Virus record (IMG/VR): IMGVR_UViG_3300042336_000327
Span: 62,001-126,000 of that record
Length of the DNA stretch: 64,000 nt
Source of the DNA: a virus
Reading direction: 5' to 3' (one strand)
Shown: positions 1 to 64,000 of the stretch, piece by piece
How positions within the stretch are numbered: position 1 is the first letter of the stretch
Layout: the number at the start of each line of letters is the position of its first letter
The notes under the pieces: model-generated
Databases searched by the model: none
What the model was told of the DNA's origin: nothing
The model's input: the letters and a program-made list of their open reading frames with translations, nothing else
Position numbers and translations under genes: made by a program

Positions 1-396
1 GCTTATGTTCCTACTAAGGAGATGGGAGGTGGCAGCGGTCTTAAGTACGCCGCTTCTACTATCATATATCTTAGTAAGTCTAAGGAAAAGGATGGAAAAG
101 AAGTCATTGGAAACATTATCAAGGCAAAGACTGCTAAGTCGCGTTTGAGTAAGGAGAATCAACAAGTTGAAGTCCGTTTATTTTATGATGAGCGCGGTCT
201 TGATCGCTATTATGGTCTTCTGGAACTCGGGGAACTCGCTGGACTCTGGAAGAATGTTGCGGGGCGTTATGAAATTAATGGCAAAAAACTTTATGCGAAA
301 GAAATCCTAAAAAATCCCGACCAGTATTTTACCGAAGAAGTAATGCAGCAACTTGATGCTGCCGCGAAACAACAATTCTCTTATGGAACGAATTGA
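1..396 (+). CDS. uvsX: UvsX RecA-like recombinase, C-terminal part (truncated by window edge)
   Basis: The reading frame is open from base 1 and ends at TGA 394-396, so only the last ~131 residues are present. The sequence, with the glycine-rich stretch [12 protein letters not shown] followed by a lysine-rich segment and a [14 protein letters not shown] block, resembles the C-terminal half of T4-type UvsX, the RecA-like strand-exchange protein for phage recombination and repair. The Walker motifs lie upstream of the window. It overlaps the helicase gene by 14 bp, and the uvsX-gene 41 order is typical of cyanomyoviruses, which strengthens the call. Confidence 0.85.
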
Positions 397-1762
397 GACA
401 ACTATTCTCAGAAACTTAGTATTTAATGAAGACTACTCACGCAAGGTCATTCCTTTCATACAACCAGATTATTTTGAGCAAAAGACGGAAAAGATCATTT
501 TTGAGGAGATTGTTCAATTCATTGTTAAGTATGGTTCAGCAATCACGATTGAAGCACTCAATATTGAGGTAGAGAATCGCACAGATCTCAATGAAACTGA
601 AGTCAAAGAGATTCGAGAAATCAATTCGTTTTTAAATGATGCTCCTGTAGAAAAGCAATGGTTACTTGATACTACTGAAAAGTGGTGTCGTGACCGTGCC
701 ATTTACTTGGCACTTATGGAGTCAATTCATATTGCTGATGGAAATAATGATAAGAAAAATCGTGATGCGATTCCAAGCATTCTTTCTGATGCTCTAGCAG
801 TATCGTTTGATAATAATATCGGACACGATTATCTTCAGAACTATGAGGAGCGATATGAGTTTTATCACCGTAAAGAAGATAAGATCGAGTTTGATCTGGA
901 ATATTTCAACAAAATCACAAAGGGTGGGCTCCCTAATAAGACTCTCAATATCGCTCTCGCTGGGACGGGCGTTGGGAAATCGCTATTCATGTGTCATTTG
1001 GCTGCTTCCGTCTTACTGCAAGGCAGGTCCGTTCTCTATATCACTCTTGAAATGGCAGAAGAGCGAATTGCAGAGAGGATTGATGCGAACCTTCTCAATG
1101 TACCGATTCAGCAACTGGTTGATCTCCCACGTTCGACATTCGAGAACAAAGTAAATAGTATTGCAAAGAAGACACAAGGTTCTTTGGTCATCAAAGAATA
1201 CCCAACTGCTTCTGCTCATTCAGGACACTTTAAAGCACTTCTCAATGAACTTGCTCTCAAGAAGTCATTTAGACCTGATATTATTTTCATTGATTACCTT
1301 AATATATGTGCTTCCAGCAGGTATAAGTCAAACCTTTCTGTCAATTCATATTCGTACATTAAGGCAATTGCTGAAGAACTTCGCGGTTTGGCAGTGGAAT
1401 TCAATGTTCCCATTGTCTCTGCTACCCAGACTACTCGCAGTGGTTATGGGAACTCTGATGTTGAACTTACTGATACTAGTGAGTCCTTTGGTCTCCCTGC
1501 TACTGCTGACCTTATGTTTGCCCTTATTAGCACTGAAGAACTTGAACAGTTGGGACAGATTATGGTGAAGCAATTGAAGAACCGTTATAATGACCCCACT
1601 ATCTACAAGCGTTTTATTGTGGGTATTGACCGTGCTAAAATGAGACTGTATGATTGCGAACAGTCAGCACAAAAAGATATACTTGACTCTGGAAACGAAG
1701 ACGAGTATAATGATAACGAAGACAAGAAACCTAAAAAGTCGTTTGAAGGATTTAAATTTTAA
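383..1762 (+). CDS. 41: Replicative DNA helicase, T4 gp41 / DnaB family
   Basis: A 459-residue helicase that unwinds DNA at the phage fork and partners with the gp61 primase encoded at 10818. Walker A is AGTGVGKS near residue 192, and a Walker B-type [11 protein letters not shown] lies near residue 300. The N-terminal segment ([14 protein letters not shown], then PDYFE) matches the T4 gp41 N-terminal domain. I chose ATG 383 because it corresponds to the T4 start; in-frame TTG 353 and ATG 356 would add residues and extend the overlap with uvsX. The acidic/lysine-rich C-terminus ends FEGFKF. Its stop overlaps the mazG start (TAATG). Confidence 0.93.
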
Positions 1763-2178
1763 TGGAAACTGCTAAACACGTAGATTTTGATAAGTATGCT
1801 GAGTTTGTGGATGCTGTAACTTCTGATGCATCCAAAGACTTTCTTTCTCTATCTGATCGCCTTGTTGCTCTTGATGAGAAAGGTGCCAATATTGAGCGTC
1901 TCCTGACTGCTGCTGTTGGTATTAATGCCGAAGGTGGTGAGTTTATGGAAATCGTGAAGAAAATGATTTTCCAAGGCAAACCCTTCAATGAAGATAATCG
2001 AGAGCATATGATTATCGAACTGGGTGACATTATGTGGTATGTTGCTCAAGCTTGTATGGCACTTGAAGTAACTCTTGATGATGTGGTTGCTAAAAATGTG
2101 CAGAAACTTCTCAAGCGTTATCCTGAAGGTGCTTTTGATGTTTATTTCTCTGAAAACCGTGCTGCTGACGACCGATGA
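1762..2178 (+). CDS. mazG: MazG-type nucleotide pyrophosphohydrolase
   Basis: A 138-residue all-helical protein with the MazG metal-binding pattern: an EGGEF-type ExxE element near residue 55 and an ELGD ExxD element about 28 residues later. MazG enzymes hydrolyse NTPs or dNTPs to monophosphates. In cyanophages MazG was proposed to act on (p)ppGpp or to recycle host nucleotides, with dGTP/dCTP the better supported substrates. The start overlaps the gp41 stop (TAATG), so the two are probably translationally coupled. It is a standard cyanomyovirus auxiliary gene, and the neighbours (replication genes) fit a role in nucleotide supply. Confidence 0.9.
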   Translation: METAKHVDFDKYAEFVDAVTSDASKDFLSLSDRLVALDEKGANIERLLTAAVGINAEGGEFMEIVKKMIFQGKPFNEDNREHMIIELGDIMWYVAQACMALEVTLDDVVAKNVQKLLKRYPEGAFDVYFSENRAADDR

Positions 2179-2354
2179 CTAAAGAAAAGAAAGTAACTCT
2201 AAAACTTGATGTTCGTGCTGCGGCAGCAGTTCGTCAAATTCTTTTTGAGGCACAACGTGGTTATAGTTATGAACATGTTCCTGAAAGAATCACTGAACTT
2301 CGCTCTGTGATTCTGGAACTTGATTCTGGAATCGGTGCGATTGTTGGTGAATAA
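2175..2354 (+). CDS. Small conserved-type protein of unknown function (59 aa)
   Basis: An ATG at 2175 overlaps the mazG stop by four bases (ATGA), and the frame runs to TAA 2352-2354. The product starts MTKEKKVTLKLDVRAAAAVR and has alternating charged and hydrophobic residues suggesting a small helical protein. No recognisable domain. Translational coupling to mazG and the absence of other coding use of this gap support it as a real gene. Function unknown. Confidence 0.7.
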   Translation: MTKEKKVTLKLDVRAAAAVRQILFEAQRGYSYEHVPERITELRSVILELDSGIGAIVGE

Positions 2355-2357
2355 ATA
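2350..2357 (+). promoter_or_regulatory. Late-promoter-like motif AATAAATA
   Basis: AATAAATA overlaps the stop of the small ORF, 20 bp before tRNA-Ala. It matches the NATAAATA late-promoter consensus of T4-like cyanophages (T4: TATAAATA). By position it would serve tRNA-Ala and the 2OG oxygenase genes. Motif match only. Confidence 0.45.
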
Positions 2358-2377
2358 ATTGACCCTTAGGGGTTTTT

Positions 2378-2450
2378 GGGGAATTAGCTCAGTTGGTAGA
2401 GCGCCTGCTTTGCAAGCAGGATGTCAGGAGTTCGAGTCTCCTATTCTCCA
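2378..2450 (+). tRNA. tRNA-Ala (anticodon TGC)
   Basis: A 73-nt cloverleaf: the acceptor arms GGGGAAT and ATTCTCC pair with one G-U, the D arm has AGCTCAGTTGGTAGAGC, the anticodon stem-loop is CCTGCTTTGCAAGCAGG with anticodon TGC, and the T arm contains GTTCGAGTC. Discriminator base A; CCA is not encoded. Confidence 0.95.
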
Positions 2451-2472
2451 TTGCATTTTATTATAAAATAAT

Positions 2473-3018
2473 ATGAAAGTACATCTGATTGATAATTTTT
2501 TACCAGAAGAAGAATTTCAAAAAATTCGTGGGTTTATAATGGGCGATTGCTTTGACCATAGTTACCCTTCTTTGCCTTGGTATTATGGAAAAGTATTGTC
2601 TGAAAATATAAAAGATTTTTCTTCACCGTCGTGTAATGATGATGATAATTATCAATTCAGTCATGTTTTTTATGTTGCTGATGCTCCAACTTCAGCATTA
2701 ATTCAAAACTTACAACCGCTTATTGAATCAATGCCAGAAGTTGGTTGTCGCTCTTTTGTTAAGATAAAGGCTAATTTAAACCCAAGGACTGATAAAATAA
2801 TCGAGCACGGATTTCATATTGATATTGGAAATTTTGAGGGTGGAAAGACTGCGATTTATTATCTCAATACAAATGATGGATATACAAAATTTGAAACTGG
2901 TGAAACGATTGAAAGCGTAGAAAACCGATTAATTATATTTGATCAAAGTCTTTTGCATACTGGTACAACTTGTACAGATGCCCATGCAAGATATGTTATT
3001 AATTTAAACTTTTTCTAA
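2473..3018 (+). CDS. 2-oxoglutarate/Fe(II)-dependent oxygenase-like protein, copy 1 of 3
   Basis: A 181-residue protein with the double-stranded beta-helix iron-site pattern: HGFHID (HxD) near residue 118, a distal His in LLHTGTTC near 160, and a conserved Arg in the closing ARYVINLNFF that would bind 2-oxoglutarate. Such enzymes hydroxylate amino-acid side chains, nucleobases or small molecules; the substrate here is unknown. It is the first of three adjacent paralogues sharing the N-terminal IDNFLPEEEF motif and the C-terminal half, so the group arose by tandem duplication. It lies just after tRNA-Ala. Confidence 0.78.
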   Translation: MKVHLIDNFLPEEEFQKIRGFIMGDCFDHSYPSLPWYYGKVLSENIKDFSSPSCNDDDNYQFSHVFYVADAPTSALIQNLQPLIESMPEVGCRSFVKIKANLNPRTDKIIEHGFHIDIGNFEGGKTAIYYLNTNDGYTKFETGETIESVENRLIIFDQSLLHTGTTCTDAHARYVINLNFF

Positions 3019-3034
3019 TTCTAATTTAAAAAAA

Positions 3035-3556
3035 ATGAAAGTTCATATCATTGACAATTTCTTACCTGAAGAAGAATTTAATCAAATTAAAAATTTTATT
3101 ACTGGTAAAACAATTCCGTGGTATCATGGTCAAGTAATTGAAGAAAATATTCCAAATATATCTTCAATAGATTGTACCACTGAAGAAAACTACCAATTTA
3201 GTCATATTTTTTATATTGATGACCAGGCAGCACCTTTTATTGGAAGTATATCTCCACTTGTTGATGGTATTATACAAGTTGGATGTCGTTCTTTAGTGAG
3301 AATAAAGGCCAATTTAACGTTAAAAACAGATGAAATAATCGAACATGGGTTTCATGTTGATTATCAAGACTTTGATGGTGGTAAAACTGCAATTTATTAT
3401 GTCAATACAAATAATGGATATACTAAGTTTGAATCTGGAGATACTGTAGATAGTTTAGAAAATAGATTAGTTGTTTTTGATGGGACTATGCTTCATACTG
3501 GTACAACCTGTACTGATAAAATAGGAAGATACGTTATTAACTTTGACTTCTTCTGA
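3035..3556 (+). CDS. 2-oxoglutarate/Fe(II)-dependent oxygenase-like protein, copy 2 of 3
   Basis: A 173-residue paralogue of the preceding gene: the same opening (MKVHIIDNFLPEEEF), HGFHVD for the HxD iron ligands, MLHTGTTC for the distal His, and GRYVINFDFF carrying the presumed 2-oxoglutarate-binding Arg. It starts 16 bp after copy 1 ends. The shared blocks GGKTAIYYVNTN and GYTKFESGD are typical of this phage subgroup. Substrate unknown. All expected ligands are present, so it should be active rather than a decaying duplicate. Confidence 0.78.
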   Translation: MKVHIIDNFLPEEEFNQIKNFITGKTIPWYHGQVIEENIPNISSIDCTTEENYQFSHIFYIDDQAAPFIGSISPLVDGIIQVGCRSLVRIKANLTLKTDEIIEHGFHVDYQDFDGGKTAIYYVNTNNGYTKFESGDTVDSLENRLVVFDGTMLHTGTTCTDKIGRYVINFDFF

Positions 3557-3559
3557 TTT

Positions 3560-4066
3560 ATGGAAGTAATTGATAATTTTTTACCTGATACGGCTCACCA
3601 AAAATTTTTTCATTTAATCAAGAGTAATACATTTCCTTGGTTTTTGTCAGAAGTTTTAGAGACAGAATATCATCCGATAGAATGTAATGAAAACGATAAC
3701 TACCAATTCAGTTATATTTTTTGTTCATCAAGAGATGGTGTTCTGAGAAAGGGTAGATTTTTTGAAGACGCATTTCCATTCTTTCAAAAACTAACTCCAA
3801 GAAATGTTCTCGTGATTAAGGCAAATCTTACATTGAGGACCAATAAAATAATAGAGCATGGTATGCATGTCGATCATCATTTCAAGTCAAAGACTGCTGT
3901 TTATTATGTAAATAGCAACGATGGATATACAAAATTTGAAACTGGTGAAATTGTAGAGAGTGTTGCAAATAGGATTGTAATCTTTGATAGTGATATCAAA
4001 CATACGGGTACAACATGCACTAATGCTTTGGGAAGATTTGTTGTCAATCTAAATTACTGGCAGTAA
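3560..4066 (+). CDS. 2-oxoglutarate/Fe(II)-dependent oxygenase-like protein, copy 3 of 3
   Basis: A 168-residue third paralogue, beginning three bases after copy 2 stops. Iron-site residues are retained (HGMHVDHH; distal His in IKHTGTTC; Arg in GRFVVNLNYW), but the N-terminal half and the segment before the HxD are more diverged than between copies 1 and 2, suggesting an older split or a different target. Substrate unknown. The gene ends immediately before a late-promoter motif, so the three oxygenases probably form one transcription unit. Confidence 0.76.
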   Translation: MEVIDNFLPDTAHQKFFHLIKSNTFPWFLSEVLETEYHPIECNENDNYQFSYIFCSSRDGVLRKGRFFEDAFPFFQKLTPRNVLVIKANLTLRTNKIIEHGMHVDHHFKSKTAVYYVNSNDGYTKFETGEIVESVANRIVIFDSDIKHTGTTCTNALGRFVVNLNYWQ

Positions 4067-4074
4067 AATAAATA
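4067..4074 (+). promoter_or_regulatory. Late-promoter-like motif AATAAATA
   Basis: AATAAATA begins directly after the TAA of the third oxygenase and lies 13 bp before ATG 4088. It fits the NATAAATA late consensus and would serve the 4088-6836 genes, which include virion candidates. Confidence 0.55.
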
Positions 4075-4087
4075 CTTAAAAAGTCTT

Positions 4088-5362
4088 ATGTCTAGTAGTT
4101 CAAAAGACGACAATTGGAGAAAGCATTGGAGAGGAACTCCAACTATACTAACAACCATTAAAAAGGCATCTCCTTATTTTGAAGATCCAGCGACTGGTGG
4201 AAGGGGAACGGGATACTTGTCTATTGGACAACAAGTTACCTATGTGGATGCGCTTTCACAAAATATGCAAAATAATTCTTTTAGAGTCGCAATACAATTG
4301 GGAAGTTATGATGCATCAAAACCTGTTTATTATACCCATATTGATAATCTAACCAAACCTATTAATAGGAGTATCTTTGAGGGAATTTTTAAACCTCAAA
4401 GATTTGGATTGACTGGACAAGAATATAATTATGATACCTATGTTTCTACTCTGAGGCAATCAATTACAAATAGAACGGATATTGTTGGCGAACTTGAAGA
4501 TTATTTACTATCATTAGTCGATTATGCTGACAGTAATGCTTCTGTTGGGAGTTTTGATTCAAATGCCATTAGTAATTTACCACTGAATAATATTCGTAAT
4601 GACTTTGGTGAATGTATTGGACCAATTTATTGTATAAGTAGGGGATTTAATACTTTAAATCTTGGAGTTAATAAAACAACATCTAAAATTTTTATCCCAA
4701 CAAGATCAAATGAACCTTTACTTGATTATTATATTGTAACTCCAAATAGGTCAATTAAAGTATCTGCAAAATCTAGTGGGGTGTCTTCTAATACTCTTAA
4801 GGTTAGGGATATTATACCGTTGGTTGAACAAAATTCTTCACTTTTGGCACAGATGAGAAACTCACAAGAGTTTGATTTGATGAGAATTATTAATAATAAC
4901 AATATGGTGCAAGGTCCTATTCAAGCTGCTGCTCGTCTTGGATTGTTGGATCAAAATGTAGCAAATTCCGTTTTAAATTCTTCTGCTACAGGATTTATTT
5001 CAAATCCTGAATTATTTGATAGTATCATTAGATCTGATCCTAGACTAGTTGGAATATTGAATTCTCAAAGAGGTGATTATTCCAGAGTTAGGATAACCCT
5101 GATGCAAATATCTTATGCTTGCGAAAGACTAGTAATTGATTATTCTAGGCAATCTGTAGCATCATTAAATTTTACCAATATTGTTAGAAACGCATTATCC
5201 AATGAAATGTTTTTTGTTCATCTTTCATTGAATAATATCACACCATCATTTACTCTTAGAAGAGCACAGGGAGTGGAGGGTCAAGCAACTATATCAAACT
5301 TGCAATTTAGAACTAAAAATGGATATGACTTTAAAAAAGATAAGTTAGGATTCAAATTATGA
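4088..5362 (+). CDS. Unknown 424-residue protein, possibly a nuclease-fold or virion-associated protein
   Basis: I do not recognise the family. The protein opens MSSSSKDDNWRKHWRGTP, has no signal peptide or membrane segment, and ends in a charged KKDKLGFKL. In the middle, a D-x-YYIVTPN segment is followed about ten residues later by KVSAKSSG. This arrangement of an acidic residue, a beta-strand and an (x)xK is reminiscent of PD-(D/E)xK nucleases, but I cannot confirm it. A late-type motif lies just upstream, and the 66-residue gene downstream overlaps its stop (ATGA), suggesting coupled expression. A structural role is equally possible. Confidence 0.6.
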   Translation: MSSSSKDDNWRKHWRGTPTILTTIKKASPYFEDPATGGRGTGYLSIGQQVTYVDALSQNMQNNSFRVAIQLGSYDASKPVYYTHIDNLTKPINRSIFEGIFKPQRFGLTGQEYNYDTYVSTLRQSITNRTDIVGELEDYLLSLVDYADSNASVGSFDSNAISNLPLNNIRNDFGECIGPIYCISRGFNTLNLGVNKTTSKIFIPTRSNEPLLDYYIVTPNRSIKVSAKSSGVSSNTLKVRDIIPLVEQNSSLLAQMRNSQEFDLMRIINNNNMVQGPIQAAARLGLLDQNVANSVLNSSATGFISNPELFDSIIRSDPRLVGILNSQRGDYSRVRITLMQISYACERLVIDYSRQSVASLNFTNIVRNALSNEMFFVHLSLNNITPSFTLRRAQGVEGQATISNLQFRTKNGYDFKKDKLGFKL

Positions 5363-5559
5363 AAGAATATGTTGATGAATTGCTTAAAAATTTTAAGGGC
5401 ACGTATCCAGAATTTGTTCGCTATGTGCATTTAGTTTTAGATAAGAAAATGTCTGTCAGTAAAAATAAACATAAATATAGGCAGATACATAAAAACATCT
5501 TAAAATATATTACTGATAACGAAAAAGTAATCATATCAAAGATAAAGAAATTTAAGTAA
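5359..5559 (+). CDS. Small basic protein of unknown function (66 aa)
   Basis: The ATG overlaps the previous stop (ATGA), and the stop overlaps the next gene's ATG at 5559 (TAATG), so it sits inside a tightly coupled trio. The product is lysine-rich (YVDELLKNFKGTYPEF, then a KNKHKYRQIHKN segment) and probably helical. It could be a partner of the 424-residue protein. No domain recognised. Confidence 0.65.
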   Translation: MKEYVDELLKNFKGTYPEFVRYVHLVLDKKMSVSKNKHKYRQIHKNILKYITDNEKVIISKIKKFK

Positions 5560-6836
5560 TGAAAAGTTTTTCTAGATTTTTATCAGAGGCAACTGCATCA
5601 CAGCAAGCAGCAAGACTTGGGTTGCAGGGAGATGGTCATGGTGGATGGTATAAGGATGGTGAGTTTGTAGCAAAAACTGTAAAAGGAACTCTAAAGTTTT
5701 ATAATAAAAGGCAAGCAGTTGGTGGAAAAGACCCTGCACAAACTGAAAAAGAAAAAAATATTTCTGATCCAAATTTTGTAGATCCTGCACTTCAGCAGCA
5801 AGCACCTGCTCCTGAGCAGCAACCAGTTGCACAAGAACCTGCCGCTCCTGTTGGACCACCACCAGTCGAAAAAACAAAAGGAACTCTTACAATTGCTTTC
5901 GGTCGATTCAATCCCCCAACGATTGGTCACCAGCAATTAATGGATGTTGCTGCCCAATCATCCGCTGCTGATGGTGGCGATTATCTTATCTATCCTTCAA
6001 GAAGTCAGGATAAGAAAAAGAATCCATTGGACCCTGATACAAAAGTCTCTTACATGAGAAAGATGTTCCCTACACATAGTGAGAGAATTGTAAATGATGC
6101 AAATACTAAAACCATTTTTGATGTTCTAAAGAAAGCGCATAATGATGGATACACAAATGTAAGAATTGTTGGTGGTGCTGATAGAGTTAAAGAGTTTGAA
6201 AAGTTATCCAATAATTACAATGGACAACTCTATGCATTTGATAACATCGAAGTTGTTTCTGCTGGGGAAAGAGATCCTGATGCAAAGGGTGTTGAAGGAA
6301 TGTCCGCATCCAGAATGCGACTTGCCGCTGCAGAAGGTGACTTTAAGAGATTTAGAGAGGGTCTCCCATCAGATTATTCTCGTAAAGATGCTCTAGAGTT
6401 ATTTGATAATCTTCGCGGTGCGATGAATATTAAAGAAGGGTGGCAACTTTGGCAGATTGCTCCTAAGTTTGATTTTAAGACTCTTCGTGAAAATTATGTT
6501 GCAGAGAATATTTTCAACATCGGTCAGATGGTAGAGAATCTGAATACAGGATTAACTGGTCGTATTCTCCGCAGAGGCACTAATTATTTAATTTGTGTAA
6601 CCGAAACGGGTCAGATGTTTAAATCTTGGATTAAAGATTTGGTTGAATATACCGAAGTTAAAATGGATAGCATGTATAGAGCACCTGGAAAACCAAATAC
6701 ACTTGCAGGTACTACGGGATTCTTTAAATACGTTTCGATGCAAACTCCAGGAGCAATTGGAACTGGTAAGGAAAATCTTCAATCTGGGGCAAAGGCATAC
6801 GGAGTTAATTTCATAAATAAGTATAGAAAAAAGTAA
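5559..6836 (+). CDS. Nucleotidyltransferase-like protein with a putative capsid-targeting N-terminus
   Basis: A 425-residue protein. Residues 1-11, MKSFSRFLSEA, resemble the capsid-targeting peptide of T4 internal proteins (MKTYQEFIAEA), with LSE fitting the (I/L)xE rule of the gp21 prohead protease. A Pro/Gln/Ala-rich linker follows (~65-105). A cytidylyltransferase-type domain then starts with FGRFNPPTIGHQQLM, whose TIGH stands for the HxGH nucleotide-binding motif, and continues through RIVGGADRV and GMSASRMRLAA, which stands for the ISSTxxR-like element. The C-terminal ~120 residues are unassigned. The reaction partner is unknown. I infer packaging in the head from the N-terminus only. 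Confidence 0.75.
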   Translation: MKSFSRFLSEATASQQAARLGLQGDGHGGWYKDGEFVAKTVKGTLKFYNKRQAVGGKDPAQTEKEKNISDPNFVDPALQQQAPAPEQQPVAQEPAAPVGPPPVEKTKGTLTIAFGRFNPPTIGHQQLMDVAAQSSAADGGDYLIYPSRSQDKKKNPLDPDTKVSYMRKMFPTHSERIVNDANTKTIFDVLKKAHNDGYTNVRIVGGADRVKEFEKLSNNYNGQLYAFDNIEVVSAGERDPDAKGVEGMSASRMRLAAAEGDFKRFREGLPSDYSRKDALELFDNLRGAMNIKEGWQLWQIAPKFDFKTLRENYVAENIFNIGQMVENLNTGLTGRILRRGTNYLICVTETGQMFKSWIKDLVEYTEVKMDSMYRAPGKPNTLAGTTGFFKYVSMQTPGAIGTGKENLQSGAKAYGVNFINKYRKK

Positions 6837-6853
6837 AGTAGAAATTATTTTCC

Positions 6854-8941
6854 ATGAAAAAGCATATTGCTGAGGAGCTCCCTGCAAGAAAATTTGCTCC
6901 ATCTGCTCCTGCTGCTAAGGGTGGTGGGGATAATGAAAAGGGCGCGGGGGGAAAAGACTCTGCTTCTCCCGAGAAAAAAATTCGTCAGGCAGTTTATGAT
7001 ATTCGTTATCGTGCCAGAAGAGAGGACGTTCCTTTGAGAACTGCGTTTGCACAATATATGCAAAACAGCAATCTTGGTGGAAATGAAAGAGCTGCTGTAA
7101 AGAAAAAACTATTTGGTGAAGGTCCAATGAAGAATGAAGAATTCATTGGATCGGTAAAAGACTTAGCAATGGAAAGTGTTTCTGATGTAATGGTAAGAGT
7201 ATTTGCCAAGGAAGATATTGAGGCACCAAAAAAGTATAAGGTTAGAGTTGAAGATAATAATGGCAAAAGTTATGTAAGATATGCTGATAGAAATAAAATT
7301 ACTCAACTTCGTTCTAATCCAAATATTAAGTCTGTAGAAATCACTTCATATGGTGAGCCATATGAGGGTGAGAGAAAGAGAGGTGAGCAAACTGCCGCTG
7401 CAACAGCAGGTAAGGATTATGATGGTGACGGTAAAAAGGAAAGTTCATCAAAAGAACATGCTGGTGCAGTTCATAATGCCATTCAGCGTAAAATGGGTGG
7501 TAAGCCAGACGGTCAGGACACCAGAAAGACTGTTTCCGCTTCTTATGAACCAGAAGGTGAAGCACTGGATGAGATGCGTCGCCCTAAATTTAGATACAAC
7601 AATACAGATAATTCAAAATCATCACGCAGTCATCCTGGCAGGGGAGGGGGTTCCATTAGAAATCCTCAGGCAAGATTCAATGCTCCAAACCCATCCACAA
7701 CAAGTTCGGATTCTTCGAACGGAGATAATGTTAAAGAAGCAGTAACAGGTGGAAGTGCTCCAAATTTACCTGCTGGTGTAGTGAAGTTTGTTGATGAGTT
7801 GCCAAAGACTGTTCAAAATGTTGGGCAAAAAGTATTTGGGGCTAAAACCAAACCAACCAAACCAGCAGTGGAAGAGGCACACAAACCTGGGCATAAAAAA
7901 GGTGATGGAAACCTAGCAAATAATTATCCTCCTTATGATAAGGTAACTAGAGGTGATATTGTTGCAGGTGCTCTAGGCAAAGATCAAAAAGGTGGTAAGG
8001 CAAAGGTTGAAGAAGACTATCTTTGGACTGAAGCAAAAACTGAAAAGAAAAAAGTTGATACCTTACCAAAGGGCGAGTCTAACAAAGTAAAAGTCTTCCC
8101 TTCAAATATGGCAGAGAAGATGGATCTTGCTACGGCAGATATGGGTGATGTGATTAAAGATTTCCGCAAGTCTAAAAAGAAACAATTCAAAGGGAAATCA
8201 AAGAAGAAAAAGCAACAAATGGCAATCGCCGCTAAATTAGAAGCAGAAAGAAAAGCAGGAATGAGTGAGCAGTGCGATTCTCCAGTTGATAGATTTAGAT
8301 CTAGACTTGCTGATGAATCTAAGAAAAAAGAAGTTGCTAAAAAAGAAAAGGAAGAAATGGATATTAGATCCCTTCCTACATCTATGAATCTTTTTAAGAA
8401 TAAGATGAGAGCAATTGGTCTTAAGATGTCTTATGAACCAGAAGGTGAGCAAATTGATGAAATGCTTCCAGCACTCGCTGCAGGAGCTGCTCTTCTTGCT
8501 GCACCTGCGGTAATTAAAACAGTTTTCGATAAGCCAGCGAAAAAAGCACTTGATAATGCAACAAATGACCCAAACAGAAGATTGATGACTGGTGGAACAG
8601 TAGGGCAACTCAAACAAGCACAAAATAATTCTTATGAACCAGAAGGTGAAGTAATTGATGAAAGAATGGCAGAAGACAGGGGAGAACCAAGAAAACCACG
8701 TGATCGTGCTGTAGAAATTGTTAGAAATATGAATAAGGGTGGTATGATGACTCGTAGTGGTGGAACTGTTGCTCAACATGAAGCAGGAAGAGGTGTAAAA
8801 AAAGATAGAACCAGCGAAGTTAAACCAGAACCTCCAACAAATACACCTGCCAAAAAACTTGCTGCAAAAAAAGCACAACAAGCAGCAGCACAGAGAGCAG
8901 CACAGGATATGTACAAACCAAGAGCAGGTGAGTCTGACTGA
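6854..8941 (+). CDS. Large low-complexity protein with repeated SYEPEGE-xx-DE motifs, probable internal-head or virion protein
   Basis: A 695-residue, highly charged protein rich in Lys, Glu, Ala and Gly. It opens MKKHIAEE, again an (I/L)xE-type site close to the N-terminus. The motif SYEPEGE followed by two variable residues and DE occurs three times (near residues 233, 528 and 594) as SYEPEGEALDEM, SYEPEGEQIDEM and SYEPEGEVIDER; each contains an (I/L)DE tripeptide. A KDYDGDGKKESSSKE segment near residue 189 looks like a calcium-binding loop. A short Ala-rich hydrophobic stretch lies near 540. I do not know its function. The pattern fits a precursor cut by the prohead protease. Confidence 0.72.
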   Translation: MKKHIAEELPARKFAPSAPAAKGGGDNEKGAGGKDSASPEKKIRQAVYDIRYRARREDVPLRTAFAQYMQNSNLGGNERAAVKKKLFGEGPMKNEEFIGSVKDLAMESVSDVMVRVFAKEDIEAPKKYKVRVEDNNGKSYVRYADRNKITQLRSNPNIKSVEITSYGEPYEGERKRGEQTAAATAGKDYDGDGKKESSSKEHAGAVHNAIQRKMGGKPDGQDTRKTVSASYEPEGEALDEMRRPKFRYNNTDNSKSSRSHPGRGGGSIRNPQARFNAPNPSTTSSDSSNGDNVKEAVTGGSAPNLPAGVVKFVDELPKTVQNVGQKVFGAKTKPTKPAVEEAHKPGHKKGDGNLANNYPPYDKVTRGDIVAGALGKDQKGGKAKVEEDYLWTEAKTEKKKVDTLPKGESNKVKVFPSNMAEKMDLATADMGDVIKDFRKSKKKQFKGKSKKKKQQMAIAAKLEAERKAGMSEQCDSPVDRFRSRLADESKKKEVAKKEKEEMDIRSLPTSMNLFKNKMRAIGLKMSYEPEGEQIDEMLPALAAGAALLAAPAVIKTVFDKPAKKALDNATNDPNRRLMTGGTVGQLKQAQNNSYEPEGEVIDERMAEDRGEPRKPRDRAVEIVRNMNKGGMMTRSGGTVAQHEAGRGVKKDRTSEVKPEPPTNTPAKKLAAKKAQQAAAQRAAQDMYKPRAGESD

Positions 8942-8949
8942 GATAATAT

Positions 8950-8956
8950 CTAAATA
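8950..8956 (+). promoter_or_regulatory. Late-promoter-like motif CTAAATA
   Basis: CTAAATA lies 9 bp after the stop of the large protein and 31 bp before ATG 8987, the variant form of the late motif repeated through this window. Confidence 0.5.
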
Positions 8957-8986
8957 AGACAGGATACTCTTCACACGGAGGTCATC

Positions 8987-9166
8987 ATGTCGGCACTCGT
9001 CGCTTGGTGTTTAGCAAATCAGGCTCTTATCGCAACTGCTCTTTTTGCAGTTTCGGAAGCACTTGGAGCAAACCCAAAAGTCAAATCAAACGGTATTCTT
9101 TCGCTCATTCTTCTTCAAGTGCAAGCACAACTGAAGAATAAAGGTGCTAAAGATTTAACTCCTTGA
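8987..9166 (+). CDS. Small hydrophobic protein (59 aa), unknown
   Basis: ATG 8987 follows a strong ribosome-binding site (GGAGG, 8977-8981) and the frame ends at TGA 9164-9166. The product has one hydrophobic helix, LIATALFAVSEALG, and a second amphipathic segment, ILSLILLQVQAQLKN. It is followed by a terminator, so it probably has its own short late transcript. It might be a holin-like or virion-associated membrane peptide; nothing decides between these. Confidence 0.72.
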   Translation: MSALVAWCLANQALIATALFAVSEALGANPKVKSNGILSLILLQVQAQLKNKGAKDLTP

Positions 9167-9177
9167 GTTAAGGATAA

Positions 9178-9208
9178 AGGGGACCGAAACTAAAGGTCTC
9201 CTTTTTTT
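9178..9208 (+). terminator. Rho-independent terminator
   Basis: GGGGACC (9179-9185) pairs with GGTCTCC (9195-9201) with one G-U, followed by seven T's at 9202-9208. It closes the 8987 gene and directly abuts the next late-promoter motif. Confidence 0.85.
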
Positions 9209-9215
9209 ATAAATA
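9208..9215 (+). promoter_or_regulatory. Late promoter TATAAATA
   Basis: An exact T4-type late motif, TATAAATA, begins at the last T of the preceding terminator and lies 30 bp before ATG 9246, a probable structural gene. Confidence 0.7.
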
Positions 9216-9245
9216 TCAATATAAGAATTTTATAGGTAAGGAAAC

Positions 9246-9812
9246 ATGTCTCTTTGGGGCAATAAAGATTCGGTTTATTCAACAGGAACTATTTCGGTTA
9301 ATCTAATTACAGGAATTGCAACTGGTGGGGTTGGTGTTGTCACCTTTACCTCTGCTGGTATTAGAACTGGAGATGTGATTACAGTTGGTGCTGGTGCTAC
9401 TTATGGTTATGCTGTTATCACTGGATTTACCTCCACAAGTATTTCTTTAGCTAGCACTTCATACTTCGTTGCTGGACTAACTACTGTTCCAACAGGAACT
9501 GCTTATAATATTTCAGAAGAACCAATTTCAACACTTGGAAATTCGGTTTATAGAGCACCTGAGTCTAAGACTACAGGATTCTCAACAAGTCCAGTATTCA
9601 CTGGTGTATTTGGTGTAGATACTACAGAGCAAGCTGTTGCTAACGCAGCTACTGGTAATGCTCGTAAGTTCGCTGCTCCACACGCTGGTTGGGTTGGTGT
9701 CATGACTTACACCGATACTCACGGAAATTTCAGAGTTAAAACTGAAGTATTGGTAGCAGGAAGCACAATCAACACGGATGCTGCTGACGACGCTCAGTAT
9801 CCAGATAGCTGA
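9246..9812 (+). CDS. Virion structural protein candidate (188 aa)
   Basis: A Gly/Thr/Ser/Val-rich beta-type protein opening MSLWGNKDSVYSTGTISVNL, with repeated short strands such as GVVTFTSAG and GDVITVGAGATYG, the composition of phage decoration, neck or fibre proteins. It has no signal peptide and no enzymatic motif. The strong late motif upstream and the AT-poor acidic end (DAADDAQYPDS) agree with late high-level expression. Proteins with this opening recur in cyanomyoviruses as structural proteins; the exact virion position is unknown. Confidence 0.7.
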   Translation: MSLWGNKDSVYSTGTISVNLITGIATGGVGVVTFTSAGIRTGDVITVGAGATYGYAVITGFTSTSISLASTSYFVAGLTTVPTGTAYNISEEPISTLGNSVYRAPESKTTGFSTSPVFTGVFGVDTTEQAVANAATGNARKFAAPHAGWVGVMTYTDTHGNFRVKTEVLVAGSTINTDAADDAQYPDS

Positions 9813-9821
9813 TAATTTGGT

Positions 9822-10193
9822 ATGAGATTTGATGAATTGAATGAAGATAATTATCTTCTATTTGCTATTAAATTTTATGATAATCCCCAAGCAGTTACTA
9901 GGGATGATTTTGAGGACGATTTAAAACGTATTAAGTATATTAAAAGATTACTTAAGCGTTATAGGAATACAGGAGTTCTTAAAACTCACTTGATTCTTAA
10001 TCACCTAATCGTCCTATTTAATGTCTTTGATGATGCAGCAGTCCCTTTGCTTCTTTATAATTTAGAATCTGACCTTTGGCCTGCTATTAAAAGTTTTTTG
10101 TTATTTTTAAATAGATTGCCTGAATATCCAAAAACAACTTTGCATTCTATTATTGAAGACCAAGAGTGTATAGACAAATTGCAAGAAGTTTAA
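9822..10193 (+). CDS. Conserved cyanophage-type protein of unknown function (123 aa)
   Basis: A helical, Leu/Tyr-rich protein with MRFDELNEDNYLLFAIKFYD at the start and the block LKTHLILNHLIVLFNVF in the middle. This pattern is widespread in T4-like cyanophages and pelagiphages, without known function. The stop overlaps the next ATG (TAATG), giving a coupled trio with the 66- and 136-residue genes before the primase. Confidence 0.75.
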   Translation: MRFDELNEDNYLLFAIKFYDNPQAVTRDDFEDDLKRIKYIKRLLKRYRNTGVLKTHLILNHLIVLFNVFDDAAVPLLLYNLESDLWPAIKSFLLFLNRLPEYPKTTLHSIIEDQECIDKLQEV

Positions 10194-10393
10194 TGGACAT
10201 TGATAAATTAATTTCTACAATTCGCACTCTTAAAGAAGAACCAACCGTTAATGTTGGTTCTGGAAATATCGCTGGAACTGCACCAGCGGGAGACGATCCT
10301 CCAGTTTTTAAGAAAGGTAGATATAGAAGTAACTATGCAAAAGGTGGAAGAGGTTCTCGTAGATGGTGGTTACAATTTTTAAAAGGAAGGTAA
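10193..10393 (+). CDS. Small protein of unknown function (66 aa)
   Basis: I chose ATG 10193, which overlaps the previous TAA, rather than an upstream GTG-type start. The product begins MDIDKLISTIRTLKEE and ends in a basic Gly/Arg-rich tail (GRYRSNYAKGGRGSRRWW), suggesting nucleic-acid or membrane-surface contact. No domain recognised. Confidence 0.7.
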   Translation: MDIDKLISTIRTLKEEPTVNVGSGNIAGTAPAGDDPPVFKKGRYRSNYAKGGRGSRRWWLQFLKGR

Positions 10394-10394
10394 A

Positions 10395-10805
10395 ATGTTT
10401 TCCCAAGAATCAAAATTAGCGGTTCTTGAATCTAAACTCGGTATTTATGAAGACTTATCCCGCGAAATGCTTGCCAAATTAGAGGCAGCGGTAGATAAAA
10501 TATCAGAAGGCAATTCACGTATTGCTACAATCCTTGCGAAGCACGATGAGAGAATTGAGCAAAGTATGAAAAACGATGCACTTCTTGTTAAAATGATTGA
10601 TGAAATGAAAGAAGATAATGATAAAGAACACAAAGAAATTTCAGATAGATTTGAAAAATTAGAAAGTAAAATAGAAGAATTATCTAAGTTTAAGTGGCAA
10701 ATTGCTGGAATTTCTGCCCTAGCAATCTTTTTAGTTGGTGTTATTCCAACCATTAAAACCTTGACCCCTGCCCCTGCTCCTGCTACAATAGAAAGTACGA
10801 AGTAA
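10395..10805 (+). CDS. Coiled-coil protein with a C-terminal membrane anchor (136 aa)
   Basis: Residues 1-100 are heptad-rich and highly charged (for example LESKLGIYEDLSREMLAKLE, then DRFEKLESKIEELSK), predicting a long coiled coil. One membrane helix follows (IAGISALAIFLVGVIP), then a short Pro/Ala tail. This is the layout of a tail-anchored coiled-coil protein; it might act at the host inner membrane. It starts one base after the 66-residue gene ends. Function unknown. Confidence 0.72.
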   Translation: MFSQESKLAVLESKLGIYEDLSREMLAKLEAAVDKISEGNSRIATILAKHDERIEQSMKNDALLVKMIDEMKEDNDKEHKEISDRFEKLESKIEELSKFKWQIAGISALAIFLVGVIPTIKTLTPAPAPATIESTK

Positions 10806-10817
10806 AGCACCTTTATA

Positions 10818-11789
10818 ATGGATTTGATTGACTCCAAGTACATTGGACTCGTTTCGTCACGCTTACAAAAGTTTAAGAGAGTCAAGGCAGATCTCTACAA
10901 CTTCCGCTGCCCACTGTGTGGCGACTCTCAAAAGAACAAAAATAAAACACGAGGATATATCTATCCCGTAAAGAATAACACAAACTTTAAGTGCCATAAC
11001 TGCGGAGCAAGTTTATCCTTTAATAACTTTCTCAAAGAGTTAGACCCTACACTTCATAAGCAATATACTCTTGAGAAGTTTAAAGAAGGACATACTGGTA
11101 GAAACTTTGTGGTTGAGGAACCCAAGTTTGAGTTTGCGAAACCAGTCTTCAAAAAGAAACTTGATTTACCCAAAGCATCAGAGAATCCTATTGCCAGAGA
11201 ATATCTGGAAAAAAGGAAACTCAATCCTGAAAAGTTTTATTTTGCTGACAAATTTAAGGAGTGGACGAACACTCAAAAAGTTACGTTTGACACTATCGGT
11301 AGGGATGAGAGTCGCATTATTATACCAATGTATGATACAGACTCCAACTTGATAGGTTTTCAGGGAAGAGCACTAGGTCCTAACCCTGTTAAATATATTA
11401 CTGTGATGCTTTCTGATGATTCGCCCAAACTTTATGGACTGGACCAAGTGGATTCTTCGGAACCCATTTACATTGTTGAGGGACCCTTCGACTCCACGTT
11501 TGTCAAAAATGCTGTTGCTATGTGTGGGTCCGACGTTGATATTAGGTCGTTTAATTGGAGCGATTATATTTACGTTTTTGATAACGAACCACGTAATCGA
11601 GAAATCGTCAACCGAATATCAAAAACCATCGACAGAGGCGACAAGGTGATTATTTGGCCAACATCAATCCAGCAAAAAGATATTAATGATATGGTTTTAG
11701 CTGGACTTAACGTTATGGATGTGTTAAAATCAAATACATACACAGGTCTAGAAGCAAAAATTAAGTTTAACAACTGGAAGAAAATATGA
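10818..11789 (+). CDS. 61: DNA primase, T4 gp61 type
   Basis: A 323-residue primase that makes RNA primers for lagging-strand synthesis with the gp41 helicase. The N-terminal zinc-binding domain shows CPLCGDSQKN (near residue 33) and CHNCGASL (near 57). The TOPRIM part follows with EGPFDSTFVKNAVAMCG and the acidic YVFDNEPRN. The start is ATG 10818. The stop overlaps the nrdA start by four bases (ATGA), linking DNA priming and dNTP synthesis in one operon. Confidence 0.92.
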   Translation: MDLIDSKYIGLVSSRLQKFKRVKADLYNFRCPLCGDSQKNKNKTRGYIYPVKNNTNFKCHNCGASLSFNNFLKELDPTLHKQYTLEKFKEGHTGRNFVVEEPKFEFAKPVFKKKLDLPKASENPIAREYLEKRKLNPEKFYFADKFKEWTNTQKVTFDTIGRDESRIIIPMYDTDSNLIGFQGRALGPNPVKYITVMLSDDSPKLYGLDQVDSSEPIYIVEGPFDSTFVKNAVAMCGSDVDIRSFNWSDYIYVFDNEPRNREIVNRISKTIDRGDKVIIWPTSIQQKDINDMVLAGLNVMDVLKSNTYTGLEAKIKFNNWKKI

Positions 11790-14083
11790 GCAACGGAACG
11801 AAAGTCGTTAAGAGAAATGGTAAAACTGAACCACTTGATTTAAATAAACTCCACGTTATGGTGGAAGAAGCCTGCAAAGACCTAGCAGGTGTATCAGCAT
11901 CTCAGGTAGAGATGCAATCAGGCATTCAATTCTATGATGGTATCACTACCGCAGAGATTCAGGAGATTCTGATTCGTTCTGCTTCTGACCTGATTGATCT
12001 GGATCATCCCAACTATCAATTCGTTGCTGCTCGCCTGCTTCTGTTCGCCCTCCGTAAGCAGTTGTTTGGTCGTATGCATGAATGCCCCACAGTTAAGCAG
12101 CACGTCCTTCGTGCCGTTGGTAGAGGTGTCTATGACCCAGAAATTCTTACCCTATACTCTGATGATGAGTTTGATAAACTTCAGTCGTTTATTGATCATA
12201 GTCGTGACTATCTGTTCACTTATGCAGGTCTACGTCAAGTCGTTGATAAGTACCTCGTGCAGGACAGAAGTTCTAACGAACTTTATGAGACGCCACAGTT
12301 TATGTACCTTTTGATTGCGGCGACAATCTTTTCCAAGTATCCTAAAGAAACACGTTTAGATTACGTTAGGAAGTACTACGATGCAATCTCCAAGCACAAA
12401 ATCAACATTCCCACACCTATCATGGCGGGAGTGCGAACTCCACTTCGACAATATGCTAGCTGTGTTCTTGTTGATGTTGATGACACCCTCGATAGCATCT
12501 TTAGTTCTGATATGGCTATCGGCAGATATGTTGCACAAAGGGCGGGTATCGGCATCAACGCGGGTCGCATCCGTGGCATCAACAGCAAAATCAGAGGCGG
12601 AGAAGTTCAGCACACAGGTGTTGTCCCTTTCCTCAAAAAGTTTGAAGCAACTGTCCGATGCTGCACTCAAAATGGCATCAGAGGTGGATCAGCAACTGTC
12701 CATTTTCCAATCTGGCACCAAGAAATAGAAGATATTCTAGTATTGAAAAATAATAAAGGAACCGAAGATAATCGTGTTCGTAAGTTAGACTATAGTATCC
12801 AAATCTCCAAACTGTTCTATGAACGCTTCATCCGCAACGAAGAGATTTCTCTCTTCTCTCCCCACGCCGTTCCTGGCTTGTATGATGCTTTTGGTACTGA
12901 TGGATTTGACGAGTTGTATGTTCGTTATGAACGAGATGAGTCTATTCCAAGAAAAACTATCGGAGCTCAAGAACTCTTTTTGGACCTCCTGAAAGAGAGA
13001 GCAGAAACAGGTCGTTTGTACATTATGAACATTGACCACTGTAACTCTCACTCATCCTTTATGGATAAGGTTGAGATGAGCAATCTGTGCCAGGAAATTA
13101 CTCTACCTACCAAACCAATTCAACATATTGATGACCCAAATGGTGAGATTGCTCTATGCATACTTTCTGCTATTAATGTTGGAAAAATTCGGGATAACGA
13201 GGATCTTGAAGTGCTTTGCGATCTTGCTGTTCGCTCTCTTGATGAACTTATTGATTTTCAAGGATACCCCGTCAATGCAGCAGAAATCGCCACCAGGGCA
13301 CGTCGTTCGCTTGGGGTAGGGTTTATTGGTCTGGCACACTATCTCGCCAAGCACGGCGAGCATTACGACGATCCTGGTGCTTGGAGACTGGTACATGAAC
13401 TTACCGAAGCATTTCAGTATTACCTAATTCAGGCAACTGTTAATCTTTCGAAAGAAAAAGGTGCTTGTGAGTATAGCAGCCGAACAAAATATGGCAATGG
13501 CATTCTCCCGATTGATACATACAAGAAGGACGTTGATGAAATTGTACCTAACGAATTGAAGTATGATTGGGAGCATCTTAGAGAGCAGGTACTCAAATAC
13601 GGGGTACGGAACTCAACATTGTCCGCACAGATGCCATCGGAGAGCAGTTCCGTTGTGTCAAATGCAACCAACGGAATCGAACCACCTCGCGGATACTTGT
13701 CCGTTAAGAAGTCGAAGAAGGGACCACTCAAGCAGATTGTTCCCCAGTATCAAACACTTAAGAACAACTATACGCTGCTGTGGGATATGCCTAGCAATCG
13801 CGGGTATATTCATATTGTTGCTGTTATGCAAAAATTCTTCGATCAAGCGATTTCTGGAAACTGGTCCTATAATCCAGAAAATTACCCAGATAATGAAGTT
13901 CCTACTTCAGTAATGGCACAGGACCTTCTAACTACATATAAGTACGGCTGGAAAACCAGTTACTATCAAAATACTTATGACCATAAGACTGATGAGGTTG
14001 AAGAAACCAAACAGTCTCTTGATAACTTAATTTCCGATATTCTAGACACGGAGGAGGAAGATTGTGAGTCTTGTAAGATTTAA
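11786..14083 (+). CDS. nrdA: Ribonucleoside-diphosphate reductase class Ia, alpha subunit
   Basis: A 765-residue large subunit that reduces ribonucleotides to deoxyribonucleotides with NrdB. An N-terminal ATP-cone-like segment (KRNGKTEPLDLNKLHVMVEE) precedes the catalytic barrel; the active-site loop NLCQEITLP holds the Asn-Cys-Glu set, RGGSATVHFPIWH is also typical, and the C-terminal CESCKI carries the redox cysteine pair. No intein or intron interrupts it. Its synonymous usage looks more GC-rich than neighbouring accessory genes, consistent with long residence or high expression. Confidence 0.96.
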   Translation: MSNGTKVVKRNGKTEPLDLNKLHVMVEEACKDLAGVSASQVEMQSGIQFYDGITTAEIQEILIRSASDLIDLDHPNYQFVAARLLLFALRKQLFGRMHECPTVKQHVLRAVGRGVYDPEILTLYSDDEFDKLQSFIDHSRDYLFTYAGLRQVVDKYLVQDRSSNELYETPQFMYLLIAATIFSKYPKETRLDYVRKYYDAISKHKINIPTPIMAGVRTPLRQYASCVLVDVDDTLDSIFSSDMAIGRYVAQRAGIGINAGRIRGINSKIRGGEVQHTGVVPFLKKFEATVRCCTQNGIRGGSATVHFPIWHQEIEDILVLKNNKGTEDNRVRKLDYSIQISKLFYERFIRNEEISLFSPHAVPGLYDAFGTDGFDELYVRYERDESIPRKTIGAQELFLDLLKERAETGRLYIMNIDHCNSHSSFMDKVEMSNLCQEITLPTKPIQHIDDPNGEIALCILSAINVGKIRDNEDLEVLCDLAVRSLDELIDFQGYPVNAAEIATRARRSLGVGFIGLAHYLAKHGEHYDDPGAWRLVHELTEAFQYYLIQATVNLSKEKGACEYSSRTKYGNGILPIDTYKKDVDEIVPNELKYDWEHLREQVLKYGVRNSTLSAQMPSESSSVVSNATNGIEPPRGYLSVKKSKKGPLKQIVPQYQTLKNNYTLLWDMPSNRGYIHIVAVMQKFFDQAISGNWSYNPENYPDNEVPTSVMAQDLLTTYKYGWKTSYYQNTYDHKTDEVEETKQSLDNLISDILDTEEEDCESCKI

Positions 14084-14105
14084 AACAGGTTTGGAGGAAA
14101 AATCA

Positions 14106-15248
14106 ATGGTCGAATCAATGACCGTTTTTAATCCTCAGGAAGTAGATACCAAAAAGCAACCTATGTTTTTTGGACAACCACTGGGAATACAGAGATATGA
14201 TTCTTACAAATACCCAATCTTCGATAAACTAACCACACAGCAACTGGGTTACTTCTGGAGACCCGAAGAGGTTTCTCTTCAAAAAGATCGTAGCGACTAT
14301 CATATGCTACGCCCAGAGCAAAAGCATATCTTCACCAGCAACCTGAAGTATCAGGTGATGCTGGACTCAGTTCAGGGTAGGGGTCCTGGTATGGCATTTG
14401 CTCCATACTGCTCCCTTCCTGAACTGGAAGCGTGTATGAAGGTTTGGGAGTTTATGGAGATGATCCACTCCCGTTCATACACTTATATCATCAAGAATGT
14501 TTATTCGGACCCATCTGAAGTTTTTGATACGATTCTGAAAGAGGATCGTATTATGGAACGTGCCGTGAGTGTCACTCAGGCATATAACGATTTCATCAAC
14601 AGTGCCCAGCATTATGGTTCAACTAATGAATGGATTCATGCGTTAGAACAAGTACCATACGCACAAGAGGCAAGGTATGAACTCAAGAGAAAACTATTCA
14701 GAGCAGTTGCAAACGTTAATATTCTTGAAGGTATTCGCTTTTACGTCAGCTTCGCTTGTAGTTTTGCGTTTGGCGAACTCAAGCTTATGGAAGGAAGTGC
14801 AAAAATCATCTCACTGATTGCCCGTGATGAGAACCAACATTTGGTTATCACTCAGAATATTCTGAACAAATGGAAAGAGGGTGATGACCCTGAGATGGCA
14901 CGTATCTCCAAAGAAGAAGAGCAATGGTTTTACAAGACCTTTGAGAATGCTGTCAATCAAGAAAAACTTTGGGCAGAGTATCTGTTCAAGGATGGTTCTA
15001 TGATTGGTTTAAATGATAAACTTCTTCAGCAATATGTCGAGTGGATTGCCAATCGTAGAATGAAGGCAATTGGACTCAAACCACTTTATGATATTCCTGC
15101 GAAAAATAATCCACTTCCTTGGACTGAGCATTGGATCAGTTCTAAAGGTCTTCAAGTGGCGCCACAGCAAACGCAAGTGCAGTCATATATTGTTGGTGGT
15201 ATTAAGCAGGATGTTACCAAAGACTCTTTTGCTGGGTTCCAGTTGTGA
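14106..15248 (+). CDS. nrdB: Ribonucleoside-diphosphate reductase class Ia, beta subunit
   Basis: A 380-residue radical-generating small subunit. I chose ATG 14106 because GGAGG at 14093-14097 is well spaced and the next residues (MTVFNPQ, then QPMFFGQPLGIQRYD) align with T4 NrdB; the in-frame GTG 14064 lies inside nrdA. Di-iron ligands are visible in EFMEMIHSRSYT, EGIRFYVSFACSF and ARDENQHL. The C-terminus DVTKDSFAGFQL, the part that should dock NrdA, is encoded a second time about 1.1 kb downstream, beyond an inserted endonuclease cassette. Confidence 0.96.
   Translation: MVESMTVFNPQEVDTKKQPMFFGQPLGIQRYDSYKYPIFDKLTTQQLGYFWRPEEVSLQKDRSDYHMLRPEQKHIFTSNLKYQVMLDSVQGRGPGMAFAPYCSLPELEACMKVWEFMEMIHSRSYTYIIKNVYSDPSEVFDTILKEDRIMERAVSVTQAYNDFINSAQHYGSTNEWIHALEQVPYAQEARYELKRKLFRAVANVNILEGIRFYVSFACSFAFGELKLMEGSAKIISLIARDENQHLVITQNILNKWKEGDDPEMARISKEEEQWFYKTFENAVNQEKLWAEYLFKDGSMIGLNDKLLQQYVEWIANRRMKAIGLKPLYDIPAKNNPLPWTEHWISSKGLQVAPQQTQVQSYIVGGIKQDVTKDSFAGFQL
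15211..15248 (+). repeat. nrdB 3'-end segment, copy 1 of a 38-bp imperfect direct repeat
   Basis: The last 38 bp of nrdB recur at 16311-16348, exactly 1100 bp downstream. By eye 29 of 38 bases match, including the first ten. Read in the nrdB frame both copies give almost the same peptide, VTKDSFAGFQL here and VTKDTFSGFQL downstream, each followed by TGA. Confidence 0.85.
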
Positions 15249-15307
15249 TTGACATTAAGACTGAAATAGTGTATTATATAAATAATAATAGGTAAGTTCA
15301 GTCTTAA
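15249..15307 (+). promoter_or_regulatory. Sigma70-like promoter, late promoter and 11-bp inverted repeat before an endonuclease gene
   Basis: TTGACA (15249-15254) and TATTAT (15272-15277) are 17 bp apart. An exact TATAAATA late motif lies at 15277-15284. TTAAGACTGAA (15255-15265) is a perfect inverted repeat of TTCAGTCTTAA (15297-15307), the 3' arm ending one base before ATG 15309. A transcript reading through from nrdB could fold with the ribosome-binding region (AGGTAAG) next to the 3' arm. A transcript begun at either internal promoter would lack the 5' arm. Confidence 0.7.
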
Positions 15308-15308
15308 A

Positions 15309-15923
15309 ATGAATAATTATATTCTTTACTACTACTTAAGGGAGGACTTTGGTTCTCCCTTTTATGTGGGATATGGGAAACCAAGAAGAATACACGCAAA
15401 ACATTTGAGAAGTAATGGTGCAAATCTATTACCACCAAGAGAAAGAAGATGGGTTGTAAAATCTGGTCTTACTAAAGAAGAAGCAATAGAGTTAGAAATA
15501 AAACACATAGCACTTTGGAAAAGAGAGTGTGATGGTGGTGTATTATTAAATCAAAATCTTGGTGGTGAAGGAAAACCTGGAGGACAAAAAACAATAGGTT
15601 TTGGTGGCAGAAAACACACCGAAGAAGCAAAGAAAAAAATAAGCGAAAAGGTTGCTGGTAAAAATAATCCAAGATATGGTGTTAAACTTTCACAAGAAAC
15701 AAGAAATAAAATAAGTCAAAATAGAGCACCAAAATTTGGAAAAGATAATCCAAACTCTAAAACTTGGAAAATCACTTCTCCAGAAAATAAAGAATATATT
15801 ATTGTTGGTGGATTAAAGAAATTTTGTAAATCTCAAAGTATTTCTTATGCAACAATGAATGCAGCAATACTTTATGACAGAAAAGGACCGAGAAAAAATG
15901 GATGGTCAATTGAGAAAATTTAG
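15309..15923 (+). CDS. GIY-YIG family homing endonuclease
   Basis: A 204-residue protein. The N-terminal YILYYYLRED and FYVGYGKPRR segments stand for the GIY and YIG elements, followed by an Arg (RRIHAKHLRS) and a Glu in EAIELEIKHI. The middle has NUMOD3-like DNA-binding repeats (GRKHTEEAKKKISEKVAG, KLSQETRNKIS). The C-terminus (VGGLKKFCKSQSISYATMN) looks like a NUMOD1-type helix-turn-helix. Such free-standing endonucleases cut an allele lacking the element and spread by repair. It lies between nrdB and a second copy of the nrdB tail, and is more AT-rich than nrdAB. Confidence 0.88.
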   Translation: MNNYILYYYLREDFGSPFYVGYGKPRRIHAKHLRSNGANLLPPRERRWVVKSGLTKEEAIELEIKHIALWKRECDGGVLLNQNLGGEGKPGGQKTIGFGGRKHTEEAKKKISEKVAGKNNPRYGVKLSQETRNKISQNRAPKFGKDNPNSKTWKITSPENKEYIIVGGLKKFCKSQSISYATMNAAILYDRKGPRKNGWSIEKI

Positions 15924-16311
15924 AGTATCACTACCTGAAGATGAGTGTGTGATGAAACTTCAGGAGTATTGTAAGTTTTCTTCTACTTTACTGAAGATCC
16001 CTGTTATTAAAAAACCATTATGTATTGATGCAAACTGCCACAATAATGTAAATCATTATGTGAATACTTATGGCGGAGAAAAGATAAGTGGATACTATTT
16101 GATTACAGATACTGAAGATGAAACTTATGGATGTGCAATATATCATAGTATCTGGAAAAATACTTATGGAGATCTAGTTGATATAACTCCATTTGAGGAT
16201 GGTAGAGAATATAATATGTTTTCCGTTATGAATACTACAGAATATTACTCTGGGGTTGCATATGATGGAAAAAGATATAAATTATTAGAACCAGGACTTA
16301 ACATAATCTAA
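15898..16311 (+). CDS. Unknown protein within the endonuclease cassette (137 aa)
   Basis: I chose ATG 15898, inside the last codons of the endonuclease; an upstream in-frame start would overlap it further. The product (MDGQLRKFRVSLPEDE, later YGCAIYHSIWKNTYGD) has no domain I recognise, no signal peptide and no membrane helix. The stop overlaps the next ATG (TAATG). Because it lies between the two nrdB-tail copies, it probably arrived with the endonuclease. Confidence 0.65.
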   Translation: MDGQLRKFRVSLPEDECVMKLQEYCKFSSTLLKIPVIKKPLCIDANCHNNVNHYVNTYGGEKISGYYLITDTEDETYGCAIYHSIWKNTYGDLVDITPFEDGREYNMFSVMNTTEYYSGVAYDGKRYKLLEPGLNII

Positions 16312-16348
16312 TGTTACCAAAGATACTTTCTCAGGATTCCAACTATGA
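16311..16348 (+). repeat. Second copy of the nrdB 3' end
   Basis: The imperfect direct repeat of 15211-15248. Read in the nrdB frame from 16310 it gives NVTKDTFSGFQL and then TGA. Substitutions are mostly synonymous or conservative (Ser to Thr, Ala to Ser), implying both copies diverged while coding for a working NrdB C-terminus rather than after duplication here. Confidence 0.8.
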
Positions 16349-16472
16349 TGAATGGTGCGAACAGGAAATCCTGAACGCATATCAGGAAGCGGCAGAGTGC
16401 GATGAGTTTCTTTTTGGAGATTATGATTATTCCAAAGAATGGTTGGGTAAATGCAATGACGATGTGAAATGA
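16311..16472 (+). CDS. Small acidic protein whose 5' end overlies the duplicated nrdB tail (53 aa)
   Basis: ATG 16311 to TGA 16470-16472 encodes an acidic, aromatic-rich peptide (EQEILNAYQEAAECDEF). Its first 13 codons lie in the +1 frame of the second nrdB-tail copy. The matching ATG also exists inside intact nrdB at 15211, where the +1 frame closes at 15252. The simplest reading is that this gene once overlapped the nrdB 3' end directly, and the insertion duplicated the shared stretch so both genes stayed complete. Function unknown. Confidence 0.65.
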   Translation: MLPKILSQDSNYDEWCEQEILNAYQEAAECDEFLFGDYDYSKEWLGKCNDDVK

Positions 16473-16495
16473 GGGTCTTCGGACCCTCTTTTTTT
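16471..16495 (+). terminator. Rho-independent terminator with TTCG loop
   Basis: GAGGGTC (16471-16477) and GACCCTC (16482-16488) pair perfectly around a TTCG tetraloop, followed by seven T's. The stem begins inside the stop codon of the 53-residue gene and ends the nrdAB-endonuclease unit. Confidence 0.93.
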
Positions 16496-16502
16496 ATAAA
16501 TA
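16495..16502 (+). promoter_or_regulatory. Late promoter TATAAATA
   Basis: An exact TATAAATA starts on the last T of the terminator and lies 28 bp upstream of ATG 16531. Confidence 0.68.
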
Positions 16503-16530
16503 AAATTATAGAAAAATCATAAAAGAAAAG

Positions 16531-17841
16531 ATGTCTAGACTTACAGGTAATGAAGTTGCAAATATGATGGAAGCATATAGTGCTGTCTATGCTCCTCAAC
16601 AAGAAGAAGTTGTAGAAAATGTTGAGAAGATCGATGAAAAAATGGATGTATTTTCTACACCTGCTATGAAATCTGCACAACAACAATCTGCCACTCAACT
16701 TTTGACAGGTAAAAAACCACCAGCTAAACCAGATTATCTTAAACCAGCTGTAACTGCAGGAGCAGCAAAGTTCTTCACTAAACCAGGTGCTGAAACTGAT
16801 AAATCTTGGGAAGTCGCTAGACAAAAAGCTGGTGTATCAAAACCTACACGTCCAGCAGGTTCAGGTAATCCTCCAGCAGGTTCAGGTAATCCTCCAGCAG
16901 GTTCAGGGAATCCACCAGCAGGCACTAAAACCGCTCCTGCTGCCTCTTCAGTCGTTCTTGCCAAGCAAGGTGGTGTAGAAGGTAAATTAGATAAGGCAAC
17001 TGGTAAATTCACTGCAGGTGCCTTTACAGGTGCTGAGAAAGAGCGTTATGTTGCTCGTGGTGGTAGTGCTGCTCCTTCTGCACCAAAACCAGCGGCACCA
17101 GCACAACCAAAGATTAAACAAGATGTCGCTGATATTAAAGCAATGCAAACGGCTTCTCAGATGAGACAGGCAGGTGCAAATGTTACATCAGACCAATTAA
17201 AGACACCACCATCAACCGCTGTTAATACATCACAAGCGACCGCAGCAGCATCTAATCTTAAAGCACCAGACCCCGCCACAAAATTCTCACAGGGAACTGC
17301 TGCAACCCCTAAACCAGTAGAGAATAAACCAACAACAGGTTTTGATCTTGCTAAAAAGGGTGTAAATCTTCAATCCCAATCCTTTGATATATTTGATATC
17401 ATCAAGGGTCATCTTCTTGATGAGGGTTATGCCGAAACTGAAAAAGCAGCTCTTGCTATTATGGCAAATATGGGTGAAGGGTGGAAAAAAGAAATTCTTG
17501 ATGAGATTGCACCTGCATTACTTGCTGGAGGTGTGCTTGCTAGTGGTGCTTTAGCGGCTATGGCAGCAAAAAATAAAATTGACAGAAGCAATGCTGCCAG
17601 AGCAAATACTAATCCATTTGCAAATCAACAAACTAAACCACTTCCTAGCACTCCTTCACCATTTGCTAAACCAGCAAGTAAGGATGACAGTGGTAGATTA
17701 ACAACCTATGGTGCTGGCGGCGGTGCTGCAGCAGAAAAAACAGGTCAAACTCGTGCCCAAGTTATGCAGCAAGGTGGTAAGAATCTTGAAAATAAAAACA
17801 AAATCAAACCAGTAAATCAAGGAACAGATTTCGGTCGTTGA
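16531..17841 (+). CDS. Ala/Pro-rich protein with a DEGY helical motif, probable virion or internal-head protein
   Basis: A 436-residue low-complexity protein. Residues 110-130 hold three tandem PAGSGNP units, copied at DNA level as well. Near residue 287 is the block FDIFDIIKGHLLDEGYAETE, followed by KAALAIMANMGEGWKKEIL, a motif recurring in unrelated cyanomyovirus proteins. A hydrophobic Ala-rich segment follows (LLAGGVLASGALAAMAA). Tripeptides of the (I/L)DE type (KIDE, LLDE, ILDE) match the prohead-protease cleavage rule. Preceded by a late promoter and followed by a terminator, it is a single-gene late unit. Function unknown. Confidence 0.7.
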   Translation: MSRLTGNEVANMMEAYSAVYAPQQEEVVENVEKIDEKMDVFSTPAMKSAQQQSATQLLTGKKPPAKPDYLKPAVTAGAAKFFTKPGAETDKSWEVARQKAGVSKPTRPAGSGNPPAGSGNPPAGSGNPPAGTKTAPAASSVVLAKQGGVEGKLDKATGKFTAGAFTGAEKERYVARGGSAAPSAPKPAAPAQPKIKQDVADIKAMQTASQMRQAGANVTSDQLKTPPSTAVNTSQATAAASNLKAPDPATKFSQGTAATPKPVENKPTTGFDLAKKGVNLQSQSFDIFDIIKGHLLDEGYAETEKAALAIMANMGEGWKKEILDEIAPALLAGGVLASGALAAMAAKNKIDRSNAARANTNPFANQQTKPLPSTPSPFAKPASKDDSGRLTTYGAGGGAAAEKTGQTRAQVMQQGGKNLENKNKIKPVNQGTDFGR

Positions 17842-17861
17842 TATAATCATAACATAATTCT

Positions 17862-17900
17862 AAGCACCTCTTGACAGGGGTGCTTTTTTATTGCTAGAAT
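17862..17900 (+). promoter_or_regulatory. Composite terminator hairpin with sigma70-like promoter in its loop
   Basis: AAGCACCTC (17862-17870) pairs with GGGGTGCTT (17877-17885), one G-U, around a loop that is exactly TTGACA (17871-17876); T's follow to 17889. TAGAAT (17895-17900) lies 18 bp after the TTGACA, so the same bases can terminate the upstream gene and start the downstream one. Confidence 0.75.
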
Positions 17901-17918
17901 CGCTTTGCTAGGGTTGAA

Positions 17919-17926
17919 GATAAATA
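17919..17926 (+). promoter_or_regulatory. Late-promoter-like motif GATAAATA
   Basis: GATAAATA lies 22 bp upstream of ATG 17949, giving the next unit both a sigma70-like and a late start. Confidence 0.55.
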
Positions 17927-17948
17927 ATAGCTCATAAAGATTCTTAGT

Positions 17949-18398
17949 ATGAGTTATGAAAACCCTTGGAGATTCAATGGGGAAATTTTTGAGTCTTCTG
18001 ATATTCAAGATAATTTTGGTTTCGTTTATCATATTCACTGTAATAAAACTGGTCGTAGTTATATTGGTAGAAAGTATTTCTGGTCTTTCCGCACACCAAG
18101 AGGAAAATCTAGAAAAGTTAAGTCAGAGTCCGATTGGAAAAGATATTACGGCTCCTGTCCTGAACTCAAAGCCGATATTGACATTTGGGGAAAAGCATCC
18201 TGCGACAGAAGAATACTTAGCCTCCATAAAACAAAAGGACAGTGTAACTACGAAGAAACAAAACAGCTTTTCCTAAATAATGTGTTGATCGAGTCTCTTG
18301 ACGATGGGAGTCCAGCGTATTACAATAGTAATATCCTAGGACGCTACATGCGAAAAGATTATGGAAATTTTGGAAAAGACTCTGAAACAATCACATGA
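17949..18398 (+). CDS. GIY-YIG-like nuclease (149 aa)
   Basis: The segment FGFVYHIHCNKTGRSYIGRK (residues ~25-44) fits the GIY-YIG fold: a beta strand, a loop, then YIG with a following Arg/Lys. A downstream SDWKRYYGSCPEL block, an Arg-rich CDRRILSL and a late Glu (NYEETKQLF) would complete the site. No NUMOD repeats are visible, so this may be a resident phage nuclease rather than a mobile one. DNA target unknown. Confidence 0.7.
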   Translation: MSYENPWRFNGEIFESSDIQDNFGFVYHIHCNKTGRSYIGRKYFWSFRTPRGKSRKVKSESDWKRYYGSCPELKADIDIWGKASCDRRILSLHKTKGQCNYEETKQLFLNNVLIESLDDGSPAYYNSNILGRYMRKDYGNFGKDSETIT

Positions 18399-18552
18399 TT
18401 GGGCAGTTGATCGTATTCATACTCTCTGTGAAGAAAACTGTTTTGAAAATGCCCATGCGATTCAATCTGAGTTTAGTGAATGGTTGAATCCGAATATTCC
18501 AGAGCATGATATTTTCTCATTAGAGTTCATAGGAGAGGAAGATGACACTTGA
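18361..18552 (+). CDS. Small acidic protein of unknown function (63 aa)
   Basis: ATG 18361 lies within the 3' end of the nuclease gene, and the frame continues to 18552, overlapping the next start by 11 bp. The product (MEILEKTLKQSHDWAVDRIH, ending EFIGEEDDT) is acidic and probably helical. The nested overlaps on both sides suggest translational coupling. No domain recognised. Confidence 0.62.
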   Translation: MEILEKTLKQSHDWAVDRIHTLCEENCFENAHAIQSEFSEWLNPNIPEHDIFSLEFIGEEDDT

Positions 18553-19213
18553 CCTTCACAACTTTTTTAAGTTTTACGACGAAAAAAATTCAAATCACGT
18601 AGCAGCAGTACAATGGTTAGAGGATAACCTGCCTGCTGAGTTTTTAGACGATGCAGAAACTGATTGGATTGGTATTTTTAGAACAAAACCACCAACTCCA
18701 GCAGTTCTTGAAGTTCCATATTTTAACCAAGTAGATAACTACAGAGATGCACATAGAACGTGTAACTCTTCATCGTGTGCAATGTGCCTTGCTTTCCTCA
18801 AGCCAGGAAGCATCAAAGGTGATGATGAGTATGTCAAAAAAGTATTTGCGATTGGTGACACGACTGACCATGCGGTACAGACAAAAGTTCTGGCAGGTTA
18901 TGGAGTTAAGTCACACTTTAGCTATAATCTTTCTTTTGCTGACATTGATAAGAGTCTTGATGCTGGGAAACCTGTTGTTATTGGTATCCTGCACCGTGGT
19001 CCTTTATCTGCTCCTACTGGTGGGCACATGTGTGTAGTCATCGGTAAGACACCAGATGGTAAAGGATATTATGTCAATGATCCATATGGTTCTTGCAATG
19101 ACAATTACACTGGTCCAGTAACAAATGGTAAGAAGACCATTTACACTAAGGCAATGCTGAAGCACCGCTGGTGTCCAGGAGGGAACGATGGCTGGGGAAG
19201 AATCTTCGATTAA
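18542..19213 (+). CDS. C39-like cysteine peptidase with a shared N-terminal module
   Basis: A 223-residue protein in two parts. Residues ~3-55 (DLHNFFKFYDEKN, then AVQWLEDNLP) form a module also found at the N-terminus of the lysozyme at 19315. From ~60 on is a papain-like C39 peptidase fold: the catalytic Cys in NSSSCAMC, His in GGHMCVVIG and Asp in YVNDPYGSC. No signal peptide, so access to its substrate (peptidoglycan peptide or another protein) would need a holin or virion delivery. The context with lysozyme suggests cell-wall or lysis work. Confidence 0.78.
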   Translation: MTLDLHNFFKFYDEKNSNHVAAVQWLEDNLPAEFLDDAETDWIGIFRTKPPTPAVLEVPYFNQVDNYRDAHRTCNSSSCAMCLAFLKPGSIKGDDEYVKKVFAIGDTTDHAVQTKVLAGYGVKSHFSYNLSFADIDKSLDAGKPVVIGILHRGPLSAPTGGHMCVVIGKTPDGKGYYVNDPYGSCNDNYTGPVTNGKKTIYTKAMLKHRWCPGGNDGWGRIFD

Positions 19214-19328
19214 TTTCAAGAGGAAAATCTTACAAAAGATTAAAGACCTCACAAATCACGGCAGACACGTAGAAGCACAACAACTTTATTCAAAGTATTT
19301 CGAAGGAGACAACAATGGCAAGAGTTGA
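19188..19328 (+). CDS. Small protein bridging peptidase and lysozyme genes (46 aa)
   Basis: ATG 19188 follows a good ribosome-binding site (AGGAGGG). The frame starts inside the peptidase gene and ends 14 bp into the lysozyme gene. The product (MAGEESSINFKRKILQKI, then HGRHVEAQQLYSKYF) is basic and helical. The double overlap argues for coupling, but at this length a chance ORF cannot be excluded. Confidence 0.5.
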   Translation: MAGEESSINFKRKILQKIKDLTNHGRHVEAQQLYSKYFEGDNNGKS

Positions 19329-19983
19329 TTTACACAATTTCTTTCAGTTTTATGATGAAAGAAATCCTAACCATGTCAAGGCAGTTCAGTGGTTAGAAGA
19401 TAACCTACCAGTCAAGTATCTAGAAGATAACGTAGATTGGGCGGAGATTTTTAGAGGAAAAAAGACTAGTGCTGCACCAGCCCCTGCCGCTGCTGCAGCT
19501 CCTGTAACAGGTGGTGATGATGTCCCACAAATGGGCATTAAGTTAATCAAAGAGTTTGAAGGATGTCACCTAAAGGCATATCCTGACCCTCTTACAGGGG
19601 GACTTCCAATCACAATCGGTTGGGGTTCCACCCGCAAGAAAGATGGTTCAGCATTCAAACTTGGTGATACCCTTACACAGGCAGAAGCAGATGCACTTCT
19701 GATTGAACAGTGCAAGAAGGAGTTTCTTCCCGCATTACGCAAAATCCCATATTGGAGTGAAATGTCAGATGGAAAAAGAGGCGCTCTGCTCAGCTTTGCT
19801 TATAATCTCGGTGCTGGTTTCTACGGTGGCGATAACTTTAATACTATTACTAAACGCCTGAAGAATAAAGAGTGGGACTTAGTGCCCGATGCTTTATTCC
19901 TCTATCGCAATCCTGGTTCAAATGTAGAAGCAGGACTAGCACGTAGAAGAAAAGCAGAAGGCGAGGCTTGGAAAAAAGGATAA
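19315..19983 (+). CDS. Lysozyme (T4-type muramidase, GH24) with a shared N-terminal module
   Basis: A 222-residue endolysin-type enzyme that cleaves the glycan strands of peptidoglycan. Residues 1-50 repeat the DLHNFFQFYDERN and VQWLEDNLP module of the neighbouring peptidase; an Ala/Pro linker follows. The GH24 domain begins at IKLIKEFEGCHLKAYPD, with the catalytic Glu in EFEG, and continues with ITIGWGSTRKKDG and LLSFAYNLGAG. No signal peptide, so it would need a holin for release or ride in the virion. The preceding GGAGAC ribosome-binding site supports ATG 19315. Confidence 0.9.
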   Translation: MARVDLHNFFQFYDERNPNHVKAVQWLEDNLPVKYLEDNVDWAEIFRGKKTSAAPAPAAAAAPVTGGDDVPQMGIKLIKEFEGCHLKAYPDPLTGGLPITIGWGSTRKKDGSAFKLGDTLTQAEADALLIEQCKKEFLPALRKIPYWSEMSDGKRGALLSFAYNLGAGFYGGDNFNTITKRLKNKEWDLVPDALFLYRNPGSNVEAGLARRRKAEGEAWKKG

Positions 19984-20129
19984 CTAAATAGTTGCAATCA
20001 TTACTGATTCTTGATCTTAACTGGTCTGAATCTACATAGCCCGAGTCCTCTGGACTTGGTGAATACTTTACTTTTAAACAAAACTTCGGTTTGTTTCGTT
20101 TAGTACACACTGAGTCACAGAGGATTTTT
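19984..20129 (+). promoter_or_regulatory. Leader with late-promoter motif CTAAATA and hairpins
   Basis: CTAAATA (19984-19990) follows the lysozyme stop at once. The rest of the 146-bp leader holds an imperfect hairpin (CCGAGTCC/GGACTTGG, 20041-20059) and an A-rich/T-rich pair (AAACAAAAC/GTTTGTTT, about 20078-20098). Ribosome-binding site GAGGA precedes ATG 20130. I see no gene in this stretch. Confidence 0.5.
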
Positions 20130-22154
20130 ATGTCTTACGCCACAAAGGCGCTCGCTGCAGCGTCTGCTTTGTTGATGGGAAGTAGTGCAATCGCAGCACC
20201 ATTGGTCCTAGAAGGAAACTACGTCAAGATTGGAGTTAATGATGCTGGAACCGTTGGTTCTGGTGGAGCAACTTCTCCTGGTATTCAGTATGATTCAACT
20301 GGAACCGCAACGTTTAATCCAGCATACGATTACCTGACTCCTGGAAATCCTTTTGAAGGATTTACTGTTAAAGGTAAAGACGGTTCAACCGTTCTTTTCA
20401 ACTACTATAATAACAATAATAGTGTTGGAGGAGCGCAGATTACTGGAACACTTATAGATTATTCAGGTATTTCTTATCGCGGAGTTACTTTTGATAACCG
20501 TGCCGTATGGTCTGGTTCAGTAACTGAGTTTGATATTGAAAACGATTATCGCTTTAATGATAACCAACAGTTTGTTGATATCAATACTCGTTTAGAATTC
20601 AAGATGAACGTTCCAACATTATACTTTGGACGTTTTACGGATCCAGACGCAAGAGCCGCTGCTGGAGACAGTTCTAGAACGGACAATACTAGAGGATATG
20701 CTGGTGGTATTCCAGCAACCAACGTTGTTCTTTCTGAAGCACTTGTATCCAAATATGCTTTAGGATTATTTACTGGACAGATTGGTGGTGTAAATTCTGG
20801 AATTAGTGCTGGATGGTCTACAAATCCAGAAGACTATTATAATGGAACTGATGGTGGTCCAAGTGGAGACCATACAATTGGTCTTGGATTTATGTTCTCT
20901 GGTATTAATACTGGAGACATTGTAAATATCCAATATGCTTATATTTTTGGACCATCTGCATTCGCTGCTGGTTCTGGTGCAGTTGCTGGTGGTGCTGGAG
21001 GAGCGACTCCATCAACTTTTACTGTTACTGATGTGGGTTCTGCTTCTGCCCCTACAACTCCATCTACCCCAACAGTTGTAAGCACAAGCACTGTTAATAA
21101 TGTAAGTTCATCGACTGCACAATCCACAACTCTTCCTGTCGTAACTGTAAGTCTGGCAGAGCATGGTGCAACCGAAACTGGTGGTCGTCAAAGAATCAAT
21201 CGCCACACCACCACAAATGTAACCACACCTTATGTAACAACCACAGTTACAACTCCTGTAACAACTGATACTTATAGTGACGGTTCTACCGTTGTTACGA
21301 ACGGAACACCAGTTACTACTTATAATTTAACAAACTCTGTCGAAACTTCACACGCTTATGACGATTTCTATGGACGTATTGATCAATTAGAAGTTCTTGA
21401 TGGTATCAATGATAGTATCAACGGACTTTTAAATCATGAACCAACTGTAGGTAAGCAAAGACTCAGAGTATTTGAGAACAACAGATTTGTTCAGTCATAC
21501 AATGCTGATGGATACAATGCTGATTCCAAGATTTTTGGTGGTGGTTTTGAGTTTGATGCTACCAAAGGTTGGACTGTTGGTTTCCAGTATAATAGAGTTA
21601 ATATAAACCTCAATGGTGTTGATTCAATTACGCAACACAACAAAGATCACTTTGGTGTATTCAGCGAACTTAGAGGTAATACACTGACTCTGAATACAAA
21701 TGCTGCGATTGCAAACAGCAAATACAATTACAACAGAACCGTAGAGGGCGTCTTCAATAATGAAGGTGCAACGACTGGTTCTGAGTGGTGGGTTTCGAAT
21801 CGTTTATACTGGCATCTTCATAAAGCAATTAAACCATTTATTGGTTATACTGTGTGGAATAACAAGAGAAACGCTTATGTGGAAACTGGTTCGATTCAGT
21901 CTGCTAGAAGTGTTGAAGAATTCAATCAAACATCTCACGTTGGTGAAGCAGGTCTCAAACTTGAAACTCGTTTTGGTGGTAAGAAGAAAGACTTGTTTGG
22001 TGTCAGTGTAGAAGGTGCTTATGGTACTGATAACTCATATGGAGTTACTGCAGAAGTAGATTATAAGGAGATGTTGATTGTTGAAGCATCTCACGGTGTG
22101 AATAATGGAGTCACCAACAATTCTATTGCTGGAAAAGTTAAATTTAAGTTCTAA
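20130..22154 (+). CDS. Secreted outer-membrane beta-barrel (autotransporter-like) candidate
   Basis: A 674-residue protein from ATG 20130 with a clear signal peptide: MSYATK, then the hydrophobic core ALAAASALLMGSSAIA, cleavage after AIAA. Residues ~25-300 are Gly/Asn/Thr-rich beta sequence; ~300-410 is a Thr/Ser/Val linker with repeated VTTTVTTPV-type runs. The last ~230 residues alternate in the manner of a beta-barrel (GGGFEFDATKGWTVGFQYN, later YWHLHKAIKPFIGYTVW) and end KVKFKF, an aromatic last residue like BamA-recognised barrels. The layout of passenger, linker and barrel suggests a phage protein placed in the host outer membrane. Function unknown. Confidence 0.72.
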   Translation: MSYATKALAAASALLMGSSAIAAPLVLEGNYVKIGVNDAGTVGSGGATSPGIQYDSTGTATFNPAYDYLTPGNPFEGFTVKGKDGSTVLFNYYNNNNSVGGAQITGTLIDYSGISYRGVTFDNRAVWSGSVTEFDIENDYRFNDNQQFVDINTRLEFKMNVPTLYFGRFTDPDARAAAGDSSRTDNTRGYAGGIPATNVVLSEALVSKYALGLFTGQIGGVNSGISAGWSTNPEDYYNGTDGGPSGDHTIGLGFMFSGINTGDIVNIQYAYIFGPSAFAAGSGAVAGGAGGATPSTFTVTDVGSASAPTTPSTPTVVSTSTVNNVSSSTAQSTTLPVVTVSLAEHGATETGGRQRINRHTTTNVTTPYVTTTVTTPVTTDTYSDGSTVVTNGTPVTTYNLTNSVETSHAYDDFYGRIDQLEVLDGINDSINGLLNHEPTVGKQRLRVFENNRFVQSYNADGYNADSKIFGGGFEFDATKGWTVGFQYNRVNINLNGVDSITQHNKDHFGVFSELRGNTLTLNTNAAIANSKYNYNRTVEGVFNNEGATTGSEWWVSNRLYWHLHKAIKPFIGYTVWNNKRNAYVETGSIQSARSVEEFNQTSHVGEAGLKLETRFGGKKKDLFGVSVEGAYGTDNSYGVTAEVDYKEMLIVEASHGVNNGVTNNSIAGKVKFKF

Positions 22155-22158
22155 AAAC

Positions 22159-22165
22159 CTAAATA
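22159..22165 (+). promoter_or_regulatory. Late-promoter-like motif CTAAATA
   Basis: CTAAATA lies five bases after the barrel gene's stop and about 50 bp before ATG 22214, at the head of the 22214-24915 string of coupled genes. Confidence 0.5.
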
Positions 22166-22213
22166 AAACAGACTTCATCACACGGACTGATGGGAAACAC
22201 AAAGGAAAAAGCT

Positions 22214-22531
22214 ATGGGACAAGTGATTCGTATTGCTATTTTGAGTTGGTCTGCCGCTCTTCTGACTGCTAGCTATGCTGGTATGCTATCCAAAATGGAT
22301 CCTACCTTTATTGCGACGGTCTTCACCGCTTCTGCTGCCACTTTTGGTATTAATACAATGAAGAAAGGTGGTGAGGATGATGAGAAGAAAGAAGAGCCAC
22401 GCAGAGAAGCAGTTGTAGAAGCTCCTCCAGAACCACCTGCTCCAGTAGCAGAAGCACCTGTTACAAATCTTGAAGCAAGAGTTGAAGCACTGGAAGAGGG
22501 TCAAGTTCAACCCCGCACAGGTGGAGCATAA
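22214..22531 (+). CDS. Small membrane protein with acidic Pro-rich tail (105 aa)
   Basis: ATG 22214 is preferred to 22190 because an AAGGAA ribosome-binding site precedes it. Two hydrophobic helices (AILSWSAALLTASYAGML and FIATVFTASAATFGI) are followed by a charged, Pro/Glu-rich tail. Holins and antiholins often have this size and shape, but there is no specific match. The stop overlaps the next ATG (TAATG). It lies 2.2 kb after lysozyme, so a holin role is possible but unproven. Confidence 0.65.
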   Translation: MGQVIRIAILSWSAALLTASYAGMLSKMDPTFIATVFTASAATFGINTMKKGGEDDEKKEEPRREAVVEAPPEPPAPVAEAPVTNLEARVEALEEGQVQPRTGGA

Positions 22532-22644
22532 TGGCAAAGTCCGCAAACAAAGGCAAGAAAGGTTCTGCTGGAGGTAAAAACTCTAAGCAGAACCAAGGAA
22601 ATGCGACGGCAAACAAAGCAAAAAACGGTGGTAAAAAAAAGTGA
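22531..22644 (+). CDS. Tiny lysine-rich protein (37 aa)
   Basis: TAATG overlap with the preceding gene; ends at TGA 22642-22644. The product is almost only Lys, Gly, Asn, Ala, Ser and Gln (MAKSANKGKKGSAGGKNSK). It is probably unstructured and could bind nucleic acid or an acidic partner. Coupling supports translation; function unknown. Confidence 0.55.
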   Translation: MAKSANKGKKGSAGGKNSKQNQGNATANKAKNGGKKK

Positions 22645-22650
22645 GGTATT

Positions 22651-22845
22651 ATGCCACGAGAGTGGAACACTCCGATTCGGGAGCCTTGGAATCCTATAAT
22701 TAAAAAGTGTCTAGACGCAGTTGATAATCATATGAGACTGTATCTAGATACACAAGAAGAGTGGCACCTATCACAAGCAGAAACCTTAAGAAAATATGTA
22801 AAAGATTTGAAAGTTTGGATACATCATCAAGAGGGACGAGAATGA
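22651..22845 (+). CDS. Small protein of unknown function (64 aa)
   Basis: MPREWNTPIREPWNPIIKKC followed by amphipathic helices (EEWHLSQAETLRKYVKDLKV). The stop overlaps the start of the secreted metallopeptidase gene (ATGA), so the two are probably coupled. No signal peptide and no recognised domain. Confidence 0.68.
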   Translation: MPREWNTPIREPWNPIIKKCLDAVDNHMRLYLDTQEEWHLSQAETLRKYVKDLKVWIHHQEGRE

Positions 22846-23588
22846 AAAAACTCCTCACGGCAATCGGTCTATCATTAAGTTTAGTTCTTCCCGCAAGTGC
22901 TGAAAAAATAGTAAAGAAACAACCCACCGTTCCAGCATATAGTCTGGCAGCGATGGGTTGTATGATTCTATTAGAATGTACTGAAGGTGTTGAGAAACTT
23001 ACATCAGAATCAGAATTACTCAAAGCAAAAGAACTTGACCCATTCAGAGAAGAAGTCAAGCGTATTTTAGTAGGACTAGAGAAAGTCAATGTTGGTGTTT
23101 ATATTGCTCCACCCAGATATTTCACACCAAGAACAGTAGGGTTATATAAACCAAAGTATAATCGTCTTTTTATAAATGAAGAGTTACTCAAAGACCCAAG
23201 AGAGTTTCTAGGAACACTACGTCACGAAGGATGGCACGTTGTTCAGGACTGTATGGGTGGTGGAATAGAAACAGCATTTATGGCTCAGGTTCATCAAGAT
23301 GCTGAAATACCATCTTGGGTAATGAAGACCACAAGGCTTTCTTATGAGTCTATGGGTCAAAGTCGTGCTGTGCCTTGGGAGGCAGATGCGAACTGGGCAG
23401 AAGAACAGTTAGGTCAAACGGCAAAGCACCTAGAAATGTGTGCGAAAGGACCACTCTGGGAGCAGGTAAGACCCACTCCGATGACGATGGAATGGTTGAT
23501 TGGATGTGGTTGGATGAAACCCCAAGAAGGTCATAAGGAATATACACCAAATAAAAAAGCAGATTATTGTGTAGAAGGTAAGTTCTAA
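22842..23588 (+). CDS. Secreted zinc metallopeptidase (zincin) candidate
   Basis: ATG 22842 gives a 248-residue product with a signal peptide (MKKLLTAIGLSLSLVLPASA). The motif LRHEGWHVVQDC near residue 128 contains HEGWH, a full HExxH zinc site, and about 50 residues on VPWEADANW supplies an acidic third ligand, the gluzincin pattern. It would act in the host periplasm or outside the cell; the substrate is unknown. Several Cys suggest disulfides. It is flanked by a lipase and a nuclease in a coupled string of genes. Confidence 0.75.
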   Translation: MKKLLTAIGLSLSLVLPASAEKIVKKQPTVPAYSLAAMGCMILLECTEGVEKLTSESELLKAKELDPFREEVKRILVGLEKVNVGVYIAPPRYFTPRTVGLYKPKYNRLFINEELLKDPREFLGTLRHEGWHVVQDCMGGGIETAFMAQVHQDAEIPSWVMKTTRLSYESMGQSRAVPWEADANWAEEQLGQTAKHLEMCAKGPLWEQVRPTPMTMEWLIGCGWMKPQEGHKEYTPNKKADYCVEGKF

Positions 23589-23740
23589 TGCCGCAAGAAT
23601 TTCCTTGGGGAGTAATGGCGATTCTTGGTCCAGGACTTATCTTTGTTTCGTATATCATTTACTATATACTACGGTTAGCAAACGAGGAGATGAAAGATGA
23701 ACACAACATTACCAAAGGAAGTCATTCTAAAGGCAGTTAA
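23588..23740 (+). CDS. Single-span membrane peptide (50 aa)
   Basis: The ATG overlaps the metallopeptidase TAA (TAATG); the frame ends inside the lipase gene. One long hydrophobic helix (MAILGPGLIFVSYIIYYILR) and a short charged tail. The size and topology would suit a pinholin or accessory membrane peptide. No homology seen. Confidence 0.6.
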   Translation: MPQEFPWGVMAILGPGLIFVSYIIYYILRLANEEMKDEHNITKGSHSKGS

Positions 23741-24293
23741 AAACTGTGTTGATGTTTATGCTGATAAGAATGATTTCATTGTAGATAAGAGTATTCCTGG
23801 ATATTGTATTCTCGCAATTGAGGGAACCAACGAAACATCAGACTGGGCAACTAATCTAAAATTCTTATTCCGTAGTGAGGATACTCACAGGGGATTTAAA
23901 GATAATGCTACCAGAACAATTACTGAGTTAGTATTAAACTTTGAGTCACTAGAGAAGGGTAGAAAACTGATTCTTGCGGGACACTCTCTTGGTGGTGCGA
24001 CTGCGACTGTTGTTGCTGACCTTATGCTTAAGTCCGCACCAGACCTAGCAATCATCACAATTGGTTCTCCCCGTCCAGGTGGTAGAGGTTTGAAAGAAAG
24101 ACTGAAGAATGTAGAGCACCTTCGTTTTGTTCACGGCGATGATGTTGTTCCCAAAACTCCACCTTTCTTGACTGGATATGTTCATACTCATCCAGAGATT
24201 CATTTAGAAGATGCTGATGATAAGAGATTTGATGGTGTAGAAGACCATAATGCTGTTTACTATTATAACGCAATTGAGAAGTTACTAAAATGA
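23697..24293 (+). CDS. Lipase class 3-like alpha/beta hydrolase
   Basis: A 198-residue serine hydrolase with the nucleophile elbow GHSLGGATATVVAD near residue 82. A strand then leads to the likely Asp in FVHGDDVVPKTPP, and a His follows (YVHTHPEIH or EDHNAV). GSPRPGG after the elbow is typical of lipase class 3. The expected activity is hydrolysis of acyl esters, perhaps host membrane galactolipids or lipid A. No signal peptide, so it may work from the cytoplasm or during lysis. The stop overlaps the next start. Confidence 0.82.
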   Translation: MNTTLPKEVILKAVKNCVDVYADKNDFIVDKSIPGYCILAIEGTNETSDWATNLKFLFRSEDTHRGFKDNATRTITELVLNFESLEKGRKLILAGHSLGGATATVVADLMLKSAPDLAIITIGSPRPGGRGLKERLKNVEHLRFVHGDDVVPKTPPFLTGYVHTHPEIHLEDADDKRFDGVEDHNAVYYYNAIEKLLK

Positions 24294-24502
24294 AGAACCT
24301 AGCACTTATTTTATCAGCGGCAAGTCTGGCGGTGAGTGGAGCACTATGCTATGGTGCTTATGTGACTTATCAGAAAGCACAGAAGATTCTGGACAACCCA
24401 GAAGAGTTCGTCGGTGCTGTTGTAGAGAAGCAAGTCAGCAAAGCATTTGAGAAACTTCCTATCCCCAAACTAAATACTGAGAAGTTCAAGTTACCTTTCT
24501 GA
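24290..24502 (+). CDS. Small N-terminally anchored protein (70 aa)
   Basis: ATGA overlap with the lipase. The N-terminal helix LALILSAASLAVSGALCYGA is a signal anchor, or possibly a lipoprotein-type signal with a Cys. It continues into a Lys/Glu-rich segment ending KLNTEKFKLPF. TGATGG joins it to the nuclease gene. It could tether a partner to the inner membrane. Confidence 0.62.
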   Translation: MKNLALILSAASLAVSGALCYGAYVTYQKAQKILDNPEEFVGAVVEKQVSKAFEKLPIPKLNTEKFKLPF

Positions 24503-24915
24503 TGGAAAATAAAGATCCATATATTTACAGAATTCGTGAGATTCATAAAGTAGTCGATGGGGATACGATTGATGCGGATATTGATTTAGGGTTTGATATA
24601 TCTCTCACTAAACGTATTCGTCTTGCTGGGGTTGATACTCCCGAAAGTAGAACAACGGATCTCAAAGAGAAGGCAATGGGTCTTGAATCAAAAGAATGGT
24701 TGAAAAAAAAACTTGAAGGTGCTAAAGATATTATTATCAAGACCGAACTTCCAGACAGTACAGAGAAGTATGGAAGAATCATCGGGCATTTGTTTATTAA
24801 TGGACAAGAGACCTCATTGAATAATCAAATGATTGACGAAGGTTATGCTCTTGCTTATGATGGGGGAACAAAAGATAAAAACTTTAGTGTATTGTTAGAG
24901 AAGCGTAAGAAGTAA
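24502..24915 (+). CDS. Thermonuclease-like (staphylococcal nuclease fold) protein
   Basis: A 137-residue SNase-fold protein: VVDGDTIDADID gives the metal-binding Asp, IRLAGVDTPES holds the catalytic Arg and Glu, and KYGRIIGHLF the second Arg. These enzymes cut DNA and RNA using calcium. No signal peptide precedes it. It could degrade host nucleic acid. Convergent with the reverse-strand operon that ends one base downstream, with no visible terminator between. Confidence 0.88.
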   Translation: MENKDPYIYRIREIHKVVDGDTIDADIDLGFDISLTKRIRLAGVDTPESRTTDLKEKAMGLESKEWLKKKLEGAKDIIIKTELPDSTEKYGRIIGHLFINGQETSLNNQMIDEGYALAYDGGTKDKNFSVLLEKRKK

Positions 24916-25590
24916 TCACTTTGAGTGAAACTTTTTGTATTGTTCTTTCTTTTGATTCTTCTGTTCTTTCTTCAGTAACTTATTTACTTTTTTAAGAGAC
25001 TGACTTTTTTCAAACGCAAAATAAACTTGAAGTTCATAGGGGGTAAGGTCTCTGCTTAAGAGTTTCTTACCCCTTACAAATATCTGTTGAACAATAGGTT
25101 TCATCTTACCTACCATCCATTCCACCAAAGATTTCCCAACAAGAGCCGCAGCAACAGAAGCAGTAGCAGTGGTGCCAGCAAGAATAACCTGCTCTTTAGG
25201 TGGGATAGGGACTTCTCCGACGATTGGTACTTCAATGACGGGCACTCCTAAGTTACTAGTTTTGGGTGCATCATCGGAAATAATCCGATTATCCTGGGGG
25301 GTTTGAACAGATGGAGGCAGTTGAGGGGTAGGGGTAGCATCAGGAAGTCCTCTGGTCTTTTCTTCTTTCTCTTCCTGCTGTTTCTTTTGCTCTGCCCTTA
25401 CTGCAGCATCAAACTCTTCTTGAGTCGGCACATCAATTATTGGATATTTGATAGTTGTATCAGGCATATTAATGATGGGCATATTAATTTCGGGTATAAT
25501 AGTTCTACCCGTTCTGCGAGTCACAGGAGGTTCTATAGTTGGAATAATCGGTGGAGGATTACTTCTTATTTGGATTGGTCTGATTTCCAT
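24916..25590 (-). CDS. Pro-rich protein of unknown function, last gene of a reverse-strand operon
   Basis: A 224-residue protein whose first ~120 residues are Pro/Ile-rich with repeated short units (EINMPIINMP, VPVIEVPIVGEVPIPP), a likely extended segment. A hydrophobic helix follows (ILAGTTATASVAAALVG), then a Lys/Gln-rich coiled tail (LKKVNKLLKKEQKNQKKEQ). No signal peptide. It could be an inner-membrane partner with a periplasm-spanning Pro-rich arm, vaguely TonB-like. It overlaps the upstream secreted-protein gene by 32 bp. Confidence 0.68.
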   Translation of the reverse strand: MEIRPIQIRSNPPPIIPTIEPPVTRRTGRTIIPEINMPIINMPDTTIKYPIIDVPTQEEFDAAVRAEQKKQQEEKEEKTRGLPDATPTPQLPPSVQTPQDNRIISDDAPKTSNLGVPVIEVPIVGEVPIPPKEQVILAGTTATASVAAALVGKSLVEWMVGKMKPIVQQIFVRGKKLLSRDLTPYELQVYFAFEKSQSLKKVNKLLKKEQKNQKKEQYKKFHSK

Positions 25591-26146
25591 TTGCTACATC
25601 CTGTACTCGTGGATACTTCACAACGACATCAGCACAAATTTTCGCATAAGGACTTTCTGGGTGAAATGAAATTCCATTCTTCATTGCTTCACCACACTTT
25701 AATAATCTGACTAACTCAAAGTCCAAACGTGCTTTATCTGCTTCTGCTTGTTGTCTTGTAATCTCTGTACGAACCCTTGCTTTACAGAGTTCTTGAAATG
25801 AACCATCAAGAGGGATGGAAAATCCTGCTGATAAACCAGTGTTCAGAGAGTTTTGTTGATAAGTTGTTGGGTCGGTGCTACCAGATAGACTATTGTATCC
25901 AAAGGTCTGTAAGTTCAGTGTAGGTCCCTGGCAAGAAACACCAGAACCATAAGTATTCACAGAAAAAGGACCCTGAAGCACCTGTACTGCCTGGTTGGTT
26001 ACATTACCAGTCGCAGATGCTGAGGGTCCTGCAATATTCGTATTAGATGGTGCTTCTGCAAATGCAGGTGCCGCTAAACCGATTATTGTGTAAAGACAGA
26101 TATAGAATTTGTTACCGATTCTTCGGTAGTTTTGCGATCTATCCAT
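25559..26146 (-). CDS. Secreted protein of unknown function (195 aa)
   Basis: ATG at 26146 on the reverse strand. A basic n-region (MDRSQNYRRIGNK) and core FYICLYTIIGLAAPAFA form a signal peptide, cleaved before EAPSNT. The mature part is Gly/Ser/Thr/Asn-rich (GPFSVNTYGSGVSC), with a helical Cys-containing C-terminal half (QELCKARVRTEITRQQAEAD). Four Cys could form disulfides in the periplasm. No family recognised. Overlaps the upstream gene by 64 bp, so expression is probably coupled. Confidence 0.68.
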   Translation of the reverse strand: MDRSQNYRRIGNKFYICLYTIIGLAAPAFAEAPSNTNIAGPSASATGNVTNQAVQVLQGPFSVNTYGSGVSCQGPTLNLQTFGYNSLSGSTDPTTYQQNSLNTGLSAGFSIPLDGSFQELCKARVRTEITRQQAEADKARLDFELVRLLKCGEAMKNGISFHPESPYAKICADVVVKYPRVQDVANGNQTNPNKK

Positions 26147-26445
26147 GTTTCTTTCGCAATTCCAGGAGTCAAGTGTGTTTCACTAAACTGGAACGGAGCA
26201 CCTTGATTGATGATGGTGTAGTTCGCTCCTGGAGCAGGTGTTCCAGGGATGTTGATATTAGTACCAGTGACTGTATAAGATGTCCCAGTGGTATATTCTA
26301 TTTGTTTGATAACTTCAATCACTTCAGTACGAGTTTTAGTCTCAGAAGTAATTGTGCCACTCGTAAAGTTAGGAGTGAGGGGCGCAGCATAGCAGGGAGA
26401 TATAAGTCCCGCTGCTGCCAGCAAAACGGGAGTTATGTGTCTCAC
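26083..26445 (-). CDS. Secreted beta-type protein, paralogue of the next gene upstream (120 aa)
   Basis: Signal peptide MRHITPVLLAAAGLISPCYA, cleavage before APLTPN. The mature part contains GTSYTVTGTNIN, then a variable stretch, then a QGAPFQFSET block. The adjacent 26442-26903 protein has GASYAVSGTNIN and NGQAFSFSET at similar spacing, so the two are paralogues. A repetitive Thr/Ile-rich segment (ETKTRTEVIEVIKQ) precedes the motif. Extracellular or periplasmic beta protein; function unknown. Confidence 0.68.
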   Translation of the reverse strand: MRHITPVLLAAAGLISPCYAAPLTPNFTSGTITSETKTRTEVIEVIKQIEYTTGTSYTVTGTNINIPGTPAPGANYTIINQGAPFQFSETHLTPGIAKETWIDRKTTEESVTNSISVFTQ

Positions 26446-26903
26446 TTGAATACGCTTAACTCAATGGTTCTTTGTGCTGTTGCGCTGCTTCCAGGACCAC
26501 CAGCAGTGACTGTAGGAACACCAGTTCCACTCAGAGTACCTGCCAGAGAACCTTTATCTCCACCTAACTGAGTAGTAGAGTTGCTATAAAGGTTGGGAGA
26601 AGCAATTGTTCCAGAAGCTGCCGACTGACTGGTAACATCAGTATCTGCAGTAATTGATGTTTCAGAGAAACTAAATGCTTGTCCGTTTGTGTTGATCGCA
26701 TAGGAACCTGCGCCGCCAACTCCTCCAAGAGTTGTTACATTAATGTTTGTGCCAGAGACAGCGTAGGAAGCTCCTACTCTTTCTGATTGAACCGCCGCAC
26801 CCTGAACGCTTAATTGAATTGAGTCAGTGATTTTTGATGTGATTTCGCCAGCAAAAGCAGGAGTAGTAAGGAATAACGAAAAGATAAGTGCTAATCTTTT
26901 CAT
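26442..26903 (-). CDS. Secreted beta-type protein, first gene of the reverse-strand operon (153 aa)
   Basis: Signal peptide MKRLALIFSLFLTTPAFA, then GEITSKITDSIQLSVQG. Contains GASYAVSGTNIN and NGQAFSFSET, shared with the gene it precedes, and a Ser/Gly/Thr-rich remainder with little charge. A CTAAATA motif on this strand (26929-26935) lies 26 bp upstream. Low complexity and secretion suggest a surface fibre or an adhesin-like product, but no known family is evident. Confidence 0.7.
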   Translation of the reverse strand: MKRLALIFSLFLTTPAFAGEITSKITDSIQLSVQGAAVQSERVGASYAVSGTNINVTTLGGVGGAGSYAINTNGQAFSFSETSITADTDVTSQSAASGTIASPNLYSNSTTQLGGDKGSLAGTLSGTGVPTVTAGGPGSSATAQRTIELSVFK

Positions 26904-26928
26904 TGTTCTAGTGGTGATGAACTATTTG

Positions 26929-26935
26929 TATTTAG
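26929..26935 (-). promoter_or_regulatory. Late-promoter-like motif CTAAATA (reverse strand)
   Basis: Reads CTAAATA on the reverse strand, 26 bp upstream of the ATG at 26903; the only promoter-like element seen for the four-gene reverse operon. Confidence 0.5.
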
Positions 26936-26959
26936 TAAGACACTTCTTTAATTGGCACC

Positions 26960-27110
26960 TTGACAAAACCTAAATATTAACTTATTATGTACAAACCCGC
27001 TACAAAATGGCGGGTTTCTTATTATTAGTCCTTGACGTGACAATTAGAGCCGTGGGGTCTGCCCTCTGAGAAGAGGGAAGTGCGCTTTCCCTATACGGAT
27101 GTAGAGTTCA
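26960..27110 (+). promoter_or_regulatory. Divergent intergenic region: sigma70-like promoter and structured leader
   Basis: TTGACA (26960-26965), 17 bp, TATTAT (26983-26988). The predicted transcript then starts with a hairpin, AAACCCGC (26993-27000) and GCGGGTTT (27010-27017), and a second, CCCTC/GAGGG (about 27060-27076). A CTAAATA (26970-26976) lies within the spacer. The untranslated leader before ATG 27121 is about 125 nt and could be regulatory. A 13-residue ORF (MYKPATKWRVSYY) overlies the first hairpin. Confidence 0.5.
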
Positions 27111-27120
27111 ATCAAATTTA

Positions 27121-27741
27121 ATGCAAAATATCTTTACAGTAGCCCTGCCTCTCCTGGCAACGGTTACAACATCGACGGCAACACTGCCATTCGTAAACTA
27201 CAAAATGGACGGTCCTCCGCCCCCTGTAGTTGAAGAGACAGCGACCAGAGAGGTTGCTCAACCTGAAAAGCCAAAAGAGAAAAGGCTAATTTGTAAAGGG
27301 TGTAATGAAAATGAGAATGCTACCCTGGCATATTTCCAGGATCGTGGTATTAAAGACAGAAACGCCCTTGCTACCATCATGGGCAATATTAGACAAGAAT
27401 CAACATTCGTGCCTAATATTTGCGAAGGAGGTAGCAGAACCAGTTGGGGTAACTGCGGACGCGGTTACGGACTGATTCAATGGACATCTGCCAACCGTTA
27501 TTATGGATTGGGTGATTTTGCTAAGAAGTTTGGTGGTTCGCCATCAAATCTTCACACGCAACTTCGTTATCTAACAAATGAAGTCCAGTGGAAAGAGATT
27601 GAGGAGCGTATGAAGACTCCTGGTAAATCAATTAACCGCTACATGGACTATGCGTATAGTTGGATTGGTTGGGGGCATCATGGTGCTCGCACTTCGTATG
27701 CTCATGATTATGCCAACCGACTGATCACGGTAGAAGTTTAA
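27121..27741 (+). CDS. Phage tail lysozyme-type (lysozyme2 family) muralytic enzyme
   Basis: A 206-residue protein. The first ~25 residues (MQNIFTVALPLLATVTTS) resemble a signal anchor. After a Pro/Glu/Lys linker, the catalytic domain begins near residue 64 with NATLAYFQDRGIKDRNALAT and carries IMGNIRQESTFVPN, with the likely catalytic Glu in RQES, then YGLIQWTSANR, characteristic of the phage tail-lysozyme family. It should cleave peptidoglycan. With the GH24 lysozyme at 19315 the window holds two wall hydrolases, of which this one looks exported or membrane-anchored. Confidence 0.8.
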   Translation: MQNIFTVALPLLATVTTSTATLPFVNYKMDGPPPPVVEETATREVAQPEKPKEKRLICKGCNENENATLAYFQDRGIKDRNALATIMGNIRQESTFVPNICEGGSRTSWGNCGRGYGLIQWTSANRYYGLGDFAKKFGGSPSNLHTQLRYLTNEVQWKEIEERMKTPGKSINRYMDYAYSWIGWGHHGARTSYAHDYANRLITVEV

Positions 27742-27776
27742 TATATAAGGGGAGTGCTGCAGAACTCCCCTTTCTT

Positions 27777-28199
27777 ATGTTTAACTTTAACTTCGGTAAG
27801 AAGAAAACTGATAAGAAACAACTGCTCATAGTTGGTGTCGTATTATCAAGTCTTATTGCAGCACTTTCACAATGTACAAAAATTCCCGATCACGCACTTT
27901 GGGACTTATTGGATGAAGTTCAACGTAAATATTTCCCGAACGGGATTTTGAATGAACTTATTTTGCAAGATCCTCACGCGGTAGAACGCAGAGTCAAGCG
28001 TGATATAGATCGAGCAATTGATGAAGTCACACCTGAGTATGATCGCATTATTTCTGAATCAAATAAAAGATATCAACCTCAGTATATTGAAGAAAAAAAT
28101 GACGATTCAGTGTGCTATACTGATGAATGTAAAAAACTTGCTCCTCCCATGAGGATTTGCTCTCCTTGGATTGAAAATTGTTCAAATGAAAGTATTTAA
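27777..28199 (+). CDS. Membrane-anchored protein of unknown function (140 aa)
   Basis: A basic N-terminus (NFGKKKTDKKQ) precedes one membrane helix (LLIVGVVLSSLIAALSQC). The remainder is hydrophilic and helical with a Cys-rich tail (CYTDECKKLAPP, CSPWIENC). This suggests an inner-membrane anchor with a periplasmic, possibly disulfide-bonded domain. Size and order would suit a spanin-like role next to the lysozyme-type gene, but I see no specific homology. It overlaps the following oxygenase gene by 14 bp. Confidence 0.62.
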   Translation: MFNFNFGKKKTDKKQLLIVGVVLSSLIAALSQCTKIPDHALWDLLDEVQRKYFPNGILNELILQDPHAVERRVKRDIDRAIDEVTPEYDRIISESNKRYQPQYIEEKNDDSVCYTDECKKLAPPMRICSPWIENCSNESI

Positions 28200-28692
28200 A
28201 GATAGTATTAGTTTAGATTTGTGGAAAAAATGTCTTGATGATGTTAATTCCAATCTCTCCGATAGTTGGAAAGTTAGTACCTTTGCTTGGCCAAGGTATG
28301 CAACACTGGGTATTTCTGGAAACTGTCTATTCAGAAAAGTAAATCCAGAATTGAGATTAGAAATACTCGAAGAAATTAAAGATATTTTACCCTATTGTAA
28401 TAAAATATCCATGAATTATCATGTAACGCTACCTAACGGTGGTATCGCACTTCATGATGATTCTAATCATAAATTTGGTGCAACTATATACTTAAACAAA
28501 GAATGGCATATTAATCATGGTGGATTATTTGTGTGGCAAGAAGAGCAAGAGGATGGTAGTTCTATCATGAAAGCCCTAGTTCCAGAATGTAGGTCTTTAG
28601 TTTTGAATGATATTCATGAAGGTCATGTCGTAACATTAGTCTCAAATTATTTACCAGAACCAAGAATTTCGATTCAAATTTTTGGATCTTGA
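28186..28692 (+). CDS. 2-oxoglutarate/Fe(II)-dependent oxygenase-like protein
   Basis: I chose ATG 28186 over an upstream TTG. The 168-residue product has the HxD ligands in GIALHDDSNHKFG, a distal His in NDIHEGHVVTLVS and an Arg in EPRISIQIF. The strand pattern FGATIYLNKEWHINHGG is typical of prolyl 4-hydroxylase-like oxygenases. Substrate unknown. It is not closely similar to the 2473-4066 trio. A tRNA promoter begins inside its last codons. Confidence 0.72.
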   Translation: MKVFKDSISLDLWKKCLDDVNSNLSDSWKVSTFAWPRYATLGISGNCLFRKVNPELRLEILEEIKDILPYCNKISMNYHVTLPNGGIALHDDSNHKFGATIYLNKEWHINHGGLFVWQEEQEDGSSIMKALVPECRSLVLNDIHEGHVVTLVSNYLPEPRISIQIFGS

Positions 28693-28717
28693 CGATTCGC
28701 ACCGTATCTGGTATGAT
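28689..28717 (+). promoter_or_regulatory. Sigma70-like promoter of the tRNA cluster
   Basis: TTGACG (28689-28694), 17 bp, TATGAT (28712-28717), overlapping the oxygenase stop codon. It precedes tRNA-Arg by about 85 bp. The 28720-28801 leader contains GC-rich arms (GGCGGGGG, CCCCTCC) that may fold but is no tRNA I can recognise. Confidence 0.65.
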
Positions 28718-28801
28718 TGTCTCATAGGCGGCGGGGGTTCAAACTCCGTATAAGACCTGCCCCTCCTTGCCCACTGGGTCGATAAAGATGGGAGGTCTCT
28801 T

Positions 28802-28875
<74 letters not shown>

Positions 28876-28878
28876 CCA

Positions 28879-28958
28879 GCCCGAGTGGTGTAATTGGTAG
28901 CCACGCATGACTTAGGATCATGTTCTTCGGAGTGGAGGTTCGAGTCCTCTCTCGGGCA
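28879..28958 (+). tRNA. tRNA-Leu (anticodon TAG)
   Basis: An 80-nt class II tRNA with acceptor GCCCGAG/CTCGGGC, anticodon loop CTTAGGA (TAG), a short variable arm (GTTCTTCGGAGT) and T arm GAGGTTCGAGTCCTC. Discriminator A. Three bases after tRNA-Arg. Confidence 0.94.
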
Positions 28959-29007
28959 TTGGAGATTTTATTCTCCATACACACACAAACACACAAGGAG
29001 TAAAACA

Positions 29008-29205
29008 ATGACACCTTACGAACTGCGCTTTGAAATTTTTAAGCAAGCTTACGGTCAGGCGCAAGATGAGTTTCACGCAAACTATAATCTTGCAGAAATG
29101 TGGAATAGGGATAGAAATGTAAAAATGGATTATCCAGAGTTTCCTACATATGAAGAGGTTGAAGCACTTGCTGATAAAATCAATACTTTTGTAAGTTCCA
29201 AATAA
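29008..29205 (+). CDS. Small conserved-type protein within the tRNA cluster (65 aa)
   Basis: ATG 29008 follows AAGGAG at 28995-29000. The product (MTPYELRFEIFKQAYGQAQD, later FPTYEEVEALADKINTF) is acidic and helical and of a type common in cyanophages. Function unknown. It is followed by a GGGGTG/CACCCC hairpin with a GCAA loop (29212-29227). Confidence 0.75.
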   Translation: MTPYELRFEIFKQAYGQAQDEFHANYNLAEMWNRDRNVKMDYPEFPTYEEVEALADKINTFVSSK

Positions 29206-29236
29206 AATAGTGGGGTGGCAACACCCCCGTTAGTAT

Positions 29237-29308
29237 TCCCCCTTGGCGCAGCGGTAGCGCAAACGACTGTTAATCGTAGGGTCCCTGGTTCGAATCCAGG
29301 AGGGGGAG
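29237..29308 (+). tRNA. tRNA-Asn (anticodon GTT)
   Basis: A 72-nt cloverleaf: acceptor TCCCCCT/AGGGGGA, anticodon loop TGTTAAT in stem CGAC-type, T arm CCTGGTTCGAATCCAGG, discriminator G. Confidence 0.95.
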
Positions 29309-29398
29309 TTGGAAGTGATCCTGCGATAACCTCAAGAGCACTCCTTCCAACTAAAACCTAGAATATTTCTAGGTCAGGGGGATGGCCTCCCCTGTTTC
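29309..29398 (+). other. Spacer with three inverted repeats between tRNA-Asn and tRNA-Thr
   Basis: TTGGAAG/CTTCCAA, CCTAG-AATATTT-CTAGG and CAGGGG/CCCCTG lie one after another in 90 bp without a U-run. These may be processing stems of the tRNA transcript. No gene seen. Confidence 0.4.
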
Positions 29399-29471
29399 GC
29401 CCTTGTAGCTCAGCTGGTAGAGCGCGGCTTTTGTAAAGCCGATGTCGCAAGTTCAAGTCTTGTCGGGGGCT
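29399..29471 (+). tRNA. tRNA-Thr (anticodon TGT)
   Basis: A 73-nt cloverleaf: acceptor GCCCTTG/CGGGGGC with two G-U pairs, D arm AGCTCAGCTGGTAGAGC, anticodon loop TTTGTAA (TGT) in stem CGGCT/AGCCG, T arm AGTTCAAGTCT. Discriminator T. Confidence 0.93.
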
Positions 29472-29478
29472 CTTACAA

Positions 29479-29511
29479 TATACACTTCCTAAATAAGGAA
29501 GTGTATAAATA
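29479..29511 (+). promoter_or_regulatory. Perfect 12-bp hairpin with late motifs upstream of an HNH endonuclease
   Basis: TATACACTTCCT (29479-29490) and AGGAAGTGTATA (29496-29507) pair perfectly around AAATA. The loop region reads CTAAATA (29489-29495), and an exact TATAAATA (29504-29511) overlaps the 3' arm. ATG 29532 follows after 20 bp. It may end the tRNA transcript, start a late endonuclease transcript, or both. Confidence 0.65.
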
Positions 29512-29531
29512 CTAATAGATAAACTTTTTAT

Positions 29532-29981
29532 ATGTCTATTAAAAATTTATATTCTGATGAGGAAATAAAATCTTTTCTTTTAGAAAGTTCTTCTTTTTGG
29601 CAGTTTTGTAAAAAACTTGGATATACTAATAAAAGCGGAACTACTTATGATATTGTAAAAAAAGACCTTGATAATAGAGGAATTAAACTTCCTATTTTTA
29701 GGAAGGGTGGTAAAAGCACCAAAAAGAAAACTCACTCTGAAATTTTTTGCGAATTTTCTACTTATGATAGAAAAGATTTAAAAAAGAGAATATTGAAAGA
29801 TGATATATTAAAGTATGAATGTTTAAAGTGTGGTATATCTGAATGGATGGGAAATCCAATATCACTACAAATAGACCATATTAATGGTGTAAATAACGAC
29901 AACCGAGTAGAAAATTTAAGATTTTTATGTCCAAATTGCCACTCTCAGACAGATACTTGGGGAAATAAAAAAAGGGCTTGA
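29532..29981 (+). CDS. HNH homing endonuclease
   Basis: A 149-residue protein inserted in the tRNA cluster. The C-terminal HNH domain shows YECLKCGISEW, then LQIDHINGVNNDNRVENLRF, then CPNCHSQTDTWGNKK: zinc cysteines, the catalytic His and the Asn. The N-terminal half (EEIKSFLLESSSFWQFCKKL) is a likely helix-turn-helix for target recognition. It is AT-rich and free-standing between tRNA-Thr and tRNA-Gly, which suggests a mobile element cutting near a tRNA locus. The promoter for tRNA-Gly begins in its stop codon. Confidence 0.88.
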   Translation: MSIKNLYSDEEIKSFLLESSSFWQFCKKLGYTNKSGTTYDIVKKDLDNRGIKLPIFRKGGKSTKKKTHSEIFCEFSTYDRKDLKKRILKDDILKYECLKCGISEWMGNPISLQIDHINGVNNDNRVENLRFLCPNCHSQTDTWGNKKRA

Positions 29982-30006
29982 CATAATACTCATTATGCTT
30001 TATAAT
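29978..30006 (+). promoter_or_regulatory. Consensus sigma70 promoter (TTGACA-17-TATAAT)
   Basis: A perfect -35 (29978-29983), 17-bp spacer and perfect -10 (30001-30006), starting in the stop codon of the HNH gene. It would drive tRNA-Gly and the oxygenase/cupin genes. Confidence 0.88.
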
Positions 30007-30011
30007 ATTTT

Positions 30012-30090
30012 AGTCCGTGTGAAGCGAAGATGCGCTGGGGTTCCGTGCCTGTGAAGAGGAAACTCTGAGGCTGGGTAAATCCCCACCATT
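30012..30090 (+). other. Non-coding leader of the tRNA-Gly transcript
   Basis: About 79 nt between the predicted start and tRNA-Gly, relatively GC-rich for this genome, with pairing possibilities such as GCGAAGATGCGC and GAGG-AAAC-TCTGAGG. It is neither a gene nor a second tRNA that I can fold. It could be a tRNA leader or a small structured RNA. Confidence 0.35.
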
Positions 30091-30162
30091 GCGGAGTTAG
30101 TTCAGCGGTAGAACGCTATCCTTCCAAGTTAGATGTCGTCGGTTCGATTCCGATACTCCGCT
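30091..30162 (+). tRNA. tRNA-Gly (anticodon TCC)
   Basis: A 72-nt cloverleaf: acceptor GCGGAGT/ACTCCGC, D arm AGTTCAGCGGTAGAAC, anticodon loop CTTCCAA (TCC), T arm TCGGTTCGATTCCGA, discriminator T. Confidence 0.95.
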
Positions 30163-30179
30163 CTTACGAAGTAGTAAAA

Positions 30180-30749
30180 ATGAGCATATACAATAATTAT
30201 TACTATATTCCTTCTGGCATTAAAAAAGAATTTTGTAGTCTAATACAAAAAGAATTTGGACAAGAATCTTTAACATCCTCAACGATTAGACTTCAAGATT
30301 CTCAATCTGCCATTGACTCTGATATAAGAAAAAGTAAAAATTTTTGGATACCAACAGACCATTGGGTTGCTGGTATGATGGCACACTTTATTAACTGTGC
30401 AAACTTAAATCTTTTTAATTATGATTTAACATCTTGGCACGATCAAATTCAATTTACAGTCTATGAGGGAAAAGGTTCTCATTATGCTTGGCACAGTGAT
30501 TTTACTACTGAACAGTACAATCCTGGTATAATAAGAAAACTAAGCATATCTCTTTGCTTATCATCAAAGGATGACTATGAAGGTGGAGAATTTCAACTCA
30601 TGTCTGGTCCGAGAAATATGAAAACAATTTCAATGGATGTTGGTGACGTAATCATATTCCCTTCAGATATAATACATAGAGTACGTCGATTAAAAAGTGG
30701 TAAAAGAATTTCTTTAGTTGGGTGGTATGGTGGACCAGCATTTAGATAG
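30180..30749 (+). CDS. PKHD-type 2OG-Fe(II) hydroxylase-like protein
   Basis: A 189-residue protein with the YbiX/PKHD hydroxylase layout: QFTVYEGKGSHYAWHSDF supplies the HxD ligands, RKLSISLCLSSKDDYEGGEF the central strands, VIIFPSDIIHRVRRLKSGKR the distal His, and RISLVGWYGGP the 2OG-binding Arg. Distant relatives hydroxylate proteins or peptides. Substrate unknown. It is the most canonical oxygenase in the window and overlaps the cupin gene by 23 bp. Confidence 0.85.
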   Translation: MSIYNNYYYIPSGIKKEFCSLIQKEFGQESLTSSTIRLQDSQSAIDSDIRKSKNFWIPTDHWVAGMMAHFINCANLNLFNYDLTSWHDQIQFTVYEGKGSHYAWHSDFTTEQYNPGIIRKLSISLCLSSKDDYEGGEFQLMSGPRNMKTISMDVGDVIIFPSDIIHRVRRLKSGKRISLVGWYGGPAFR

Positions 30750-31257
30750 TATAAAATTAACCAGAAATCATTATCCTTCAGTTAAGGATGTGACTTGGGA
30801 TGATGTTATGGATAAGGCATCTTCTGAGTTATCAGTACCACCTTTTACTGGTATTGTTATCTGGAATGATTATGAGATACATTCCTCAGTAAATCCACAT
30901 GAAAAAGTAAAACTCCGTAAAACTATTCATAGACAATTCACTAATCCACCAACTTTTGTTTTGCATAGTGATTATCGTCCAGGAACTTTAAATCAAATTT
31001 TTCAAGAAGTTTCTGCAAAGCAAGGATTAAAGGTCATGCATGTTTATTTTTCATTTGGACGTGATAACTTAACTTTTGGTGATCATAAAGATACGGTCGA
31101 TGTTTTGATATTGCAAGCAAAGGGAACAATGTCATATATCTGTGAAGGTATTACTTATAAATTGAATGTTGGAGATAGTCTTTTCATTCCAAAAGGTACA
31201 TATCATGAACCAGTTGTAACTGGTCCTAGAATTACATTAAGTTTTTCATGGGAGTAG
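30727..31257 (+). CDS. Cupin-domain protein of unknown function (176 aa)
   Basis: I chose ATG 30727 over a TTG nine bases earlier; it lies inside the oxygenase gene. Residues ~95-176 form a cupin: KVMHVYFSFGRDNLTFGDH, ILQAKGTMSYICEG and LNVGDSLFIPKGTYHEPV. This gives a partial metal site (His/Asp in the first motif, YHEP in the second). A role as a small-molecule isomerase or oxygenase is possible. It is flanked on both sides by 2OG oxygenases, suggesting a joint pathway. Confidence 0.75.
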   Translation: MVDQHLDSIKLTRNHYPSVKDVTWDDVMDKASSELSVPPFTGIVIWNDYEIHSSVNPHEKVKLRKTIHRQFTNPPTFVLHSDYRPGTLNQIFQEVSAKQGLKVMHVYFSFGRDNLTFGDHKDTVDVLILQAKGTMSYICEGITYKLNVGDSLFIPKGTYHEPVVTGPRITLSFSWE

Positions 31258-31261
31258 TCAT

Positions 31262-31876
31262 ATGATAAAAGTAATTGATAATGTTATTGGAAAAAGATAT
31301 CAAGAAGAAATAAAAGCCACTCTTTTTGGTAAAGTTTTTGATTGGCATTATAATCGTCTATTAACTTCTGATAATTATGGGAGTGCTTCTGGATTTACTC
31401 ATTGGTTGTGTGAAACCAGACCAGAGATGAACAGTAAGTACTATGATTTTTTTTCACCTCTAATTTATGAAGTTTCTAATAAATCTGGTGTAAATTATGA
31501 CCATGTAATAAGAGCTAGAACATTTTTTCAACTGCCATCAATGAATGAAAAGGACCATGACTTTTTTCATATTGATGATATTGAAGTTCCTCATACCGTA
31601 TTCTTATATTATGTGAATGATTCTGATGGAGATACGGTTATTCTGAAAAATAAATTTGAGTATGGTAAAGACGAAGATGATGATTCAACAGCAGGTAATC
31701 CAAACTGGCATAATCCAAAGGGTTTGATTACTGATGATGCACACATTGAAATCTTAGAAAGAGTTACTCCAAAACAAGGAAGAGTTGTGGTTTTTGATGG
31801 AGCACATTATCATGCTGCTGGAATTCCAAAGTACAATGAACGTATTGTTTTGAATTTTGATGTTTTTGTTCCCTAA
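31262..31876 (+). CDS. 2-oxoglutarate/Fe(II)-dependent oxygenase-like protein
   Basis: A 204-residue protein starting MIKVIDNVIGKRYQEE, of the same general architecture as the 2473-4066 group. FFHIDDIEVPHTVFLYYVND gives the HxD ligands, VVVFDGAHYHAAGIP the distal His, and NERIVLNFDVF the Arg. An acidic insertion (KDEDDDSTAGNPNWH) precedes the second motif. Substrate unknown. Last gene before the phosphate cassette. Confidence 0.76.
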   Translation: MIKVIDNVIGKRYQEEIKATLFGKVFDWHYNRLLTSDNYGSASGFTHWLCETRPEMNSKYYDFFSPLIYEVSNKSGVNYDHVIRARTFFQLPSMNEKDHDFFHIDDIEVPHTVFLYYVNDSDGDTVILKNKFEYGKDEDDDSTAGNPNWHNPKGLITDDAHIEILERVTPKQGRVVVFDGAHYHAAGIPKYNERIVLNFDVFVP

Positions 31877-31886
31877 CAATAATCTT

Positions 31887-31929
31887 AACCGTATCTTAAT
31901 TGACACAACCGATACGGTTATGCTATGAT
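31887..31929 (+). promoter_or_regulatory. Sigma70-like promoter spanned by a 9-bp inverted repeat
   Basis: TTGACA (31900-31905), 18 bp, TATGAT (31924-31929). AACCGTATC (31887-31895) and GATACGGTT (31911-31919) are perfect inverted arms enclosing the -35. No U-run follows, so an operator or mRNA structure is likelier than a simple terminator. It lies upstream of the porin gene. Confidence 0.6.
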
Positions 31930-31937
31930 ACCACCAA

Positions 31938-31978
31938 CTTAATTATCTTTTAAGATTTGGTTAAGTCACTCTAAATAC
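31938..31978 (+). promoter_or_regulatory. Predicted Pho box (four direct repeats with ~11-bp period)
   Basis: CTTAATTA, TTTAAGAT, GTTAAGTC and CTAAATAC follow one another with TAA at 31940, 31951, 31962 and 31972. The cyanobacterial Pho box is 8-bp CTTAACCT-like repeats with 3-bp spacers (11-bp period); on the reverse strand CTTAACCA is nearly exact. The last unit also reads CTAAATA, the late motif. A PhoB-type activator of the host could bind here. Confidence 0.65.
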
Positions 31979-32086
31979 TCCCGCATAGCAGACGCCCCAA
32001 CTACTCGCGTCTATATGTGACCCATAATACTTGAGGTATATCTGTATCTCTGGTACAATGTCGTTTAGTACTAAAAACAAACTTTT

Positions 32087-33589
32087 ATGAAATTCAAACA
32101 ACTGATGCTTGCACCTGTTGCTTTTGGAATGGTTGCTCCTGTTGCTGCGAATGCCGCAGACCTGAATATTGCAGCAGTCAACCAATACACTTCCACAGAA
32201 CAAGTTTCTAGCGTCACACAACTGTCTGATGTCCGTCCTACGGATTGGGCTTATCAGGCACTCAGCAATCTGGTTGAGCGTTATGGTTGCGTTGCTGGTT
32301 ATGAAAACGGAACTTACCTTGGTGGTAAGTCCATGACCCGTTTTGAAGCCGCTGCTCTTCTGAATGCTTGTCTGGATCGCGTAACTGAAGTTACCGATGA
32401 ACTCCAGCGTCTTGCTACTGAGTTCGCCAATGAACTTCAAGTTCTTCGTGGTCGCGTTGCCAAACTGGAGAAGCAGTCTGCTGCTCTTCAGGCACAACAG
32501 TTTTCCACTACTACCAAACTCAAGGGTGAAGCAACCTTCGTTCTGGGTGGTGTAGAAGGCGCCCGTCTTGCTAACAGTACCAACGTTGGAAACACTGCTT
32601 TCAACTATGACCTCCGTCTGAGTTTTGATACTTCCTTCACTGGTAAGGATCTGCTCAAGACCCGTCTGCGTTCGGGTAACTTCTCATCGCAACCTTTCGG
32701 TTCTTCCTCGTCACTGTTCAAACTGGACAAGGCAGAAACCTATGCGAACACGATGACGCTTGACCGTCTCTACTATCGCTTCCCTGCACTTGCTAAGGGC
32801 GTTTATCTGACCGCTGGTGCTCAGGTTCGTAACACTGAGATGGCATGGGTTCCTACCGCATATAAGTCGGACATCCTTGACTTCTTCTCCGTTGCTGGTG
32901 CTCCTGGTGTCTATAACAAGGCAACTGGTTCTGGTTTCGGTGTAGAGTGGGTACAACCCACCAAGAAGGGTAAAGGTGGTTTCGTTGCTAACCTGAACTA
33001 TGTTGCCCAGAGCGGTAACGATTCTACCAAAGGTCAGTTTGATGAAGATGGTTCTCTGAACACTCTTGCTCAAGTTGGGTATCGTGCTCCTCAGTATGGT
33101 ATTGCTTTCGGTTACCGCTACGGCACTGAAGGAACTCGCGTCCGTAACTTCAACGCTCTGGGTGGTGGTTCTGGTAACCTTGCTGCTAACCAAACCTCCA
33201 ATGGTTATGCGATTAATGCTTACTGGCAACCCAAGAAGTCGGGCATCATTCCTTCTGTGAGTGCTGCTTATGGTTGGAACACCGTAAGTCTGTCTAACAA
33301 CCGCACGACTCCTAATGCTGCTACCGATTCACAAACTTGGATGGCAGGTCTTCAGTGGAGCGATGTGTTTGTGAAGGGTAATGCCGCTGGTTTCGCCATC
33401 GGTGCTCCTGGTAATGCTGCTACTCTGAATGATGACCAAAAGGCAATTATGTGGGAAGCCTTCTATCGTTACAAGGTTAGCGATGCGATTAGCGTGACTC
33501 CTGCGGTCTTCTATGTGTCCAACAACCAAGGTCTGAAGCAAGCTTCGGACAATTATGGTGGTGTGATTCAGACGACCTTCCGCTTCTGA
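32087..33589 (+). CDS. Cyanobacterial SLH-domain outer-membrane porin (Som-like)
   Basis: A 500-residue porin. Signal peptide MKFKQLMLAPVAFGMVAPVA, cleaved near ANA-AD. The S-layer homology domain has LSDVRPTDWAYQALSNLVER and RFEAAALLNACLDRV, as in cyanobacterial Som porins where it binds peptidoglycan. A coiled segment follows (ELQVLRGRVAKLEKQSAAL), then an OprB-type beta-barrel ending IQTTFRF with an aromatic last residue. Codon use is visibly more GC-rich than neighbours, as for pstS, suggesting acquisition from a host. It would raise outer-membrane permeability, probably to phosphate or small organic solutes. Confidence 0.92.
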   Translation: MKFKQLMLAPVAFGMVAPVAANAADLNIAAVNQYTSTEQVSSVTQLSDVRPTDWAYQALSNLVERYGCVAGYENGTYLGGKSMTRFEAAALLNACLDRVTEVTDELQRLATEFANELQVLRGRVAKLEKQSAALQAQQFSTTTKLKGEATFVLGGVEGARLANSTNVGNTAFNYDLRLSFDTSFTGKDLLKTRLRSGNFSSQPFGSSSSLFKLDKAETYANTMTLDRLYYRFPALAKGVYLTAGAQVRNTEMAWVPTAYKSDILDFFSVAGAPGVYNKATGSGFGVEWVQPTKKGKGGFVANLNYVAQSGNDSTKGQFDEDGSLNTLAQVGYRAPQYGIAFGYRYGTEGTRVRNFNALGGGSGNLAANQTSNGYAINAYWQPKKSGIIPSVSAAYGWNTVSLSNNRTTPNAATDSQTWMAGLQWSDVFVKGNAAGFAIGAPGNAATLNDDQKAIMWEAFYRYKVSDAISVTPAVFYVSNNQGLKQASDNYGGVIQTTFRF

Positions 33590-33608
33590 TAGTATCTTTA
33601 TACCTCTA

Positions 33609-33632
33609 AACCTCCTTTCGGGGAGGTTTTTT
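33609..33632 (+). terminator. Rho-independent terminator after the porin gene
   Basis: AACCTCC (33609-33615) pairs with GGAGGTT (33622-33628) and a T-run follows to 33632. Confidence 0.9.
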
Positions 33633-33646
33633 GGTGTTTGGCGACA

Positions 33647-33679
33647 TTTAACTTTCTCTTAAACTTAATCGAGTACAAT
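33647..33679 (+). promoter_or_regulatory. Predicted Pho box and -10 element of pstS
   Basis: TTTAACTT (33647-33654), TCT, CTTAAACT (33658-33665): two 8-bp direct repeats with a 3-bp spacer, then TACAAT (33674-33679) as -10, with no TTGACA-like -35. This is the arrangement of PhoB-activated promoters. Cyanophage pstS is known to respond to host phosphate stress via PhoBR. Confidence 0.75.
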
Positions 33680-33701
33680 TACAAAGAAGTTTTTAATTCT
33701 C

Positions 33702-34679
33702 ATGAAACTCAAACATATTGCTACAATCGGTCTCGCTCTTGCTCCCGCTACCGCATTTGCTGGACCTGCTATTAATGGTGCTGGTGCTACCTTCCCTGCA
33801 CCTATCTACCAGCGTTGGTTCGTTGATTATTCTTCCACCACTGGTGAAAAAGTCAATTATCAGTCCGTTGGTTCTGGTGCTGGCGTTCGCCAGTTCGTTG
33901 CTGGAACTGTTGATTTTGGTGCTACTGATGAACCTATCAAAGCAAAGGAAGCAGCAAAAGTAAAGCGTGGTGTCGTTCAGATTCCTATGGTCGGTGGAAC
34001 TATTGCTGTTGCCTATAACAAGCCTGGATGCAAACTGAAACTGACTCAGAAACAAGTTGTCCATATCTTTATGGGACACATCAAGGACTGGAAGGAAGTT
34101 GGTTGTGCTGCTGGTTCTATCAGAGTTGTCCATCGTTCAGACGGTTCTGGAACTACCTATGCATTCACTAATTCTCTGGATGCTTTTGGTGGTTGGACTG
34201 CGGGTGTTGGTAAGTCAATCAACTGGCCTACTGGTGTTGGTGCTAAAGGTAACGAAGGCGTTGCTGGAACCCTTTCTAACACTCCTGGCGGTATCGGTTA
34301 TCTGAACACTGGATTCGTTCGTGCTAACAAACTCCAGGCTGCTGTGCTTCAGAACAAGGCAGGTAAGTTTGTTGGACCTTCTGCTGTGACTGGTGCTGCC
34401 GCTCTGAATGGCATCAAACTGGACCCCGTGACCCTTGCTGGAGAAGATCCCAATCCTGCAGGTGCCCGTGCCTATCCTATCTCCACTCTGACTTGGATTC
34501 TTGCCTATAAGAGTGGTTATGCTCCTGGTAAGGCATCTGCTGTTCGTGATGCTCTGAACTATGCTCTGAGTTCTAAGGCACAGTCGATTGCTGATGACCT
34601 GGGTTATGTTCCTCTTGCTGGTTCGGTCCTGAACCGTGCCCGTCTGAAAGTTCAACAAGTCGGTCTGGGCGAGAAGTGA
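33702..34679 (+). CDS. pstS: Phosphate ABC transporter substrate-binding protein
   Basis: A 325-residue periplasmic protein. Signal peptide MKLKHIATIGLALAPATAFA. Phosphate-binding segments: INGAGATFPAPIYQRWF, YQSVGSGAGVRQF, DFGATDEPI, HRSDGSGTTYAFTN and NTPGGIGYL. It would feed phosphate to the host PstCAB transporter during infection. A typical auxiliary gene of cyanophages from phosphate-poor waters. GC-rich codon use matches the adjacent porin. Own Pho-box promoter and terminator. Confidence 0.96.
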   Translation: MKLKHIATIGLALAPATAFAGPAINGAGATFPAPIYQRWFVDYSSTTGEKVNYQSVGSGAGVRQFVAGTVDFGATDEPIKAKEAAKVKRGVVQIPMVGGTIAVAYNKPGCKLKLTQKQVVHIFMGHIKDWKEVGCAAGSIRVVHRSDGSGTTYAFTNSLDAFGGWTAGVGKSINWPTGVGAKGNEGVAGTLSNTPGGIGYLNTGFVRANKLQAAVLQNKAGKFVGPSAVTGAAALNGIKLDPVTLAGEDPNPAGARAYPISTLTWILAYKSGYAPGKASAVRDALNYALSSKAQSIADDLGYVPLAGSVLNRARLKVQQVGLGEK

Positions 34680-34686
34680 TACATAG

Positions 34687-34720
34687 GGGGGTTGACAAAA
34701 CCCCCTTTTTAATGTATTAT
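34687..34720 (+). promoter_or_regulatory. Composite terminator hairpin and sigma70-like promoter
   Basis: GGGGGTT (34687-34693), loop GACAA, AACCCCC (34699-34705) and five T's end pstS. The same bases contain TTGACA (34692-34697), and TATTAT (34715-34720) follows after 17 bp, as a promoter for 34742. Confidence 0.82.
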
Positions 34721-34741
34721 AAGTAACGAGTCAGGTGGTTT

Positions 34742-34954
34742 ATGTCTCTTCTTTCACAACTCGATAGACAACTTGCTATTACTGCCTTTGAGCATTATGC
34801 GGATTTTCTTAAAAGTGAAATTTCTTTTATTGAAGATTCTGACTTAGTTGGAGATTCAAACTATCCAGAATATACTACATATAAACAAGAACTGTATGAG
34901 TTAAATACTCTTCTTAACTGGGTTCGTTTGGAATACTTCAAGAATGAAAATTAA
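34742..34954 (+). CDS. Small acidic protein of unknown function (70 aa)
   Basis: MSLLSQLDRQLAITAFEHYA followed by an acidic stretch and a helical end (LYELNTLLNWVRLEYF). No domain recognised. It follows its own composite promoter and overlaps the next small gene by 11 bp. Confidence 0.72.
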   Translation: MSLLSQLDRQLAITAFEHYADFLKSEISFIEDSDLVGDSNYPEYTTYKQELYELNTLLNWVRLEYFKNEN

Positions 34955-35108
34955 TCTCTGGTATTGTAAAGATATGAACCTCTGGCGTTGGACTTTGACT
35001 GATGATCATCGTCCAATTGTCAGACAAGAATCTGGACAACAAAAACATCTACGTGATGCTATGAATGATGTAGCAAATACTGTAGAATACATTATGGATA
35101 AACATTGA
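34944..35108 (+). CDS. Small protein of unknown function (54 aa)
   Basis: ATG 34944 inside the previous gene; ends TGA 35106-35108, eight bases before tRNA-Val. Product MKINLWYCKDMNLWRWTLTD, then QKHLRDAMNDVANTVEYI, a pattern I associate with conserved small cyanophage proteins. Function unknown. Confidence 0.7.
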   Translation: MKINLWYCKDMNLWRWTLTDDHRPIVRQESGQQKHLRDAMNDVANTVEYIMDKH

Positions 35109-35115
35109 ATTGATT

Positions 35116-35187
35116 GGGCGATTAGCGCAGCGGTAGCGCAGTTGCTTTACACGCAATTGGTCGGCGGTTCGAATCCGTCATCGCCCA
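35116..35187 (+). tRNA. tRNA-Val (anticodon TAC)
   Basis: A 72-nt cloverleaf: acceptor GGGCGAT/ATCGCCC, D arm AGCGCAGCGGTAGCGC, anticodon loop TTTACAC (TAC) in stem GTTGC/GCAAT, T arm GCGGTTCGAATCCGT, discriminator A. Confidence 0.95.
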
Positions 35188-35190
35188 CTT

Positions 35191-35215
35191 TATAAATACT
35201 TCAAAAAAGAAGTAT
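35191..35215 (+). promoter_or_regulatory. Late promoter TATAAATA with a hairpin before dps
   Basis: TATAAATA (35191-35198) overlaps ATACTTC (35196-35202), which pairs with GAAGTAT (35209-35215) around six A's; ATG 35217 follows at once. A transcript from the late motif would begin near the end of the 5' arm. Confidence 0.6.
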
Positions 35216-35216
35216 A

Positions 35217-35777
35217 ATGGAAAAACTTTTCAAACAATTGAGTGATATTCAGGCATCTTTGTTTGTCTTGTTTCATAAGACATGGATTTATCATTGGAAT
35301 GTTGTAGGACCTGATTTTCACCAACTACATACTCTCTTCGGTGAGCAATATACTGCAATGTTTGAAGAGATCGATCGTCTGACTGAACATATGAGATTTC
35401 TTGGTATGAAACCAGTGAGCACACTAACTAGAATCACTGAAGTCACTCATATTGAACAAGCATCAAATAGTGCTCAGGGAATCAACGCTAAGATGATGGT
35501 GAAGCAACTTCTTGGTGATAATCAAACACTTATTGATATGCTAATTGATGCTTCCAATTCTGCTGAAAGAATTGAGAGTCTTGCTACAGCAAATATTCTT
35601 CAGGACTTAATGGAGTCTCATGGCAAATATGTGTGGATGTTGAGGTCTATCTCAGAGACTGCCAGATCGGCATCTGCGGCACTAGAAGATATCCAAGTAG
35701 AAGTAGAAGTTCCTCAACAAGCACCTGTACAAACTGAGTCAGTCGAAGAACCAATTGAAGAAGTAATTCCAGAATAA
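35217..35777 (+). CDS. Dps-family ferritin-like protein
   Basis: A 186-residue protein. LFHKTWIYHWNVVGPDFHQL and GEQYTAMFEEIDRLTEHMRF carry the ferroxidase His, Asp and Glu residues that Dps proteins share across the dimer interface. Dps oxidises and stores iron and protects DNA from peroxide damage. A ~35-residue acidic Glu/Gln/Pro tail is extra relative to bacterial Dps. Its late promoter suggests a role late in infection or in particle DNA protection. Confidence 0.88.
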   Translation: MEKLFKQLSDIQASLFVLFHKTWIYHWNVVGPDFHQLHTLFGEQYTAMFEEIDRLTEHMRFLGMKPVSTLTRITEVTHIEQASNSAQGINAKMMVKQLLGDNQTLIDMLIDASNSAERIESLATANILQDLMESHGKYVWMLRSISETARSASAALEDIQVEVEVPQQAPVQTESVEEPIEEVIPE

Positions 35778-35799
35778 TAAAGTTAATTATTTTTAAACC

Positions 35800-36051
35800 A
35801 TGATTGTAATTAGATGTAAAGAGTGTGGAGTCGAATTGACTAGCCACCCTACAAAAACAAGGTGCTGTGGGTGTTCTAATATGACCACAGTTAGAGGGGA
35901 AACTATTACTGCTTTAGATTTGTCTAAAATTGTAATGGTATCTTCTAATGCTTCAAATCAAAAATCAAGTGTCTTTTCCAATGAAGACCTAGAATATCAA
36001 AATGCTCGTAGAAATAGAAAAGTAAGACGTTTAGATTTTGAAGTTAGATAG
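35800..36051 (+). CDS. Small zinc-ribbon-like protein (83 aa)
   Basis: The N-terminus has CKECGVELTSHPTKTRCCGC, two CxxC-type knuckles suggesting a zinc ribbon. The C-terminus is basic (YQNARRNRKVRRLDF). It may be a nucleic-acid-binding regulator. Its 3' end overlaps the convergent reverse-strand gene by eight bases. Confidence 0.72.
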   Translation: MIVIRCKECGVELTSHPTKTRCCGCSNMTTVRGETITALDLSKIVMVSSNASNQKSSVFSNEDLEYQNARRNRKVRRLDFEVR

Positions 36052-36652
36052 GTCTTAGTATAGTATTTTCATCATAACGTGCATACTGAAATCCATCATC
36101 ATTTAGTTTTCCAAAACCAAATCTGCGAGCAACCAAAGAACGTTGGTGTTTTCCAATAACCAGTGAAGACTCTGTAAAACCATCGTTTAGTTTTGGTCCA
36201 TGTGGTTTTGCAACTAAAACATCTCCAGGTCTTGGAGAAAGTTTGACCATACCCTCTTCTAAATTTTTATAAGTATATTTCATAAAGTTATAGAAGATTT
36301 TTTTCCTTTCTTCTAATGAAAATTCGTTTGGTTGCTTAGTATATTTGACTTCATAACCAACCTCTGCAACTCTGGTTTTTTCATGAAAATAAATTCTTTC
36401 TGCTAAAGTTTTTATTTTTTCTTCTAACTGTGGTGAGTTATAATGGTCTTCAAACTCTAAGTATAAGTAACTTTTTTTAGTTTGATAAAGTATTATAAAT
36501 GTATAAATTGCTAGAGCGCCATCCTCACATTTAAAATTGACTTGTTGATATCTTTTATTTTCTTTTGGATAAACTGGAGACCTATCACGATATCCAAGTT
36601 TTTTGAGTAGTCTTTCAAACTCAATTCTTTTTGTTGATGGGGTGATAAGCAC
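36044..36652 (-). CDS. Unknown protein (202 aa), reverse strand
   Basis: A GTG start at 36652 on the reverse strand; no upstream ATG. The product (MLITPSTKRIEFERLLKKLG, ending QYARYDENTILRPI) is rich in Lys, Tyr and Glu with mixed alpha/beta character. A GDVLVAKPHGPKLND loop stands out. No domain recognised. It lies convergent to the zinc-ribbon gene and divergent from tRNA-Ser; one of only five reverse-strand genes here. Confidence 0.68.
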   Translation of the reverse strand: MLITPSTKRIEFERLLKKLGYRDRSPVYPKENKRYQQVNFKCEDGALAIYTFIILYQTKKSYLYLEFEDHYNSPQLEEKIKTLAERIYFHEKTRVAEVGYEVKYTKQPNEFSLEERKKIFYNFMKYTYKNLEEGMVKLSPRPGDVLVAKPHGPKLNDGFTESSLVIGKHQRSLVARRFGFGKLNDDGFQYARYDENTILRPI

Positions 36653-36681
36653 TTGACGAAATTGAATAGATAGTGTATATT
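36653..36681 (+). promoter_or_regulatory. Sigma70-like promoter of tRNA-Ser
   Basis: TTGACG (36653-36658), 17 bp, TATATT (36676-36681), 11 bp before the tRNA. Confidence 0.68.
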
Positions 36682-36692
36682 ATAACATAATC

Positions 36693-36778
36693 GGAAGATT
36701 GGCCGAGTGGTTGATGGCGTTAGTCTTGAAAACTAATAACGTTAATAGCGTTCCAGGGTTCGAATCCCTGATCTTCCT
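36693..36778 (+). tRNA. tRNA-Ser (anticodon TGA)
   Basis: An 86-nt class II tRNA: acceptor GGAAGAT/ATCTTCC, anticodon loop CTTGAAA (TGA) in stem TTAGT/ACTAA, long variable arm AACGTTAATAGCGTT, T arm AGGGTTCGAATCCCT, discriminator T. Confidence 0.95.
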
Positions 36779-36838
36779 TGTTACAAATATTACAAAGTTT
36801 TAGATTTTCTTAATCTATATTTTTGTATCAACACATAG

Positions 36839-36869
36839 TTGACATAGTAAAAGTACTCACTAGTATAAC
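36839..36869 (+). promoter_or_regulatory. Possible promoter before the small-gene string
   Basis: TTGACA (36839-36844) with TATAAC (36864-36869) after 19 bp or TAGTAT (36861-36866) after 16 bp; spacing is suboptimal. The region 36779-36893 otherwise holds only AT-rich sequence. Confidence 0.4.
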
Positions 36870-36893
36870 TAATAATATTCAATCTAAAACCCT

Positions 36894-37043
36894 ATGGATC
36901 AACGCACCTACGACAATTGGGTGAAGATCAAGGAGACGTTTGAAACGTCTGGTAATACGGACAATATGTTCTACAAAAGATCAGTTGAAATCGTAAAGAC
37001 CAGAAAAGACCCACTTGCGAAGTTTCTTGGAGATGAGAAGTGA
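36894..37043 (+). CDS. Small protein of unknown function (49 aa)
   Basis: ATG 36894 to TGA 37041-37043, which overlaps the next ATG (TGATG). Product MDQRTYDNWVKIKETFETSG, ending KDPLAKFLGDEK; soluble, charged. Coupled translation supports it. Confidence 0.68.
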   Translation: MDQRTYDNWVKIKETFETSGNTDNMFYKRSVEIVKTRKDPLAKFLGDEK

Positions 37044-37243
37044 TGGAACCTCAAGACGAGTTTGTAAGCCGTTCTGAAGTTCAGGAGATGATTGATGCTG
37101 CTATACGACGACACAACCGTAATGCTTCTATCATTAGCATGTGCGTCGGTTGGGTGGTTCTTGCTTTATTTGCTGAAGGACTCCTCCGACTTGTAGGTGT
37201 TATTCCGCCTGTATTACCATGGCTCAACATTACCCTGAACTAA
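37043..37243 (+). CDS. Small membrane protein (66 aa)
   Basis: ATG 37043 (TGATG overlap) rather than the GTG three bases upstream. A charged N-terminus (MEPQDEFVSRSEVQEMIDAA) and one membrane helix (ISMCVGWVVLALFAEGLLRL). The 3' end overlaps the next small gene by 25 bp. Confidence 0.68.
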   Translation: MEPQDEFVSRSEVQEMIDAAIRRHNRNASIISMCVGWVVLALFAEGLLRLVGVIPPVLPWLNITLN

Positions 37244-37398
37244 TCGGTATTGTTTTCCTGTTAGTATTTGCCGCCACGATGTTCTATCAAGGCACTTGTA
37301 TTATGAGAGGTCAAAGAGGATATTCTCTCCGAGACTATATGAAACAGGAAAGTTCAAATATGCGTAAAAGAATAGAAGACTTACTCAAGGACAAATGA
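37219..37398 (+). CDS. Small membrane protein (59 aa)
   Basis: N-terminal membrane helix (LIGIVFLLVFAATMFYQG) and basic, helical cytoplasmic tail (RGYSLRDYMKQESSNMRKR). Overlaps both neighbours (ATGA at the end). Function unknown. Confidence 0.68.
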   Translation: MAQHYPELIGIVFLLVFAATMFYQGTCIMRGQRGYSLRDYMKQESSNMRKRIEDLLKDK

Positions 37399-37508
37399 TC
37401 TCTCTTACAGAAGAAGATTTAAAAGAACTCCAAAGAAGAGTTACACAACAAAAAATAGAAGAACTATTTGAAGAACCATCTACTTATGAGGACGAAGACG
37501 ATGAATAA
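37395..37508 (+). CDS. Tiny acidic protein (37 aa)
   Basis: ATGA overlap with the preceding gene. A soluble amphipathic helix (LTEEDLKELQRRVTQQKIEE) and acidic tail. Too short for family assignment; supported by coupling on both sides. Confidence 0.58.
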   Translation: MISLTEEDLKELQRRVTQQKIEELFEEPSTYEDEDDE

Positions 37509-37593
37509 CCTTTTTATTTCTTCATTGTTACTTTTTAGTTCCATTGGGTTATTTGTTTATTGGGGACTTACACACGCATATCCACAATATTAG
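37501..37593 (+). CDS. Single-helix membrane peptide (30 aa)
   Basis: ATG 37501 to TAG 37591-37593; MNNLFISSLLLFSSIGLFVY then WGLTHAYPQY. One membrane helix fills the whole peptide, like the tiny subunits of photosynthetic complexes, although I see no match to a known one. It lies 9 bp before gnd. Confidence 0.5.
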   Translation: MNNLFISSLLLFSSIGLFVYWGLTHAYPQY

Positions 37594-37602
37594 GGGAGAG
37601 TT

Positions 37603-38637
37603 ATGAGAGTAGGATTAATTGGACTGGGGCGAATGGGAGAAGGAATGTCTCGCCGCATGATGAAGGCAGGAATTGAAGTCTGGGGTTACAGGAGAAATTA
37701 TGAAAAGGCTCAGGAAGCTTATGAAAAGGGATTTGTTAATGGAGTTACAACTACTATTCAAAATCTTGTTCAAGTAGTTAAACAAACAAAAAACGGGGGA
37801 ATACAACCAGGAATCTTCCAAATGGTTGTGCCAGCAGAAACAGTAGAGGAGACAATCAATGAGTTATTACGATTTTGTAGTGAGGGAGATATTATTATTG
37901 ATCATGGCAATAGCAATTTTAAAGACAGTCGGAAAAGAGCAGAACGTTTGGCAAAGATGGGTATCCAATATATTGATTGTGGCACTAGCGGCGGTGTTTA
38001 TGGTTTGGATCGTGGATACTGTCTTATGGTTGGTGGGGGAAATATTGCGGTCGCCTCTTGTTCGCGCATTTTTGATGCCCTTGCCCCAGGAATCAGTGCT
38101 GCCCCCAGGACTCAATTTGACTCAGACGTAACTTCTGCAGAGCACGGTTGGTTGCATTGTGGTGGTCCTGGTGCTGGTCACTTTGTAAAGATGGTGCATA
38201 ATGGTATTGAATATGGCATCATGCAAGCATACGCTGAAGGATTCAACATCATCAAAAACGCAAACGCAGGTGCTCAGTATGTTAGAGAAGGAGATGCAGA
38301 AGTCGCCCCAATGGCAGACCCCGAATCCTATTGCTATGATATTGATGTTGCTGAGGTGGCTGAGTTATGGCGTCGTGGTAGCGTGGTTGGTAGTTGGTTA
38401 CTTGATCTTACTGCTGATGTGTTACGCGGCAACAGTGAGCTTAAACAGTTCTCTGGTGGGGTATCCGACAGCGGTGAGGGTCGTTGGACTGTTTCTGCCG
38501 CTGTGGATTTGGGGATATCCGCTCCTGTTATTACTACTGCCCTATTTGAGCGATTTAATTCACGCAATCTCGGATCTTTCGGAGCAAAAATCCTGAATGG
38601 CATGAGATTTATGTTTGGTGGTCATCACGTTAGATAA
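37603..38637 (+). CDS. gnd: 6-phosphogluconate dehydrogenase, decarboxylating
   Basis: A 344-residue enzyme converting 6-phosphogluconate to ribulose 5-phosphate with NADPH. N-terminal Rossmann motif GLIGLGRMGEGMSRRMM; IDHGNSNFKDSRKRAERL; GTSGGVYGLDRGYCLMVGG; the catalytic GGPGAGHFVKMVHNGIEYG with Lys and His-Asn. The length fits the short (YqeC/GndA-like) class. In cyanophages gnd feeds the pentose phosphate pathway for NADPH and ribose during infection. It pairs functionally with talC at 45950 and nrdAB. Confidence 0.95.
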   Translation: MRVGLIGLGRMGEGMSRRMMKAGIEVWGYRRNYEKAQEAYEKGFVNGVTTTIQNLVQVVKQTKNGGIQPGIFQMVVPAETVEETINELLRFCSEGDIIIDHGNSNFKDSRKRAERLAKMGIQYIDCGTSGGVYGLDRGYCLMVGGGNIAVASCSRIFDALAPGISAAPRTQFDSDVTSAEHGWLHCGGPGAGHFVKMVHNGIEYGIMQAYAEGFNIIKNANAGAQYVREGDAEVAPMADPESYCYDIDVAEVAELWRRGSVVGSWLLDLTADVLRGNSELKQFSGGVSDSGEGRWTVSAAVDLGISAPVITTALFERFNSRNLGSFGAKILNGMRFMFGGHHVR

Positions 38638-38648
38638 GGAGATTATCA

Positions 38649-38816
38649 ATGGAACGATTTAAAGATTTTTCAGAATATGAACTTCGTCTGATTGCAGACG
38701 CAGTGTGGGTCAGACAAAGACACCATATTGCTGGAGACAGAAAGTTCAGGGAGTATGGAGCACTTCTTACCGAGATTCAAAAGTTAGTAAATTATCAACC
38801 AGGAGTATTCCTATGA
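38649..38816 (+). CDS. Small protein of unknown function (55 aa)
   Basis: MERFKDFSEYELRLIADAVW followed by a basic stretch (VRQRHHIAGDRKF). The stop overlaps the PTOX start (ATGA). Charged, soluble, no domain recognised. Confidence 0.7.
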   Translation: MERFKDFSEYELRLIADAVWVRQRHHIAGDRKFREYGALLTEIQKLVNYQPGVFL

Positions 38817-39313
38817 GAAAGTTCAATGATGCAGTTCTATCAATTACGGTAGCCATCATTGACTTCCTCTACCGTGATCTACCAATCCAAAGATTCTGGG
38901 TGCTGGAAACAATCGCCAGAGCACCTTACTTCGCTTTTCTCAGTGTTCTTCATCTCAGAGAATCACTAGGTCTCCGAACAGAAGAACATTACTACTTAAT
39001 GAAAGAACACTTCGCACAGACAATTAATGAAACCGAACACCTCAGAGAAATGGAGTCGCGTGGCGGAGCAGATCGCTGGGTTGATCGCTTTTTCGCTTAT
39101 CATTTGGTTCTCATCTATTATTGGATTATGGTGGGTTATTATTTTCTTGCTCCTGTTTTCGCTTATCATCTGAACTCAGGTATTGAGTTTCATGCAACAG
39201 AAACATACCTAGATTACTTCTGGGATCATCAGGATGATGCAAAGATTGCAGAGATCGCAGTGGATGAAATGAACCATTATATTGAACTAGAACGAGCAAT
39301 GGAGATGATCTGA
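38813..39313 (+). CDS. ptox: Plastoquinol terminal oxidase (alternative oxidase family)
   Basis: A 166-residue di-iron oxidase from ATG 38813. Ligand motifs: LETIARAPYFAFLSVLHLRE (first Glu), INETEHLREME (ExxH), FHATETYLDYFW (Glu) and VDEMNHYIELE (ExxH). Hydrophobic membrane-associated helices include LVLIYYWIMVGYYFLAP. It would transfer electrons from plastoquinol to oxygen, protecting PSII and sustaining ATP generation when carbon fixation is shut off. Known in several cyanomyoviruses. Stop and next start overlap (TGATG). Confidence 0.92.
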   Translation: MRKFNDAVLSITVAIIDFLYRDLPIQRFWVLETIARAPYFAFLSVLHLRESLGLRTEEHYYLMKEHFAQTINETEHLREMESRGGADRWVDRFFAYHLVLIYYWIMVGYYFLAPVFAYHLNSGIEFHATETYLDYFWDHQDDAKIAEIAVDEMNHYIELERAMEMI

Positions 39314-39435
39314 TGTTATTAGCAAAAGCACTTTTATTTGTTTCAATTCCTTTCGTATTAACAACTCTTTACTTCGGAACAAAAGGGGGATATTATGACA
39401 CCGAAAAGTATAAAGGAAACGGAACCGCACATTAG
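39313..39435 (+). CDS. Small membrane peptide (40 aa) next to PTOX
   Basis: MLLAKALLFVSIPFVLTTLY forms one membrane helix, followed by FGTKGGYYDTEKYKGNGTAH. Start overlaps the PTOX stop and the end overlaps the next gene by 41 bp. Possibly an assembly partner of PTOX or a photosystem; unproven. Confidence 0.6.
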   Translation: MLLAKALLFVSIPFVLTTLYFGTKGGYYDTEKYKGNGTAH

Positions 39436-39616
39436 ACAGCGGTATCACTTTGCCGCATCAGCATTTGTAAGAATGTGGGGACATAGTTCATTACACGATC
39501 GTCGCATCGTAGAATTTTGTGAGGTATGGGCACATAGAACTGAAAATGCCCCATTAGATGATAGGGTAGTGGATCAATACTTTTATTATGAGTTTAAGAC
39601 CTGGAGAGGATACTGA
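39395..39616 (+). CDS. Small soluble protein of unknown function (73 aa)
   Basis: MTPKSIKETEPHIRQRYHFA, later RRIVEFCEVWAHRTENAP; rich in His, Arg and aromatic residues. Coupled to the next gene by TGATG. No family recognised. Confidence 0.66.
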   Translation: MTPKSIKETEPHIRQRYHFAASAFVRMWGHSSLHDRRIVEFCEVWAHRTENAPLDDRVVDQYFYYEFKTWRGY

Positions 39617-39765
39617 TGGGACATTTTGCTCGATGGGTTCTAGAAAACCCCTATACTCTTGGATTTCTTGGATACATTTTGATTGTGCTTCCTATTATGG
39701 GTATCTGGGCAATACACAAATACGAATGGCAGCACTGGGCTCCATTTGATAAAAAACATAAATAA
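39616..39765 (+). CDS. Small membrane protein (49 aa)
   Basis: MGHFARWVLENPYTLGF, then the membrane helix LGYILIVLPIMGIWAIHKY and a basic/aromatic tail. Last gene of the gnd-PTOX string. Function unknown. Confidence 0.64.
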   Translation: MGHFARWVLENPYTLGFLGYILIVLPIMGIWAIHKYEWQHWAPFDKKHK

Positions 39766-39788
39766 CGGTAGATAAACTTATTCTACCG
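39757..39788 (+). promoter_or_regulatory. Late-promoter-like motif and inverted repeat before an HNH gene
   Basis: CATAAATA (39757-39764), then CGGTAGA (39766-39772) paired with TCTACCG (39782-39788) around nine bases, three bases before ATG 39792. A late transcript would start inside the 5' arm. Confidence 0.55.
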
Positions 39789-39791
39789 AAA

Positions 39792-40148
39792 ATGAGAACG
39801 CATAAGTGTGGGCATTGTGGAGAAACTGATCCATCTAAGTTTTATGGGCATAAAAAAAGTGTTTGTGGTGCTTGTCATAACAAATATACATTAGAGTTGG
39901 GACAGAAAAAAAGAAATTTTATTCTTGAAGAAATGGGAGGTAAGTGTGTTTCTTGTGGTTATGATAAATATTCATCAGCACTTCAAGTTCATCATTTAGA
40001 TCCATCTCAAAAAGACGCTAAATTTCATGGGATTCGTGGATGGAGTCACGAACGTATTATTGACGAAATAAAGGAATGTGTGCTATTATGTGCTTGTTGC
40101 CACGCAGCAGTTCATTCTGGTGAGTTGGAACTACGGAGTATCGCCTAA
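39792..40148 (+). CDS. HNH endonuclease-like protein overlapping tRNA-Pro
   Basis: A 118-residue protein. N-terminal zinc knuckles CGHCGETD and CGACHNKYT; then an HNH core with CVSCGYDKYSSALQVHHLD, IIDEIKECVLLCACCHAAVH, including the catalytic His pair and Cys knuckles. Its last 15 bases (40134-40148) are also the first bases of tRNA-Pro. Probably a mobile free-standing endonuclease, although the compact form is also seen in resident phage nucleases. Confidence 0.8.
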   Translation: MRTHKCGHCGETDPSKFYGHKKSVCGACHNKYTLELGQKKRNFILEEMGGKCVSCGYDKYSSALQVHHLDPSQKDAKFHGIRGWSHERIIDEIKECVLLCACCHAAVHSGELELRSIA

Positions 40149-40209
40149 CTTGGTCATGGCACCGCTTTTGGGAAGCGGAATAATTTCGGTTCAAATCCGA
40201 ATACTCCGA
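40134..40209 (+). tRNA. tRNA-Pro (anticodon TGG)
   Basis: A 76-nt cloverleaf: acceptor CGGAGTA/TACTCCG, anticodon loop TTTTGGG-type with TGG in stem CCGCT/AGCGG, T arm TCGGTTCAAATCCGA, discriminator A. The 5' end overlaps the HNH ORF by 15 bp. Confidence 0.93.
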
Positions 40210-40226
40210 TTAGTCTATATTTAATT

Positions 40227-40877
40227 ATGGAATCTATACCATTTTATAGCATTGGATTTATTAAAGATAGAGTTCCCGACGCTATCTTTGATCGTCTTGT
40301 CAATAGTGCATTGGATGCAAAAGAAAATAATAATAGAGCTGTTAATACCCTAGCTGGAAATATAGAAGAATCTTATGATATTAATTTGTCACAAGAAGAT
40401 TTTATCTTTGTTGAAGAATACCTTGTAAAATTATGTGCCAAATATGAAAGGCAGTATAATTTGATGAGATATGAAAAATCAGTTATTGCTGATGGATACA
40501 ATCTTGAACTTAAAAGATTGTGGGTAAATTATCAAAAGAAATACGAGTTCAATCCTGTCCATCATCATACTGGTCTTTATAGTTTTGTTATATGGGTAAA
40601 AATACCCTATGACTTTAGGAATGAATTTGATCAAGACTTATGTAAGAATTCAAATAATAAGTGTCCTGGATCTTTTGCATTTTATTATCCAAATGCAATC
40701 GGTGATATGGAAGAGCATTTAATAGAATTGGATTCTACTTTCGAGAAGGAAATTATCGTGTTTCCATCTAGAGTTAATCATTGTGTTTATCCATTTTATA
40801 CATCTGATAGTAACAGGATTTCTATATCTGGAAATATGTATCTTTGTGCAAAAGATTTTAGTGACTATATAACATAA
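40227..40877 (+). CDS. 2OG-Fe(II) oxygenase-like protein
   Basis: A 216-residue protein. The core YEFNPVHHHTGLYSFVIWVK supplies an HxH-type iron motif, FEKEIIVFPSRVNHCVYPF the distal His, and SDSNRISISGNM the Arg. The NPxHxHxG pattern is that of the putative 2OG oxygenases with HxH in place of HxD. Substrate unknown. It follows tRNA-Pro, as others of this family follow tRNAs in the window. Confidence 0.72.
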   Translation: MESIPFYSIGFIKDRVPDAIFDRLVNSALDAKENNNRAVNTLAGNIEESYDINLSQEDFIFVEEYLVKLCAKYERQYNLMRYEKSVIADGYNLELKRLWVNYQKKYEFNPVHHHTGLYSFVIWVKIPYDFRNEFDQDLCKNSNNKCPGSFAFYYPNAIGDMEEHLIELDSTFEKEIIVFPSRVNHCVYPFYTSDSNRISISGNMYLCAKDFSDYIT

Positions 40878-40898
40878 CCAGTTCATAGACTGGCACAC

Positions 40899-40927
40899 TT
40901 GACAGAAAAGTCTCAACACCTTATAAT
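40899..40927 (+). promoter_or_regulatory. Consensus sigma70 promoter (TTGACA-17-TATAAT)
   Basis: A perfect -35 (40899-40904), 17 bp and a perfect -10 (40922-40927), 23 bp before ATG 40951. Confidence 0.9.
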
Positions 40928-40950
40928 ACTAGAGCAAACAACACAAAACA

Positions 40951-41166
40951 ATGTCTCTGACCGCAAAATTCAAGAAAGATGTTAGCACTCTTCGCCTTGC
41001 TGCTAACGGGGAAATCTACCTTGATGTAAAGAATCCGAAACTTTATAAAAAAGTTCGTCGCTTTTATGAAAATGAAGGTGTCGTATTTTCTGGTGACCCT
41101 CTTGACGACTACGAAATGCTCATGGAGTATGTCGCCAGCGATCTTGAATCTGTTGAGGTTGCATGA
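40951..41166 (+). CDS. Small protein of unknown function (71 aa)
   Basis: MSLTAKFKKDVSTLRLAANG, then EIYLDVKNPKLYKKVRRFYE; a mixed alpha/beta charged protein with an acidic tail. Behind a consensus promoter and coupled to the next gene (ATGA), so probably an early gene acting on the host. Confidence 0.76.
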   Translation: MSLTAKFKKDVSTLRLAANGEIYLDVKNPKLYKKVRRFYENEGVVFSGDPLDDYEMLMEYVASDLESVEVA

Positions 41167-41417
41167 AAACCAAAGTTCTTCTGGAACGTGAAGGATATCG
41201 CTTTATTGAAGCAGGTATTCTTGAGATAAACGGCAAACCAGATTATCGTTTGCAAAAGCAAAATTACTATACCAAACGCTGGAATGACATTTATCTTTTT
41301 GATAATGTTCTACAATGTTCTACTGCAATGGAGGATATTGAGTATGCGAAATGGTTAGATCCAGATAGAGTTCCTTGTTATGTAAGAGACGATGAAGAAG
41401 ACACGGATGGTCTATAA
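41163..41417 (+). CDS. Small protein of unknown function (84 aa)
   Basis: MKTKVLLEREGYRFIEAGIL, then NGKPDYRLQKQNYYTKRWND, ending in a very acidic tail (RDDEEDTDGL). Second gene behind the consensus promoter. No domain recognised. Confidence 0.74.
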   Translation: MKTKVLLEREGYRFIEAGILEINGKPDYRLQKQNYYTKRWNDIYLFDNVLQCSTAMEDIEYAKWLDPDRVPCYVRDDEEDTDGL

Positions 41418-41443
41418 CAGCACTGGTCGGGAGCAAACCCCTT

Positions 41444-41671
41444 ATGTCTAAAACAAGTATCCTGAGGTATATCGGGAACTTTCTTCTCCTACTTGGTTAT
41501 CAAATCATGTTGTGGGGAGATTTCAAAAATGGTTTGATAATAAAGTTTATTGGGGGACTACTCGGTATTCCTTTTGCTATCAAACTCAAACTCTGGGATG
41601 TGCTATTTCTGATAGCATTCTTTGGTATCACCGAAATATCAAAGTTAACCCAACTTTTCTTGGTTTCTTAA
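41444..41671 (+). CDS. Small polytopic membrane protein (75 aa)
   Basis: Three hydrophobic segments (LRYIGNFLLLLGYQIMLWG, IIKFIGGLLGIPFAIKL, LWDVLFLIAFFGITEI) predict two or three membrane helices. Third gene of the early-type unit. Unknown; a transport or membrane-modifying role is possible. Confidence 0.72.
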   Translation: MSKTSILRYIGNFLLLLGYQIMLWGDFKNGLIIKFIGGLLGIPFAIKLKLWDVLFLIAFFGITEISKLTQLFLVS

Positions 41672-41810
41672 AACCAAGTGGTGGAGTCAAATTTGACCCC
41701 TTCTGGTTTCTTGCTTTCCCATAAAAAAGCAAGTGGTGCGGATGGGACTCTCTCCCGCCTGGTTTCCAATTTCCAGTCAAAGAATTGGTGGCGAGCCTGA
41801 AAAGAATCAA
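41672..41810 (+). other. Non-coding spacer before the sugar operon
   Basis: Contains short inverted repeats (ACCAAGTGGTGG; TTGCTTT with AAAGCAA; CCAATTTCC with AATTGG) but no tRNA, no convincing ORF and no late motif. Confidence 0.4.
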
Positions 41811-41844
41811 GGGAGTTGACAACAACTCCCTTTTTTATTATAAT
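41811..41844 (+). promoter_or_regulatory. Composite terminator hairpin and consensus sigma70 promoter of the sugar operon
   Basis: GGGAGTT (41811-41817), loop GACAAC, AACTCCC (41824-41830) and six T's form a terminator. The same bases contain TTGACA (41816-41821), and TATAAT (41839-41844) follows after exactly 17 bp. It ends the preceding unit and starts the ~14-kb glycan operon. Confidence 0.88.
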
Positions 41845-41868
41845 AATTTGATATATTGTGATATATTT

Positions 41869-42456
41869 GTGCAGGATAATATTCATTTATTGTTTCCAAC
41901 TTCAGTTTATCGGTCATACGATCTCATTTCTGAAGAAGAAAATATGAGAATATATCAACACATTCTAAAAGAAAAGGATGTTGTTAAAGGTAGAGGGATA
42001 GACTCCTGGTATTCGGGAGCAAATAGCCCACAAAATTCATTTAATATTGGGTATGAGAATAAAATTTTTGACTTACTATTTGAAAGAATCAATACTAAAG
42101 TTAATGAATACGCAAAATTTTTAAATTGTGACCATCATAAATTCTTTTTAAGTGAGTGGTGGTGGAATGTTTATACTAATAAAAACAGTCAAGAGTTTCA
42201 TCATCATTTACCATCTTCTATTAGTGGAGTATATTTCTGTAAAAGACCAGAGGGATCTGCACCTATAGTATTTCACCATCCTAATTTTTATTACTGTACC
42301 CCACATTCTATCAGAAATGAGTATAATTCAGATTCATATTCTATAGAACCAGTTGAACGTTCTTTGTTAATTTTTCAATCATCCACTGTTCATATGGTTC
42401 CTCCTGGTCTTAATACTGATCCAAGAGTTACTATTTCATTTAATTATAAAGTATGA
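41869..42456 (+). CDS. 2OG-Fe(II) oxygenase-like protein (HxH type), first gene of the sugar operon
   Basis: The frame is open further upstream, through the terminator, but the promoter places the start after ~41851. GTG 41869 gives VQDNIHLLFPTSVYRS, the usual opening of this oxygenase family. FHHHLPSSISGVYFCKRP holds the iron motif, SSTVHMVPPGLN the distal His, DPRVTISFN the Arg. 195 residues. Stop and next start overlap (ATGA). Its place at the head of the glycan operon suggests a linked substrate, perhaps a residue that is then glycosylated. Confidence 0.7.
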   Translation: MQDNIHLLFPTSVYRSYDLISEEENMRIYQHILKEKDVVKGRGIDSWYSGANSPQNSFNIGYENKIFDLLFERINTKVNEYAKFLNCDHHKFFLSEWWWNVYTNKNSQEFHHHLPSSISGVYFCKRPEGSAPIVFHHPNFYYCTPHSIRNEYNSDSYSIEPVERSLLIFQSSTVHMVPPGLNTDPRVTISFNYKV

Positions 42457-43253
42457 TATCACTCAATCATATTGGCAATCTTGGAAGACTTGCCAATCAA
42501 ATGTTTCAATATGCTTCTTTAAAAGGAATTGCTAGAAATAGGGGATATGGATTTATCATTCCACCTAGATATGTTTTTGGGCAGCATGATGATAATGTCA
42601 AAAATTCTGATGTTATTTTATACGATGTTTTTGAAAATATAGAAAAAAATAATGATTGTGCTCTACAGGATGCCAATACTTTTTGGGAAAGAAAGCATGA
42701 ATTTGATGAGGAATTATTCATCAATTGCCCAGATAATGTAGATTTAATGGGATACTTTCAAACCGAAAAATACTTCAAGCATATTGAAGATGAGATACGA
42801 GAAGACTTTAGATTTAATGAAGAGTTGTATTCTAATTGTAAAGAATTTCTTAAAGAAAATTTTGATAGTGAAGTAATCTCTTTACATATTCGTAGAGGAG
42901 ATTATACCTCTAATCCAAATCATCCTGTGCAACCAATTAGTTATTATCAGGAAGCACTTTCTAAACTACCAGAACTTCCTGTTATTGTTTTTTCTGATGA
43001 TGAATCTTGGTGTAAAGAGCAGGATTTATTTAAAGATGATAGGTTTTTGATATCAGAAGAAAACACAACCGATGCTGATCTTTGCTTAATGTCATTATGC
43101 GATTATCACATCATTGCAAATTCATCATTCTCTTGGTGGGGTGCATGGTTAGCAAAAAGTAAAAAAGTAATTGCCCCCAAAAATTGGTTTGGTGGAGAAT
43201 GCTATAATAAATCAACAGTTGATTATCCATTTGGTAACTTTGAATTTCTATGA
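42453..43253 (+). CDS. Glycosyltransferase family 11 (alpha-1,2-fucosyltransferase-like)
   Basis: A 266-residue enzyme with GT11 motifs: GNLGRLANQMFQYASLKGIA at the N-terminus, VISLHIRRGDYTS near residue 147 (the HxRRGDY motif) and IIANSSFSWWGAWLAKS near 217. Family members transfer L-fucose from GDP-fucose to galactose. The donor in a cyanobacterial host is uncertain. Coupled to both neighbours by ATGA overlaps. Confidence 0.9.
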   Translation: MISLNHIGNLGRLANQMFQYASLKGIARNRGYGFIIPPRYVFGQHDDNVKNSDVILYDVFENIEKNNDCALQDANTFWERKHEFDEELFINCPDNVDLMGYFQTEKYFKHIEDEIREDFRFNEELYSNCKEFLKENFDSEVISLHIRRGDYTSNPNHPVQPISYYQEALSKLPELPVIVFSDDESWCKEQDLFKDDRFLISEENTTDADLCLMSLCDYHIIANSSFSWWGAWLAKSKKVIAPKNWFGGECYNKSTVDYPFGNFEFL

Positions 43254-44110
43254 AAACGATCATTATTTCTTCTGACCATAATGGGGTCGAGAACAAAGAA
43301 CAACTAAAGATGTATCTTAAGGGAGAAGGATATCGGGTTATTGATATTGGACCTTATACTTCTGATGTGAGTGTCGATTATGTTGATTATGCAGCTCAGT
43401 TATCTACAATTGTGAGTAATCGTGAGGCGGACCGAGGTATCCTTATCTGTGGAACTGGTGTTGGTATGAGTATCGTTGCAAATCGTTTTGCTGGTGTCCG
43501 TGCTGTTCTAGCTCATAATGAACTCACTGCGGTTAAGTCTAGAGAGCATAATGATTCCAATGTTCTTTGTTTGGGTACGTGGTTGTCTTCTCAGATTGAA
43601 ATGAGAGAGATGAGCAAAATGTGGTTAGATGAAGCATGGGGAGAAGGTCGTCATGTCAAGCGTGTTGAAAAGATTGATTCACATACTGGCATTGTTTTAA
43701 CAAATGGAGTTTTTGATATCCTTCATAAGGGCCATATTGAACTTTTGAAGTTTGCTAGATTGCAGGGAACAAAACTGATTGTTGCTATTGATTCTGACCG
43801 CAGAGTAAAACAACTCAAAGGTGACAATCGACCTGTTAATAATGAAGAAGATCGTAGAAGGGTTCTTGAGACAAATCGTTATGTTGATGAAGTCATCATT
43901 TTTGATTCAACTGAAGAACTTCAAGAATTCTATCAAACACTCTCTCCAGATGTAATTGTTAAGGGTTCTGAATGGACTGCTGATGAAGTAAGAAGCAGAG
44001 ACTGTATTCCAGAGTCTATACAAGTTAAAGTTTATCCTTTGGTTGGAGACTATTCCACAACCAATACCATGCAAAAAATTAGAGAACTTGAAACATGCGA
44101 GAAAATTTAA
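43250..44110 (+). CDS. Fusion of ribose-5-phosphate isomerase B and HldE-type nucleotidyltransferase
   Basis: A 286-residue two-domain protein. Residues 1-145 are RpiB-like: SSDHNGVENKEQLKMYL and LICGTGVGMSIVANRFAGVR with the catalytic Cys. Residues ~147-286 match the C-terminal cytidylyltransferase-fold domain of HldE: LTNGVFDILHKGHIELLKFA with HxGH, LKGDNRPVN, VKGSEWTADEV, DYSTTNTMQKI. The natural activities would be aldose-ketose phosphate isomerisation and transfer of a nucleotide to a sugar 1-phosphate. I know of no standard fusion of these two domains. The separate HldE-N-like kinase follows at 44095. Confidence 0.88.
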   Translation: MKTIIISSDHNGVENKEQLKMYLKGEGYRVIDIGPYTSDVSVDYVDYAAQLSTIVSNREADRGILICGTGVGMSIVANRFAGVRAVLAHNELTAVKSREHNDSNVLCLGTWLSSQIEMREMSKMWLDEAWGEGRHVKRVEKIDSHTGIVLTNGVFDILHKGHIELLKFARLQGTKLIVAIDSDRRVKQLKGDNRPVNNEEDRRRVLETNRYVDEVIIFDSTEELQEFYQTLSPDVIVKGSEWTADEVRSRDCIPESIQVKVYPLVGDYSTTNTMQKIRELETCEKI

Positions 44111-44871
44111 AGTATCTAATTGTTGGTGATACCATCATTGATGAAACTCTAGAACTTAGGGCAATCGGACTATCACTAGAGTCTCCAACAATCAAAACGG
44201 TAATTGAAGAGCACAGTTATGATTTTGGTGGCGCTGCTAATGTTGCCAAGTTTCTTCGTGGATTTGGTAGAGACGTAACATTTGCAACATCAATGTCTGA
44301 TAAAGACTGTGATACTTTTGAGTTGCATTATGATCTCCCAGTAAAAAGTTTTTTCCAGGGTCGTAATAATACTAAAACAAGATACTGGGTTAATCATGGA
44401 GATAGTCGATACAATCATCTACAAGTTAATGATGTCAATAATGAGTTTTCAAAATCGTTCTTAGAAAATTTTGATATTGATGAGTTTGATATCATTGCTT
44501 TTGCTGATTACCGTTGTGGATTTATTACAGAATCATTCATCAAACATGCAACTGATTCTGGAAAAATTACATATGCCTCTTCTCAGGTATCGAGTAAGAC
44601 ATCAAACTATGATAGGTATTGGGCGGTTGATTACTTAGTCTGTAATCAAGAGGAAGCAAAACACGTAGATCGGGTAACAAATATCTGTGTAACAAAAGGT
44701 GCAGATGGTTGCATGATGAACGGTGTTAATTATCCAGCAACGCCTGTGGAAAATGTGGTAAATACTATTGGTGCAGGAGATTGTTTTTATGCAGCTCTTC
44801 TAGCAACTGGTGACCCAGTTTTTGCTAACCAAGTCGCCGCTGAATTTGTATCTAAACCATTACATGAATAA
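44095..44871 (+). CDS. PfkB-family sugar kinase, HldE N-terminal-domain-like
   Basis: A 258-residue ribokinase-fold enzyme. LIVGDTIIDETLELRAIG opens it; EEHSYDFGGAANVAKFLRGF matches the substrate-binding GGAANVA of HldE-N; VNTIGAGDCFYAALLATG is the PfkB anion-hole and catalytic Asp motif. HldE-N phosphorylates heptose 7-phosphate at O-1. With the fused gene upstream this reconstitutes both HldE activities on separate chains. Slightly short for the family, with the lid region compact. Overlaps the fusion gene by 16 bp. Confidence 0.87.
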   Translation: MRENLKYLIVGDTIIDETLELRAIGLSLESPTIKTVIEEHSYDFGGAANVAKFLRGFGRDVTFATSMSDKDCDTFELHYDLPVKSFFQGRNNTKTRYWVNHGDSRYNHLQVNDVNNEFSKSFLENFDIDEFDIIAFADYRCGFITESFIKHATDSGKITYASSQVSSKTSNYDRYWAVDYLVCNQEEAKHVDRVTNICVTKGADGCMMNGVNYPATPVENVVNTIGAGDCFYAALLATGDPVFANQVAAEFVSKPLHE

Positions 44872-45556
44872 GGCAATTGAAGATTGTTTATCTCTGAACA
44901 AAAGTTTAAAGGAAAACAGTTTAGTCAAACTAACTTGGGGAAATGCCAGTGTGCTTACTGAAGATGGTAAGCATATTGTTATTAAACCTTCTGGGATTGA
45001 GTTTGATAAACTTACGTTTAGCCAACTTTGTATTGTCGAACTTTATACTGGAAAATTAATTTCTGGTATGAAACCCTCTGTCGATACAGCAATTCATTTG
45101 GAAATTTATAAGGCATTTCCAGAGATTAAATCAGTTATTCATAGTCATTCAAAGTTTGCAACTTCATGGGCACAGGCACTTAAACCAATTCCTATTTTAG
45201 GGACAACTCACGCCGATTACTTTCTATCTGATATTCCAGTTGCTAGACAACTAGAAAAGTTTGAACTTGATGAATATGAAAAGAATCTGGGACAGTGCGT
45301 AGTTGATTTTTATCAATCTAAGAAAATAAATCCACTTAACATACCTGCCATCCTTTTGCCTGGGCATGGTGTTATGGTATTCTCAGATTCATCTAAAAGA
45401 ACACTAGAATGTGCTATAGTGTTAGAGGAAATTGCTGAAATGGCTTACTACACCACCTCAATCAATCCACATATTCAACCATGTAGATTGAGTAGAGACT
45501 TGTATAAAAAACATTTTGAACGAAAGAATGGAATCAACAAATACTACGGACAATAG
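44864..45556 (+). CDS. AraD-type class II aldolase / L-ribulose-5-phosphate 4-epimerase
   Basis: 230 residues from ATG 44864 (overlap with the kinase stop). LTWGNASVL and IKPSGIEFDKL bind the phosphate; HSHSKFATSWAQALKPIP and GTTHADYFLSDIPVAR supply zinc His residues and match L-ribulose-5-phosphate 4-epimerases; LLPGHGVMVFSDS provides the third His. It would interconvert L-ribulose 5-phosphate and D-xylulose 5-phosphate, or act as an aldolase on a related ketose phosphate. It links the operon to the pentose phosphate pool. Confidence 0.85.
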   Translation: MNKAIEDCLSLNKSLKENSLVKLTWGNASVLTEDGKHIVIKPSGIEFDKLTFSQLCIVELYTGKLISGMKPSVDTAIHLEIYKAFPEIKSVIHSHSKFATSWAQALKPIPILGTTHADYFLSDIPVARQLEKFELDEYEKNLGQCVVDFYQSKKINPLNIPAILLPGHGVMVFSDSSKRTLECAIVLEEIAEMAYYTTSINPHIQPCRLSRDLYKKHFERKNGINKYYGQ

Positions 45557-45953
45557 TTACGGGAGGCAAGAACTTCCTCTTGTACTTAAGTGTGAAGAAA
45601 AAAGAGAGAAGTATTGGGGATACATCACTACCGTATTTGCTACTGATGACTTTACCTTAAAAGAAGTCTTTATGAAAGCGGGTACTCAAAGTAGTATGGA
45701 GTATCACGTCACTAAAGATGAATATTATTATATTCAATCTGGAAAACTTAAAGTTGGTATGAGAATTGGTCGTGCCAAAAATAAATCTATCATTTTAGAA
45801 GCAGGAGATGTATTTCATATTCCTCCTGGTTTGATGCATATGCGTATTGCATTGGAGGATACTATTGTGGTAGAATGGTCAAATAAAGACGATGATGAAG
45901 ATTCAAACATCGTTGAAGATGGAAAAACCTACGTATTTAAAGAGGACGAATGA
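45528..45953 (+). CDS. Cupin, mannose-6-phosphate-isomerase-type
   Basis: 141 residues from ATG 45528. RKEYW-like opening (EKREKYWGYITTVFATDD), then the cupin motifs QSSMEYHVTKDEYYYIQSGK and VFHIPPGLMHMRIALED, giving His/Glu/His metal ligands. It resembles the stand-alone C-terminal cupin of type II phosphomannose isomerases. A sugar-phosphate isomerase or a regulatory sugar-binding role fits the operon. Confidence 0.78.
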   Translation: MESTNTTDNSYGRQELPLVLKCEEKREKYWGYITTVFATDDFTLKEVFMKAGTQSSMEYHVTKDEYYYIQSGKLKVGMRIGRAKNKSIILEAGDVFHIPPGLMHMRIALEDTIVVEWSNKDDDEDSNIVEDGKTYVFKEDE

Positions 45954-46621
45954 ACTATCTTTTTGCTGATACAGCTAATCTTGATGAAATTATTAAAGCA
46001 AATGAAATGGGTGCCATTCAAGGTGTAACAACCAACCCTTCCATTATTGCTAAAGAACCAAAGGGAAGTTTTGATGCACTAATTCAAAAACTTGCTGAGT
46101 ATTGTGGTAGTGAAGATCTTTCTCTGAGTGCTGAAGTGTTTGCCCTAGATTATGAGGGCATGGTTCGTCAAGCAAGTGAAATGTATGAAAGGTTTTATCC
46201 TCTTTGCAATAAGTTTCATGTGAAAATTCCAGTTGGATTTGATGGTCTTCGTGCAATCAAAACTGTTTCCAAGGCAGGTGTGCAAATCAATGCCACTGCT
46301 TGCTACAGTGAGCAGCAACTGCAACTGTGTGCTTCTGCTGGTGCTCATTACGTTTCTCTCTTTTACTGCCGCCTGAAGCAGCATGGTGGAGATGTTGCAA
46401 AGGTTCTTGACCGAACCAAGAATTACATTTATGAGAACGCCCTAGATTGTGAGATTATCGCTGGCAGTATCCGTACTCAAACTGATGTTTCTGATGCTTG
46501 GAAAGAAGGTGCCGATATCGTAACGACTGGTCTTCCCGTTATTCTTGAGATGGTTGAGCATCCTAAGAGCACTGAAGCAATCGAACGCTTTGATAAGGAC
46601 TTCTCTGCATGGCTGAACTGA
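45950..46621 (+). CDS. talC: Transaldolase, TalC/fructose-6-phosphate-aldolase-like
   Basis: A 223-residue transaldolase. FADTANLDEIIKANEMGAIQ, GVTTNPSIIAKE, FHVKIPVGFDGLRAI with the Schiff-base Lys, and NATACYSEQQLQLCASAGA, then VSLFYCRLKQHGGD. It exchanges dihydroxyacetone units between sugar phosphates and produces or consumes sedoheptulose 7-phosphate. talC is a widespread cyanophage auxiliary gene, but here it lies within a sugar-activation operon rather than a photosynthesis cluster. Codons are more GC-rich than in adjacent genes. Confidence 0.94.
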   Translation: MNYLFADTANLDEIIKANEMGAIQGVTTNPSIIAKEPKGSFDALIQKLAEYCGSEDLSLSAEVFALDYEGMVRQASEMYERFYPLCNKFHVKIPVGFDGLRAIKTVSKAGVQINATACYSEQQLQLCASAGAHYVSLFYCRLKQHGGDVAKVLDRTKNYIYENALDCEIIAGSIRTQTDVSDAWKEGADIVTTGLPVILEMVEHPKSTEAIERFDKDFSAWLN

Positions 46622-46938
46622 AAACATATATTGTAGATATTGATAACACCATATGCACTCAAACATATGGTGATTATTCTTTAGCAGAACCTTTCTATGA
46701 TAGGATTGCTAAAGTTAATTCATTGTATGATGATGGGCATACTATTATATACTTCACTGCAAGAGGTATGGGCAGAGGTAAAAACTCTGTTAGAATAGCA
46801 TATGATGCATGTTATAATGAAACATATGATCAGTTAGTTTCCTGGGGTTGTAAATTTACTAATCTTATGTTAGGGAAACCCTTCGGTGATTATTATATTG
46901 ATGATAAAGCAATTTCGGACAAAGACTTTTTTAAATGA
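46609..46938 (+). CDS. Small HAD-superfamily phosphatase
   Basis: 109 residues. VDIDNTICTQTYGDY is HAD motif I (DxDxT), YFTARGMGRG motif II with Thr, KPFGDYYIDDKA motifs III and IV (Lys and Asp pair). Capless HADs of this size occur in capsule and heptose clusters, where they hydrolyse sugar bisphosphates (GmhB-like) or act on nucleotide-sugar precursors. It overlaps talC by 13 bp. Confidence 0.82.
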   Translation: MAELKTYIVDIDNTICTQTYGDYSLAEPFYDRIAKVNSLYDDGHTIIYFTARGMGRGKNSVRIAYDACYNETYDQLVSWGCKFTNLMLGKPFGDYYIDDKAISDKDFFK

Positions 46939-47627
46939 CAACCCAGTACCAAGTCTCATCTTTAGATACATTTTATACTTTTGCCAACCAAAAATTCAGA
47001 GATCCAAATGAGGTTTCTGTAATTTTTGATGTTGGTTCTTTGCATTGTTTGGAGTCTATTGAATTCTCCAAACGATATAAGAATGCAAGGATATTTGCAT
47101 TTGAAGCAAACCCAGATTCTTATCAAGTTTGTTTAGAGAATACCAAAGACATTGATAACATTACAGTCATTAATAAAGCTGTGAATAGTTACAATGGAAT
47201 ATGCACTTTTTATCCTATTGACCCTGAGAAAACTGTTACTCCTTGGTTTGATGGAAATAGAGGTGCATCTAGTCTTTATAAAGCAAATGGCACATATGAC
47301 CATATTGAAAAATACGTCCAAAAAGAATTGGAAGTTGATTGTGTGAGACTAGATTCTTTTTGTGAAGAAAATGGAATTGAGAATATTGATTTGATGTGGA
47401 TGGACCTTCAGGGTGCTGAGTTAATTGCATTAGAATCAATGGGCGAAAAACTTCTTTCAACTGTTCAGGTGATTCATACAGAGTTGGAGATTAATCCAAT
47501 GTATGATGGGCAGTGTCTTTTTGATGATGTAAATAATTTTTTGAAAACTCACAATTTCTATAGGGCTTATGGAAATACTGGAGTTCATTTCGGAACAGAT
47601 TTTATCTTTGTAAATAAAGGAAAATGA
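46935..47627 (+). CDS. FkbM-family methyltransferase
   Basis: 230 residues. VIFDVGSLHCLESIEFSKRY is the SAM-binding glycine loop, IFAFEANPDSYQVC the acidic second strand, CVRLDSFCEENGIENIDLMW and MDLQGAELIALESMG the FkbM catalytic part. FkbM enzymes O-methylate sugars and other hydroxyls. A sugar-methylating step fits this operon. Coupled by ATGA at both ends. Confidence 0.88.
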   Translation: MTTQYQVSSLDTFYTFANQKFRDPNEVSVIFDVGSLHCLESIEFSKRYKNARIFAFEANPDSYQVCLENTKDIDNITVINKAVNSYNGICTFYPIDPEKTVTPWFDGNRGASSLYKANGTYDHIEKYVQKELEVDCVRLDSFCEENGIENIDLMWMDLQGAELIALESMGEKLLSTVQVIHTELEINPMYDGQCLFDDVNNFLKTHNFYRAYGNTGVHFGTDFIFVNKGK

Positions 47628-48352
47628 ACGTATTTTTTGGACAACCTTGGGGTGGATTAGGTGACAATCTTCAATTCACTACCCTACCTAAATTGTATGC
47701 AGAAAAGGGATATAATTTTTATATCAGTGCTGACAATACATATAGAAACCCTGAGATTTATGAATTTTGTTGGAGAGACAATCCTTATGTAAAAGGTGTT
47801 GCAACCAATCATGCAAACATTGGTTCATGTGCTCCCGATCTTAAAAATGGAACAACAGACAACATTGTTTCTGCTGCAGAAATTCGGCATGGATTTGCAG
47901 GTGACGGTAGATATCCTGAAATCTATTATCAACCAAATCTTTTAGAGGAATATAGAGATAAGACGATTGTTGATTTGTCTGCACATACTTTATTGAAGAA
48001 TGATGTCGGTGAATTTTATGATGCTGATAAATTATTTTCATTGGTAGAATCTTCTATTCCTGATGATGCATTATTGGTAACTTTTAAAAATGTAAATTCA
48101 CTTTCACTTTCAGGTGGATTTGAATTTGAAAATAATCCTCTTGAGATTGAGAGTATTTTCCAGTATGCTGATATCATTCATAGTGCAAAGGATTATTTCT
48201 GTCTCTACTCTGGAGGAAACTCCATGGCAGCAGCGATTAAATATAAGTATGGTTCCGAAGTAAATCTCAATTGCTTTTTACATGGAACCGTTCAAGAACA
48301 TAAAGACAAGGGATTTTTTGTTTTTGATAATGTAAATTATATTGAGGTGTAA
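47624..48352 (+). CDS. Putative GT-B glycosyltransferase (heptosyltransferase-like)
   Basis: 242 residues starting FFGQPWGGLGDNLQFTTLPK, a GGxGD loop like that of GT9 heptosyltransferases and related GT-B enzymes. The C-terminal part has YFCLYSGGNSMAAAIKYKYG, which could bind a nucleotide sugar. The match is partial. Transfer of a heptose or similar sugar would agree with the HldE-like enzymes upstream, but this is inference. Confidence 0.62.
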   Translation: MNVFFGQPWGGLGDNLQFTTLPKLYAEKGYNFYISADNTYRNPEIYEFCWRDNPYVKGVATNHANIGSCAPDLKNGTTDNIVSAAEIRHGFAGDGRYPEIYYQPNLLEEYRDKTIVDLSAHTLLKNDVGEFYDADKLFSLVESSIPDDALLVTFKNVNSLSLSGGFEFENNPLEIESIFQYADIIHSAKDYFCLYSGGNSMAAAIKYKYGSEVNLNCFLHGTVQEHKDKGFFVFDNVNYIEV

Positions 48353-48353
48353 G

Positions 48354-49049
48354 ATGAAAATCTGTATCCTGACCATTGCAACAAACAAGTATATTCAGTT
48401 CGTTGAAAGACTTCTTGATAATATTGAAGAGAACTTTCTCAATGGACATGAGATTGAGTGTTTGCTTTTCACAGACCATGAAGTTGAAGCATCTGACAAT
48501 GTGCGAGTTTGTCAGATTGACCACGAACCTTGGCCAATGCCAACTCTGAAGAGATACAACTACTTTGTAAAAGAAAAAGAGTTTATCTCTCAGTTTGATT
48601 ATTGCTTCTACTTTGATGTGGATATGGGTCTGGTAGATAAGGTTGGTGATGAGGTTCTAAGCGACCTGGTTGCCACTCAGCACCCCTACCAGTCCTTCTA
48701 TCCTAAGGAGCAGAGGTCTTACGATAGAAACCCACAGTCGCTGGCATACGTCCCTGTGGGTGAGGAAGGAGAGGACTATTACGCTGGTGGATTCAATGGT
48801 GGATCTACTAAAAGATTTCTTGAGATGGCAGAGGTTCTTGCAGACCGTGTGACTAAAGACCTTGAGAATGGTGTGATTGCTTTGTGGCATGATGAGTCAC
48901 AGATGAATCGTTACCTGATTGATAATCCACCCACTTTGAGTCTGACACCTTCGTATTGTTTTGCCGAAGAACAAATGGGAAATCCAGATTATCCCTTTGC
49001 TCCTAAAATTATTGCCCTAAAGAAAAATCATTCTGAACTCAGAGCATGA
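48354..49049 (+). CDS. Glycosyltransferase family 6-like protein
   Basis: 231 residues from ATG 48354. ICILTIATNKYIQFVERLL, then DYCFYFDVDMGLVDKVGDE with the DxD metal motif, YYAGGFNGGSTKRFLEMAEV and IALWHDESQMNRYLIDNPP. These are features of GT6 enzymes, which add alpha-1,3-Gal or GalNAc (histo-blood-group type). Bacterial and phage GT6 homologues exist. Donor and acceptor here are unknown. Confidence 0.88.
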   Translation: MKICILTIATNKYIQFVERLLDNIEENFLNGHEIECLLFTDHEVEASDNVRVCQIDHEPWPMPTLKRYNYFVKEKEFISQFDYCFYFDVDMGLVDKVGDEVLSDLVATQHPYQSFYPKEQRSYDRNPQSLAYVPVGEEGEDYYAGGFNGGSTKRFLEMAEVLADRVTKDLENGVIALWHDESQMNRYLIDNPPTLSLTPSYCFAEEQMGNPDYPFAPKIIALKKNHSELRA

Positions 49050-49906
49050 AAATATTAATCACAGGACATAAAGGATTTGTCGGAAAATACTTCATGAGGA
49101 AGTATGCTGATCATGATATTGTTGGTATCGATATTAAAGATGGCAATGATTGTAGAGATTACTTCAAGACTTCAGAGGATAAGTTTGATTTAGTAGTCCA
49201 TCTAGCAGCAATCGTTGGTGGTCGTCAGACAATCGAACATAATCCTTTATCAGTAGCAACTGACCTTTCTATTGATTCCGAAATGTGTCAGTGGGCACTT
49301 CGAACTAAACCAACACGCATTATTTACTTTTCATCTTCTGCTGCCTATCCAACCAAACTGCAGACACAGAAGTATCAATTAAAGGAAACTGATATTGATT
49401 TATCAGATATCAATAACCCTGATATGACTTATGGTTGGTCTAAATTGACGGGTGAATTTTTGATGCAGTTTTTAGAAGCAGAAGGTATAAAGATTAATGT
49501 CTTTAGACCTTTTAGTGGATATGGAACCGACCAAGATTTAGATTATCCTTTCCCATCTTATATTAATAGAGCTAGAAATCTTGCAGACCCATTTGATATA
49601 TGGGGAGATGGAAATCAGGTTAGGGATTTTATTCATATGCATGATATAATTGAAGCAGTAGATACTGCAATCAAAGAGGATATTCAAGGTCCTGTAAATC
49701 TTGGTTGGGGCATTGCTACTTCTTTCAATGAACTGTTTTCTTTAGTCACTTCATTGAAAGGATATAGTCCAACTCCGAATCATATTCCAACTGCTCCTGT
49801 TGGAGTTCAATATCGGGTTTGTGATCCATCAAAAATGCTAAGTTTTTACACTCCTAAAATTTCTTTAGAAGAAGGTATATTGAGAGCCCTTAGAGGTGAA
49901 GTATGA
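49046..49906 (+). CDS. NAD-dependent epimerase/dehydratase (extended SDR), GDP-fucose-synthase-like
   Basis: 286 residues. Nucleotide-binding ITGHKGFVGKYFMRK, VVHLAAIVGG, FSSSAAYPTKLQ with the catalytic Ser region and TYGWSKLTGEF with YxxxK. NVFRPFSGYG and QVRDFIHMHDI complete an extended SDR. The variant is close to epimerase/reductases making GDP-L-fucose, or to the heptose epimerase HldD. A supply of GDP-fucose would suit the GT11 enzyme in the same operon. Confidence 0.85.
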   Translation: MKILITGHKGFVGKYFMRKYADHDIVGIDIKDGNDCRDYFKTSEDKFDLVVHLAAIVGGRQTIEHNPLSVATDLSIDSEMCQWALRTKPTRIIYFSSSAAYPTKLQTQKYQLKETDIDLSDINNPDMTYGWSKLTGEFLMQFLEAEGIKINVFRPFSGYGTDQDLDYPFPSYINRARNLADPFDIWGDGNQVRDFIHMHDIIEAVDTAIKEDIQGPVNLGWGIATSFNELFSLVTSLKGYSPTPNHIPTAPVGVQYRVCDPSKMLSFYTPKISLEEGILRALRGEV

Positions 49907-50547
49907 AGTTAAAACTGACAGAACTACCAGTTGTTTATATTAACTTAGATGAACAATCCCGTAGGCGGGAGTTGATGGAAGAGAATCTAGAAAAACTAGG
50001 ATTCAAAAATGTTATTAGGGTTTCTGCATTCAAAGACCCAATAGGTAAAAGGGGATGTGCTTATTCCCATGCTTTGGCATTGGAGGAAGTAGATTCTCCC
50101 TTTATTGTTTTAGAGGATGATTGCATTCCTCTTAACTTTGTAGATGAGATTGAGATTCCTGATGAGGCAGATGCTGTTTATCTAGGAATTTCTTCATGGG
50201 GAAGAATGAACTCTCACTCTGGACCTTGTGTTCAGTGGGACAAAGTAGAGGGGTATGATGATTTAGTTCGCATTTATAATATGGTTAGTGCCCATGCAAT
50301 TCTCTATATCAATCCTGACTACGTTGATTTGTGCAAGCGAATTGCCTATCATGGGTATTTGATTTCCGATCATCATGATATTGGATTTGCTGATGTTCAA
50401 AAGTATTATGATGTATATGCTTTTGATGAACCTATGTTCTATCAAACCAGTTCTAACGGAACGGATGGTAAATTGACAGATTATCCTTCAGTAGAGTTTA
50501 TGTCTCCCGACCAACGTTTTTGGTTACCATTGAGGGTTAAAGAATGA
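49903..50547 (+). CDS. Glycosyltransferase family 25-like protein (first of two)
   Basis: 214 residues. VVYINLDEQSRRRELMEENL is the GT25 donor-site opening; KRGCAYSHALALEEVDSPF and IVLEDDCIPL (EDD metal motif) follow; AHAILYINPDYVDLC near the end. GT25 includes LPS galactosyltransferases and animal collagen galactosyltransferases. A second GT25 lies at 54812. Coupled by ATGA. Confidence 0.85.
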   Translation: MKLKLTELPVVYINLDEQSRRRELMEENLEKLGFKNVIRVSAFKDPIGKRGCAYSHALALEEVDSPFIVLEDDCIPLNFVDEIEIPDEADAVYLGISSWGRMNSHSGPCVQWDKVEGYDDLVRIYNMVSAHAILYINPDYVDLCKRIAYHGYLISDHHDIGFADVQKYYDVYAFDEPMFYQTSSNGTDGKLTDYPSVEFMSPDQRFWLPLRVKE

Positions 50548-51482
50548 AAAAGGTAGTAATATGGGGACATAAGATTGGAACTCATACTCACTCTTATGTA
50601 CATTTCGGATATTGGCGGGCAGCAGATTATCTTGGATATGAAGTTGAATGGTTTGATGATGATGACGATGTGAGTAATGTAGATTTTTCTGAATCTATTT
50701 TTATTACTGAGCATAATGTTTGTAAGAATATGCCAGTTTTAGATGACTGTGTGTATTTTAATCACAATGCAGATTTGCCTTTTGGGCTTTCTGATAGAGA
50801 TACTCCATATCGCTTAACGCATCCAAGGTATTTTAACTTTGTTTATTTTGCAGATCGTTGGAATCCTGCAGATAATATTACTTGGTCAAGTGATGATGAG
50901 TTGCAGAAGATAAGTTTGCACCATTATTTTCATCCAAAGACGAAGACAATTACAACGATGTGGGCAACTGATTTACTGCCCGATGAAATCGATCAAGTTG
51001 AACCTGAATTGTTTGATGAGTCGAGAGATAGCATTTATTTTATCGGAACTCCAAACGGGCAGAATATCCTAGAGTTTAAAAATATCTGTGAAAGGCACGG
51101 AAAGTATTTTAGGAATCCTGGTGGATGGTCTGGTATTTACTCTAACAGTGCTCCAGACATCAATCAAAACATTCAGATGGTAAGAGACTCTTATATTTCA
51201 GTTGATATACGAGATGCTCCCCATTTGGTGCAGGGTAGATATTATCCTTGTAGATTATTTAAGAACATTAGTTATGGTAGATGGACGGGTTCAAATCATC
51301 CAGAAATTGCCGATGTTTTTGGAGAACACTTTACAACCGATTCCAATCTAGAAAATCTATATCAGAAACTGGTTGAAGATTCTAGAAACTGCACTGAAGA
51401 GAAAATGAGAAGTGCGATGTCCTTCATTAGAGATGGGCATACCTATGTAAGTAGATTAAAGGACATGTTTGCAATCTTATGA
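50544..51482 (+). CDS. Putative glycosyltransferase (312 aa)
   Basis: The product opens KKVVIWGHKIGTHTHSYVHF and has YLGYEVEWFDDDDD and, in the C-terminal half, SYISVDIRDAPHLVQGRYYP followed by CRLFKNISYGRWTGSNHPE, the look of a GT-B enzyme's donor domain. No exact family is evident. Its position among glycosyltransferases supports the general call. Confidence 0.6.
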   Translation: MKKVVIWGHKIGTHTHSYVHFGYWRAADYLGYEVEWFDDDDDVSNVDFSESIFITEHNVCKNMPVLDDCVYFNHNADLPFGLSDRDTPYRLTHPRYFNFVYFADRWNPADNITWSSDDELQKISLHHYFHPKTKTITTMWATDLLPDEIDQVEPELFDESRDSIYFIGTPNGQNILEFKNICERHGKYFRNPGGWSGIYSNSAPDINQNIQMVRDSYISVDIRDAPHLVQGRYYPCRLFKNISYGRWTGSNHPEIADVFGEHFTTDSNLENLYQKLVEDSRNCTEEKMRSAMSFIRDGHTYVSRLKDMFAIL

Positions 51483-52378
51483 AAAAAGCATTAGTTACAG
51501 GTGGTGCAGGATTTATTGGATCTAATCTGGTAGATTTACTATTGGCAAATGACTACGACGTAATGGTCATAGACAATGAATCTGCCAATAGTCATGATGA
51601 GTATTATTGGAATCCTGGTGCTAGAAACTATCAGTTTGATTTAAGTTCTCCTGATAATCTTGGAACTCTAACAGAAATGTGTAGGGGATGTGATTACATT
51701 TTTCATCTAGCATCTGATGTTTCCATTCCTTATTGTATTGAGAATCCAGACAAAGCATATCTCAATAATGTATCAAGTCTTTGTCACGTTTTGGAAGCAG
51801 CAAGAGTTGCTAAGGTTGATAAAGTTGTATTTTCATCTACAGCAGCAATCTACGGTCTGACTGATAAAATTTGCTTAGAGACTGATACCCCAGACCCTTT
51901 GAATCCTTATTCAGTTTCTAAGTTGTCTGGTGAATATTTGATGAAGATGTATGCTGACTTATATAATGTGAAGACAGTAACTCTTAGATACTTTAATGTC
52001 TATGGACCACGCCAACCAAAGACGGGTCAATACGCTCCTGTGATGGGAATTTTTCTAGATCAGAGAAAGGATGGAAAAACCTTGACTGTTGTTGGTGATG
52101 GCAGACAAACTAGAGACTTTATTCATGTATCTGATATTGCCTCAGCAAACCTTACTGTTGCTGAAAAGGATGTTGAGACTTATGGACAAGTCTATAATGT
52201 TGGAACTGGTAAGGCTACAACGATTAAAAAAATTGCTGAGATGATTTCCAGTGATATTACACACATTCCACCAAGACCTGCGGAAGCAAGGCAGAGTTTG
52301 GCAAATGTATCTAAGATAAAGAGAGTTTATGGGTGGCAATCGAGTATAAAACTTGAGGATTGGATTTCTGAGCAATGA
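51479..52378 (+). CDS. NAD-dependent nucleotide-sugar epimerase (GalE/UGE-like SDR)
   Basis: 299 residues. LVTGGAGFIGSNLVDLLLAN, IFHLASDVSIPYCIENP, VFSSTAAIYG and NPYSVSKLSGEYLMKMY give a complete extended-SDR site; YFNVYGPRQP and RDFIHVSDIA are typical of UDP-sugar 4-epimerases. It probably interconverts UDP-glucose/galactose or their derivatives, providing donors for the GT6 and GT25 enzymes. Confidence 0.9.
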   Translation: MKKALVTGGAGFIGSNLVDLLLANDYDVMVIDNESANSHDEYYWNPGARNYQFDLSSPDNLGTLTEMCRGCDYIFHLASDVSIPYCIENPDKAYLNNVSSLCHVLEAARVAKVDKVVFSSTAAIYGLTDKICLETDTPDPLNPYSVSKLSGEYLMKMYADLYNVKTVTLRYFNVYGPRQPKTGQYAPVMGIFLDQRKDGKTLTVVGDGRQTRDFIHVSDIASANLTVAEKDVETYGQVYNVGTGKATTIKKIAEMISSDITHIPPRPAEARQSLANVSKIKRVYGWQSSIKLEDWISEQ

Positions 52379-53397
52379 AAAAAGTTCTACATCTATCACA
52401 CCATTATGGTTGCCTGAAGGACCATCAATATGTTTGTAATGAATTGGGTTTGGATTTAACCAATAAACTTTCAATTTGGAACCAAATCCTTGAGAGAGAT
52501 CATTATGTGATTAGTAAAGATTATGCAAACTCTGTTTGGCAAAAGAACAAAGAATACTTTAATTCTTTTGATTTTGTAATTACCTCAGACACTGCTCCAC
52601 TTTCACGAATTTTTCTTGAGAATATTCAAGAATTTACTGGCCAATTGATTATCTGGGTCTGTAATCGATTTAATTATGATATGCAAGGTGATAGTGATTA
52701 TCATACCTTGTTCGCTCAAGCAACAACAATGGATAATGTAAAAGTGATTCCATATACTGAATTTGAAAGAGTGTGGGCAAAGCACTTTGGAGTGAATATC
52801 ACTGAAGAAGTTGTGAGACCTATTGGTTATTCAATTGATACTTCGCTTTCTGATGAAGATGATTTGAAATTAATCGGATTTGGTGGGGATTACGGAGATG
52901 AATTGAAAGGTGGAGATGTGCTTATATCTCGCTATCATAATGACACAATTTTTCAAGATAGTATAAAATTATTTGATTCCTATAATTTAGTTGCAGATGT
53001 TTGTAAGTACAGGGGGTACTCTGGACTTGTTGAACTTGCAAAGAAATATCAAGCATATTTTATTTTACCAGAGCAGTATTCTAAACTTGCAGCATTTGAA
53101 ATGATGGGCATTGGATTGCCTGTCATTCTTCCATCTGAGGATTTGATATTTAAACTTTCGAGACAACCAAATTATTGGTTTGGTAGCGGTCTCTATCAGA
53201 ATACTGTTCAGACATGTGAATGGTATAATGAATACTTTGATAAGTTTGCAGTTTATATTGATGACTTCTCTGAAATACCAGAAGCATTTCGAACTGTTGT
53301 TTCACACAGAGAAGAGATTTGTGCTATAATGTTAGAATGCAGTAAAACCCATAAGGAAAAAACCCTACAACAATGGAGGAAAATCTATAATGTCTAA
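52375..53397 (+). CDS. Putative GT-B glycosyltransferase (340 aa)
   Basis: KKVLHLSHHYGCLKDHQYV opens the N-terminal domain; LIIWVCNRFNYDMQGD and YRGYSGLVELAKKYQAYFIL precede PEQYSKLAAFEMMGIGLPVI, the E-x(7)-E-like donor region of GT4/GT1-type enzymes. Family uncertain. Coupled to neighbours with small overlaps. Confidence 0.65.
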   Translation: MKKVLHLSHHYGCLKDHQYVCNELGLDLTNKLSIWNQILERDHYVISKDYANSVWQKNKEYFNSFDFVITSDTAPLSRIFLENIQEFTGQLIIWVCNRFNYDMQGDSDYHTLFAQATTMDNVKVIPYTEFERVWAKHFGVNITEEVVRPIGYSIDTSLSDEDDLKLIGFGGDYGDELKGGDVLISRYHNDTIFQDSIKLFDSYNLVADVCKYRGYSGLVELAKKYQAYFILPEQYSKLAAFEMMGIGLPVILPSEDLIFKLSRQPNYWFGSGLYQNTVQTCEWYNEYFDKFAVYIDDFSEIPEAFRTVVSHREEICAIMLECSKTHKEKTLQQWRKIYNV

Positions 53398-54109
53398 TGC
53401 ATTAGAAAAGTATAAAGAGTATATGGATAATGCTCACGCAAAATATACTACTGATGAAGAATTTAAAAAGTATTACGGAAGAGTTCCTAAGTTCCGTTAC
53501 GATACAATGAAGTATTGCTGGGACCAAGTTGTAGAGAATGGTTTTACTACAATTGTTGAACTTGGAACAACTCGCAGTTTTGTTGATGGTAAGTTTCCTG
53601 GATGCAATAGTGATGATATTAAGTTTTGGCAACCAGAAAATCCTGATGTGTGGGACTGGGCAGCGGGTTGCTTCACCCGTGTTGTTGGTGAATTAATTCA
53701 GGGAACAGATATTGATTTCATCACTGTTGATTTGGAACCACGTCATATTCGTAGAAGTAAAGTTGTAACTGAAGGTCTTGATAACATTGAGCATGTTGTT
53801 ATGTCCTCTGAGGAGTTTCTAGAACTCGGTGAAGGTAAGATTGATTTTCTGTACATGGACACTGGGGATATGACTCCCATTGAACCAACTGCAGAACTTC
53901 ATTTGAGAGAATCTAAGATTATCGTTGAAAGGGATTTAATCAGCGACAAAGGAATTATTCTGATTGATGATGTTAGGAATACAACTCCTAAGATTATTGC
54001 TGAAGATGAATCTGATTATGGTAAGGCAAAATATTCAATTCCTTATCTGATTGATAATGGATTTGAATTGGTAATGGACGAATATCAGGTAGTTCTCCAG
54101 AAGAAATGA
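53390..54109 (+). CDS. Class I SAM-dependent methyltransferase-like protein
   Basis: 239 residues. TTIVELGTTRSFVDGKFPG is a motif I-like loop, IDFITVDLEPRHIRRSK motif II, KIDFLYMDTGDMTPIE and GIILIDDVRNTTPK later strands, as in methyltransferase 24-type enzymes. Substrate unknown; sugar O-methylation would suit the operon. Overlaps the previous gene by eight bases. Confidence 0.72.
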   Translation: MSNALEKYKEYMDNAHAKYTTDEEFKKYYGRVPKFRYDTMKYCWDQVVENGFTTIVELGTTRSFVDGKFPGCNSDDIKFWQPENPDVWDWAAGCFTRVVGELIQGTDIDFITVDLEPRHIRRSKVVTEGLDNIEHVVMSSEEFLELGEGKIDFLYMDTGDMTPIEPTAELHLRESKIIVERDLISDKGIILIDDVRNTTPKIIAEDESDYGKAKYSIPYLIDNGFELVMDEYQVVLQKK

Positions 54110-54825
54110 AACTAAGTATTTTTTCTCCAGTTGTTAATTTTCCTCAGTTCTTGGAATTGCAATGCATTCAGTTCCAAGAAAATCTGACGTGTGATTATCG
54201 TCTTTTTGCAATAGATGATTCAAAGGATCCAGATATTAGCAATGAGTTCATGAGAATTTGTGAGATGTATGATGCAACATACATCAAGAATATGAATTCA
54301 GATGTTGCTGGACCTTCGGCATCTCACGCAAATGCAATTCAATATGCACTTGATAATATCATCTATAGGTCTTGTATGGATGATGTTGTTTTCCTTGTGG
54401 ATAGTGATTGCTTTTTGATGGAAAAGTTTGATATGGTCAATTATATGGAAGATAAAGTTATATCTTCATATATGCAAAGTCGAGAAGATGTTAATTATCT
54501 TTGGCCAGGATTTACTCTTTTAAATATGCCTAAATTAAAAGAGATGTCTGGGAGACCAAGATTTTTTCCAGGATCGTTTGGTGGGCAACTGTGTGATACT
54601 GGTGGAGAATCTTATAACTTTTTAAACGAAAATAATATTACCCCAGAATCTATAGACTGTGTATTTGAGGGTGATTATCGTGGTCAAACTCTTATTAATA
54701 TGGAAACTTTTATGAATGGGAAGTTTCTTCACTTTAGAGGTGGAACTTTATGGGATGGTAAGGTAAATGTATTCAATCAAAAGGTCGAAATTTTAAACAA
54801 CATATTGAACCATGGACAAGAATAA
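54106..54825 (+). CDS. Putative GT-A glycosyltransferase (239 aa)
   Basis: MKLSIFSPVVNFPQFLELQC, then DDVVFLVDSDCFLMEKFDMV with a DSD metal-binding motif, and FFPGSFGGQLCDTGG further on. The layout fits a GT2-like or related GT-A enzyme. Acceptor unknown. Confidence 0.68.
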   Translation: MKLSIFSPVVNFPQFLELQCIQFQENLTCDYRLFAIDDSKDPDISNEFMRICEMYDATYIKNMNSDVAGPSASHANAIQYALDNIIYRSCMDDVVFLVDSDCFLMEKFDMVNYMEDKVISSYMQSREDVNYLWPGFTLLNMPKLKEMSGRPRFFPGSFGGQLCDTGGESYNFLNENNITPESIDCVFEGDYRGQTLINMETFMNGKFLHFRGGTLWDGKVNVFNQKVEILNNILNHGQE

Positions 54826-55603
54826 AGCAGCGTATAAACTTAAAGGTCTTCCTCCCATCTATTATATCAATCTTGATGGGCAACCAGAAAGGGCACAATA
54901 TATGGAAGGTCAGTTTAAGTACTGGGAAATTGAAAACTTTGAGAGAATCTCTGCTTATGATGGTAGAGAAGATGATCTAGGTTCAATTCTAAAAGGTCGA
55001 TATCCTGACATGATGAATTCGGGAGAGGTTGGATGTGTAACTTCTCACCTGAAAGTTCTTAAGCATTTTGTTGAGACCTCTGATGCTCCATGTGCTTTAA
55101 TCATGGAGGATGATTGTGATATTTCCACAGTTTCATATTGGCCATTTACTTGGAAAGATTTCTTTTCCAAAATTCCGTATGCTTATGATGTGGTTCAACT
55201 TGCGATTATTAATCCAGCACAAATTAATATTCCAATTCATCGTCGTTTTGTAAATGATTTTTCTACGGCATGTTATTTGATTACTCGTCGTCACGCACAA
55301 AAGTTAATTGAACTGCATGTTAGAGGTGACAAATATAAACTGGATAATGGAGTTAAGCCAAGGGCAGTTGCAGATGACTTGATTTATAACTCTGGCAATA
55401 CTTATGCAATCCCTTTATTTCTTTATAAGATTGAACTTGGATCAACAATCCATACAGAACATGTAGATGTATTTCATAAATCAAGTTATGATGGTCTGTG
55501 GGATTTTTGGAAAAACGAATCCAATAAGATTGATGATTGGAATCAATTTTTCGAATTGAATCCTTACTATGGAACTCTTCCACCTGGTTGGGAAGGCAAA
55601 TAG
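54812..55603 (+). CDS. Glycosyltransferase family 25-like protein (second of two)
   Basis: 263 residues, last gene of the sugar operon. IYYINLDGQPERAQYMEGQF, SGEVGCVTSHLKVLKHFVET and CALIMEDDCDISTVSY carry the GT25 motifs including EDD; STACYLITRRHAQKLIELHV follows. Family relatives include collagen hydroxylysine galactosyltransferases; the phage's own collagen-like fibre gene starts 1.9 kb downstream. A composite terminator-promoter ends the operon 38 bp later. Confidence 0.87.
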   Translation: MDKNKAAYKLKGLPPIYYINLDGQPERAQYMEGQFKYWEIENFERISAYDGREDDLGSILKGRYPDMMNSGEVGCVTSHLKVLKHFVETSDAPCALIMEDDCDISTVSYWPFTWKDFFSKIPYAYDVVQLAIINPAQINIPIHRRFVNDFSTACYLITRRHAQKLIELHVRGDKYKLDNGVKPRAVADDLIYNSGNTYAIPLFLYKIELGSTIHTEHVDVFHKSSYDGLWDFWKNESNKIDDWNQFFELNPYYGTLPPGWEGK

Positions 55604-55640
55604 TAAGCATTTATACTTAATAAATCGGGAAACCGTAACA

Positions 55641-55677
55641 AAGGGGGCTTGACGCCCCTTTATTTTTGCTATATAAT
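55641..55677 (+). promoter_or_regulatory. Composite terminator hairpin and sigma70-like promoter before hli
   Basis: AAGGGGGC (55641-55648) pairs with GCCCCTTT (55654-55661), one G-U, around TTGAC; T's follow. The same bases hold TTGACG (55649-55654), and TATAAT (55672-55677) lies 17 bp later. It closes the glycan operon and opens the Hli-ferredoxin unit. Confidence 0.82.
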
Positions 55678-55705
55678 TGTGTAACAATTCTTAACGAATG
55701 TAACG

Positions 55706-55900
55706 ATGACTGTAACAACGAATGAGTATGGGCAGCAAAATATGTTTGCTAAAGAGCCCGTAATGTACTATGAAAATTATGGGATGGATACGCCCAATCA
55801 AGTAAAGGAGAAAACTAATGGGCGTTGGGCAATGGTCGGCATTATTGCTGGGTTTATTTCTTATGCTCTCACTGACAAGTTCTTCTTCGGAATCTTCTGA
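55706..55900 (+). CDS. hli: High-light-inducible protein
   Basis: A 64-residue Hli protein with the single chlorophyll-binding helix TNGRWAMVGIIAGFISYALT (the ExxNGRxAM-type motif). It binds chlorophyll and carotenoid in thylakoids and protects photosystems under excess light. Phage copies keep photosynthesis running during infection. First gene behind a strong composite promoter, so probably early. Confidence 0.95.
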   Translation: MTVTTNEYGQQNMFAKEPVMYYENYGMDTPNQVKEKTNGRWAMVGIIAGFISYALTDKFFFGIF

Positions 55901-55913
55901 CAATTGATTGACA

Positions 55914-56000
55914 ATGACTTCAATTATCTTTACAATTACTAGTGTTGCCTTTCTCGTATTACTGGCACACTCCGTAAATCAACTATCAGAAACTTATTAA
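55914..56000 (+). CDS. Single-helix membrane peptide (28 aa)
   Basis: ATG 55914 to TAA 55998-56000, three bases before the ferredoxin start. MTSIIFTITSVAFLVLLAHS, then VNQLSETY: one membrane helix and a short polar tail, the size of tiny photosystem or cytochrome b6f subunits. I cannot match it to one. Confidence 0.5.
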   Translation: MTSIIFTITSVAFLVLLAHSVNQLSETY

Positions 56001-56003
56001 ACT

Positions 56004-56294
56004 ATGGCTTATAATGTTACTCTCCGCTCTCCCGATGGCACTGAGACCACCATCCAGTGTGAAGGTGATCAGTACATTCTTGAAGCAGCAGAAGACGCAG
56101 GTGTCGATCTTCCTTCCTCCTGTAAGGCAGGTGCTTGCTCTGCCTGTGCTGGAAAACTGATTAGTGGCACCGTCGATAATGAAGAACAGTCTTTCCTGGA
56201 TGATGACCAAATTGCTGACGGTTGGGTACTCACATGTGTTGCCTATCCTACTAGCGATTGTGTGATTCTCACTGAGCAAGAGGAAAACCTGTGA
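56004..56294 (+). CDS. petF: 2Fe-2S plant-type ferredoxin
   Basis: A 96-residue ferredoxin with the cluster loop [17 protein letters not shown] (C-x4-C-x2-C) and the distal Cys in [15 protein letters not shown]. It carries electrons from photosystem I to acceptors such as FNR, ribonucleotide and bilin reductases. Codon use is GC-rich and host-like. Its stop overlaps the GTG start of the next gene. Confidence 0.96.
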
Positions 56295-56566
56295 CCGCTG
56301 GAATGCTTGGGCAGTTTGCACTTGCCCTTCAAGAACTTGGGTGGGATATGAATGATGAACTCTCTGTTGAGATTGGTGGAGTAGCAGTAACTGGAACTGC
56401 GACTCACCCAGACGCAAATGCAAAGTGGGCGAAGCCATTTGGAACCGTAACCTATCAGAACGACGCTTTTATTGTTATCAAGAATAAAACCAGAAGTCCT
56501 ATGGTCTTCTCCCAACCCAATCCAGAACTTAAACAACAACACCCCTATCAAGGAGAAAAAAAATGA
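56291..56566 (+). CDS. Conserved-type protein of unknown function (91 aa)
   Basis: A GTG start overlapping the ferredoxin stop (GTGA). [20 protein letters not shown], then [19 protein letters not shown]; a soluble beta-rich protein. Its place between ferredoxin and Hli is consistent with a photosynthesis- or redox-linked function. The stop overlaps the next ATG by four bases. Confidence 0.72.
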
Positions 56567-56682
56567 AATTCGGTTTTACCCCTGAGGCAGAAATCCTCAA
56601 TTCTCGTCTGGCAATGCTTGGTTTCGTTGCAGCTGTTGCCTCTTATGCTTTCACTGGTCAAGTAATTCCTGGTGTTTGGTGA
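56563..56682 (+). CDS. hli: Short high-light-inducible protein (39 aa)
   Basis: ATG 56563 after a strong AAGGAG site. [20 protein letters not shown] followed by FVAAVASYAFTGQVIPGVW is the minimal Hli with the ExxNSRLAM chlorophyll-binding motif. Second Hli in this unit and very different from the first; it resembles the short phage/host Hli group. Confidence 0.93.
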   Translation: MKFGFTPEAEILNSRLAMLGFVAAVASYAFTGQVIPGVW

Positions 56683-56693
56683 TGGAGGTTAAA

Positions 56694-57221
56694 ATGCGTA
56701 GCGAAGGATATCAAGTTCCTCAAGTTCAATTCACCTTTCGTGAGTCTGGTGAGTTTGTAAATCGTACAACTTCGGAACTTTTTGATGGTAAGCGTGTGGT
56801 TATTTTCAGTCTGCCTGGTGCATTCACTCCTACTTGCTCTGCTTATCAGCTGCCTGGATTTGAAGAGAAGTACGAAGATTTTATTGGACTTGGCATTGAT
56901 GACATTTATTGCATCTCTGTTAATGATGGGTTTGTAATGAATGCCTGGGCTAAGGACCAGAATATTGCTAATGTCAAACTCATCCCAGACGGCAATGCTT
57001 ACTTCACACGTTCTATGGGAATGCTTGTCAGCAAGTCTAACCTTGGTTTCGGTGATCGCTCTTGGCGTTATGCTGCGGTCGTGGATAACGGAGTCATCGA
57101 GAAACTATTCGTGGAAGTGGGGCAACGGGACAACGCCGACACCGACCCTTATGAGCAGACTACTCCAGAAAATGTTCTAGAGTATGTGTCAGCAAATGTG
57201 AAGGTTGGCACTACTGTTTGA
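56694..57221 (+). CDS. Peroxiredoxin (Prx5/type II)
   Basis: I chose ATG 56694 because GGAGG (56684-56688) is well placed; an in-frame ATG at 56682 overlaps the Hli stop. 175 residues. VVIFSLPGAFTPTCSAYQLP contains the PxxxTxxC peroxidatic motif of Prx5. The enzyme reduces H2O2 and alkyl hydroperoxides with thiol donors, protecting the infected cell from photosynthetic oxidants. Host-like codon use. Not a standard cyanophage core gene. Confidence 0.9.
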   Translation: MRSEGYQVPQVQFTFRESGEFVNRTTSELFDGKRVVIFSLPGAFTPTCSAYQLPGFEEKYEDFIGLGIDDIYCISVNDGFVMNAWAKDQNIANVKLIPDGNAYFTRSMGMLVSKSNLGFGDRSWRYAAVVDNGVIEKLFVEVGQRDNADTDPYEQTTPENVLEYVSANVKVGTTV

Positions 57222-57241
57222 TATAAGACTTCATAATATTT

Positions 57242-57274
57242 AACTCTGTTGCTAAATAAGCAGCAGAGTTTTTT
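57242..57274 (+). promoter_or_regulatory. Composite terminator hairpin with late motif in its loop
   Basis: AACTCTGTTGCT (57242-57253) pairs with AGCAGCAGAGTT (57259-57270), one G-U, around AAATA; six T's follow. CTAAATA (57252-57258) occupies the loop, seven bases before ATG 57281 can be reached by a leader of ~20 nt. It may end the redox unit and start a late transcript. Confidence 0.75.
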
Positions 57275-57280
57275 AGTATT

Positions 57281-57445
57281 ATGCCACGCGGACACCTGAC
57301 CAAAGATATTATCAAGTGTGAGGTTATTAAATTAAAGGCAGACTTGGATAAAGAGTGGATGAATAAGTCTGGATATGATCCTAAGTGGTTAGCCCATCAT
57401 TATCTCAACAAAGTTCTTGATAAAATAGAGGAATACAGGGTATAA
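57281..57445 (+). CDS. Small conserved-type protein (54 aa)
   Basis: MPRGHLTKDIIKCEVIKLKA, then YDPKWLAHHYLNKVLDKIEE; charged, helical. A pattern common in cyanomyoviruses, function unknown. Its stop overlaps the next late motif. Confidence 0.72.
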   Translation: MPRGHLTKDIIKCEVIKLKADLDKEWMNKSGYDPKWLAHHYLNKVLDKIEEYRV

Positions 57446-57451
57446 TAAATA
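57444..57451 (+). promoter_or_regulatory. Late-promoter-like motif AATAAATA
   Basis: AATAAATA lies 29 bp before ATG 57481, the start of the fibre gene cluster. Confidence 0.6.
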
Positions 57452-57480
57452 CTATTATTAAAAAGAAAACCTTTATATTA

Positions 57481-60318
57481 ATGGGTATTTTTAAGAAGAG
57501 TATAAGACATTCCAAGGGTTCCAACTTGGATGAAAAACTTAAGATGTTGGAATCTGAATTAAAAAAGACCGATGTTGCCGTTAATGACAGTGACAAGAAT
57601 TTTTTGTATGAGCAAAAAAATAAGGAGAATGAAGTTGTAAAATATAGTTGGAGAGAGGATGCTGTTCCTGCAAAAAATGATATTCTAACGGAAGAAATTT
57701 CTGTTGTAAGAGAATCAAAGGTAAATAATAATTCAATTAAGAAGGTAAAGGGGCATATTAATTCTGTAGAAGAAGAACTTTCTTTATTGAGAAAGCAAAT
57801 TTTTGATGAGATATCTGAAAATTTTCTTTTTAATATTCCAAGTATTGAAAAGAAAGTAGATAAGGTCTTAAGAATTTATAATGACCTTCAAGAGGGTTTG
57901 TTAAATCAACCACCAGAAACAGTTACTACAGATCCACTGACACCATTAGATCAAAATTTTGTAACGATTGAAGACCTGAATAAGCACTATAATTTATTCA
58001 TCAATCGTATTCAGGAGCAAATTGCTACAGTTGGTGGCGGTGGTGAAACTAAACTAAAGTATCTTGATGACGTTGTTGGTATTGCAACAAATGCTTCTGC
58101 TTATGATGGTAAGTATTTAAAGTATGATCATACTTTAGGAAAATTTGTATTTGAGACAGTAGTAGGTGGCGGTGGTCCAGGGACTCAAGGTATTCAAGGT
58201 ATCCAAGGTGTAGATGGCGCAAATGGAACAAATGGAACTCAAGGTGTTCAGGGTATCCAAGGTGTAGGTGGAACAAATGGATCTCAAGGTGTTCAGGGTA
58301 TCCAAGGTAGTGCATCAACAGTTCAAGGAATTCAAGGAACTCAAGGTGTTCAGGGTATTCAGGGAACTACTGGTAATTTTGGTGGCGTAACATTTGACTT
58401 TACTTTTGACTCTAATACTTCAGATACAGACCCTGGATCTGGTAGATTAAAGTTAAACAATGCTTCTGTCGGTATAGCAACCGAACTTTATATTGATGAC
58501 CAGGATGATAATGCTACTGATATTCAGGATTATCTAAGAACGATTGATGATTCTACTTCATCAATAAAGGGTCATTTTAGAATAACAAATAAATCAAACG
58601 CTTCTGATTTTGCTTTATTTGTTATTACTGGGTCAAGTGTAGAAGGAACAGGATATTTTAAAATTCCTTGTGGTATAAGCACCGCAAGTGCTTCTTCATT
58701 TTCTAACGATGAAGATGTAATTATTACTTTTGCTAGAACTGGTGATAAGGGGGATAGCGGTACTCAAGGAACTCAAGGTATTCAAGGTGTTACTGGGTCT
58801 GGAGCTCAAGGTACAGCAGGAACTCAAGGTTCTGGAGGAACTCAAGGTACTCAGGGGTCACAAGGACGCCAGGGTATTCAGGGTGTTCAGGGATACGGTG
58901 GAACTCAAGGAACACAAGGTCGTCAAGGTGTTCAGGGTATTCAGGGCACTATAGGGGCAGGAACTCAAGGAACTCAGGGTGTTCAGGGTGAGGGTGGAAC
59001 TCAAGGTTCTGGGGGAATCCAAGGTGCCAATGGTGCAACTGGTTCTCAAGGTGTTCAGGGTAACCAGGGTCTTCAAGGTGGTCAAGGTGTCCAGGGAAAT
59101 GATGGATCTGCAACTTTCCAGGGATATCAAGGTATTCAAGGTGTCGCTGGGTCTAATGGAACTCAGGGAAATCAGGGAATATCAGGTGAAGCAGCTGCCC
59201 AAGGATATCAAGGTATTCAAGGTGTTGTTGGTGGGCAAGGTGTTCAAGGGACTCAAGGTGTTCAGGGTTCTGATGCGACGGTTCAAGGTATTCAAGGTAC
59301 TCAGGGTTCTAATGGAACTCAGGGTACAACTGGAACTGGAAGTCAAGGGATTCAAGGTTCTCAGGGAACTGGTGGGGCAACTGGAGGACCTGGTGCTCAG
59401 GGTATTCAGGGAAATGATGGTGCCTTTGCTTCTCAAGGTATTCAGGGAACCCAAGGTGTTCAGGGTGTCCAAGGAACACAAGCTTCACAGGGAACTCAAG
59501 GTATCCAAGGTATTCAAGGAATCCAAGGTATTACTGGAGCAGGAACTCAAGGTATTCAGGGTGTTCAAGGAACTCAGGGAATCCAGGGTATTTCTGGAAC
59601 AGGAACTCAAGGAACTCAGGGTATTCAGGGCATCGCTGGTGCAGGGACACAAGGTTCTCAAGGTATTCAAGGTATTCAAGGTATTCAAGGAACTCAGGGA
59701 ACTCAAGGTATCCAAGGTATTACTGGAGCAGGAACTCAAGGAACTCAAGGTGTTCAGGGAACTACTGGAACAGCAACACAAGGAATTCAAGGTATTACTG
59801 GATCCCAGGGAACACAGGGTATAGCAGGTTCTGCCGCCGCCCAAGGAATTCAGGGTGTTCAAGGACCTGCAGGAGCTGGTGGTGGGGGTGGAGAATCTTA
59901 CTGGGTAGCAACTGGCGTTGGCATTCATACACTTTCCAATGTTGGCATTGCTACAACAAATCCAGTATCAAAACTACAAGTTGAGAGATACGGAGTATCA
60001 ACAGGATTTGGAACCTTCAATTCTACTGTTGGAGTTGCAACTGATATTGATAGCTTTACAATCGCAACAACTGACTTTAAGACAGCAGAATATACACTCC
60101 ATGTTGGATATGGAACTTATATTCAATCTCAGAAAGTTCTTGTCATGCAAAACGGAACCACCGCATATTCACAAGAATATGCAATCATGTATGACCCATC
60201 GATTGTTGTTTCTGTTGGAGCTACAGTCTCTGCTGGAGTGTGTAAATTACAAGCAACTCCAGAGGCAGGTGTTACAGGATTAACAACCTATAGATTTGTA
60301 AGAACTACACTACTCTAA
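57481..60318 (+). CDS. Collagen-like tail-fibre protein
   Basis: A 945-residue protein. Residues 1-225 are a non-collagen, partly coiled region (MGIFKKSIRHSKG, later NKHYNLFINRIQEQIATVG), probably the virion attachment end. Two Gly-X-Y domains follow (about 226-300 and 420-800), dominated by GIQ, GTQ and GVQ triplets, interrupted by a ~115-residue beta insert with DDQDDNATDI. The last ~140 residues (GIATTNPVSKLQVERYGVS) form a globular tip. Collagen-like repeats form trimers in phage fibres. Pro and Lys are scarce, Thr and Asn are frequent. Confidence 0.85.
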   Translation: MGIFKKSIRHSKGSNLDEKLKMLESELKKTDVAVNDSDKNFLYEQKNKENEVVKYSWREDAVPAKNDILTEEISVVRESKVNNNSIKKVKGHINSVEEELSLLRKQIFDEISENFLFNIPSIEKKVDKVLRIYNDLQEGLLNQPPETVTTDPLTPLDQNFVTIEDLNKHYNLFINRIQEQIATVGGGGETKLKYLDDVVGIATNASAYDGKYLKYDHTLGKFVFETVVGGGGPGTQGIQGIQGVDGANGTNGTQGVQGIQGVGGTNGSQGVQGIQGSASTVQGIQGTQGVQGIQGTTGNFGGVTFDFTFDSNTSDTDPGSGRLKLNNASVGIATELYIDDQDDNATDIQDYLRTIDDSTSSIKGHFRITNKSNASDFALFVITGSSVEGTGYFKIPCGISTASASSFSNDEDVIITFARTGDKGDSGTQGTQGIQGVTGSGAQGTAGTQGSGGTQGTQGSQGRQGIQGVQGYGGTQGTQGRQGVQGIQGTIGAGTQGTQGVQGEGGTQGSGGIQGANGATGSQGVQGNQGLQGGQGVQGNDGSATFQGYQGIQGVAGSNGTQGNQGISGEAAAQGYQGIQGVVGGQGVQGTQGVQGSDATVQGIQGTQGSNGTQGTTGTGSQGIQGSQGTGGATGGPGAQGIQGNDGAFASQGIQGTQGVQGVQGTQASQGTQGIQGIQGIQGITGAGTQGIQGVQGTQGIQGISGTGTQGTQGIQGIAGAGTQGSQGIQGIQGIQGTQGTQGIQGITGAGTQGTQGVQGTTGTATQGIQGITGSQGTQGIAGSAAAQGIQGVQGPAGAGGGGGESYWVATGVGIHTLSNVGIATTNPVSKLQVERYGVSTGFGTFNSTVGVATDIDSFTIATTDFKTAEYTLHVGYGTYIQSQKVLVMQNGTTAYSQEYAIMYDPSIVVSVGATVSAGVCKLQATPEAGVTGLTTYRFVRTTLL
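58166..59890 (+). repeat. Gly-X-Gln-coding repeat region within the fibre gene
   Basis: Hundreds of 9-bp units of the type GGTATTCAA, GGTGTTCAG and GGAACTCAA run from 58166 to 58375 and from 58745 to 59890. They vary at third positions but are close enough for recombination between units, which would change fibre length. This is protein-coding repetition, not a CRISPR or satellite. Confidence 0.85.
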
Positions 60319-60319
60319 T

Positions 60320-62377
60320 ATGACACGATTACTTCCCATATCAGAAGATGTTGAGATTGTTCTATCTCCAGAAACTCCTGTCATAGAGTATTCTCCAGAC
60401 CCTATTGATGAATATATTGTTGTTGTTGAGGATGCTGGAGATTGGGAAGAGATTCATGGTTACATCATCAATGAAAATGAGATTGATGGAATTCCAAATA
60501 GGGCAATACCCTGCATAAACACTCAAGAACATTCTCTTAGAACTTCGATTTATTTGATGAGTCAGGAAGAGGCAGAAGTTCTCAAGTCTCATCCTAAAAT
60601 TGAAAGTGTGGAATTGAATCCAGAAAAGTATCCGCAACCACAATCGACCGATACTCTAAGATATAAAAAACCAATTGCATTTAATAAACCTGAATTAGTC
60701 GCTGCTTTTGATACTGAGACAACTTATTTTCTAAATGAGACTCGTTCTAATTGGTCTCACTTATTTGTTACTAATCCCACGAGTTTGCCATTTAAAGGAG
60801 TTGGTGTTACTAGCACAACGTATGCTGAGAGTGATGTTGAATATTCTTTGACGGGTAGAGGAGTTGATGCAGTCATTATTGATTCTGGAGTTGCTCATTT
60901 GCATCCAGAATTTCAAAGTCCAGATGGAACTTATAGAGTTAAAGATGTAATTCTTGATGGTCCATATAAAGTTGATCCTGATTACTTTACAAGTAGGGGT
61001 TTAACTTATACTAAGATTGTGGATGGCGTGAATCTTGGAGTTGGTATTGTGACAACTGCAGCTGCTGCATGGTGGAGCACTGCAGCTAGTCGCTCTGCTG
61101 CGTTTCAAAGTTTAGGAACAGTTTCGGTAACTGCTTTATATACTGTTCCTCATGTAGCAACTAAAACTTCTAATGCGAGTAGTAATCAATTGGTTGATGG
61201 TCATGGGACTGCTTGTGCTTCTCAAATCGGTGGTAAATCTTTTGGATTAGCATTTGAGTGCAACTTATGGAATATTAGAATTTCTCTTAGTGGAGTAGGT
61301 GGATATATTGCTGGGTCATCAGCACTGGATATTTGTACTATTTGGCACCAGGCAAAAAGAATTGCTCAGAATGGAAATCCAGATCCTACGATTATTAATA
61401 ATAGTTGGGGTCAGACTTCAACAACTGGTAATACAAATGGTACTCCATATAGTCATGGATATCGAGGTGCAACATTAAGTTATACTGGCAATGGAAGTAG
61501 TTTCACTGTTCAGGCAAATGCTGGTGCTTGCAGAAATACAAAATCTTTTACTTATAATACTGGTGGGGGAACCGCTTTATCTGCTTATTCTGGCAGCGGT
61601 GAATATACTCCACATTCTGCAACAACAAGTGCTTCAGCAGAAAATGCCATTGCTGCTGGATGTATCGTTGTAACATCTGCAGGAAATCAAAATCAAAAGT
61701 TTTCTGATGAAACTGATGTAGATTTTAATAATTGGTATAGTTCCACAACGAATTATGTTAATCGTTGTGGGGGGGTTAGTAGAGGATTCACTGGCATTCA
61801 TGAGAGGAAAAAAGGAACTATACGAGTGGGTGCTTTAGATTGTTCTGTAGAGCCAGCAGATTCAAAGCAAGGATCTACTCCATATGCAATCAGGAGAGTT
61901 TGTTATTCTAACTCTGGTCCAATGATTAATGTTTGGGCACCTGCAGAAATGACCATGGCTGCAGGATATACATCCACATATGAAGATTTTGCGAGACAGG
62001 ATAATATAACTTTTTATGATACTTGGTTTAATGGCACCAGCTCTGCAGGACCAAATACTTGTTCAGCAATTGCTTTGTATCTTGAATCAAATCGAAAAGC
62101 AACGCAAGCAGATGTACATGAGTGGTTAGATAGACATGGAAGTGTAGAAATCAATTTGTCAGATCCATATCCAGACCCAAATTCTACGGGATATTGGTCA
62201 CAGACTTATAATGCTACTTTTGATTCTGCATCTAGTACTAATGATTCTTATAATGTTCGTGGTAATGGTAGTTTGAGAGGTGCTCCTAAGAAAGTCCTTC
62301 GAAACCCTTTTGCAACTAATCAGCAGAGTTCAATTTCTGGTGTCCAGATGTCTGGCATTTTATTCACCCAATCCTAA
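60320..62377 (+). CDS. Subtilisin-like serine protease (S8 family) in the fibre cluster
   Basis: 685 residues. Catalytic Asp in VDAVIIDSGVAHLHPEF, His in LVDGHGTACASQIGGK, oxyanion Asn in CIVVTSAGNQNQ, Ser in FNGTSSAGPNTCSAIAL. The N-terminal ~100 residues resemble an inhibitor-9-type propeptide (LMSQEEAEVLKSHPKIES). No signal peptide. The gene starts one base after the fibre gene and is probably a virion-associated protease that processes fibres or cuts host surface proteins. Confidence 0.9.
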   Translation: MTRLLPISEDVEIVLSPETPVIEYSPDPIDEYIVVVEDAGDWEEIHGYIINENEIDGIPNRAIPCINTQEHSLRTSIYLMSQEEAEVLKSHPKIESVELNPEKYPQPQSTDTLRYKKPIAFNKPELVAAFDTETTYFLNETRSNWSHLFVTNPTSLPFKGVGVTSTTYAESDVEYSLTGRGVDAVIIDSGVAHLHPEFQSPDGTYRVKDVILDGPYKVDPDYFTSRGLTYTKIVDGVNLGVGIVTTAAAAWWSTAASRSAAFQSLGTVSVTALYTVPHVATKTSNASSNQLVDGHGTACASQIGGKSFGLAFECNLWNIRISLSGVGGYIAGSSALDICTIWHQAKRIAQNGNPDPTIINNSWGQTSTTGNTNGTPYSHGYRGATLSYTGNGSSFTVQANAGACRNTKSFTYNTGGGTALSAYSGSGEYTPHSATTSASAENAIAAGCIVVTSAGNQNQKFSDETDVDFNNWYSSTTNYVNRCGGVSRGFTGIHERKKGTIRVGALDCSVEPADSKQGSTPYAIRRVCYSNSGPMINVWAPAEMTMAAGYTSTYEDFARQDNITFYDTWFNGTSSAGPNTCSAIALYLESNRKATQADVHEWLDRHGSVEINLSDPYPDPNSTGYWSQTYNATFDSASSTNDSYNVRGNGSLRGAPKKVLRNPFATNQQSSISGVQMSGILFTQS

Positions 62378-62380
62378 ATA
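62374..62380 (+). promoter_or_regulatory. Late-promoter-like motif CTAAATA
   Basis: CTAAATA overlaps the protease stop and lies 14 bp before ATG 62395. Confidence 0.5.
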
Positions 62381-62394
62381 CTTAAAAAAGAGAA

Positions 62395-63552
62395 ATGGCA
62401 GATAAGAAATTTGGAGTAAAACAGATAGATCTGATTGGTGCTTCTGGCACTCCAAACTTAACTAGTCCTAATAATTTAAATCTTAATGCTGTCACTGTCG
62501 CAATCAGCACAGATGTAACCATTGGTGGTCAGGTAACCTCCAATATTATTGTTGGAACTGGAAAATCAATTGGTATAGGCACGACAGTTCCAACAGGGGA
62601 CTTGGATGTTAGAGGACAGACAAATTTAAGTAATCTAAATGTTTCTGGTGTTTCTACATTTGCTGGAATCACTACAGTTACTGGATCTACTTTATTTTCT
62701 AAGCAACTGGATGTTGTTGGTGTTTCTACATTTAGAACTAATGTCGATATTTACAATGGAATTTTATCATTAAAAACACCTACTGATGAAAATGTTTTTT
62801 CACTCTCATATAGTGCTGCTAATGATGATGTAACTTTCAATTTTCAACAGACTGGTGGAACTGGAGGAAGTCGAGTTATATATCAATTACTTGATAATGC
62901 AGAATTTTATATTAGTAATGCTTCAACTGGTGGTGGTATTGCAAGATTTGTTGCGAATGGTGCCAACGAACTTTATTATGATGATGTTAAAAAGTTTGAA
63001 ACTCTCGGTGCTGGTGTAACAATCAATGGAACTACCTTTACCAACCAATTAAGTGTTTCTGGTGTTTCTACATTTGTTGGAATTGCCACTCATTCTGCGT
63101 CTTTATTTGGAACTCAAGCATCCTTTACTGGTGTAGTCACAGCAACATCATTCTCTGGATCTAATACTCTTAAATCAAGGACAATAGTATCTGGAGTTAC
63201 AACATCAATTCCAAATAATGGAATTGGCAATACTAATATTACTGGATTTAAGTCTTACTCATTAATGAAGGTTGGTCTTTCTACTGCAGGTTGGTTGAGA
63301 CTATATACTGATAGTGCATCTCGCTCTGCTGATGCCTCTCGTTCGATTGGTATTGATCCATCACCTGGAAGTGGAGTGATTGCTGAGGTTATCACCACAG
63401 GCATTTCAACAACGCAAATCATATCTCCTTTTGTAATGGGTGGTAATTTGAATAACCCTGCTGATACTACAGTTTATGCAGCAATCACGAATCTTTCTGG
63501 AGTCACTTCAAGTATTTCTGTAAATCTAACACTTCTTCAACTGGAGGCATAA
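62395..63552 (+). CDS. Fibre-type structural protein with VSGVSTF repeats
   Basis: A 385-residue beta-rich protein with repeated LNVSGVSTFAGITT, LDVVGVSTFRTN and LSVSGVSTFVGIAT units, as found in phage tail-fibre and cell-surface proteins of cyanophages. Gly, Ser, Thr and Val rich, no signal peptide. Follows the protease within the fibre cluster. Confidence 0.78.
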   Translation: MADKKFGVKQIDLIGASGTPNLTSPNNLNLNAVTVAISTDVTIGGQVTSNIIVGTGKSIGIGTTVPTGDLDVRGQTNLSNLNVSGVSTFAGITTVTGSTLFSKQLDVVGVSTFRTNVDIYNGILSLKTPTDENVFSLSYSAANDDVTFNFQQTGGTGGSRVIYQLLDNAEFYISNASTGGGIARFVANGANELYYDDVKKFETLGAGVTINGTTFTNQLSVSGVSTFVGIATHSASLFGTQASFTGVVTATSFSGSNTLKSRTIVSGVTTSIPNNGIGNTNITGFKSYSLMKVGLSTAGWLRLYTDSASRSADASRSIGIDPSPGSGVIAEVITTGISTTQIISPFVMGGNLNNPADTTVYAAITNLSGVTSSISVNLTLLQLEA

Positions 63553-63559
63553 GTAACAA

Positions 63560-64000
63560 ATGGCTATTACGACTACAACATTTACAAAATCAGTAGGATG
63601 GGCAAGAACTGATGTGATTGATCAGTTGGAGCAAGCATTCACTTGGTTAGAATTGCACGGAACTCAGATATCAGGACTTGTGACCAGTATTAGTTCTTAT
63701 AGTGGTGGTGGAACGGTTGGATCTTCTGGTACATATTATTATGATGTTCCTGTCGCAACTACAACTGGTATTGGGACAGGAGCAACATTTGATATTAGTA
63801 GAACTAGTGGTTCAATATCTGCTGTTTATGTCAATCGTCCAGGAGAAAATTATGTTCAAGGAGAATATGTAACTCTATCTGCTGCTGATATTGGTGGCGG
63901 ATCTGCGGTTGCGATAGGAATTACTGTAAATGTTGATGGTGGTGCATCTCCAGTTGGATATGGATCAACCAATCAATTTTTTGATAAAAACTTCACACCT
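63560..64000 (+). CDS. Fibre- or baseplate-type protein, 5' part (cut by window edge)
   Basis: ATG 63560, open to the window end (147 codons). MAITTTTFTKSVGWARTDVI, then QLEQAFTWLELHGTQISGLV; Gly/Ser/Thr-rich with TFDISRTSGSISAVYVNRPG, ENYVQGEYVTLSAADIGGGS. The style matches structural proteins of cyanomyoviruses. Function uncertain because the rest is missing. Confidence 0.75.
   Translation, partial: MAITTTTFTKSVGWARTDVIDQLEQAFTWLELHGTQISGLVTSISSYSGGGTVGSSGTYYYDVPVATTTGIGTGATFDISRTSGSISAVYVNRPGENYVQGEYVTLSAADIGGGSAVAIGITVNVDGGASPVGYGSTNQFFDKNFTP

Follow-up and report, generated by a model that had tools for sequence, protein, structure and literature searches.

The window, a 64,000-nucleotide stretch, belongs to a 137-kb virus record in IMG/VR, a T4-like cyanophage contig, and its nrdA and nrdB genes resemble the T4-like cyanophage versions. 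The ribonucleotide reductase small subunit gene nrdB lies at 14064-15248 on the plus strand, as do all features of the locus given below (Pfam PF00268, E 1e-54), and it is most similar, at about 80% DNA identity, to nrdB of the Synechococcus phages S-SRM01 and S-SKS1. Transcription running on from nrdB would be the source of a read-through transcript. The nrdB stop codon (15246-15248) is separated by 60 bases from the ATG (15309-15311) of a homing endonuclease gene (15309-15923). These 60 bases hold, in order, a sigma70-like -35 hexamer TTGACA (15249-15254), the 5' arm of a hairpin, TTAAGACTGAA (15255-15265), a sigma70-like -10 hexamer TATTAT (15272-15277) at a 17-nt spacing from TTGACA, an exact match to the T4-type late promoter box TATAAATA (15277-15284) that shares base 15277 with TATTAT, and the 3' arm TTCAGTCTTAA (15297-15307). 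Both arms were assigned from the sequence and from covariation among relatives. With T4 spacing the late transcript would start at 15290, the sixth base after the box. The preliminary description of this locus had an 11-bp perfect inverted repeat bracketing both promoters, with its 3' arm ending one base before the ATG. The placement of the 3' arm was borne out (arm end 15307, ATG 15309) and TATTAT and TATAAATA are enclosed in the loop, but TTGACA directly precedes the 5' arm and is therefore outside the hairpin.

The gene encodes a 204 amino acid protein with a GIY-YIG catalytic motif and a NUMOD3 repeat (E 7e-14), and it matched phrog_314 (E 3e-16), a PHROG homing endonuclease family. Residues Y7, Y19, G21, G23, R27, E63 and N81 were invariant (two subfamilies), as expected of a GIY-YIG nuclease. 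The Pfam GIY-YIG model gave no match to the endonuclease, the profile match to a GIY-YIG PDB entry was weak (E 0.03), and a structure search with a moderate AF2 model returned no significant GIY-YIG match, the top fold match being I-HmuI (E 0.03). The DNA-binding tail was NUMOD3 in 21 of 22 members and I-TevI_DNA-bd in one. The gene product is predicted to be a GIY-YIG/NUMOD3-type homing endonuclease. An intron-encoded endonuclease was also considered and rejected, as no Rfam intron was found at 14000-16600 up to E 1 and the upstream nrdB reading frame is intact.

The 3' end of nrdB is present twice, at 15210-15248 before the endonuclease cassette and at 16312-16350 after it. The right edge of the cassette is set by the downstream copy, which ends in VTKDTFSGFQL and a stop codon and matches the nrdB loci that have no endonuclease (L085 and L088). 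A short ORF (15904-16311; phrog_37148, E 3e-7) ends exactly at this edge and travels with the cassette, and the junction downstream of it was identical in many relatives. The endonuclease-free loci continue like the downstream copy, so the upstream tail came in with the cassette as a replacement and the native nrdB tail was displaced. In one relative (L049:3001-3612) the promoter leader and the left part of the downstream junction were identical to those of the window, and the native nrdB tail and the next gene differed from the window's. The occupied and empty sites and this different background support mobility of the cassette, and the sequences suggest a putative homing target near the GAT-GTTACC codons of nrdB.

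Additional endonuclease genes were seen at and near such loci. Four loci carried a second, different endonuclease upstream of nrdB, behind an apparent nrdA 3' end (L065:974, L160:1471, L018:1030 and L109:2085), each with its own hairpin and the late box as the loop. Another locus had a different GIY-YIG endonuclease with a LEM-3-type domain directly behind nrdB (L132:2454-3185), and the stem around its late box (AAACTGAA/TTCAGTTT) was similar, as if the leader had been swapped between genes. The window itself contains a SegE-type GIY-YIG gene at 17949-18398 (Pfam E 1e-50); a GATAAATA box lies 29 bases before it, and its stem is only weak.

The window contained five perfect inverted repeats of at least 11 bp with loops of less than 45 nt, as compared to 0-2 per dinucleotide shuffle (8 shuffles). 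A late box lay inside one of the five, the nrdB-endonuclease leader, and inside none in the 8 shuffles. The count of TATAAATA alone in the window was close to expectation (5 copies, 4.5 expected), and the fold of the 131-nt leader alone was only mildly unusual and not significant by single-sequence folding statistics (z -1.7). Judged from sequence, the repeat with an enclosed late box is an unusual combination, and the strong evidence for the predicted hairpin is its conservation. We retrieved 80 viral contigs encoding nrdB-linked relatives of the endonuclease (64-100% identity), and the endonuclease gene was directly behind nrdB in all 80. These contigs gave 37 distinct intergenic sequences, and in 37 of 37 a stem folded around the late box, beginning within about 10 bases of the nrdB stop and ending a few bases from the ATG. 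The box in the loop was TATAAATA, found in nearly all relatives, or a one-base variant, and the stem was much longer in some relatives (e.g. L075). Changes on both sides that preserved pairing occurred at 8 of 17 stem pairs in an alignment of 34 sequences, as compared to 3.9 +/- 1.0 after shuffling, and the number of cells was 22 as compared to 7.6. The covariation signal collapsed when the strands were slid against each other by 1-3 columns. Separate compensations were found in L057 (GACCGAAC/GTTCGGTC) and in L068 (AAAACTGAAGTGG/CCCACTTTAGTTTT).

Accessibility of the start region was calculated as the cost of opening the bases around the AUG. Folding the nrdB read-through RNA against the late transcript was a check proposed in the preliminary description and its outcome agreed with the proposal: opening of -18 to +3 was computed to cost 13.0 kcal/mol in the read-through RNA and 3.6 kcal/mol in RNA from the predicted late start at 15290. 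Deletion of the 5' arm alone gave a cost of 7.1 kcal/mol, and RNA from a sigma70-like start near 15284 was also unmasked (3.8 kcal/mol). Across the 37 relatives the mean cost of opening -12 to +3 was 13.2 in read-through RNA and 5.0 in late RNA, and the mean for 64 genes of the window was 5.6. The predicted gain in accessibility was small or nil in four relatives (L016, L019, L027 and L029). From these costs we predict that read-through RNA is poorly translated and loop-started RNA well translated. The idea of a hidden start signal held in part: the start region is covered by the stem, but a well-placed Shine-Dalgarno sequence is absent. An AGG at 15290-15292 lies 16 nt before the ATG, and the relatives do not conserve it. 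As there is no well-placed Shine-Dalgarno, the mask would cover the bases next to the AUG.

We consider it likely, with a probability of roughly 0.77, that the leader is the regulatory region of a free-standing selfish GIY-YIG endonuclease in which read-through RNA is masked and RNA started in the loop is translated. In this mechanism the nrdA-nrdB run-on RNA would carry both arms and form a stem of 11-12 bp in which the bases as far as the AUG are buried, keeping the endonuclease untranslated from this RNA. Transcripts initiated within the loop, chiefly at the late box TATAAATA, would lack the 5' arm, leaving the start open for translation, and the overlapping sigma70-like hexamers may supply an extra start that would likewise be unmasked. 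We infer the position of the late start, the actual repression, its timing and the pairing in RNA instead of DNA.

The late box is a credible promoter on sequence grounds, since cyanophage late promoters have been described as NATAAATA (PMC2984593) and, of 13 ATAAATA copies on the plus strand of the window, 9 sit 20-41 nt ahead of a gene start. The sigma70-like pair leads to a different account, possible though considerably less probable than the masking mechanism, in which the gene is driven early as well as late by sigma70 and late promoters that overlap and the hairpin only shields it from nrdB read-through. The TTGACA-17-TATTAT pair is close to the sigma70 consensus and overlaps the late box, its transcript would be unmasked at 3.8 kcal/mol, and overlapping early and late promoters have been proposed for cyanophage middle genes (PMC2984593). 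Among the 37 distinct relatives, TTGACN at the 17-nt spacing to TATTAT was kept in 22, changed in 4 and absent from 11. Retention in 22 of 37 although the sixth base varies freely favors a working sigma70 promoter, whereas the persistence of the hairpin and late box in the 15 relatives with a lost or altered -35 argues against this account. As a start near 15284 would also leave out the 5' arm, the preliminary description's proposal of synthesis limited to late infection was weakened; late-only expression would hold only if the sigma70-like promoter is weak or silent.

The repeat could also act as a DNA element, either an operator for an autorepressor or a structural palindrome at the border of the cassette, and we regard this as improbable. 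I-TevI represses itself through an operator over its late promoter, which provides a precedent for repression by operator binding (PMC2988022), and the stems are nearly perfect Watson-Crick helices with few G-U pairs. G-U pairs did not exceed A-C mismatches in the nrdB-group stems (5 versus 5) and the excess in the wider set of endonuclease stems was suggestive only (10 versus 4, p 0.18); as G-U pairs were not clearly more frequent than A-C mismatches, this test does not separate RNA pairing from a DNA palindrome. An operator would be expected to resemble the homing target in the manner of I-TevI, but the best local match of the promoter region to the putative target region in nrdB was no better than shuffled. 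Also against a DNA element, related endonucleases have stems of unrelated sequence that keep their register to the AUG. That the hairpin mainly serves nrdB, as a 3' stem stabilizing or ending its mRNA, is very improbable. The stem does start about 10 bases or less after the nrdB stop in the relatives, but it is AU-rich without a U-tract, it was not seen at the inspected endonuclease-free nrdB loci, and an equivalent layout was found behind unrelated genes (DNA polymerase and hypothetical genes) where an endonuclease comes next.

Distant endonucleases (32-43% identical) occupy other sites in other cyanophages, and in MA01, B23, S-B68 and S-CREM2 stems of unrelated sequence end just before the endonuclease ATG. 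We assembled a wider set of about 150 loci with 146 distinct endonuclease upstream regions, 117 of them with a late box. A Watson-Crick stem score of at least 9 around the late box was obtained for 105 of the 117 endonucleases and for 19 of 253 other late-box genes (odds ratio 108), the comparison genes being from the same loci, collected through endonucleases and nrdB, so that the sampling is not fully independent. Nine of these 19 other stem-bearing genes were endonucleases by HMM (HNH, GIY-YIG, SegE) and 4 more were alike by sequence. When the whole B23 genome was scanned without selection, 28 late-box genes were ranked by stem score, and the top three have GIY-YIG-like N-termini, two of them judged so by eye only. 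The best stem score among 11 late-box genes in the window was that of the nrdB-linked endonuclease gene. Endonucleases that follow uvsY in ACG-2014f and RN05-S lacked the hairpin, as did one endonuclease in S-SRM01. As far as the sequences indicate, the hairpin and late-box layout is a mark of cyanophage homing endonucleases generally, not universally. One GIY-YIG endonuclease of phage B23 (L320:41542-42165) is labelled 'translation initiation factor 2' in GenBank, a likely misannotation.

The endonucleases outside the nrdB group showed additional leader features. By a strict rule, 39 of 66 had an intrinsic terminator in the loop. In 52 of 66 a second TAAATA box preceded the 5' arm at a short, near-fixed distance, as compared to none of 197 more upstream stretches. 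L166, L167, L171 and about 60 loci of L173-L319 have these elements arranged as outer TAAATA, 5' arm, intrinsic terminator, TATAAATA, 3' arm and ATG. It is conceivable but unlikely that several families share a portable leader and that in this subgroup a separate 5'-arm RNA of about 50-70 nt, complementary to the leader of the endonuclease mRNA, pairs with it in trans and limits it even late; the separate RNA is speculation and would exclude the window's gene.

A hairpin combined with a late promoter is used by T4 I-TevI, T4 segB and Aeh1 mobE (PMC2988022). As predicted for the window's gene, transcripts of I-TevI from upstream fold over the start and late RNA begins inside the hairpin, and I-TevI is also a GIY-YIG enzyme (PMC2988022, PMC3014915). 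The window's gene differs from I-TevI, which lies in the td intron, in being free-standing behind nrdB, in having no well-placed Shine-Dalgarno and in that an operator resembling the target region was not found by the local match described above. Compensatory pairing, the steady placement of the late box, the accessibility calculations and the unrelated stems at other cyanophage homing endonucleases support the I-TevI-style logic that had been proposed for this locus. Aeh1 mobE and T4 segB are free-standing homing endonucleases like the one described here, and mobE likewise belongs to a ribonucleotide reductase locus; limitation of translation by the hairpin was shown for mobE and implicated for segB (PMC3014915, PMC2988022). 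mobE encodes an HNH enzyme and lies within a reductase gene in a different phage group, whereas the window's cassette sits behind nrdB and carries a replacement nrdB tail. The leader of T4 lysozyme gene e is similar in that a stem in the early RNA represses about 100-fold and TATAAATA falls within the sequence that encodes the 5' strand (PMC3014915), but gene e is the phage's own host-function gene and not a mobile element. The free-standing homing endonuclease near psbA in S-PM2 is likewise from a cyanophage and raises its own regulatory RNA question (CfrI antisense RNA, PMC2984593), though with another target and another RNA arrangement. Our search of the open literature found no report of the hairpin arrangement in cyanophages; a report elsewhere is possible.

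The mechanism itself is ordinary and of the I-TevI, segB and mobE kind, and its occurrence is wider than the preliminary description could see. The finding extends to cyanobacterial viruses the T4 rule that an RNA hairpin holds homing endonucleases back until late infection, with comparative evidence far deeper than for the few T4 cases. It also suggests a candidate signature, a late box between complementary arms beside an ATG, that may flag homing endonucleases, HNH enzymes included, which are often annotated as hypothetical.
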